Assembly: GCA_030144725.1 (NCBI GenBank)
Contig: JASKMD010000021.1
Span: 4,905,509-4,969,508 of the forward strand
Direction of reading: 5' to 3'
DNA from: Haematococcus lacustris
Lineage: Eukaryota > Chlorophyta > Chlorophyceae > Chlamydomonadales > Haematococcaceae
Length of the DNA stretch: 64,000 nt
Shown piece by piece: positions 1 through 64,000 of this stretch. How positions within the stretch are numbered: the first letter of the stretch is position 1; each line of letters opens with the position of its first letter. Position numbers and translations under genes: made by a program. Under the pieces are notes generated by a model. That model worked only from the letters and a program-made list of their open reading frames with translations, was not told where the DNA came from and did not search any database.

Positions 1-3000
1 TGCTGCTGGTGCTGCCAGTGCTTGATCAACAGCTGGGGAGGGCTGGCTAGCAGCTGGCGCAGTCGCAGCCACGTCAGGGCTTGGGGTGGGAACGCCAGCA
101 GGAGCTGCCACTGGGGCAGGGGCAGGGGCAGGGGCAGGGGCAGGGGCAGGGGCAGGGGCTGCCTGGGTGGGGGATGCTGTGCTTGAGAGAGTGGCTACAG
201 TGGCAGCAGCAGCGGGGGAGGGGGGTGGAGGGGCAGGGGCAGGGGCGGAGGCGGCAGTAGTGGTAGCAGCAGCAGCGGCAGCAGCAGCGGCAGCAGCAGC
301 AGCTGCCAGGGTGGCAGCGGCATGCAGGTCAGTGCCTCTGTGGTGGAGCTTGGCTGCTGCTTCTGGAGTGGGGGGCTTGATGGTGCGCGCTGCTGACCCA
401 GGGGGGGGGGACGGCTGGGGGGGGGGGACCTCACCACACCTCCTGGGGGCAAGGCAGGGGGCAAGGCAGGGCAGGGGTCAGGTGGAGCGGGGGGGAAGCA
501 GGAAGGCAGGCAAGGTAGGTGGGCAGGTCAGGCTAGGTGGCATAGTGCGGTCCAACCAGTCAGGCAGGCAGGTTTTCTGAGGCCAGGTTCGCGTGTCAGG
601 CTCTAAGCAGAGTTAGAGTTCTCTGATGTCGCGTGTGCAGAACAAGGGGGAGGGGCATGCCAGGCCTTGGCAGTGCTTCAATTCAGGGGCAACATCCTTG
701 ACATGTGGTGTTTGTTTGTCTTGATATGACACCAAGACGCATGTTCTTGACATGCCACTGGCCTTGACTTGATCCCTGGCACAGGACATCCTGGGGGAGG
801 AGGTCCAGCAACTCGGCCCACGCCGCAAAGCAAACTGTGAAATGGCAGCCACCCTGCTGACCCTACTGTCACAGCCTTGCAACCTGGTGCCCAACATGTC
901 CAGCCCAACCCAGTTTGGCCACGCCTACCACGACCTGGCCTGCCCCCCCCCTCTGGCCTGCCCCTGCCCGACCCACCGCCAGAGGAGCCCGCACTGCCTG
1001 GTGCGCGCAGCCCTGGACCCGCTGCTGCCGCCGCTGCTGGGGAGTGGCTGGGCAGGTCGATGGCCTCCTTGGTGGAGGGGTTCTTGATCACCAGCGCCTT
1101 GCGCTGCACTGCGGGCGATGCCGGGGCAGGGGCCGGGGGAGGCGTGGCAGCAGGCAGGCCAGCGGGGGGGCCATGACGCATCCCCATCCCACCAGGGGGT
1201 CCCCCACGATGGCTCCCACCCCCCTGCTGCTGCTGCTGCTGATACTGCTGCTGCTGATACTGTGGGTGGTGCTGCTGCTGGTGGGGGAGGGGTGGGTGGT
1301 GGTGGTAGGCACCGTGCTGGGCCCCAGGCAGACTAGAGCCTGGGACTGGGGCAGCAGGCGCGGTGTCAGCCCCTGGGTGGACCCCCTGCGCCCCTCCCCC
1401 TGCCGCTGCTGCTGCTCCAGGTGCCCCAGAGCTGCTGCGGGAAGCAAGAGACCCACCATCGCTCAAGTTGCTGCTGGCATGAGCCCCCCCTGCTGCTGCT
1501 GCTGCTGCTGCTGCACCAGTGGTAATGGCTGTGCCAGACAAAGCGGCGTGGGGGGCAGCTGCGGCAGCAGGGTGCTGGGGGGCAGTGCTGGGGTCTCCTG
1601 GTACCATGTGGACCGCCAGGCCCATGCCAGCCATTGGCAGGGGGACCCCCCATTCCCCCCGGAGCAGAGCCTACCACCAGACCTGCCCCACCACCTGGCC
1701 CTCCTCCCATGTGCGCTTCATGTGTGACCCCATGGCCTGAGTGTGACCCCTGGGTGTGACCAGCGAGGGGGGGTGGTGTGAGTGCCAGGGGGTGGGGGTG
1801 GGGGGTTCCCTCCTAATCCCACACCTCCCCCCACGCCACCGACGCCAGCAGGGGTGATATGGGTCATGGCCATGCCCATGGGCATGGCCGCCCCCCCGCT
1901 GACCTGCAGCTGTGGCATGGCGTTGGGCATCCCCTGCAGCTGCTGGCCATGCATGGGAGGGCCCATGGAGGGGTGCATGTTGGCAGGCGCAAAGGCCATC
2001 TGGCCCCCAGGGGCAGGGGGGAGTTGCTGAGGCTGGTGGTAGTGGAAGGGGGGGGGGGCCCCAGGTGGGCAGCCATGCCTGCGGGGCCATACTGACCGCC
2101 TGTGGTGTAGATGGCTTGCCCGGAGTACGGCCCCGGCCCCATCATCCCCATGGCGGGCTGCATCACGTACCCGGTGGCCCCATGGAAGCTGGGGGCCAGC
2201 ATGGGGTACCCCCCTGGGGGGGCGCCTGGGTACCCCCCCTGCTGCTGTGGCTGCTGCTGGTGGTATTGGCTTGGCCCCATGCCCATGGCCGGGCCCGCGC
2301 GGGGGTGGTACTGGTGTTGCTGCTGCTGCTGCTGTGAGGGGAGGGGTGCGGGGCCATGGTTAGGGTGGTGCTGCTGCGGGGGAGGGCCACCGGGGGGTGC
2401 CCCCATGTACTGATCTCCTCCTCCTCCTCCTCCTCGTGGGCCTGACCCACGGTGGCCGCCCTGGTAGCCCATGCCCTGGTGGCCCCCTGGGGTGTGAGCG
2501 TGAGAGTGAGAGTAGCCATTACTGCCAGCAGGGTTGGGGGGTGGGGGGTGGGAGGCCCCTGTGCGGCCTGATGAGGCGCCGGCAGCAGGGGGGTGCTGCT
2601 GCCCGTAGCCAGGGCCCCGCCCACCACCCTGAGCCTGCAGGGGGGCAGGTGCGGGGGTGGGGGTGGGGTGGGGCATCACCTGCATGGCAGGCGCAGCAGC
2701 AGGTGCGGCCGCAGCTGCTGCCATGGGTGTGGGGGCCCTGCTGTGGGCTGGGCCAGGGTCGGGACAACTTGAGGGAGGGCGGTGGGAGGGGCCAGGGGGG
2801 CGGGGGGGAGGGTCACCGAGCTGTCCTGCGGGGGTGCTGGAACTGTGGTGAGGCTCATAGCTGGACCGGCCTGGCTGGGCCCAGGAGGTGCTTGGCTAGG
2901 CTGAGTGGCTGGGGTCAGCACGGGAGGCATGGGGCTGCTGTCTGACTGCGCCGCTGGGGTAGTCTCAGCGGTGGCGTCCCCTCCCCCAGGTGGCAGGGCC

Positions 3001-3409
3001 TGCTGGGCAGGTGCTGGGGAGGGCTCTGCCTCAGCTGCTGAAGCTGCTGAGGCGGGTGATGGATGGACCGGGACGACAGCAGGGGGGGTGGGGGGGGGTG
3101 ATGGGTGCGGGAGGCTTATCTGACTCCTTGTCACCTGTCCATGATACCACTACTTCACGCTGGTCGTCAGCAAGGGCCTTCTCGCCTGTGGCGCCCCCCA
3201 GCGCTGGCGCTGTTGCTGACACCTGGGAGGTCACAGGGGGGCCCGGTGAGCCAACTGCCTCAGGGCCTGCCCCTGCTGCCACAGCAGCAGCTGCTTGGGG
3301 TACCCCTGGCACGGCTGGCACAGCTGCTCCAGCACCTCCTGCTGCCTGCTGCTGCCTAGCAGCTGCTGCGCCGCCCACTCCCCCTGCTGCCAGATCAGGA
3401 CCAGAGTGG

Positions 3410-3444
<35 letters not shown>

Positions 3445-4647
3445 GTGGGGGGGTCCACCAGATCCTGGGGGCCCCTGCCCCCGGCGAGGACCGTTGCCAG
3501 AATGAAATGGGCCTCCATGCTGACCTGGGTGGTGGTGGTGGTGGTGGTGATGGTGGGGCCCACCATGGTGGCGGCCAGCCCCAGCCCCAGCTGCATGAGG
3601 GGTGCCATGGGGGGGCCCATGGGGGGGGCCACGGGGTCCGCCTGACATGCGGCTAGCCTTCTCTGGGATGAAGTTGGGGTCACGGAAAGCCGCTGGGGAG
3701 GGGCCCGGGGGGGCGGAGGCAGTCCGCTGGTAGGCACCCGCCAGACCTGGTGACTGGAAGCTAGCCTGCGGCACGGGCAGCACACATGTGATGTGAGCAT
3801 GCGGCCACAGCTGCAGCTGCAGTAGAACACCCGGGCTACTGTAGCTTGGATAGTCAGCATGAGTAGTCAGGGACAAAAGCACCAAGTCAGGAGCAAAGTC
3901 AGCTTCTCACGCTGGCTGGTCTCGGGCTGCGCTGCTGCTACTACGTGTCCTTGACCACGCCAGGTACTGGCCCGCTCTGTAGAGAACAAGCAGGCGTGCT
4001 GTGCCAGATCGCCGATCCGCGCACCTTGTCCTTGGCTGGCGGCTTGTTCTCCTGCACCGCTCCCGTGTTTAAGGTCCCAAACTGGATACTCGGCTCTGTG
4101 ACGCTGCCTTCGGACGCCTTCTCTGACGGCTTCGCTGCGTCTGCATGCATAGGCTCTTGACGAATGAAGACCAGATGCCCACGGGCACCTACCGCGACCG
4201 CAACCTCACCTCCTGGGCGACTAGCTACCGAAGCAGGCTTCGCATCCACATTCTTGACTGGTTCCACAGCCTTTGTGAGCACCGCCGCAAAAGACGGGCC
4301 CTTGCCCCAGCCCCCTGTGCACGCTTCTTGCGTCGTCAGCAGGGGTGCACGGTCCTGCAGCAGCTGCTGGGTTGTCGCTGCACGCACCTGCTGCTGGCTT
4401 TGCTGGTGCCGCCTGGTCAGTCCCAGGACTGGCGCCATTAGAAGGGGGCAACGCCCCGTTCTCCTTTGACCTGCATCGCGGCTCGCCAGTGGCTGAGTCA
4501 ACAGCGCAGTCGCCGCGCCCGTGCACCCCGACAATACCTCTGCCTGTTTTGCTGTGCGTCTGGATGCGCTGATCCGCCGTGACGCCCGCCTGCTGCTTCA
4601 CGCCCTCTGCCTCTACTGCTACCGCTGCTGGTTCCACGCCCGCTCAT
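1..4647 (-). CDS. eIF4G-like translation initiation factor, N-terminal part (3' end beyond window)
   Basis: Probable scaffold subunit of the cap-binding eIF4F complex, only its disordered N-terminal half being present. The chosen ATG at 4647 opens an SGRGTSSGSSRGRG-type Arg/Gly/Ser-rich start like plant eIF4G. One exon ends at 4025 (donor GTGCGC) after a motif IQFGTLN; the next starts at 3765 (acceptor GCCGCAG) and continues in phase with AGAYQRTASAPPGPSPAAF, resembling the FGS..ARTSSAPP block of plant eIF4G. Further on come His-, Ala-, Gln- and Pro/Gly-Tyr/Met-rich stretches (3600-1700) and a KALVIKNPSTKEAIDL segment near 1110 that resembles the 'IxIxDP' eIF4G motif. An Ala/Pro-rich exon covers about 370-1. 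The MIF4G domain would lie outside the window. Reading frames change at homopolymer runs, so exon limits are incomplete. The alternative is another PABP-associated disordered protein. Confidence 0.55.
116..160 (+). repeat. (GGGGCA)n tract in eIF4G-like exon
   Basis: Seven to eight hexamers. On the minus strand they code alternating Ala-Pro in the frame that matches the flanking Ala/Pro-rich exon. Confidence 0.85.
2045..2062. repeat. Poly-G run at a frame break in the eIF4G-like gene
   Basis: A run of about eleven G on the plus strand separates two good minus-strand reading frames. Upstream the frame reads ...GMAAHLGPP; downstream the sensible frame reads FHYHQPQQLPPAPGG then MAFAPANMHPSMG. 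The frames differ by one base, which suggests a homopolymer length error or a real indel. Confidence 0.5.
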
Positions 4648-5120
4648 TCAGGTTGGGCCACAAGGCCTCCCAGGGGCGTGCTCACTATTGGCGCGCACTC
4701 AATTCTGGCGCAGTAAGAAGTTGATTCGAAGAAAGGATGGATTTGGCGCCGGCATCCGTGCCCAGTGCAAACATGGGGTTTTTCTATGGCAACCATGTGG
4801 TGCCACAGTGCGGGCCTCGCACGGGGGCAGCTCCTGGAACCCATACATGCTGCCGAGCAGCGGAGGTATTGATACGTATTGAAGTTGCTTGTGTCTTGTC
4901 CATGCCATCCTGTTAACTCACCTGTGTCCGAGTAAAGTTCTGTTTCAGATCGAGTGTCTTCAGCTATTCGTCTAGCTCAGCTCGCTGAATTGAGACAGCG
5001 GCCTGCGCAGCCACTGTGCGCTTGGCGCCCTTGGCTGGCTGGGGAGTGCCTGGGCTGTGTGACTGCCTGCGATCTCTAAGCAAGCAAGCTGTTTTGTTGG
5101 ACTGTATCATCTTGTCGATG
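4648..5120. promoter_or_regulatory. Upstream region of the eIF4G-like gene; no clear element
   Basis: Intergenic sequence upstream of the minus-strand start at 4647. I see no TATA box or obvious motif. The stretch should hold the 5' untranslated region and promoter of the eIF4G-like gene. Its right end merges into a transposon relic. Confidence 0.25.
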
Positions 5121-5124
5121 ATCT

Positions 5125-5229
5125 GCCAGCCAAGAGCAAGGAGTGCCCTGGCCTGGGCTACAAGAGGCTGCGAGACAAGCCTCCCAAGGCCCAGGAGCAG
5201 CAGCAGCAGCCTGCTGTGGCACAGTAATG
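5125..5229 (+). pseudogene. C-terminal relic of a TnpB/Fanzor-like transposon protein
   Basis: The translation gives LPAKSKECPGLGYKRLRDKP, then PKAQEQQQQPAVAQ and a TAA stop. This is the same C-terminal block as the degenerate copy at 55130-55640, where it follows a DRxCxA motif resembling the RuvC-III motif of TnpB/Fanzor nucleases. The upstream part of this copy (4980-5124) is degraded and has no open frame. It is a fragment only. The family link rests on my recollection of related algal repeat proteins and on motif resemblance, not on a search. Confidence 0.45.
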
Positions 5230-5413
5230 TGTGCCCCCTTTTGAGCTGTCATCAGCTCACAATTGGTGCATGCACGTCATGCCAACTCTACACAATAGCC
5301 CTCAGGGGTCAGGCAATGATGTAGGTGGTAGGCACTCATGCACCATGTCCATGTGCACTGGGTATACTCCACACAGCCCAGTAACACCACTTGAGTCGGG
5401 CGACTATCGCCCA

Positions 5414-5640
5414 TTAGTGGTCACTAGTATTCCCGCTAGCGGCCACTAGTGGTCCCTGGTGGTCCGGCTCAAATGGAGGCCCTAGTGAGGGACAAGGGGG
5501 CCTGGGAGGTCTGTTCAGAGGCGAGCTGACCCGGCTGGTGCGGAACTCATCCGTGATCACCAGCCTGCTAGGTCTGACAAACGTGCTGGTCCTGCTATGC
5601 TGCTTCACCACCTTACTCCGTTGTTTCAAATCTGGGCAAT
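5414..5640 (-). pseudogene. Relic with a DEFRTSR motif, TnpB/Fanzor-like family
   Basis: The minus frame around 5590-5510 reads SRLVITDEFRTSRVSSPLNR. The (D/N)EFRTS block is characteristic of the segment just before the zinc-finger/RuvC-III region in Fanzor and IS607-type TnpB proteins. The sequence after it degenerates within about 100 bases. It lies in the opposite orientation to the relic at 5125-5229, so the two are separate insertions. No complete protein is present. Confidence 0.4.
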
Positions 5641-5649
5641 TGACGTTGG

Positions 5650-6285
5650 CATGAAACAAATGAAGGGGGGTTGGGTGGGGATGCAACGGTTTGCATGCTT
5701 GCTTGCTCATGCAGCCGGCAGCGGTTGCGTTTGTCCAACCGAAGGTGAGGTCCAATACACACACATGGTGCACCAGAGGTTTCCTGTCATGCCCTGTACC
5801 CTCCCAGGAGATGTCCTGCTCACTCGTGGTCACTTTCACAGGGTGCATGTATTTGTATCAGCCTGTCGAGCACAGGCGGTGGGTACAGTCCCCTTGGACC
5901 CACACGGCACAGGCGGTGTGTACCATACCATTGTAGCAGGCTGTTACAGCCTCTCGAGCAATAAGCTGTGGGTATTGACAGGCCGCTCAGTGGTAGGCCC
6001 GTTAGGCAGCAAACTTGTAGGGGAGCAGTAGGGCTGCTGGTCACCCCTCCCAGCCTTGCAGCTTGATATTGGGCCTGTGGCCGGTCTTCACCTTCCTGAC
6101 GCCGGTCATGACAGTGAGTGGGCTCGCCAGCAACCCAAGGGGCCCACAGTAGCCTGCACCTGCCATTGCATGCGCACTCCTCCCTCACAACTTCACAGGG
6201 AGCCTGACAACAGCCATGCACTTTGCTGGCAATGCCCGGCCCAGTGCGCACTCCTCTCTCACCACTTCACAGGCAGCAGCTTGCA
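5650..6285. other. Intergenic stretch, no supported gene
   Basis: Open frames occur on both strands, but none shows a recognisable domain, splice pattern or codon bias. Several 15-25 base imperfect direct repeats are visible (for example around 5855-5935, AGCACAGGCGGTG-like and CACACGGCACAGGCGGTG). Confidence 0.3.
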
Positions 6286-6286
6286 T

Positions 6287-6899
6287 GCATCTGTCCCATG
6301 CACTGCTGAGCTGCATTGCAAGCCTGGCTGGCCCTGCCTGGTGGCGCAGGTGGCGGGTGCTGTACGGCGCCATCATGGCCCTGCACTTCATCCCAACCTT
6401 TGGGCTGTTGAAGCCACTGGGAACCCTGGGTTCTGGGCTGGGGCAGAGCAGCACCCCAGGCACCACAATGGCACGGCCCCAGCCTCCTGAGCACCCTTCA
6501 TCAGCCGCCCCAGGCTGAGTGCTACAGCAATGGCAACTGGCATGGACAATAGCAAGGAATGCCATCCTGCACTTTACGCACTTCCACGCATGCCCCAGGA
6601 CTTGGCAAATGTTGCAGCACTGCTTCCCCGCACCGCTACAGCCTCTCATGTTGCGTCTCCAAAATCTGGTTGAAGTTCCAATGACAGTGATCTTGCTTGC
6701 CATGCGTGGACCTGGTTTGCTTGCAGGAGCAGGGAGAGCAGATGCGGGAGACATGGGACTCTCATTGAGAGGACTTGCATCATATGCGCATGCACACGCA
6801 GCCTGGCTAGGTCCACGCTTGGCAAACATATTTGTACGCAGAGCGGGGCTGCTGGCAGAGGCAATGCGAGTCAGGAAGTGTAGCAAATCAGCGGCTTGA
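6287..6899 (+). pseudogene. Possible remnant of an unrecognised membrane protein
   Basis: Two consecutive open stretches look protein-like. 6287-6420 reads LSHALLSCIASLAGPAWWRR followed by WRVLYGAIMALHFIPTFGLL; 6525-6899 reads QWQLAWTIARNAILHFTHFH and later PMTVILLAMRGPGLLAG, ending in a stop at 6897-6899. A plausible acceptor (GTGCTACAG) precedes the second. Hydrophobic segments near 6340-6410 and 6680-6725 suggest membrane helices. No start, no conserved family motif and no partner exons are seen, so this may be a gene fragment trapped among transposon debris. I do not recognise the family. Confidence 0.25.
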
Positions 6900-7133
6900 G
6901 CTAGTGCATTGCAATTTGCAAACCTTGGGCCTCAGAATGAGGACGTGGGTGTAGACAGCAGAAGCACTCAGCACTCCTCGAACACTGAATAGTAGCATCT
7001 CTGCTTAACACGTCTATTGGATGCGGCTCCTACGTGGTTTGAAGGGATGGTCACTGTCGTGGCTGCTGTGCGGCGCATCCAGCAAGCTGGTTTTGTATTT
7101 TAGCTTGACATATCTAGGGTCAGCTGTGAGTCA

Positions 7134-7211
7134 GGATGTCCCAACATGGGGTTGGTAATCTTCATGCAAGTACTCGTTCAATACTGAACCGTTTTCGATA
7201 GCGTTCATCAC
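7134..7211 (+). repeat. Dispersed repeat 'CCAACATGGGGTTGGTAATC' family, copy A
   Basis: The block TCCCAACATGGGGTTGGTAA plus about 50 bases, ending GATAGCGTTCATCAC, recurs in inverted orientation at 27481-27560. Its core also occurs at 30048-30092, 55741-55774 and 57171-57205. It looks like the end of a transposable element. Confidence 0.7.
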
Positions 7212-7700
7212 ACTGGCAGCTGCGAATTATTGCGCATCTACTGGCAAGCGGCGCGTTACCTCTTGCCAGTGAGGCCATGCCGGCGCAAGCGAGCGCGGAT
7301 ACACCTCAGCTGCTCACCATCGATTGTTCTAGTGGTATGTAGCGGCATCAGCGATTGAACTGCGCCTTGCATCGAGCAAGAAGTACAATCTCAATTCAGC
7401 CCGCCAGGCTCACTCCGCAAGCCTTTCACTGGTGCAGGCTGCGTCGGAGTGCCATCGTTGGGCAAGTAATAACTCGACATTGTAGCGAAGTGCGAATGGA
7501 TAGAGGTCTCTCTAGGCAGCCACACAGAAAAAGGGACCCCCTTGCACGAATCGGCATGTTGTGAGCTGACCACTGTGAGTTATTAGACTTTCGAGTTATT
7601 ACTTTGTTCGTAACTCAACGACACAGCTGTTGGAGAAGAAAGCACGGCATTTCATTGAGTAGGCTTGTGGGAACATACTTTGGCGTGACTCAACTCTGCC
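7212..7700. other. Intergenic stretch, no supported gene
   Basis: Lower GC than the host genes, with short open frames on both strands and no recognisable domain. It probably belongs to degraded transposon sequence following repeat copy A. Confidence 0.25.
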
Positions 7701-7706
7701 TTGCAG

Positions 7707-8395
7707 GATTTTCTAACCTACTCCGACCGCCCGGACCCTGTCCCCTCGCACCCCCTAGCAGCCCCACCACCTCCCAGCCCCCGCAGAAGCCTCACACCCC
7801 CTCCCGCCCCCTCCCAGCCCCCCTACTGCCCCGACACCCCTTCCCAACCCCCCCCAATCCCCTCCCACCTCCTCCTACCACCTCCTCCCACCTCCTCCCA
7901 CCTCCTCCCGCCACACCCTCCCCCACCCCCCCCACCCCCTCCCACCTCCTCCCAGCCCCTCCCACCCCCTCCTAGCCCCCTCACTGCCCCGCCAACCCTT
8001 CCCACCCCCTCTCAGCCCCTCCCACCCCCGCCGCCCCCTCCCACCCCTTCCCACCCTTTCCCACCCCCTCCCAACCCCTGGCACAGCTCAGTGACGTGCT
8101 CATGCCGTTGCAGAACACAACCATCATCCCCCTGGCAGCAGCTGGCAGCTGGTGCTGGCGCCGCCCCTGGACTGCCCACCCCTCCTGCTGCCCCCCCCTG
8201 GCAGCAGCTGGCAGTTGGTGCTGGCGCCGCCCCTGGACTGCCCCCCCCCTCCTGCTGCCCCCCCCCTGGCAGCAGCTGGCAGCTGGTGCTGGTGCCGCCC
8301 CTGACCTGCCCCCCCTCCTGCTGCACCCCCCTGGCAGCAGCAGGCAGCTGGTGCTGGTGCTGCCCCTGGGCCGCCCACCCCTCCAGCTGAGCAGC
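7707..8395 (+). repeat. Proline-type low-complexity tract and four ~66-bp tandem units
   Basis: 7730-8085 is a C-rich (CCTCCCACC)-like tract. 8130-8395 holds four copies of a 65-68 bp unit beginning CCTGGCAGCAGCTGGCAG at about 8130, 8197, 8265 and 8330. A splice-acceptor-like TTGCAG sits at 7702-7707, followed by DFLTYSDRPDPVP in an open frame, so the tract could be the end of a Pro-rich coding exon, but nothing else supports a gene. Confidence 0.55.
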
Positions 8396-8539
8396 AGGGG
8401 GTCAGGGCGGAGCTGGACACAAGCTCGACACGCAAGAGGACACGCAAAGCAACAGCCTACTTCCGAGCATGGGTGGAGAGGCGTCGTTACATCGGTTTGG
8501 CGTGCTATGTGCATTGTTTTGACTGCGGCGACTGTCCCT

Positions 8540-8790
8540 GACTGTTTGCAGAGGCTACTGGGCCACGTCGGTCGCGGCGGTCGGTCGCGGCGAGGCCCGC
8601 ATGAGCAAAACGGGCATGAATTTGAATGTTAAGATTTGAGCCGCCATAGCACTCAGCACAGTGCATAATATTTAATGTTACAAGCTGCACCGCATAGCTG
8701 ACAGAGTCCTCTATCCAGGGATGTGCGAAACTTTAATAGAAACCACGTGGCTGAGACGCGGCGTCGTTTTGATTACCAGGGGTCGGTTTC
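8540..8790 (+). repeat. Diverged direct repeat, left copy
   Basis: Shares a series of blocks with 10297-10548: GGGCCACGTCGGT, GCGAGGCCC.CATGAGCA, AAGATTTGAGCCGCCATAGC, CATAGCTGACAGAGT, GAGACGCGG.GTCGTTTTGA. The two copies lie on either side of the hAT remnant and are in direct orientation. Confidence 0.75.
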
Positions 8791-9127
8791 CTATCATTTC
8801 CTGTCATTTTATGTTAGTTGGGGTCGCCTGACTGTGACACGCCCTGACGAAAATTCAAATTTGACGAACGGAGCCATAGGCCACGGAAAGCAGTTGCGCC
8901 TGCTGCATTGCAATCGTCCTTTTGCGTTGTATCCCGCTGATGGTTGTGCCTGGCCAATAAATGTGCTTAAGACGCAAGCTTGCTATTGGGTTCTAGTTGT
9001 TGCAAGGTCGTACGGGTCTGAATGCCTATCGCAACACCGTGCAGCATCACGTGACGGTCCAGTCGAGCGCGACGGTGGCGGGAGGTGCATCTATAGTCCT
9101 AGTTAATCTACTAAGCAGGGCTGTGGG

Positions 9128-9345
9128 ATACGGGCTTACGGAATACGGATCCGCTTACGTGCTTACCGTAATACGTGGTCACACGCGTAAGGTTCCGCCT
9201 AACCAATCCGTAAGGTTCCGCCGTAAGGGGCCCATGCAAGCATGCGGGGCATCTTTTTCGCCTTTCCCCTTCCGCCTTCCCTGCTTCCGCCAACCCTGCT
9301 GTCCCTGGTTCCGCAAACCTAAAATACTTGCTTACTTTGTTACTT
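9128..9345 (+). repeat. TACGGATACG-rich element end, inverted relative to 56505-56716
   Basis: Rich in CTTACGG/CCGTAAG units. It includes ACACGCGTAAGGTTCCGCCT and the block CGCATCTTTTTCGC-CCTTCCGCCTTCCCTGCTTCC, which recur in reverse complement at 56505-56716 at about 75-80% identity. It is a partial copy of the element at 56027-56717. Confidence 0.7.
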
Positions 9346-9565
9346 GTGTGTGTTTGCAACCTTAACTCATCCCAACCTCTCGCAGCCCACCATCAGCCAT
9401 GAACATCAACTTCAGCCTCGTGCCTAAGCAGGTCTGCACTGTCACAGCAGCTGCTGGGTTGCTAGGCTGCCGAACCTTGAACCCTCCCCATCTCAGCCAT
9501 TAGAGCATGACCCGGTTTGTTAAACAATGTTTAACAAGGTTTAACAAAGGGAGAATGTTTAACAA

Positions 9566-10233
9566 ATGTTTAACACGACCGCCAGGTCGCGCTCCGCAGT
9601 CGCGATGGAAGGCGAAGCGGTGTTCGACCCCAATGTAAACACGCAGCCTTACCGCGGCGCTACAGTACAACCTACCGTGGCAGAGCTGCACGCGAAGCTA
9701 TTGCGCTCTAAGACACTGCGGAAAGACAGATACACCCTCGTCATCAATGCGTCTGAGAAGGCCGTCAAGCTAGTGTGCCTGCTATGCGGGCTCCAGCTGT
9801 GTGTGTCAAACATCTCGACCATACAAGAGAGACACAGCGGGGCATGGCCCTGTGGAGCATGGCATCACGAGATGATCAGGGTCGCTAATGACATCATGAG
9901 CATGAGTGAGCCCTGGCCAGCGGGATGGGCGAGCTGTCACCATCATCGCTGCCGCCTCTCAGCGGTTGACATTGGTGGCAGGTCTGCGCAAAGCCTCACT
10001 TCCCGGCCCTCGCTGCCGCAGCCCTGCGGCTCTTGTCAGTGCATGTTTCAACATGCGCATCCGAACGCAACTGGTCGGCATGGGGCCGGCTCTACGCTGA
10101 CGCCTTACGAAGCTGCATGGACATGGCTACAGCGGAGAAGCTGATTTTCATCCAGACCAACGACGAGGTGGCAGCCAACTACGACAACATTGACAAGAGC
10201 AACCAGCAAGACGTGGCGATAAAGCTCTTTTGA
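9566..10233 (+). pseudogene. hAT transposase, BED finger and hATC segments only
   Basis: The first open segment (9566-about 9840) encodes KAVKLVCLLCGLQLCVSNIS ending in ERH, a Cys-x2-Cys...His pattern like the BED-type zinc finger of hAT transposases. After a frame change, 10048-10233 reads CASERNWSAWGRLY, then MDMATAEKLIFIQTNDE and a TGA stop. ERNWSAWG followed by a (K)L.FI..N block is the C-terminal dimerisation region of hAT transposases. A full transposase needs roughly 600-800 residues; here about 220 codons in at least two frames remain, so the RNase-H-like catalytic core is missing. It cannot encode an active transposase and might survive as a non-autonomous element. Confidence 0.65.
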
Positions 10234-10296
10234 CTTTTTAGGGTGACTTATTATGTGATTCGGTTTTGCTACTGCCTATGTGCGGGTGGCTGTTCT

Positions 10297-10548
10297 TGAC
10301 TGTGTGCGGGTGCTATTGGGCCACGTCGGTTGCGGTGATCACATGTGGCGAGGCCCACATGAGCAGAACATGCATGAATTTAAATATCAAGATTTGAGCC
10401 GCCATAGCACCTCAACACACAACACAATCATCAATGACACAAGTCGCACCACATAGCTGACAGAGTTTCTACCTGAGGATGTCCGTCATATAGATAGAAA
10501 CGACGTGGTTGAGACGCGGTGTCGTTTTGATTACCGAGGGTGGATTTA
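10297..10548 (+). repeat. Diverged direct repeat, right copy
   Basis: Partner of 8540-8790, roughly 70% alike by eye over 250 bases. The right copy starts shortly after the stop codon of the hAT remnant. Confidence 0.75.
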
Positions 10549-10699
10549 CTTGCTTTGGGACCGGCTGAGCCAAACCCCCATCGCACTCCGGGTCGTCAGG
10601 GTGTCAGGCTCAAGGCGTTAACGTTACGTTAAACATTTGTTAAACCACGTTAACAGGCCCAAACATCAGGATGTTAACGTTAACAGTCGTGCCCTACGC

Positions 10700-11220
10700 G
10701 TCACCCCATTGTCAGTTTTTTTATGTTTTTTTACTTTCTTGACAATTTTTCAGAGTCCAACCAGGACGTCAAATGATAAACTGCCAGTTCTGTGCTGCTC
10801 CTTGTGTGGGCTTCTAACGTCTAATCAGGACAGAAGCGCGATGTCATCATGTTTGGGCCGTTTCATGAGTGGGCGGTCAACTTTTTCCCAGCTCAGTTTC
10901 TACATGTTTTTGACCAATTCTTGCTGCGCGTGGTTGCTCGGAAGTCGCAGGCATCAATGATCAGAGCATCCTGCAATTTCGCAATTTCGCAACTTGGCAG
11001 CAGCTTGCACATGGCAGAGGTTCATCAGCAATCCGCCGTCGCGGTCACGCCCCCAGCTTGGGAGATGGTTTCGATGCGTGCTGGGACGCAGCAGCACTGT
11101 CGCGTGCTGACCTGAAAATTTGAATTGTCCGTCGCGGGTTGGGGCCAGCCACCCGGCAAATCGTTGGGGCTGGCTGCACTCTAGTTAGGCCATAAGCAGC
11201 TCATCGCACCAATCGGCGGC
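10700..11220. other. Intergenic stretch, no supported gene
   Basis: A/T-richer than the host genes. One plus frame (10637-10960) contains PVLCCSLCGLL, a pattern faintly like a zinc finger, but it lacks other support. No clear repeat or RNA gene is seen. Confidence 0.25.
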
Positions 11221-11221
11221 C

Positions 11222-11460
11222 TCATCCGTGCAGAAATGAGTAAGAAAGGTATCTCTTGAGCCACGGGGTGCAGCCAATGGCGGGGGTGACCAACTGCCTC
11301 ATGCCCATGTCATGCTCTGCCAGCAAGTAATACACCACCTGGTTTACTGCTGCTTGGGTAATGGTTGCCGACTGCTCCTTCCCATCTGTCATCACATACA
11401 CGGTCTGCTCCTTGTGGGCCCCCTCTTTGTTCTTCAAGTACCTCTTGGAGCCTATTGATC
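11222..11460 (-). CDS. Orphan exon or fragment, unrecognised protein
   Basis: A minus frame open from about 11460 to a TGA at 11222 reads RYLKNKEGAHKEQTVYVMTD, then TQAAVNQVVYYLLAEHDMGM and PAIGCTPWLKRYL. Composition and codon choice look like real protein rather than a shadow frame. No start or conserved domain can be named and no partner exon is visible. It may be a piece of a transposon protein. Confidence 0.25.
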
Positions 11461-12380
11461 AAGGGGCCCCCACGCATTGATGCTGTTGGCACTGCTGTGC
11501 TTCTGCCGTGATCTCTAGTTCCAAGCCCCGTTCCAACGTACATCAGGTCCGCAGGCACGGTAGGGTCGGATACCCGGCAACATGCCCGACCAGCTCAGCG
11601 TGTGGCTTAGCGCAGCCGCACTCCGACGCTTCAATCCGCGTGTAAATCTGTGCAGTTCAATGGGACCTGCTTTCCTAGGATTTGTACAAGAGTAAGGATG
11701 TACAATCCATTATGTTTTCCGCCGCCCGCACGACTGGCTGCAGCTCTTACTGGTCTGACCCCATAGAATTCTTCTGTGCTATAGCAGCCGCCCGGGGAAT
11801 GATAAGCGTCGCAAATGGTGTCAGATTAGTGGATGTTGCTCCTTTTGCTCGGCCTGTTTGAATTGGCCGAACAAATGGAGCAATTTGAAAACAATCTCTT
11901 CACACACCCGTGCCGTGGCAGCTGTTTAGGCTGAGTTCTTGGCTTTCCTCGGGAGAAGAGCAGTGGACCAGAGGATATACAATACATCCCACCAGAATGG
12001 GGGATGTAGATGTCAATTGGGATGAAAGGTATGTGTCGTGAGGGAGAATTCTCTCCGGCTAGCACCCTGGCAGGGTGCTCCTTGCGTGAGGGGGGTGGGG
12101 TGGGTGCTGTGATCAGGTTTGATCGGGTGCTGCATACGGCACCGAATGCGGCACCTGGCGATCCCATTTAGTGTGACGTTCAACCAAAGAAGCAAACCCG
12201 CACCCTACTTCACAACAACATCCATTGTAGCTGCGAGACTGAATAACGTGCCGCCCACCGCGCCCACCGGCAACTTGCTTACCACCGGCGGAGCCCAGAA
12301 GTGCCGCACCTGGCTCAGCATAGGGCGCATCTAGACTTCGTGGCCATTGAATCGTCCCATTAGAACTACTTGCCGGGAGT
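11460..12380. other. Intergenic stretch upstream of the AP2 gene
   Basis: No gene is supported. It contains the hairpin at 11835-11884 and presumably the promoter of the AP2 gene. No TATA box stands out. Confidence 0.3.
11835..11884. repeat. Imperfect hairpin, 20-bp arms and 10-base loop
   Basis: The left arm GTTGCTCCTTTTGCTCGGCC pairs with the right arm GGCCGAACAAATGGAGCAAT with about three mismatches around the loop TGTTTGAATT. It could be a small foldback element or a transcribed hairpin; there is no evidence for either. Confidence 0.5.
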
Positions 12381-12557
12381 GAAATAAGGGTGGTATGTGC
12401 AAGTCGCGCCAGGGCTGTTAAGGCTTGCGAAGCACGATGTGTGGTTTGTCTGAAAACCCTGACACTTCACGTACACATCGCAACCGCATTAAATCCTGGA
12501 AGGCGGCCTGATACGCAGCCGCGGTTGGCAACCAACCCAGCAGGTGCCAATGCGCAT

Positions 12558-14042
12558 ATGGACGAGTTTATCACCCCCTTCCATGATGCCGACACTGCTC
12601 TGGGCCGAGTTTCATGGGACGAGGATGTGGCACGGCCTGCCAACATGGGCAACAAGCATGGATTCCGCGGGGTTAGTGACGGGCAATGGCAGCAGGTCTG
12701 GGCATGGGCAGCATGGGTGATAAGTCTGACATGGCCTGGACAGATCTGCACAGGACATAATTTTCCGGGGCTCTGGCAAGAAGGTCGGTTAGGGTCCTAA
12801 AACTGTGTCCCTCCCTCCAGGACCACACATCCCTTGAGACACTCGCACAACTCCCCTCCCCCTCCCCCTCCCCCTCCCCCTCCCCCTCCCCCTCCCCCTC
12901 CCCCTCCCCCTCCCCCTCCCCCTCCCCCTCCCCCTCCCCTCCCCCTCCCCCTCCCCTCCCCTCCCCCTCCCCCTCCCCCTCCCCCTCCCCCTCCCCCTCC
13001 CCCTCCCCCTCCCCCTCCCCCTCCCCTCCCCCTCCCCCTCCCCCTCCCCCTCCCCCTCCCCCTCCCCCTCCCCTCCCTCCCCCTCCCCCTCCCCCTCCCC
13101 CTCCCCCTCCCCCTCCCCCTCCCCCTCCCCCTCCCCCTCCCCCTCCCCCTCCCCCTCCCCCTCCCCCTCCCCTCCCCCTCCCCCTCCCCCTCCCCCTCCC
13201 CCTCCCCCTCCCCCTCCCCCTCCCCTCCCCCTCCCCCTCCCCCTCCCCTCCCCCTCCCCCTCCCCCTCCCCCTCCCCTCCCCCTCCCCCTCCCCCCCCCT
13301 CCCCCTCCCCCTCCCCTCCCCTCCCCTCCCCCTCCCGTCGAGCTCACGAGACCTCACAAGATGTGCAGTGCCCTAGAGCAGCAGCTGAGGCTACAGGCCC
13401 CAGCATGGCACCCTAGCCACTACAGGTCACTGCTGACTGCCCCTGCCTCAGGTTCGGCGCCGGCCATGGGGCAGCTATGCCGCTGAGATCCGTGACGGCA
13501 GCTGCAACAAACGCCGCTGGGTGGGCACATTTGCCACCGCGCATGAGGCCGCCCTGGCCTATGACCAGGTGGGAGCGCCCTCGTGCAGCAGCAAGTTGGG
13601 ATCAACAGGCCTAGGATCGGCAGGCTTGGATCAGCAGGCTGAGAGCTGCCGCCTCAGCACCCTGTACAGGCAAGCTGTGTGGCAGTGGGAGGGCTGCATG
13701 CTAGCTTCAGGTGGGCTGGGTCAGAATGCTGAGTAGCGGGGGGTGCCTGGGGCATGTCTGGCGCTCAGGCTGCTGTGCCGCACAGCACCCTCACCAGGTG
13801 GCAGTTGGTCGGTTGTGTCTCCAACCACTCTAACCACCCTCACCAGGCGGCAGACCAGGCCTGTGTCAGAGTGTCAGGCACGACAAGAGGGTCTGCTCAG
13901 CCCGTGCCTGCTTGTCTCAGCCCTGCTGGTCGCCACCATGCAGGCTGCACGAGCGCTGCACGGCACCAAGGCAAAGACCAACTTTACGTACGACAGCCCA
14001 GACGTCCTTGACCCCAGGCGGCCGCGCAAGCAGTCCCGCCAG
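12558..14042 (+). CDS. AP2/ERF-domain transcription factor (3' exons uncertain)
   Basis: Three exons build one AP2 DNA-binding domain. Exon 1, 12558-12671, starts at ATG ([16 protein letters not shown]) and ends NKHGFRG at donor GGG|GTTAGT. Exon 2, 13452-13568, follows acceptor CCTCAG and reads [15 protein letters not shown] then [20 protein letters not shown]. Exon 3, from 13944, follows CATGCAG and reads [20 protein letters not shown]. All joins are phase 0, giving the classic YRG (here FRG), WVGTF, EAA.AYD and RA...G..A..NF elements. The frame is also open upstream to 12390, so an earlier start is possible. Exon 3 can end at donor CAG|GTGCCA (14042) or read on to a stop at 14093. Q-rich segments at 14328-14361 and 14821-14870 may be later exons, before the assembly gap. 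Nuclear DNA-binding regulator by family; target genes unknown. Confidence 0.8.
12851..13336 (+). repeat. (CCCCCT)n microsatellite in AP2 intron 1
   Basis: About 485 bases of near-pure CCCCCT with occasional CCCCT units fill most of the 780-base intron between the first two AP2 exons. The long open frames here are repeat artefacts. Confidence 0.95.
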
Positions 14043-14319
14043 GTGCCACTCTCAAGGCCCCGTAGGGAACCAAGGATGAAAACAAAGAATTAAACATAAC
14101 AAATAAAAAGAAACCATGAATAGAATGCAAGGAACAAGTATTGATAAACAAAAACGATGAATGAAAGCACGACGGGAAGGGTGACCAGTTCGATTGCTGA
14201 GCATGCGGCAGGGAAGCTGCAGAGCAGCTGGGGGGTTCTTGACAGCCCCTGCAGTGCTGCACTGCCCGCTGCCTCACCTCCCTGGATAGCACCCCACACC
14301 TGCTTGACAGTGCCCAAAG

Positions 14320-14324
14320 CAGTG

Positions 14325-14365
<41 letters not shown>

Positions 14366-15440
14366 CCCCCTCCCTGGACCCCCCTCCCCCTCCCCCATGC
14401 ACCCCCCACCCTCCTCTGCCCTCCTCTGCCCACCTTTCCCTGAGCACCCCCCCCCTCCCCTTCCCCCTCCCCCATTAACTGCCACACCTTCCACCTTCCA
14501 CCCAGCCCCCTCCCTCATGCAATGCTCCATGCAGGCATCCATAGACCCAGACCCACATGGGCCCCTGCCCGCCCCCCCCCTTGCCCCTACCCCCCCTGGG
14601 GGTAGGGCCATGCGTCACCCTCCCTCTCAACACCCTGGCCAGCTGCGGCAGCACCTGGCTGCAGCCCCCTGCTGACCTGGACCTAGCCAGCGCCCCCTTA
14701 GGCCCCCACATGGCCTGGCCTGGCCCGACCCACCCATGGCCCTGGCCCCCTGCCTTGCTCTGGCTGGAGCCGCCCGCCCCCCAGCTGCCACCCCAGACCT
14801 GCTGACCTCTGCCCACAGCAGCGCAGGAGCAGGGGCAGCAGCAGCAGCAGCAGCAGGGGCAGCAGGGGCAGCTGGGCGGGCAGTGTGGGGCACCCCCTCC
14901 CCCTTACAACCCTGCCTGGGTGTAGACAGCAGCAGGTGGCTGGGGGGAGGGGCCAGGCACAGGGCCTAGGTCTCAGCAGCGCCCTGCCCTCTGACCTGCC
15001 CCTGCCGCTGGCCCCCAGGCCTTTGGCTGCCCCTCACACACTGTCGCAGGGCCATAGCCTGAACAGGACACAGGCTGGGGGGCAAAAGTCACTCTTTGAC
15101 CCTGTGGGGGTAGCCTGGCCCTGTGAGTATGGGGGGGGGGCCGGAGCCCTGGGCTGCCAGCAGCAGCAGCAGCCTAGCTACGCACCCCCCCTGCTGCTGA
15201 CCCCCACCTTACCCCCGACCAGGGGTGCAGAGGCTGCTGGGTGCAGCCAGGACGACAGTAGGGGAGGGGGGGGCTGGTGGACATGCAAACATGTGGGTGG
15301 CAGTGGGGGAGGGAGCAGCAGCAGCGGGGAGGCCAGCTTTGCTTGGCTGCCCCCACCCTCCCCACCCCAACACCTGCACCTCACCCCATGCCCCTACACC
15401 CATCCTGGTGGTACCCTCACCCCTACCAAGCAGCAGCAGC
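14320..15440 (+). other. Downstream AP2 region, Q/P-rich, possible 3' exons
   Basis: Contains a CAG tract (14328-14361) reading VWQQQQ... in one frame and a second Q/G-rich stretch after a CCCACAG acceptor at 14818. A third short Q tract lies at about 15160-15175. Such Gln-rich regions are common in algal transcription factors, so these could be 3' exons of the AP2 gene, but no stop or exon boundary can be fixed before the gap. Confidence 0.35.
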
Positions 15441-15940
15441 NNNNNNNNNNNNNNNNNNNNNNNNNNNNNNNNNNNNNNNNNNNNNNNNNNNNNNNNNNNN
15501 NNNNNNNNNNNNNNNNNNNNNNNNNNNNNNNNNNNNNNNNNNNNNNNNNNNNNNNNNNNNNNNNNNNNNNNNNNNNNNNNNNNNNNNNNNNNNNNNNNNN
15601 NNNNNNNNNNNNNNNNNNNNNNNNNNNNNNNNNNNNNNNNNNNNNNNNNNNNNNNNNNNNNNNNNNNNNNNNNNNNNNNNNNNNNNNNNNNNNNNNNNNN
15701 NNNNNNNNNNNNNNNNNNNNNNNNNNNNNNNNNNNNNNNNNNNNNNNNNNNNNNNNNNNNNNNNNNNNNNNNNNNNNNNNNNNNNNNNNNNNNNNNNNNN
15801 NNNNNNNNNNNNNNNNNNNNNNNNNNNNNNNNNNNNNNNNNNNNNNNNNNNNNNNNNNNNNNNNNNNNNNNNNNNNNNNNNNNNNNNNNNNNNNNNNNNN
15901 NNNNNNNNNNNNNNNNNNNNNNNNNNNNNNNNNNNNNNNN
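15441..15940. other. Assembly gap (500 N)
   Basis: An exactly 500-base run of N flanked by CAG-type repeats on the left. Gene structures reported across it are unreliable. It probably hides the end of the AP2 gene and the start of the OPR-like gene. Confidence 1.
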
Positions 15941-16320
15941 GCAGGGGCCCACAAGCAGGTAGGAGGGGAAGGGGGGGCCATGCAGGATATGGAGGGCAAC
16001 CGTGCCCATGGCGTTTGGTGCTTGCCCATCTTGTTGTGCTGGATGTCAAGGAGCAGTTGAGAGAAGCATCCATGTTGGGTAGGTGGGTCGCCTGCCCTCA
16101 ATGTACCTCTACCTGCAGCCCCCTCCTCCCTTGCACCTCAGCCACCACGCCCATGACCTGACGCTGGACCCTGCACAGTGTCAGCAGCAGTGTCTCGTCA
16201 CACTCGTTGCTGTAGCAAGCTGTATGGCTGATGCATGCAGTAGGTGTAAGGTGAGGGGGAGGACATGTTGGGTGTAGGGCATGGCTGCTGCTGCGCTGCT
16301 GTGCGGCTGCAGGCTGCCAC

Positions 16321-19165
16321 GGTATGGGGCTCAAGACCTGGCCAAACCTGGCGTTTGGCCTGGCCCGTCTGGAGCACACACCCAGCGCCGTGTGGCAAGC
16401 AGCAGTCATGAAGCGCTTCAGGTGGGGCGAAGGGAGCGAGAGGGGGAGGGGGGCGGGGGCACGGGAGGTGGGGGTGGGGGTGTGAAGGAGGAGGGGGAGA
16501 GACTGGCAGCAGCCCTGGCCACTGCCTGCCTGCCTGCCCTGCCTGCCTGCCCACCTAACCTCCAGGGAGGCTGTGGGCGTTGCTGGCGCCACCGCCCCCT
16601 TGCTTTGTCAAGCTCGCCTGGGCTTTGGCTAAGTTCCAGGTACGGTCCCTGCCCCTGCCCCTGCCCCTGCCCCTGCCCCTGCCCCTGCCCCTGCCCCTGC
16701 CCCTGCCCCTGCCCCTGCCCCTGCCCCTGCCCCTGCCCCTGCCCCTGCCCCTGCCCCTGCCCCTGCCCCTGCCCCTGCCCCTGCCCCTGCCCCTGCCCCT
16801 GCCCCTGCCCCTGCCCCTGCCCCTGCCCCTGCCCCTGCCCCTGCCCTGCCCTGCCCCTGCCCCTGCCCCTGCCCCTGCCCCTGCCCCTGCCCCTGCCCCC
16901 TGCCCATCGCCCATCGCCCATCGCCCATTGCCCCTGCCTCTTGTCCTAGCCCTTGCTGTACCTTCATCGTTATCCAGCCACTGCCCTCAGGCCCAGCCCA
17001 GCTTCAACTGGCTACTGGCCTTCTGCGGCGAGCTGCGGTCTCGCATTGACCTGTACACGGCACGAGAGCTGGCCTCACTGGTGTGGTCCCCTGGCAAGGT
17101 ACAGCCCGCGCACCCTGATGCAAAATGTATCGCAGTGTCGTGGCCCGGCGGCCTGCTCCGTCGTCTTGCCCGGCGGCGTAGCGGCGGTCGTTGAGGAGTT
17201 GCAATGTGCCTCGACCGCATGTCTCCGCCCGGTCGCAGGCTGCACCACAGCCCCGACCCGGTGTTTCAAGAAGCTTGGTTCCGCGCCGCCACGCGCCGCA
17301 TCACGAATTTTATGCCGACCACGTTACTGTTGGCGCTGAGGTCACTCGCAGAGCTGCAACTCAGCGACCTGCCGCCGCCGGGCAAGTTCATCGTCACGAT
17401 GTTGGACCGCAGCCAGGTGAGCACGCGGTGCAATGATACCGATGACGATGGTGCGTCTCAATTCGCCTGTTCAGTAACGTCCAAACGACTAAGTCGGGTG
17501 ACATCCACACTTACAGCGTAAGGCGACAATGCATGCGCGCCTGAACGAGGTGTTCAAAGTGGCCTGGGTGCTGGTAAAGTGCACGTTGCGTGCAGGGCTT
17601 GCTGCGGAGTCTAAACGCGGACGAGTGTAGCGCGCTGTTGTGGTCGCTTGTGGCTCTGCGCGTGAAGCCAAACGAACGGTGGATGGACGCGCTGATGCGG
17701 CGTGAGTACCGGCTGCACCCCGAATCGGGCCGGGCAAGTTCCCCACATGTGCGCGCTCGAGATGTCAACATGACCGCTCAATGTGTTCATTGTGGCGGTG
17801 GAACCGGGCATTAGTCAGACAGGGCTAGGGTGGGTTGAATTTGGTAGTATGTGTCCGGGTTTGGGTACAGTGGCAAGGGCAGGGGCGGGCGCACGGGGGG
17901 GAGGGGCCAAGCCAGGCCGCTGGCAGGGGCGTTGGCCCTATACCCGCGCAGTTCGACCTGCAGCCGTGTGCATGCAGGCCTGGAGGGTTGTGAGGCGCTA
18001 CCCGCAGCCTCCTGCGCTGTCTGACCTGGCCCTGGCGCTAGCACGCCTCCGCTATCAGCCTAGTGAGGAGTGGGCTGCATTGGTGGAGGCGCAGGTATGC
18101 AAGGGGCGGAGGAGGGGGTGGGGTGCAGAGCAGGGCAGGAGGGGAGGTTGGGGTGCAGAGCAGGGCAGGAGGGGAGGTTGGGGTGCAGAGCAGGGCAGGA
18201 GGAGAGGGTGGGTTGCAGAGGAGGGACAGAGAAGGGCCGGGACAACAGGCTACAGACACCAAGCATTTCACTAGCTGCGCACCGCAACCCCTCATCAAGC
18301 CCCCTCAACATAGCACAGCACACAGCCACCATCACCATATGCGCCCCCCCCACCCCCTCCCACCAGCACAGCCTTAGCCTGGGAACCATTACCAGTGCTC
18401 CTCCAGCCCCGCGCTGGTTCTAACGCGCTTCTCCTACCGCGCTGCTCCTCCATCTGCTGCTCCTCCTCCACACAAGCACCCTCGTCCCCTCCTACACCTC
18501 CCCTTACTGTCTCCCACTCCTCCCTCATTCCCTTCATCTGCTGGACTGCGTGTGCTTGGGTGTGCTTGCAGCCTGTGCTGTGCAACGCCTCCCTCACACA
18601 TTGGATCGGCTGGCCTGTCTGTATTGGCGGATGCCATGCAATGGTGTATTCCCTCGCACACTGCATGCTGCTGGCCTGCGTGTGCTGGCCTGGGCTGCAG
18701 ACCGGGTCTGAGCTGGCTGGGTATGAGGTGGAGCAGCTGGCGGTGCTGTGCTGGGCCTGGGGTAACGTGGAGTTGGAGGTGCCTGCTGCCTGGCAGGCTG
18801 TGCTGGCAGACAAGGCAAGCAGCCAGCAGGTGAGGCAACGCAGGGTGGCCTGCCTGCAACAGGTCAGGAGAGCAAGAGGGCAGGAGGGGGGCAGAAGGGA
18901 CCCACCCTCTCCTCCTGGCCCGCCCACTGGCCCTCATGCCTACCCTTGCGCATGCTTCCTGTGTGTGGGTTTGGTGCCAACATGGCAATGTGCATGAGGG
19001 TGCTACACACGCTGAGGTAGGCTTTGCATGTGACATCTCAGGTTGTGCGCCTCCCCCATGCTGCTGTGGCTGCTGTGGCTGCTGCTGCAGGGCTTGGCAG
19101 TGGAAGGGGATGTGCGCCGCCTGATGGAGCGCAGCGTGGTGGCCCGGGTCGCCAGCCTGTCCTGA
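16321..19165 (+). CDS. OPR-like (octotricopeptide repeat) protein, 5' end unresolved
   Basis: At least eight short exons carry degenerate helical repeats with an 'L..L.WAL..L...P...W' pattern typical of OPR proteins, which bind organelle RNAs in Chlamydomonadales. Exons: about 16321-16421 (TWPNLAFGLARLEHTPSAVW), 16570-16639 (LWALLAPPPPCFVKLAWALA), 16991-17098 (FNWLLAFCGELRSR...LASLVW), about 17205-17416 (TTLLLALRSLAELQLSDLPP), 17596-17733 (ECSALLWSLVALRVKPNERW), 17978-18094 (LSDLALALARLRYQPSEEWA), 18701-18829 (EVEQLAVLCWAWGNVELEVP) and about 19091-19165 (EGDVRRLMERSVVARVASLS, then TGA). Most joins are phase 0. The fifth exon seems to use a GC donor (CGG|GCAAGT). A possible earlier exon lies at 16010-16075. 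Expected role: plastid or mitochondrial mRNA maturation or translation (family inference). The target peptide cannot be seen because the 5' end is missing. Confidence 0.6.
16648..16898 (+). repeat. (TGCCCC)n minisatellite in OPR-gene intron
   Basis: About 40 near-perfect hexamer units between donor CAG|GTACGG (16639) and acceptor CCCTCAG (16990). Confidence 0.95.
18115..18234 (+). repeat. 30-bp tandem repeat, four copies, in OPR-gene intron
   Basis: The unit GGTTGGGGTGCAGAGCAGGG plus CAGGAGGGGA repeats four times with mild divergence in the last copy. Confidence 0.85.
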
Positions 19166-19167
19166 TC

Positions 19168-20500
19168 TGATCTGATCTGAGCTGATCTGATCTGAGCTGT
19201 TCGGGTCCAAGGCCAAGGCAGTGATGGCCCCACCTACTACCACCACTGCTCCTTGGCCCCAATCACCAGGGGCTGCACAGCCACAGGGGTCCCGGCAGCC
19301 AGGCCCTGCTAAGTGTTGGTTAATGGCACGTTACGGCAAGGGATGCCGAGGGCGACAAGGCCGCGCCTTATCAGACTGATGCTCCCAGCTGAGTTGAGGC
19401 GGGCAGCAGCTGGGTGCCCTCTGAAGAGCATGCATGGGTGAAGGTCTGCCAGGGCTAGTTCTGAGGCTCCTGGCTGCGCCTCCTAGCTGCATCTCCTACC
19501 TTACCTAGCAACACGCTCCATGGCAGCACTAGGGAGTTGGAGGCCACGGCTGTGGCACATTGACCATGACCATGATCTTGACGTGAGGGACTGAGGATTG
19601 ATGCGGGAAGCGGCCTGATGCCCTATGATGAAATGTGTGGGGGGAGTAGAGGTTAGGGTTTGGCAATTCGGTATGGCCGTCGCAGCCGTCAGTAGCCATT
19701 GCTGCGGGCTTTCTGGCTGACTGACTGAGCTCAAATCAGGCCATGCTGTTTGACTGCCGCTTGATCTTGCCCCATCTCCCAGCCGCTTGACCTTGCCCAT
19801 CTCCCATCTCAGTCCAGGGAAACCTATAACCCCTATCCTGGGGAGCCCATACACTTCTCCACCACAGGTTCAGGGAGTTTGTATGTTACGTGACCATGCT
19901 GAGTAAGGTTGCCTACGCCCTGATCTGTGACGGAGAACACCATTGCCGCTAACGCAACATGGTAGGTTCACGACAGAGGTGACTGGTGATACTGTGCCCT
20001 GTGATCATGACTGGTGATACTGTGCCCTGTGTGTGACTGGTCATGACTGGTGATACTGTGCCCTGCCCGATGCATGTCACGCACATTCCCTTTGTAAGGG
20101 GCAATTCGTTTTAATACAATGTACAGCCGCATGCGAGCGGTAGTCCCACACCGAACCAACCGCACACCGCGCTGCGCCTAGGATCGTTTTCAAATACTTC
20201 ATTGCACATGGTGCGCTGGTCGGCCAGTTTATCCATTAAGGGGATGAGCGTGAACAACGGTTCAGGGTAGGGCTCAAGGTGCCCACACCACATCGCGGAG
20301 CGGAGCACCCGACTCGCTTGCAGCTAGCTATCACACAGCTTGCTGTACCATGGAAAAGCAGGAGGGATGTATGGATCAGATGCTGGGTCGACATGCACAG
20401 AGCAACAAAATCCACCGGCAATGCTTGCAGCTGCAATCAGTTGTGCAGCCAGGATCAGTCCGCCTCCCATCCTCCACACTACATACTGGCTGGCACTGGG
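19168..20500. other. Intergenic region between the OPR-like and cyclophilin genes
   Basis: Right after the OPR stop there is a TCTGATCTGATC(TGAGC) repeat (about 19163-19199). At 19979-20064 the phrase GACTGGTGATACTGTGCCCT recurs three times. No gene is supported, but the 5' exon(s) of the cyclophilin gene should lie in the right part. A candidate ATG at 20350 (MEKQEGCMDQM...) is unproven. Confidence 0.35.
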
Positions 20501-20509
20501 CACATGCAG

Positions 20510-23500
20510 GGCAGTCGGGTGTTCCTAGACATTGATATAGGGGACCCTGCGGAGTATGCTGAACAGCTAGCACAATACACGCGTGCTGGAGAGTACCTGG
20601 CCAGTGTGGGCATGCAGGTGGGTTGCATGGGTCACATGAGCTGCATTTTCAATTATAAACACCTTGACATGGGGACCGATACCAAGGACTGGAGCCTTTG
20701 AACGCCAGCCTCATCCATAGCTGCACCCCCCTGCCTTCTCTGCTGCCCAGTTGCCCAGCAGTGGCTATGCTGAGCCTGATCAAGCCAACAGTCTCTGATC
20801 TAACCGGGTCCAACAGCGTCTGATCTCGATAGGTTTGAATCACGGCTGGCTGGTGTGACTGCGTGGCCTGGCGCTAGCTTTGCTGAGCCTGATCAGGCCG
20901 TGTTCCACGATGCACTCCGTTCCACTGCAGCTGGGACTGCCACAACAAGCGCCTGAGTCGATGGACGAGGAGCAGCAGCAGGCAGGTGATGCAGGCAGCT
21001 AGTGGTCCGTGCACGAGGGGCACCAGGCCTGCCCTCAGCTGCTGGCGCAAGGCGCAAGACAGGTGGCGCCAGGAGCCTACTGCCATCCCTGGGGGCCCAG
21101 CTGCACCGGTTTTCCCTAGTGGAGCTCCCTGTGGAGGGCTGTGGCCACCCTGCCAGCCTGCCTGAAGGGTGTGGCTGCTGCCGCTGCACCCAGCCACCCT
21201 GCCAGCCTGCTTGTCCCACTGGCTTGCCAGCAGCCAGCAGGGGTGGGGGGCCTCTGCCTCAGCCAGCCTGCCAGCCTGCCAGCCTGCCAGCCTGCCAGCC
21301 TGCCAGCCTGCCAGCCTGCTCCCCCCAATGAGAGCGAGAGCCTGAGGGACTGTTTGGTCGGCCAGCCTGACCGCCTGGACCTTAACCACAGCTAGCAGCC
21401 AGCTGTGTAACGGTAGCCAGCAGCTGGTGGTCCAATCAGGAAGGCAGTGCTGAGAAGCTAGCAAGCTGCTAGGAAGCTGGGAAGCTGCTAGGAAGCTAGG
21501 AAGCTGCTGGGTAAAGCCGCACATGTCATTGCAGGGTGGGCTGGGGCGCTGCTGGCTAGCAAGCTTTGAAGGGGCAGTGTCCTGGCCCTGGCTCTGTGGC
21601 CCTGGCCAGCCTTGCCTGCTGCCTGTCCCACCTCCTGGCTGCGGCTGCAGCTGCTGCTCGAGGCGTACAGTGCTGACAGGCAGTGGAGCAGCAAGGGGCC
21701 TGCAGCGTGTATAAAGCCAGTGCCGCTCAGGGCCGGACGGCTGGTCATACAATTGATGGAGGCAGAGGTAGGGTGCCCGGGCTGAGGTGGGAATTGGCAA
21801 GGTTAGAGGGGCTGGCTGAGCTTTTGCTCGCTGGGGTTGGCTGAGCAGGGGCTGGCTGGGCTGCGGCTAGCTGAGCTGTTGCCCCACCCCACCCCACCCC
21901 ACCCCACCCCACCCCACCCCACCCCACCCCACCCCACCCCACCCCACCCCACCCCACCCCACCCCACCCCACCCCACCCCACCCCACCCCACCCCACCCC
22001 ACCCCACCCCACCCCACCCCACCCCACCCCACCCCACCCCACCCCACCCCACCCCACCCCACCCCACCCCACCCCACCCCACCCCACCCCACCCCACCCC
22101 ACCCCACCCCACCCCACCCCACCCCACCCCACCCCACCCCACCCCACCCCACCCCACCCCACCCCACCCCACCCCACCCCACCCCACCCCACCCCACCCC
22201 ACCCCACCCCACCCCACCCCACCCCACCCCACCCCACCCCACCCCACCCCACCCCACCCCACCCTGCTGAACCCTTGTTGCTGCGCAGTGCCCACGCACC
22301 TGCGCCAACTTCAAAGCCCTGGCCACGGGCGAGAAGGGGGTGGGCAAGGCATCCAAGAAGCCGCTGCACTACAAGGGCAACCGCATCCACCGCATCGTCA
22401 AGTCCTTCTGCGCCCAAGGGGGGGACATAGTCAGAGGTGGGGCCAGCAGCGGATGGGCAGGGTGGGTCAGGGCGAGGGGGGTGGGCGGCAGGGCCAGGCA
22501 GCCCAGCAGGCAGCAGGCAGGCAGCAGCTTGCGATTGACGGCAAGGCAGTTCTAGCCGAGGCGAGGCGGTGCTGGGGGCTGAGGTATTGGGGGCTTGAGG
22601 CGTGCCTTACATCTAGGGCTGGGGTGTGCTGCAAGCGCTGCCACTAGGGACTGTCAGCGTGGTTCCACACTCCCAGCCTAGCCAAGAAAGTGCAGTGGGG
22701 CAGCAGGGCGGGGCAGCAGGGCGGGGCAGCAGGGCGGGGCAGCAGGGCGGGGCAGCAGGGCGGGGCAGCAGGGCGGGGCAGCAGGGCGGGGCAGCAGGGC
22801 GGGGCAGCAGGGCGGGGCAGCAGGGCGGGGCAGCAGGGCGGGGCAGCAGGGCGGGGCAGCAGGGCGGGGCAGCAGGGCGGGGCAGCAGGGCGGGGCAGCA
22901 GGGCGGGGCAGCAGGGCGGGGCAGTAGGGCGGGGCAGTAGGGCGGGGCAGTAGGAATGGGCAGCGGGTGAAAGGAATGAGCTATGCTTGTTTGGTAGTCT
23001 GTACACGAGAGCAGGGAAGCGTAGAGCACACTACTGGTCGACTCATTGACATGACATGACATGCCACAGCTATAGTGGCCACTGCTTATGTGGCTGTGTG
23101 GCAGTTTTTCCAGTTTCAAAGGCATTGGATGCTAGACATTGATTGCATCCAACAGCTTATGTGGCTGTTTTCCCCCAGTTTCAAAGGCATTGGGTGTTAG
23201 ACATTGATCAATACAACAGCCTGGGGAGCAGTGATGCTCTTGTGGCCGCGTGATGCTCATGTGGCTGTGTTGCCCAGTATATGTCAGAGCTACCAGATGC
23301 CAGGCCTTGTTTGCTACAACAGCCTAGCAGGACCCAGCGGCCTTTGCTCTTGTGGCTGTGTTTATCAGTTTCAGGGACATCGGGCGTCAGACATAGATGG
23401 ATGCAACACCCCGGGAGGGCGCAGCTCGTGTCCCACACAAGTGTGACCAGGGGCTGCCCCTAGACAGTGCGAGACCATGATGTCATGGCCTGTAGGGGAT

Positions 23501-24336
23501 GGCAGCGGCGGTGACAGCATCTATGGCGGGGTGTTCAACGACGAGAAGAAGGGTCTGGGGATGAAGCACGACCGGCTGGGCGTGGTGGCCATGGCCAACT
23601 CGGGCAAGAACAGCAACACCAGCCAGTTTTTCATTACCTTGGGGCCAGCACCTCAATGTGATGGTGAGCCCGGCTCTGCCTACTCACGCTGTGCCTGCCC
23701 ACCCAGTGCCTCACTCTGTGCCTGCCCACCCACCCGCCCACCAGCCTGCCCACCTGCCCCGCCCACCCGACGCACCCACTTGCCCGCCTGCCCGTTCACC
23801 CGCCTGCCCACCCGCCTGCTCGCCCACCTACCTGCCCACTGCCCCAAGAGTACCAAAGGAGCGGTCAGGAGGTGGTGTCGACACCACACCACAACGCTCA
23901 ACCTTCTTTGATGGCCTCCCATACCCCCCGCTGCACTTGTGGCATGCGCAGGAAAGCATGTGGTGTTTGGCATGGTGGTGGAGGGCATGGAGGTGTTACA
24001 CCGTCTTAGTAAGTCGGCCTTGGCAGCGGCTGGGCACTGCCGCCTTTGCTGCTCTTCGTGGCATCTGCCCCCCTGCCCCCCTGATCCTTCAGCTGGTCTA
24101 GCCCCTTATCATGCCCCTCGTCCCTGCCCTGCCCCTGACTGTGGCCTTTGCATCCAACCCCTCACCCCTGACCCTGGCCCTATGTGTCATGGTGGGGGAC
24201 TGCACCCCTACCCTGCCTCGCCTAGGCTATGCGCACCCACTCAGATCATGTCAGTGTGGCTGCAGACGAGGAGGCGGCCTCCGAAGATGGCACACCCAGA
24301 GTGGTTGTGACAGTGGCGGATTGCGGGCTGTGCTGA
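20510..24336 (+). CDS. Divergent-loop cyclophilin (peptidyl-prolyl cis-trans isomerase)
   Basis: Exons: 20510-20617 ([10 protein letters not shown], then an inserted helix [20 protein letters not shown]), 21706-21767 ([15 protein letters not shown]), 22289-22436 ([19 protein letters not shown]...), 23496-23663 ([16 protein letters not shown]...[16 protein letters not shown]), 23952-24008 ([19 protein letters not shown]) and 24245-24336 (ending [16 protein letters not shown]). The joins from 21767 onward keep frame. At least one 5' exon and one exon between 20617 and 21706 are missing. By comparison with human CypA, the active-site Arg55 (HRI), Phe60, Gln63, Gln111, Phe113 and His126 are kept; Met61 is Cys and Trp121 is Gln (APQCDGKHVVFG), which would weaken cyclosporin binding. 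The extra KASKKPLH after GEKGVG is the divergent loop of plant-type cyclophilins. Role: proline isomerisation in protein folding; no signal peptide can be judged. Confidence 0.85.
21260..21318 (+). repeat. (CCAGCCTG)n octamer repeat
   Basis: About seven consecutive CCAGCCTG units in a cyclophilin-gene intron, with scattered further copies just upstream (21155-21215). Confidence 0.85.
21882..22264 (+). repeat. (CCCCA)n pentanucleotide microsatellite in cyclophilin intron
   Basis: About 76 uninterrupted CCCCA units between the exons ending at 21767 and starting at 22289. Confidence 0.95.
22697..22955 (+). repeat. 13-bp minisatellite (GGGGCAGCAGGGC)n in cyclophilin intron
   Basis: About 20 copies of GGGGCAGCAGGGC, the last few carrying CAGTAG instead of CAGCAG. 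Confidence 0.95.
23040..23400 (+). repeat. Imperfect ~80-bp repeats in cyclophilin intron
   Basis: Phrases CTTATGTGGCTGT, CAGTTTCAAAGGCATTGG and TAGACATTGAT recur around 23083-23140, 23155-23208 and, more diverged, 23340-23400. They look like degenerate tandem duplication inside the intron. Confidence 0.5.
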
Positions 24337-24866
24337 TCTCCTGTTGTTTGGCCTGTGGCACCAAGGCCACACACATGATGATGATATGGGCTAAAGTGGC
24401 CAGTGTCGACTGCCATGCAGGAGAAACTCCCACCTCCATGCTCATGCAACGATGGTGGTTGTGACTGGCCAATCCCCGGTCAAACCAGCCATAGTTCCTA
24501 CCCTTAGGCTCCCAGGGCCGGGATTTCTATCGCCGGAGTTTTCGTTTGGCATCATGGATCAAGGACAATTGGTTCATTACCAGGATGACACCCTTAAGCT
24601 CCAAAGGCCAGGGATTTTCCAGGGCTGTCATCATGGCTGGAGAGCCTACGGCCCACTCGGTTATAAACAACCTATGTATGATCATGCATGTCATATTCCA
24701 GCCGGATATTCCAGCAAGACTCCAAGCCACACACAGACTCCAAGACCCCAAGACTCCAAGCCACAAACGATTGTCAACGTTAGGGTAGGGCGACAACGCT
24801 AACTCCTTTGGCAATCAAGGGATACGGAGTGTGGGTGCCGGCTTGTTGGCAGTGGCCGCGTGCCAG
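24337..24866. other. Downstream of cyclophilin, no supported gene
   Basis: Should contain the 3' untranslated region of the cyclophilin gene. Two similar phrases (GGCTCCCAGGGCCGGGATTT at 24508 and AGCTCCAAAGGCCAGGGATT at 24597) suggest an old duplication. No domain is found. Confidence 0.3.
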
Positions 24867-24867
24867 G

Positions 24868-25056
24868 CGGGTCCTCATCTCAGCATGTGGTTTACATTTT
24901 GCAGCTGGATGGTGATGACAAGCTATCTTGCGGGTCCTCATCTCAGCATGTGGCTTACATTTTGCAGCTGGATGGTGATGACAAGCTATCTTGCGGGTCC
25001 TCATCTCAGCATGTGGTTACATTTTGCAGCTGGATGGTGATGACAAGCTATCTTGC
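24868..25056 (+). repeat. 63-bp tandem repeat, three copies
   Basis: The unit starts CGGGTCCTCATCTCAGCATG and ends GATGACAAGCTATCTTG. It repeats at 24868, 24931 and 24994; the third copy is one base shorter. Confidence 0.95.
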
Positions 25057-25130
25057 CCAGTGAGGGTTGAGCGAGCGACATTTGTGACCTGTCCAAACCC
25101 TACAGTGTTCACCAATTGTCGCATGCCGCG

Positions 25131-25156
25131 TTTAAACTAGCGCAGGGCGGAAGTCA
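25131..25156 (+). repeat. 26-bp direct repeat flanking a coiled-coil family copy, left
   Basis: TTTAAACTAGCGCAGGGCGG plus AAGTCA is identical to 27574-27599. The two lie either side of the copy at 25580-26720. Confidence 0.8.
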
Positions 25157-25579
25157 GGCGCCCCCAACATTCAAAAAATGGCAGTAAACCGACCCCTGGT
25201 AGTAGGATGGCTGTAACTCTGCACTCGCTGCGCCAAATTTAATGCTAGCTGGCTCAGTATGTAGCCAACCCAGCCAGCTACCTTTCACCTATCCAGAATA
25301 ATTATCCAGTTAGTAGGCCGTGCACAGCAAAGCATCAAAGTTAGTACTTCAAATTTGAGCCGGTTCGGGGCATGCAGTCATCGCTGCGACCACCCGCGCC
25401 GCTTAGGTTGCTCTACACGAGCATGCGCATCGGCAGATGCAGTCGGATCGGAAAACGGTTGCGGGAATGTGGCTCGAAGGCGGTTGGCAGGTGGTTGGGG
25501 GAGGTGGCCGGTACAGCCTTTGTTGCGCACTTTACAACCTGAGTTGGCGCTGGGGGGCTGTCTAACTAAGTCTCGTGGA

Positions 25580-26720
25580 TCACCCCTTGCGCTTTGCAGC
25601 TGTCTTGGGCAGCCCCTCAGAAGGTGTGGTACGCTTGCGTAGCGTGAAGCCAGGAGCCGGCGTTGCTGCACCTAGCTCACTACCTTGAGCCGGAGCAGCC
25701 TGCCCTTGGGTGGCGATTGCAGCTAGAGCCAGCTGATACATGTGCCGTAAATCAGGTGATGCAATAGGCCCCTGAGGCGACGCAATGGGGGGTGCCAGCA
25801 TCTGCCCCTCTAGGGCTGTGCCCCACGAGCTCCGGCCCTGCTGCTGGGGTGGCTGATGTGGGGGGGGCTGTGGGGGCAGGGGGGGTTGTGGAGGCGGCAC
25901 ACCTGGCACCTGGCGGCAAACTTGGCTGCACCCTGCTGCCGCTGCTGCTGCTGCCACCCGCTGCTGGCTTGCATGGTCCCCCACATTCACCACAACCCCC
26001 CCTACACAGCAAGCAGCTGCTGTGGCTTTGCGTGCGGCTCTGGCTGGTGCACTGGCTGAGGCTGCAGCCACCTCCTCCAGCCGCACCGCAGTGCGAAGCT
26101 TAGGCATCTGTAGCGTGAAGTCATGCACATCAACGCTGTTGAGGGTGGTCCTCAGCGTGTGCAGGGACATGTGCTCCAGCAGCGCAGGCAGCTCCATGAA
26201 GCGACCAGCTCCATGCTTCAGCAGCTGTAGCAAGGACTCCACCGGGGCATTGGAGGTGGGACATGCCAGAAAGTACACCTCGAGGTGGAGGCGCAACCTG
26301 GTGCCGCATCAGGATGTTCATTAGCTGCCGCTGATGCCGGGTGAGCCGGGGGCCGCTTACACGGCAGCGGCGGACGTTGCGTAGCGCAAGGGACAGCCGG
26401 CGCTTGTCTTGCTGCAGCATCTGGATTGCATGGGTGCGCTCCTCAGCCAGCTGCTCCAATGACTCATTCTCACCCTGCACCTCTTGGTGTGCTGCCTGCA
26501 GCTGCTCCATGTCTGCCTGCAGCAGCTGATAATCTGCCACCGCATCACCGAGCTGCTGGTGGAGCTGCTCAACCTGTGCCCGCAATTTCATGGCCTCCAC
26601 CTGTGCCTTCTTCTTCTGAGCTTTTAAGCCATTGGGGCAACACTTAAATCCTGCCTTGGGTGAGGCATTCAGCTCTTGCAGGTGTTGGCGCTTCTTCTTG
26701 CTAAGCCTCTTACCCCTCAT
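25580..26720 (-). CDS. Coiled-coil repeat-family protein, copy 1 (unrecognised)
   Basis: The minus frame starts at ATG 26720 with MRGKRLSKKKRQHLQELNAS, a basic start. A signature AGFKCCPNGLKAQ follows, then about 80 residues of Gln/Leu/Glu-rich coiled coil (LQADMEQLQAAHQEVQGENE). Around 26296 the frame shifts by one or an intron is removed (donor CAG|GTTGCG, acceptor TTGCTACAG would join in phase). The second part reads LLKHGAGRFMELPALLEHMS, then a SAP-like LHTLRTTLNSVDVHDFTLQM, then GVVVNVGDHASQQRV and a Pro/Gln tail ending TPSEGLPKTAAKRKG and a stop at 25580; the basic end could be a nuclear signal. Copies 2 (28173-29489) and 3 (60232-60408) share the signature. It is probably a mobile-element protein; no transposase motif is seen. 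Confidence 0.45.
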
Positions 26721-26739
26721 GGTGGTGCCTAGGGCTGGG

Positions 26740-27180
26740 AGGGGGCGGGGGAGGGGAAGGGGAGCAGGCAGCGAGCAAGGGAGCGGATGGGAAGGCTGGG
26801 AGGGGTTGGGATTGGAGGGGGTGGGCTGGGAGTGGTTGGGCTGGGAGGGGGTGGACAGGGCGGGGTTGGGCTGGGAGGGGTGGGCTGGGAGGGGGTGGGC
26901 AGGCTTGATGAGGTGGGCTCCTGCAATGATGGGTGGAGGGGGGGCGGGCATGCTGGGTCGTTGCATGCCGTGGCCTTGAACCTGCCTGGTGAACATGATG
27001 TAACTTTGAAAGTGTTAAACTGATTGAGGCCTGGGCTGTTTGATGTGCAATTTGTTTCAATAGATGGGCCAATGGGTCAAGAACAAGGTCTTTGTATCGA
27101 TTTCCCTATAGGTGCAACGGGTGCAACACAGTGGTGGACACAGTGGAGGAGGGGGGGGTGTAAGCCGGTGATACCTTAGT
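26740..27180. other. Pyrimidine-rich (minus strand) tract and intergenic sequence
   Basis: 26740-26925 is a G-rich plus-strand, C/T-rich minus-strand low-complexity tract directly upstream of copy 1. Similar pyrimidine tracts precede the starts of copies 2 and 3. The rest shows no supported gene. Confidence 0.4.
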
Positions 27181-27480
27181 GTGCGCCGACCGAAATGATG
27201 TATTCGGCGGAAGCGAATACAACCAGATGTTTTAGTTGCCCCGTCCAGGTGCCCTGCACGCCCGGCAGGCATCGCGTTGGGTGTCGGCCGGACATTCCAT
27301 TTGTGCACAACCAGCTTACTACGCTAGGTAGATGGGGTCACAGCGATGTGGCTCACCGTGCCAAGGAGACCCGTCTCGCCGATGTGATTTGTTCGCGGGC
27401 ACATGTGGCAGTACGCGAGCAAAGACTCCAATGGCTAGCGCTGATGGTCAGATAACGCGAACTAAACCTCCGATGCCAAT
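27180..27480. other. Intergenic stretch, no supported gene
   Basis: Open frames on both strands (for example plus 27195-27455) carry no recognisable motif. It is probably part of the mobile element that ends in repeat copy B. Confidence 0.25.
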
Positions 27481-27560
27481 GTGATAAACGCTATCGAGAA
27501 CGGTGCAGTATTGAGGAAGTAATCGCATGCATATCACCAACCCCATGTTGGGAGGCGCCT
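27481..27560 (-). repeat. Dispersed repeat family, copy B (inverted)
   Basis: Reverse complement of the block at 7134-7211: GTGATAAACGCTATCGAGAA at one end and CACCAACCCCATGTTGGGA at the other. Confidence 0.7.
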
Positions 27561-27573
27561 GAGCGGAAGTCGA

Positions 27574-27599
27574 TTTAAACTAGCGCAGGGCGGAAGTCA
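27574..27599 (+). repeat. 26-bp direct repeat flanking a coiled-coil family copy, right
   Basis: Identical to 25131-25156, same orientation, 2.4 kb apart. Immediately left of it is the inverted dispersed repeat copy B. Confidence 0.8.
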
Positions 27600-27619
27600 C
27601 CCTTCATCTTCCAAACAAG

Positions 27620-27802
27620 TTAAAGGAGAAGATAGCATTCCTCGATGTGCTTTCGTGCCAAGCCGTTACCCTCCATGCTGAAGCGTGGACTCAGGCGTTC
27701 CCAACTACCTGAAAACCACCCCCCTGTGATAGGAAGTCCGTATCTCCGCAGCCACTCAGTCAGAAATATATGTAAACAGTGCTTTAAACAGAGGAGACTC
27801 AT
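27620..27802 (-). CDS. Short unrecognised open frame
   Basis: The minus frame reads CLKHCLHIFLTEWLRRYGLP then ITGGWFSGSWERLSPRFSME. It is protein-like but has no identifiable family. It lies between the two coiled-coil family copies and may be part of the same element. Confidence 0.2.
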   Translation of the reverse strand: MSLLCLKHCLHIFLTEWLRRYGLPITGGWFSGSWERLSPRFSMEGNGLARKHIEECYLLL

Positions 27803-28172
27803 AGCTACGAGATGGCCGACGCAGCAAAAACTATCTCGCTCTCAGCGGTGCTCAGTGCCTGCCCAAAGATCGACATTTCAATTCATGCGATTTTGCCTCA
27901 TGCGAGGCGCGCCACACTAGCACGCTTCGCCACACCGTTGTTGCTGGCACCTGCAACGCGCAGCATCAGTCGGAACATGTTTTGCTTTTGGCATGTGGAC
28001 GCGACGACGGCAGTCGTGACGACTGGATACCACTATTAGCTTTGGGAGCTGCTGCTGGCGCTGGTGCATTACCGGCTGCTCTACTACGCTTAACAAGGTG
28101 CTAGGTGCAGTACGTGGTGTTGTCTCACCTTGCTTTGCTGCCCTCGACTTATTAGGTGCAGGTGCCTCACGC

Positions 28173-29489
28173 TTACGTGACGTGCTTGCCGCTGCCAGCT
28201 GTTGCTGCCGCTGAGGGGGTGCACCAGCAGGCAGCGGTGCTTGCATGTGTCAGCTGCTGCTGAGGGGGCGCAGTTGCGGCAAGCTTTCCACGGATGTGGG
28301 TGCACACGTGGCTCTGTAGCTTGGGTACCCTCCAGCTCGTGTGTACCTCCTGCTTGTGAAACTGGAGGTATGACTGAAGCTGCTTTCCTGTCATCTTCAT
28401 TGCCTCCTCGACAGTTGTGTGGCCAAAATCACGCCCCCCAAAGGCAAGGGCATGGGCCGCTGCAAGCCGCTCTTGGCACGCATGGTCACCCACATTAAGC
28501 ACAACCCTCAGCCCTTCAGCCCCCCCCTTCAGCCCCCCCCCTCAGCCCCCCCCTCCCACCCCCTCCCACTCCCTCAGCCCCCCCTCAGGCCCCCCCTCAG
28601 CCCCCCCCTCCCACCCCCCACCACCCCTACCCCCTTCCACCCCCCTCCACTCTCTCCCAGCCCCTTCCCACCCACGCCACCCTGCCTTCCCCTTTGCATC
28701 TTACCAAGGGTCTTGCGCTGCATGTAGGTGGACACGATGTGGAATTCACGCCCAACTGTGGATGTCTTGCTGGGCCGGTGTGGGTTGGGGAGGACGCACT
28801 GCTCAGAGACGAAGAATTGCCGGCACTTGGAGAGGGCACGGCGGCTGACACCGGTCTCTAGATGCCACATGACGGTGCTCAAGCAGTGGTGAGCATTATA
28901 GGGTGCAGTCCTGGCTGCTGGCCTCCCCACAAGGCCCTCTTGAGTTGAAATGAAGATGTCTGTTGGTGAGGGTGCGAGGCCGGCTGGGCTGAGCTGCTCC
29001 GCCATGCTGCCCATGGGCCGGCCATGGCCATCCAGCCTTCCGTAGCCAGCCTCCGCACACCGCCTCAACACCTCCACTGACTCCAAAACCAGCAGCTGCT
29101 GCCTCTGCTTGATGGTGAGTGGGGAGTAGTGGGGGCGGCATTTGTGCCGGTAGATATGCACCTGACCCTGGAGGCAGCGTCGAGCACCCCGTAGGGAGTG
29201 GTTAGTAGCTGCCGCTTCGGATGCCACCTGCTGCAAAGCCGTATGCTTATCCTGCAAGCATTGGTGTGCTGCCTGCAGGTCGTCTAGATCGCCCTGCAAC
29301 CCATCCACGGTGCCCATTAGTAACTGCTCCACATCCCGCAGCCGGTGCACCTCAGCCTGCAGGTCACGGTTTGTCGTTTGTGCCCTACAAGCTGCAGCCT
29401 TGATGTTGTTAGGGCAATGCAGATAGCCAGCGCTTGGCGAGTTGTTTAGTGCATTGAGATGGGCACTTGCTTAATCTCTTCTTCTTCAT
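28173..29489 (-). pseudogene. Coiled-coil repeat-family protein, copy 2, early frameshift
   Basis: ATG at 29489 opens MKKKRLSK, matching MRGKRLSK of copy 1, but one extra base follows. The original frame then reads AHLNALNNSPSAGYLHCPNN and IKAAACRAQTTNRDLQAEVH, a coiled coil (LQGDLDDLQAAHQCLQDKHT), and then VHIYRHKCRPHYSPLTIKQR. A block WHLETGVSRRALSKCRQFFV...TVGREFHIVSTYMQRKTLG ends at a donor-like G|GTAAGA (about 28700). After a C-rich stretch the sequence resumes with VVLNVGDHACQERLAAAHAL, FGGRDF and a SAP-like TGKQLQSYLQFHKQEVHTSW, then a Gln/Lys-rich tail. Either a short 5' intron repairs the shift or this copy is dead. The order differs from copy 1: the NVGDHA motif precedes the SAP-like part here. 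Confidence 0.45.
28505..28690 (+). repeat. CCCCCCCTCAGC low-complexity tract in copy 2
   Basis: A run of CAGCCCCCCC-like units inside the likely intron between the two conserved blocks of copy 2. Confidence 0.8.
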
Positions 29490-29692
29490 GGTTAGGGATT
29501 GAGAGGGGTGGGGTGAGTGGCTGAGCGGGGCTACGGGCTTGTAAGGGGTCAATCTTTTCACATACAAACCCGATTCTTGAGTTGCATAGTACCACGGACG
29601 CGTTAGTGAGTATGCTATAAAAAATCTGTGTGAGGTTAGGCTGTTTGTTCAATGGTCCAAAACATAAAGCGGATCATAGCTGGAGGGGGTGA

Positions 29693-30092
29693 CTAGTCCC
29701 TACTGTGCCGCCCACCATTACAGCGATACAGCGCTGCCACACACAGTTTCGAGTTTCTTCACATCCTCGCCAAGCGGCCTGCACCATCTGGAAGCGCGCG
29801 CAGCCATGTTTGCCGGACTTCGGTGGTGTGCGCCACCGACATGTCGTGCATCGCTAACGGATAGGCAAGGACGTAGCTTACCAGTGTAGCTAACCACGGT
29901 CTGTGCTTGGGACACATCCGGGGTCACATGTGTCTGCCCGCTTCGAAAGACTCCGTTTGCGATCCCAGTCTTACATCATACGCGCCATATCACATTGCAG
30001 CAGACGCAGCAAACGTTACATCAAATGATGGAGTCGATGGGCTCCACTTGCATGAAGATTACCAACCCCATGTTGGGAACGCCTGACGTGGA
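29693..30092 (-). repeat. Dispersed element, copy C (inverted relative to 57171-57560)
   Basis: Reads, in reverse complement, nearly the same 390 bases as 57171-57560: CCCAACATGGGGTTGGTAAT, CATCATTTGATGTAACGTTT, CCCCGGATGTGTCCCA, GCTATCCGTTAGCGATGCAC and GTTTGCCGGACTTCGGTGG blocks. Identity is roughly 85% by eye. It is a dispersed, probably non-autonomous transposable element downstream of POLQ. Confidence 0.8.
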
Positions 30093-30592
30093 CTTACCCT
30101 GCCTGACGCACGGACATTGCTGACCAGCTTGCATCCACACTCCGTACACCATGACTCCCAATGGTGTCAATGTCATCGTCAGAGTCGTTACCACCATGAT
30201 GTGGCGCTTACTAATATGCGTTGCTGCAATGCACAACTTGGTGCATGTGTCCCCAATGACATGCGGGGCACCGTGCAGTGAAAGGGCGCGCATCAGAAGC
30301 GCTTGAGATCTCACCCAAACCATCTTCATATGTACATGTGACTTGTGTGTGGTAAGACCTAGCATGTGTGTGAGCAAGCTTTGAACCCTGCGGCCCCCGC
30401 CCTCACGCTCTTTCCGCACCCCTTTTTACTCTGCCCTGCCTCTGCCCCCTTCGGGATTGCAATCCTGAACTTCATCCTCAAAGGTCTCACATCCGCTCTG
30501 ACCCGCGCCACATCGCACACCACCCAACGTCCCATGGCGTAGCTCCAGACTCCGGCTACCTCATTTGTTAACGATTTGTCCCGGGGCCCGGG
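30093..30592. other. Downstream of POLQ, no supported gene
   Basis: Likely 3' untranslated/intergenic sequence of POLQ. A minus frame (30021-30419) runs into repeat copy C, producing GVPNMGLVIFMQ; it is repeat-derived. Confidence 0.35.
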
Positions 30593-54922
<24,330 letters not shown>

Positions 54923-55125
54923 CTTAGCGGGGATGGCCTCACGGGTCCAGCTCCACGCACCACCTTACCTGTTCTCCGCATCAAATCTGTTTGCCCGTCG
55001 TGCTGCGGTAGATCCAAGGCCCACATCTCAGTGTGCAAGCGTCCCCTAGAGCGGACAAGGTCCCATGTTAGCGCTTGCACGACACCATTATAACGTCACC
55101 ATCATGGTTCCTTAGCCCTCAATTA
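54923..55125. promoter_or_regulatory. Upstream region of POLQ
   Basis: About 200 bases between the POLQ start and a transposon relic. No TATA box or clear regulatory motif is evident by eye. Confidence 0.25.
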
Positions 55126-55640
55126 AGTGTGCTGGACCGTGGGTATTGCACACAGCCTGCAGCGTGATCGGGCCTGTGCGGGGCCTTGTGTGGTGCCCGG
55201 TCGTGGCCCTACGCGTCCTGCCACATCCCCCATGCGGCCAGGCAGCAACATAGGAAAAAGCCTCAGAGCCTTGGCCCAGCGCTTCCCCGCCAGCCAAGTG
55301 CAGCAAGCGCACGAAGGCTGAGCAGGCAGCTAAGCCCACCCGGCCCACCAGGGGCACAGGCTAAGACAAGGGCAAGGCTGCCCAATCCAAACCAACACCA
55401 CAGCCAGGCAGGTGGGTAGACAGGAACTGCAGCGCAACATTAATATACATGCAGCGCACTGGGGACAGCAAGAGGCGCGCGCATGAGCTGTGCTGGTGGC
55501 CAGACCAGCTGAAGCTACCCAACATGGGCAGGGACTACCCAGGCCTAGGCTACTAGAGGCCGAGAGACCAAGCATCCAGTGCCTAGCAGCAGCAAGAGGG
55601 GCCTGCTGCGGCACCGCAGAGTGTGCCATGTTCAGGTTGT
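55126..55640 (+). pseudogene. Degenerate TnpB/Fanzor-like transposon protein, C-terminal half
   Basis: Successive frames give VRGLVWCPVVAL, a Pro/Ser-rich linker, KCSKRTKAEQAAKPTRPTRG (basic, nuclear-signal-like), KGKAAQSKPTPQPGRWVDRN, CSATL, QRTGDSKRRAHELCWWPDQL and GRDYPGLGY followed by TAG. The RWVDRNCSATL block aligns with the RuvC-III motif D-R-D-x-N-A-A of TnpB/Fanzor nucleases, but the catalytic Asp and the following Asn are changed to Asn and Ser. Stop codons interrupt the linker. The same C-terminal block occurs at 5125-5229. The N-terminal half is absent. Family assignment rests on motif resemblance; the copy is clearly inactive. Confidence 0.5.
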
Positions 55641-55740
55641 GTGGCAGCTTACATTAGTACATGTATCATGCAACATTGGCTAACCGCCCCCCCGGGGGTC
55701 AGGCAGTAGCTCAAGGGGTGGCTCTCGCAGCCTCAGGGTC

Positions 55741-55872
55741 AGGCGTTCCCAACATGGGGTTGGTAATCGTCATGCAACTGCCACCCGTCTACTTCATCAT
55801 TTGATGTAACGTTTGCTGCGTCTGCTGCGTCTGCTGCGTCTGCTGCGCACTCGACATTTGAGTACATCAGAG
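55741..55872 (+). repeat. Dispersed repeat family, copy D
   Basis: GTTCCCAACATGGGGTTGGT and CATCATTTGATGTAACGTTT blocks as in copies C and E, then four CTGCTGCGT units, then a 28-bp sequence (GCGCACTCGACATTTGAGTA plus CATCAGAG, 55845-55872) identical to 57019-57046. Confidence 0.75.
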
Positions 55873-56026
55873 GAGCGGGCGGTACGGCTCGGCGGAAACC
55901 CGGCAGAACGCGCTGCGTTGCGTGAGCGGCTGATGGCACGGCGCGCAACATGCCCATTGTTCAATACGCAACGCTGGGTGCGAGATTTTGGGACCGCACT
56001 CTGCCCAGGGCTGTGACTATACGGGG

Positions 56027-56717
56027 TAAGTTACTGATATCCGGCTGGTAACCCGTAAGTAAGTATGTCCGTAAGCGATACGGGGTAAGTCCGGAACCAA
56101 CCGCTTCCCGTATGTGTGAAGCCCCCTGTGACCTTCAGGCCCCACAGCAACATCAGTGTGTCGCGACGAGCGCACATCCATTGCGATGGAGTTAGGGTCA
56201 CCACGCGCCACTCAGCGTCTGTAGATGCGCCAGTCATCCATGGCCACTGCAGAGGATGTGCGGCAGATCCCCGGCGTCTCCGGGCCGCTCAGAAAGCGCA
56301 GCCGGACCGACCAGCCCAACATTATCACATGGTCTGCGGTCTGGTCACAGGCACTTCGGCGCAAATGGCGACATGGTCTGGTATCACAGGCACTTCGGCG
56401 CAAATGGCGAAGGCTGCGATAGCGACAGGCGCAAGTGCAACTTCCGCACGGTGGTAGGGCGTAACGTGCTAAGTACTAAACACTCGGAAGCAGATAGGCT
56501 CGATGAGTAAACAAAGTTTGGAGGAAACAGGTGAAGCAGGGTTGGAGGAAGCAGGGAAGGCGGAAGGGGAGAAGCGAAAAAGATGGCCCGCATGTTTGCA
56601 TGGACCCCCTTACGGCGGAACTTACAGATCGGTTAGGCGGAACTTACGCGTGTGCTTACTGAGCTACGGTAAGTAATGTAAGCGTATCCGTAACCCGTAA
56701 CCCCGTATCGCACAGGC
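56027..56717 (+). mobile_element. Small element with TACGGGGT(A/T)A-type inverted ends
   Basis: The left end ATACGGGGTAAGTTACTGAT and right end CGTAACCCGTAACCCCGTAT are partly complementary, and both ends are dense in CCGTAAG/CTTACGG words. The right 200 bases match 9128-9345 in reverse complement. It contains a 40-bp internal duplication (TCACAGGCACTTCGGCGCAA at about 56345 and 56385). No transposase is recognised, so it is probably a non-autonomous (MITE-like) copy. Target duplication not established. Confidence 0.5.
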
Positions 56718-57018
56718 CTGACTCTGCCACATGTGGGCATGCCACTGCGCTGGAAAGCCGCCTCACTCTTTCCGCGTGGCAGAGTTAATCCCAGACAATT
56801 CATGACGCGCTACCACGGCTTGGTGAGGAGCGCGAGGTGCCTGTCAGGCCCTCTCGGGGTGTTACCAGCCTCTGCTCGTCAGGATTGTGACAGCCAATAG
56901 AGCATGCGAGCAGCATGCCAAAGCATGCCAGCACAAGTTTCTCGTACTCTTTGATGGACGCTACCACACACAACATGCCTGACATCAAGCCAAGCTGCAA
57001 GGTTAAGAGAAGCTTATG

Positions 57019-57046
57019 GCGCACTCGACATTTGAGTACATCAGAG
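57019..57046 (+). repeat. 28-bp repeat shared with 55845-55872
   Basis: Identical GCGCACTCGACATTTGAGTA plus CATCAGAG, about 130 bases before repeat copy E. Confidence 0.8.
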
Positions 57047-57170
57047 CATGGTATAATTCATCTTTTCAAATCCTTTGCAGAGGGCCGTGCATCTGTTTGT
57101 GAAGCTTTCGTTGCCAGGTGTAGGGGGCAGCATGTGTCAGCTGCTGGTCTAAAAGTTGTAGCGGGTTGGT

Positions 57171-57560
57171 CAGGCGTTCCCAACATGGGGTTGGTAATCT
57201 TCATGCAACTGTAGCCCACCTACTCCATCATTTGATGTAACGTTTGCTGCGTCTGCTGCAATGCGATAATGCGTTTTATGTAAGACTGGAATTGCCATCA
57301 GAGTCGTTCGATGCGGGCAGCCACATGTGACCCCGGATGTGTCCCAACCACAGACCGTGGCTAGCTACACTGGTAAGCTACGTCCTTGGCTATCCGTTAG
57401 CGATGCACGACATGTCGGTGGCGCACACCACCGAAGTCCGGCAAACATGGCTGCGCGAGCTTCCTGATGGTGCAGGCCGCTTGGCGAGGATGTGAGGATT
57501 CCCTTAAGTGTTTACGGCAGCGCTACATCGCTATAATGGTGGGCGCCTGGCTTGCAAATC
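57171..57560 (+). repeat. Dispersed element, copy E
   Basis: About 390 bases matching 29693-30092 in reverse complement, from GGCGTTCCCAACATGGGGTT to AGCGCTACATCGCTATAATG. Confidence 0.8.
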
Positions 57561-57793
57561 CACCCCCCCTCCAACATCTTTGCTGCTTTTTGCCACCGCC
57601 GCTGAGCTCCAGCCAAACTCCCTACACTCTTGTCCAAGATGACTCTTACGTGCATTACCAGAACAAAGAAACAAAGATATTGGATTGACGCACGATGATT
57701 GGGACCACTCCAAAGGCACATCAATCGTTGGCTGCAGGTGTATGATGAGTAGTTACCCCCTTCCACCACCCCCTTCCAGTCCACCTAGCCCTA
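57561..57793. other. Spacer between element copy E and the TIR transposon
   Basis: No gene is supported. A plus frame (57467-57688) crosses it without recognisable motifs. Confidence 0.25.
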
Positions 57794-57943
57794 GGTCACC
57801 CCGGCCATTGGCCATGCCAATCCGTGCCAGGCCTGCGCATCGCACCACGCCCTAGTGGAGGATAGCGAAGGCTATCGCGGTAACTCGCGCGCGCTGAAAC
57901 TCGCGTTTTAGGCTGAAGCCTTGTCCCAGTACACCGCCCGCCA
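57794..57943 (+). repeat. Left terminal inverted repeat
   Basis: 150 bases, outer end GGTCACCCC, inner end ACCGCCCGCCA. It contains the palindromic words GCTATCGCGGTAACTCGCGC and CGCGCGC. Confidence 0.95.
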
Positions 57944-57959
57944 TTCCCGCGGACTGTGA

Positions 57960-59670
57960 ACATGGTCGCTTGCTGCAGCCTGGGGCTCAACGGGGTGCCA
58001 CCGTACGTGGGTCGCAGGTCGAAGCGCAAGATTCCCTGGGTTGGGTCGGGACCCCTCATGGCCCGGGCCCTTCCTGACACCTGGCGCGAGACCTGCCTAA
58101 CCTTCCCTCCAAGCAAGCTGAGCATATCACTAAGGTGTCAGCAGCACCGTGCGTGGACTTTAATTCGCTACCGTGCACTCTGCTGAAACCTTGACCCCAT
58201 CATTTCGGGGCTTCTGTCAAGACCATAAACTTTTTGGCCTTTGGTCCTTTCCACGTGCTTCCACCTTTCACTGATAGCTAGGCGGGTCTATATTCCGGGA
58301 TGAACCCCAGGCAAGCTCCATCACCTTGTGTGGTACATACAATGACAAAATGTGGCAGAGGGTGGATTTGGCATGGGGCAATCTCATCATAGGAGGCGAT
58401 TGGCGGCACCCTGTGTTCATCCCCGACGGGTTGGACCCTGTGCCGCCGTTAGGCGCCCTCATTGCTACCTTTCTCGCACTGTGCGCGAAATTGATACCGA
58501 AATATGCGATGAGCCCTCCTGGACCCCGACGCCGCGCCCTCCTGGAACGCCATAAAGCGATACGTGCCAAGCTGGTAAGTGGTGGCAATGGCAGTGGCGG
58601 ACACCTCCATTGTGGCGGAATCCACCATTGTGGCGGGAACCCATACCTTAACATCCTCCTCCTCCATCCTACACCCTGCAGAGCCCTACCGAGCTGCCAG
58701 CCCTTGAAACAGCCCTTGCAACACCACAACAGTCAAGCAGGGGTGCCAGCACATGGGGCCATAAGCGCCCACGCACCTGCCTTGGCCGGGGCGCCCAGCA
58801 GCAGCTGAGCATGGACCAGCAGCAGCTGCAGGGTGCCCAGCACCAGCTGGCTCAGGACCAGCAGCAGCTGCAGGATGCCCAACGCCAGCTGAGCCTGTAT
58901 CAGCAGGAGCTGCAGGGTGCCCAGCACCAGCTGGCTCAGGACCAGCAGCAGCTGCAGGATGCCCAACGCCAGGTGGCTCTGGACCAGCAGCAGCTGCAGG
59001 GTGCCCAGCACCAGCTGGCTCAGGACCAGCAGCAGCTGCAGGATGCCCAACGCCAGCTGAGCCTGAATCAACAGGAGCTGCAGGGTGCCCAGCACCAGCT
59101 GGCTCAGGACCAGCAGCAGCTGCAGGATGCCCAACGCCAGCTGAGCCTGTATCAGCAGGAGCTGCAGGGTGCCCAGCACCAGCTGGCTCAGGACTGGGTG
59201 CTGAGCTTGACCCTGATGCCCACAGGCTGCTTCGCACCATCACTGGGTCACGGGCCATGCATGCAATGTTCTTCCCTGCAGATGGGGTTGCGCCCATGTG
59301 GTCTGAGACTGCATGTGCGTGTGTGAGGCACATGGGCAGCAAGCCACAGCAGTGCATGTGTCATGGAGCATCTACCCTGAGCAGCATACCCATGTTTGGA
59401 CGTGTGACACTGGCAAGTGACAAGAAGGAAGATGCTGAGTGCTTGAGGCTGCTGCATGCACGGGCACCACACATTGCAAGCGCCCACATGACCTTGAATG
59501 TGCATCTGTTGAAGGAGTATGCACGGGAGTGCTTGGGCTGGAAGGGCAAGAGGTTGACGCAGAAGAAGCCATTGCTTAGGGCTGACATCCTAGAACATCT
59601 GAGGTGGGAACAAGAGATGGAGGAGGATCAGTTGGCTGAAGTGGGGGTTGACGAGGCAGATGAAATGTAA
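57960..59670 (+). CDS. Transposon-borne gene, coiled-coil Gln-rich protein, function unknown
   Basis: Proposed exons: 57960-58133 (MVACCSLGLNGVPPYVGRRS ... FPPSKLSISLR, donor AG|GTGTCA); about 58308-58571 after CCCCAG (TLCGTYNDKMWQRVDLAWGN, PGPRRRALLERHKAIRAKL, donor CTG|GTAAGT); and from about 58681 after CCTGCAG (SPTELPALETALATPQQSSR ...). The third exon enters a 42-bp tandem repeat coding 14-residue (two-heptad) DQQQLQGAQHQLAQ units. After the repeat (59190) the best frame is displaced by one base and reads ELDPDAHRLLRTITGSRAMH, then KKEDAECLRLLHARAPHIAS, LKEYARECLGWKGKRL and a TAA at 59668-59670. The C-terminal part is charged and possibly SAP-like. No transposase signature is seen. It could be the element's own unusual recombinase, an accessory DNA-binding protein or captured cargo. 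Confidence 0.5.
58811..59190 (+). repeat. 42-bp tandem repeat coding two-heptad coiled-coil units
   Basis: About nine units alternating CAGCAGCTGCAGGGTGCCCA and CAGCTGCAGGATGCCCAACG types. The unit is an exact multiple of three, so the coded heptads stay in frame. Confidence 0.92.
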
Positions 59671-59993
59671 GGCCAGGCACTTTCGATTGAAACCAGCAGC
59701 ACCAACTGAGCCAGAATAGCACGAACTGAGCCGATAAAGCCGATTAAGCCAATGGCCAAGAAATTGACAGTGCCATGCGCCCAACTTGCACAGTTTCAGC
59801 TGGCGTGGCGTGACTCAGTCTCGTGGTGTAATGACATGGCTCGGTAGCATGGCGCACTGCGATGGCCTACTCCGCAGTACTGCGAGGCTGCCTCCATGGT
59901 GCGAACTTTGCTACGGACGCCACGGAGCGCCTCGCCACCCTGCTCTTGTAGGTGGGTCGCTGCTTGTTTGCGCTATCTCAAGTTTCGACCTGG

Positions 59994-60143
59994 TGGCGGG
60001 CGGTGTACTGGGACAAGGCTTCAGCCTAAAACGCGAGTTTCAGCGCGCGCGAGTTACCGCGATAGCCTTCGCTATCCTCCACTAGGGCGTGGTGCGATGC
60101 GCAGGCCTGGCACGGATTGGCATGGCCAATGGCCGGGGTGACC
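59994..60143 (-). repeat. Right terminal inverted repeat
   Basis: Exact reverse complement of 57794-57943; immediately followed by CCTA. Confidence 0.95.
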
Positions 60144-60231
60144 CCTACTCCTTGCCCATGCCCGCCCATCCCAGCTCTCCAGCCCTCCCCTCCTCCCACC
60201 CACTCCCACTCTCTCCCACCCCCTGCAAGCC

Positions 60232-60408
60232 ATGGGCAAGAGACCGAGCACAGCTCTCCGTGCCCATCTGAAGGCGTTGAATAGCTCTCCCCAGGCAGGC
60301 CACCGCCACTGCCCTAGTGGTATGAAGGCTGCGGTGGGCAGGGCACATGCTAAGGTGCAGCGGCTGCGGGATGTCGAGCAGTCCCTAGTGTCAGGGACTC
60401 TAATGTGA
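60232..60408 (+). pseudogene. Coiled-coil repeat-family protein, copy 3 (fragment)
   Basis: ATG at 60232 opens GKRPSTALRAHLKALNSSPQ, then AGHRHCPSGMKAAVGRAHAK and VQRLRDVEQ, and a TGA at 60406. The AG.(H/K)CP..(I/M)KA signature and RLRDVEQ match copy 2 closely. The sequence then hits a short GTCAGGGACTCTAATGTG duplication (60388-60435). The C/T-rich tract before the ATG resembles that of the other copies. It begins 88 bases after the TIR transposon's right end, so the transposon may have inserted into or beside this older element. Confidence 0.5.
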
Positions 60409-60409
60409 A

Positions 60410-61110
60410 CGCCTGAGTCAGGGACTCTAATGTGGACGGAGTGGGATCTAAGGCTGTTCGCGCAGTTGCTGTAGGCAGCCGTTAAAAGGCACATAGATGT
60501 GCATGTGGCGGTACAGTGGGCTGTCAGGACCCACCCTGGTTCATTCCCCAGCAGCTGCTGCAGCAGCTCCACACGCTTCTTCCACAATGGCTGCTGTACG
60601 TTGCTATCGGCTGGCAGGCCTTTGCCGCCAGGGACTAGGTCACTCTAACTCAGTCTCTAGCTGCACACCGTCCGCTTGACGTCACTCCGCGCCGACTTGC
60701 TGAGCCCTCCCCCCTTCCGCACACCCCTGGCTCTGACCATCTGGGTCATTGTACTGCCACAGGAGGTCAATGACTACCTTGATGACATGACAGTGCATCG
60801 CAGTCCCCTAGCAAGCCCTCCTGGTGCACCACATCCCTCACCCGGTCCAGCTGCTGCAACCCCTCCACGGCTGCTGCGTCCTCAGGCTGTGTATCAAAGC
60901 GCTTGGCATCACACATTTGCGGGCATGGGAGCCTTCCATTTCCCCTGCCAGGTCCTGGAGATTTAGGGACATGTTGGGATCCAAGGTGCCAAGGTACACC
61001 TCAGGATCAGCTGGCGGGGCTGGGACTGGGCGGGCCGCTGCCCCAGGGGGTAGGTCAGTGACAACTAGGTAAGGGGGTGGTAGGCTGGCTGCAACCCAGG
61101 GGGAGGGGTG
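60410..61110 (+). other. Degraded element sequence downstream of copy 3
   Basis: Possible exon after CCACAG at 60762 reads EVNDYLDDMTVHRSPLASPP. No family is recognised. It may be the decayed remainder of copy 3. Confidence 0.25.
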
Positions 61111-62040
61111 GGGTTAGGGCCTGGGGGCCAGGGGGCAGCTGACAACCCTGGGCTGGCCTGGCAGCACCCCGAAGCCACACCTTCCCCACCACACTGTCCT
61201 TCGACTCTTCCGTGTCACATAGCAGGCCCCTAAACCCACACTCTCAGTGTCGCCTGTACTCAGCCTGGCCCTGCTCCGCTCCGCCTGCAGCTGGTCCAGC
61301 AGGGTTCGTGCTAGCTGCCATGCTGCCAGGTGCCCAGCCTTGGCCTCTGTTGCTGCAGGAACATGCAGACCACAGTGCTTGTGAGCGGTGAGGTGACGCA
61401 AGGAGGCGTAGCTTACTGGGCTCGGTGTTACCTACGCGGAGGCTGGCCGAGTTGCCAGGTCCATACACGATGTGCTCGCTCTTCTTGCATACCGTCACGA
61501 CAGCTGAGTGGGCTGGCGCGCTGTTGCGCAAGAGTTTAGGGTTTCAACGAGGTTCGTACATGTCATGAACACCATGGTCCCGTGCTATGTTAAACACGTG
61601 ACGCATTGCACTCAGCATGCTCCGTCATTGACCCTCAGCAGCTGAAGCAGGCAACATCTACCTAACTACTTGTGCAGAAGGGCATGGCATGGTCAGCTCT
61701 GTCAACATACCGTCTGCCCGGAAGCAGACCTCACACCGCCCTGCACTCCCAAACCAGCTGACGAGGACCCACACAGCTGACCAGGAGCCCTGATACCACA
61801 GGAGCACACTAGCGATGCAATGCTCTGCACACACACAATGCTACTCTGGTGCATGCTGCCATGCGAGGACCCCAGCCATGCACGTGCCTATCTCGTGACA
61901 ACACTCATGCATGCAGAGAATGGGATGTGGCGCAGCACTAGACTGGCCCAACCATTAGACAACTCCCTGCACAACAACTCACACCCCTCACCCTTACCAC
62001 ACACTCACATCCTACATATCTCACACTTCTATCACACACA
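61110..62040. other. Intergenic stretch, no supported gene
   Basis: A minus frame (61531-61244: EHIVYGPGNSASLRVGNTEP) is open but unsupported by motifs. The right part should include the 3' untranslated region of the J-domain gene. Confidence 0.25.
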
Positions 62041-62213
62041 TGGTACATGTGCCTGGCATCCTGCAGCCCATGCGCCATGTTGAGAAGAGTCTAGTTGCTG
62101 ATACTCTGGGGCACGTGCCCAGAATGGTGTGCCTGGCCAGCAATCACCCTCCTGCATTGCAGCCACCAGTGCCACTGCCCTGTTTATTCCCTGTGCCTGG
62201 CCATGCCTCGCAC

Positions 62214-62691
62214 TCAGCTTTGCTTCTCCGCCTCTGCCAGTGCCTCGTTGATGAGCTTGGTCACCTCTGTCGCAAACTCTGTCAGCACCGGGTTCTTGTC
62301 TGCGGCCAGCGGGTGAGGCGCAGCACATGGCCAAGCATACAGAGCAGGCACGGGCCTATGTCCATTCCGCCCAGCCTCTGGCAGCAGTTGTGCTCGGTGC
62401 CGTGCCGGACATCTGCTGGTTAAGGTGCCGCTGCCACACATTCCACCTTGCCTCTGACTAATGTGAGCCCCTGTGCTGCCGCCACCTCAGTGCATGTCAT
62501 TTGTGGATATGCTTGCGCTCATGATGAAGACAGCAACAGGTGTGGGGCTACTCAAAGGCCTGCTGTCAGCCCAGGGGTCAGTGTGCTGTGACCGCTCCCG
62601 TACTTGATCTTGTGCGTTGCAGTGACATTCACACTCTTGTGGTATGCAATATGCATGCCATGCGCATGCCTCATGAATGCCATGCGCTGCT

Positions 62692-62735
<44 letters not shown>

Positions 62736-64000
62736 GTAGGGTGCTGAACATGGCACACCCTGGCAGCAAGCAGCTGCTGGGGAACATAGCCTCTGGGCCC
62801 ATGACCCACAGCCGCCGGGGACCTGGTGGGGGTCGTGAGCGAGAGCAGCCGCCGGAAATCAGCATCCTCCTGGACACACCTGGGTGCCAGCGGAGCTGAA
62901 GCTGCCGCAGCTTCTTGCGCTTCTCATCCTCGTCACAGCTGTATGCCTCCTGGACAGCCGCTGTGATCTGCTTGCGTATGTTGTTCAGGCACAGCACCCC
63001 TGCAGCAGCAGCAGCAGCAGCAGCAGCGGCAGCAGCCATGCAGGTGCATAGCGCGGCATCATGCATGTACAATATGTATGCTACTGTTATGATCATTACA
63101 AGGTATATGCCATGTCATGATGGTGGTGGTGGTGATGGTGGTGACGGTGATGATGATGACGGCTTCATCGGTTGTAGCCACCTCAGGTAGGGGCCTGCTC
63201 CCTGACAGCTGCATACGGCATGTCTAGCAGCCAGCAGGCATGCCCACCTGCCCCATCACCCCCTTTGCTTGGCTGTGATGCCGACTGGGCTGCCTGCCGT
63301 GAGTTCTGCAACTCCAGCTCCAGCACCTTCTTCCGCAAATACCTGCAGGCAGACACCTGCAGTGGCATGGTGCACATGTTGGGTGCGGCTGGACACCCAG
63401 ACCACGCTAGATCCACCCGGTGCCTCCTGTTGCCCTGCGCACTTGACAGGTTCTCCTGAACCCTACCCTGGGCGTGGACCCTCACAGGGTGTGACTCTTT
63501 GCTGCACTCAGCCCCGCCCCACCAATGCCAAAACCCATCCTTACATGAGCTGGGGCACACCTGTGCGAGGCCGTGCTGTGAGTTGCACTGATCATCGCAC
63601 ACCTCATTGGTGCCCCAGCCCTTGCCCAGGATGCAGAGGAATGGATGTAGGCTGGCTCAAGAGGTGTAGGGGCCCCTGGGCCTACGTCACCTGGCCCACC
63701 TGACGTAGATGGCTGAGTCAGCCAGTGTGGACTGCATGGCCTCCATCTCAGCGTACGCTGAGGCCAGGTCTGCCAACGTGTCCTCCCTGGTTCCAGGAGG
63801 GCAGCACCAGCAGGCCTGCTCAGTTGCAGCTGTGGTGTCAACAGCAAGCAGGGGGCTTGCCTCAGTACCTTTGCAGCACTGCATCTTCCCGCAGAGCACG
63901 GAAGCGCTCTGCCCTGCGTCGCTCCTCGTCCAACTGTTGCTGCAGCTTGGTTTCTGATAGACTGTGCCGTAAACGCTCTGTCTCCATCAGTGCCTCCAGT
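62214..64000 (-). CDS. Coiled-coil protein with C-terminal J-domain-like module (5' end beyond window)
   Basis: Exons in coding order: 64000(edge)-63869 (LEALMETERLRHSLSETKLQ then EERRRAERFRALREDAVLQ), 63786-63700 (REDTLADLASAYAEMEAMQS), 63342-63248 (RYLRKKVLELELQNSRQAAQ), 62999-62880 (LNNIRKQITAAVQEAYSCDE then RKKLRQLQLRWHP) and 62299-62214 (DKNPVLTEFATEVTKLINEA, ending LAEAEKQS and TGA). The HPD tripeptide of J-domains is restored exactly across the last intron (CACCCAG|GTGTGT ... GCAG|AC), giving LRWHPDKNP. This terminal HPDKNP module resembles the DnaJ-like segment at the end of large plant and algal proteins, where it would stimulate Hsp70. The preceding part is heptad-rich coiled coil. 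The 5' portion lies outside, so full architecture and location are unknown. Confidence 0.7.
62692..62736 (+). repeat. (CTG)n/(ATG)n trinucleotide repeat in J-domain gene intron
   Basis: CTG units switch to about eleven GAT/ATG units between the last two exons. Confidence 0.9.
63001..63035 (+). repeat. (CAG)n tract next to a J-domain gene acceptor
   Basis: About eleven AGC units immediately upstream (minus sense) of the exon starting at 62999, replacing the usual pyrimidine tract with CTG repeats. Confidence 0.9.

Follow-up and report, generated by a model that had tools for sequence, protein, structure and literature searches.

An internally deleted, very probably non-autonomous TIR transposon with 4-bp target duplications in Haematococcus lacustris

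Ds of maize and KP of the P family are internally deleted, non-autonomous elements, while Kolobok transposons insert at the target site TTAA. The latter target is also reported for piggyBac (PMC7351741). Sola comprises DDD transposons of 2-9 kb with 4-bp duplications, whose termini vary and whose TIRs are 11-1124 bp long (PMC10741241), and 4-bp duplications are also described for Sola2 (PMC3627910). Ginger1/Ginger2 elements present duplications of 4 bp (Ginger1) or of 4-5 bp, long TIRs and an integrase-like fold (PMC2836005, PMC10045372).

The window analysed here is a stretch of 64,000 nucleotides of H. lacustris DNA (contig JASKMD010000021.1) that contains an element at positions 57794-60143. 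We consider it very probable that this element is a non-autonomous TIR transposon copy, internally deleted from a full-length element and mobilisable in trans. As in Ds and KP, the ends are intact, the interior is lost and breakpoints vary among copies. Ds and KP differ from the Haematococcus family in transposase family and duplication length.

Ends, target duplication and insertion site

The boundaries of the element and the tested host sequence are as follows:

57544-57793, plus strand: host repeat, left side, stretch tested, including CCTA (empty-site comparison)
57790-57793, no strand: left target-site duplication CCTA (empty sites with a single CCTA)
57794-57943, plus strand: left TIR, 150 bp, starting GGTCACCCCGGC (610 exact 25-nt termini genome-wide)
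59994-60143, minus strand: right TIR, 150 bp, 100% identical to the left TIR (inverted-repeat search)
60144-60147, no strand: right target-site duplication CCTA (empty sites with a single CCTA)
60148-60347, plus strand: host repeat, right side, stretch tested (first-look search of the genome, 141 candidates)

A search of 57400-60600 returned one inverted-repeat pair with 150-nt arms that are 100% complementary, and the identity of the arms stops exactly at the inner TIR ends of the element. The exact 150-base inverted ends with CCTA on both sides, as proposed in the original prediction, were thus confirmed to the base. Within the window the terminal 25-mer, with up to three mismatches, occurs only at the two TIR sites (0 expected from shuffles), and in the 308 Mb of Haematococcus genome searched it was found 610 times without mismatch, 305 times per strand, compared with 0 for the reversed control. 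The rarity of the 25-mer in the window and its genome copies exclude a chance origin of the TIR pair, and they contradict the idea that the TIR is confined to this locus, since the family is large. The Haematococcus genome paper gives a somewhat different size of 316 Mb, with 50.8% transposable elements (PMC10400597). The complete TIR gave 1109 first-look candidates, and the 40 of the 1109 that were scored, which include the two ends of the window copy, are all 98-100% identical. Among the first 100 termini listed, convergent orientation within 8 kb was seen for 31 neighbour pairs, at distances of 73 to 4,311 bp, same-strand orientation for four and divergent orientation for none, indicating that the 25-nt terminus behaves as an element end.

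Exact 4-bp direct repeats flank 16 of the 19 TIR pairs in the fetched stretches, a count that omits stretches with a single full TIR in reach, e.g., L010, L011, L014, L015, L016, L025, L026, E41 and E166. The duplications are CCTA, AGCA, TTCA, TGAT, CCCC, TACT, TGAA, ACAA, TCGT, TAGT, AGCT, TGCT, AAGA, CACT, CCTA and TCAG. The last of these belongs to the outer pair of the E90 cluster, which holds several nested TIRs, and is therefore weaker evidence than the others. A 4-bp duplication is missing in three pairs, namely L031, the inner E90 pair and L027; the first two sit in inverted duplications, and L027 is left as an exception to the 4-bp rule. In L031 a transposon copy lies amid exactly inverted flanks of 557 nt (flanks of 558-3159), while in the E90 cluster (L023/L024, C90:6163400-6178000) a span of 14 kb holds several TIR copies that are inverted together with their flanks. 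Both arrangements are either genuine inverted duplications or palindromes produced by the assembly.

The search for empty sites suggested along with the original prediction was also carried out. The right flank of the host repeat has 141 candidates in the genome, of which 40 were scored. Apart from the copy of the window there are 39 scored copies, and six of these loci were fetched. All six carry an empty site with a single CCTA and are 93.6-98.7% identical over 450 bp. Together with the identical TIRs, these sites show that the element had rightly been called a recently inserted DNA transposon with a 4-bp duplication, although gene conversion could be a partial source of the 100% TIR identity. 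Further empty sites were found for E36 at L011 (single AAGA, 100% over 173 nt) and for L017, the latter within another copy of the same transposon family; those for L019 and L020 are weaker, with mismatches at the junction.

The repeat that hosts the element represents an older repeat family. The stretch 57169-57545, adjoining the tested left flank, probably belongs to the same repeat; it has inverted copies at about 29709-30087 of the window, with a similarity of 90-93%, and is partly matched at 7129-7220 and at 55737-55828. In addition, a joined-flank match with 85% identity marks window positions 27097-27380 as a copy of the repeat hosting element L019. The window also contains tandem arrays, i.e., a 10-bp minisatellite at 41479-42200 (end approximate), a 53-bp unit in about six copies at 37647-38063 and a 63-bp unit in three copies at 24867-25054.

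Coding remnant and full-length relatives

The following coding features were annotated inside the element:

58350-58574, plus strand: first exon of the transposase gene remnant, 75 aa (MWQRVDLAWG...) with a basic end (reading frame; related exon in P0005 and P0025)
58575-58681, plus strand: putative intron, 107 nt, GTAAGT...CTGCAG (donor AAGCTGGTAAGTAG also in full-length E38 and E45)
58682-59323, plus strand: exon 2 of the remnant gene, with a 43-residue out-of-frame tail and stop at 59324-59326 (translation)
58805-59194, plus strand: tandem array of a 14-residue (two-heptad) unit, nine full units plus LAQD (42-bp spacing, translation)
59195-59197, plus strand: deletion junction with the 3-nt filler TGG (about 2.3 kb, including the predicted DDD/E core, missing relative to E38)
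59198-59667, plus strand: 3' part of the transposase gene, with the cysteine motif that follows the core and the helical C-terminal domain, in a frame other than that of exon 2; stop at 59668-59670 (DNA identity to E38, tblastn with P0020, protein matches)

The basic N-terminal exon and the two-heptad array of the original prediction were retained, joined by the putative GT-AG intron, whereas the charged C-terminus that it had placed in the same spliced gene lies in an ORF at 59194-59667, in a frame other than that of the spliced coiled coil. The spliced frame leaves this ORF at the deletion junction and stops at 59324-59326, so that there is no single intact gene. None of the six ORFs searched gave an above-cut-off Pfam-A match and the catalytic core is absent, in agreement with the earlier statement that no transposase motif is present in this copy. 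The C-terminal ORF has 15 protein matches, 14 from H. lacustris and one labelled Bosea (91 aa, on a 1,343-bp contig), which is probably contamination. Its proposed SAP-like nature is not established: the ORF gave no Pfam match, the structure search with the C-terminal part gave no clear match, and an Ish1 match in the relative P0034 (E = 0.028) is sub-threshold.

A longer composite query retrieved 54 proteins and a profile search 66, of which 62 are from Haematococcus and, where examined, called hypothetical protein; the other entries are P0069, P0092, P0094 (ena) and P0104 (lgn). The motifs CDWSE, SDGCAxQFK and SHFKGRHDSEGG, all missing from the window copy, occur in P0016 and the proteins closest to it, and in P0025 a window-like N-terminal exon and coiled coil are united with the core in one gene model. 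In an alignment of ten sequences, SDG as well as the D and E of HDSEGG are invariant. A larger alignment, of 49 rows, has the first D in 35 of them and a gap there in 13; the counts are 42 for the second D, 41 for D165 and 45 for E167. Based on alignment and secondary structure, the putative catalytic acids are D39, D124 and D165/E167 in P0020 numbering. Foldseek placed Argonaute/PIWI and endonuclease V proteins, which likewise have RNase H folds, at the top of the PDB matches of the core; the TM-scores were low, and only one of the 822 matches reached E ≤ 0.001. No Pfam-A model matched the core. Fold and alignment taken together point to an RNase H-fold DDD/E core in these proteins. Three more groups of Haematococcus transposases, P0034, P0038/P0043/P0048 and P0077/P0079, were observed, with aligned members 38-52% identical to P0020.

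P0020 has 107 matches in the genome. At 26 of the best 30 loci, at least 120 nt of the TIR lie about 290-350 nt past the frame; among the other four, two have 21 nt of the TIR, one is truncated where its contig ends and the last is without TIR. Extension of four loci yielded whole elements in three cases, i.e., E36 (6,374 bp), E38 (4,609 bp) and E45 (5,364 bp), each flanked by a 4-bp duplication and bearing the same TIRs as the window element, with termini GGTCACC or GGCCACC; for E41, the fourth, a single end was seen. Such full-length members (4.6-6.4 kb) most likely encode one transposase. Shared TIRs, a duplication of fixed length with empty sites and core-bearing full-length members are the features by which this family is recognised as TIR transposons of the DDE/D type.

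Alignment with these elements defines the deletion. The 5' block of the window copy is 89-90% identical to E45 1-1356 and E38 1-1287, and the block 59198-60143 is 96.6% identical at the DNA level to E38 3662-4609, while nothing of the E38 interval between 1287 and 3662 aligned within the window element. Likewise, in tblastn only residues 239-394 of P0020 match the window element (98%). At the junction the sequence reads CAGGAC, TGG (59195-59197) and then GTGCTGAGC, and the loss of about 2.3 kb shifts the frame, leaving the C-terminal part out of frame with the coiled coil. With the catalytic core absent from 57794-60143, the copy is not an autonomous element. From the earlier choice between a new transposase and a non-autonomous element with cargo, the non-autonomous status is thus kept, while both new transposase and cargo are dropped, the two halves being collinear with full-length ends.

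Other short copies share the ends and differ in their breakpoints on E38 (L009, 1235|3946; L018, 1087|3700; L028, 1119|3538; L020, 395|4498; L031, 672|2689; L056, 859|2813). L012, L013 and L019 have a common form of 1,127 bp (817|4302 on E38), which has lost the array and represents a multiplied non-autonomous subfamily. Additional interior sequence is retained in L017, L021, L022 and L027; insertions and gaps set E36 and E45 apart from E38. Identity to E36, E38 and E45 is about 89-90% in the 5' block (57794-58440) and 92-97% in the 3' block, so that the direct parent was not found among these three. Most short copies, though not L020, have the same step, which suggests on sequence comparison that the ancestry is mixed or that subfamilies have recombined.

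Alternative explanations and proposed mechanism

The window copy has no recognised transposase domain and several gene models encode just its parts, as could be expected if a host gene had been captured as cargo in a Pack-type element. However, both coding halves are collinear with the two ends of the core-bearing elements E38, E36 and E45, which contradicts such an origin, and a separate host gene is not apparent among the 15 protein matches; we regard capture as highly improbable. An origin of the inverted repeat as a palindrome produced in assembly has a negligible probability. The assembly does contain perfect palindromes, as in L031 with its 557-nt inverted flanks and in the E90 cluster, but the flanks of the window element are not inverted copies, the sequence between its TIRs is not palindromic, and the direct CCTA duplication and the six empty sites are base-exact at the junction. 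The six sites refute the assembly artefact that the original prediction had named as a possible objection.

A role of its own for the shortened product (N-terminal part and coiled coil, 289 aa) was also considered, for example as a repressor in mixed oligomers with the transposase. A precedent is known from the P family of Drosophila, in which the KP repressor enters mixed oligomers with full transposase. In the window copy the spliced frame is open through the coiled coil, and L009, L017, L018, L022 and L028 keep the 5' part past the start of the array. Nevertheless, the deletions vary between copies and the array is lost in L012, L013 and L019 (the 1127-bp type) as well as in L020, L031 and L056. 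Selection for a single product is consequently not indicated, and retention for this purpose appears improbable.

Returning to the internally deleted, trans-mobilisable copy as the preferred reading, the full-length transposase would consist of the N-terminal exon, the coiled-coil array, a CxxC-rich region, the RNase H-fold DDD/E core and the helical C-terminal domain. Transposase from full-length copies would bind the 150-bp ends, its core would cut, and joining to the target would occur with a 4-bp stagger (cut and paste). Since both ends of the window copy are intact, this transposase could move it, and other internally deleted copies keeping their ends would similarly be moved in trans. 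It appears that the window copy first lost its interior and then, itself inert, entered the repeat at CCTA.

Relation to known transposons and significance

Sola is the best superfamily candidate and is matched in duplication, size and TIR length. The 4-bp duplications agree, the 4.6-6.4 kb elements and 150-bp TIRs fall within the Sola ranges, and the core is DDD-compatible. The Sola triad is DDD; the Haematococcus core conserves both D165 (41/49) and E167 (45/49), and its third acid may be either D or E. Duplications of dictyostelid Sola2 are AT-rich, unlike those seen in the Haematococcus family, whose termini are GGTCACC. Ginger1/Ginger2 are alike in the 4-bp duplication, long TIRs and integrase-like fold. 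On the other hand, no integrase Pfam model matched the Haematococcus core, CCGG/CCGT are described as Ginger1 targets, seen in none of the 16 duplications here, and TGTNR as Ginger termini. Membership in Ginger1/Ginger2 was rejected on the termini, which are GGTCACC or GGCCACC. PiggyBac and Kolobok were also rejected, as TTAA is found in none of the 16 duplications.

We have filed the Haematococcus elements as a new family of a known transposon kind. A more far-reaching view, to which we give a rather low probability, is that the full-length elements are an undescribed superfamily, or at least a deeply distinct lineage, of eukaryotic transposons with a DDD/E core and 4-bp duplications. The transposase of this candidate superfamily would combine the variable two-heptad array, the CxxC region, the motif set CDWSE / SDGCAxQFK / SHFKGxHDSEGG and the helical C-terminal domain. 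P0104, 26% identical to P0020 in sequence, hints at a possible spread beyond these algae. As the core has no Pfam match, similar transposases elsewhere could go unnoticed.

What had appeared to be a new transposase or cargo becomes a defined, large and recently mobile family in an astaxanthin-producing alga, and dozens of gene models annotated as hypothetical protein contain parts of its transposase. The end sequence, the 4-bp rule, the empty sites and the full-length relatives ease activity tests, repeat masking and the cleaning of Haematococcus gene sets.
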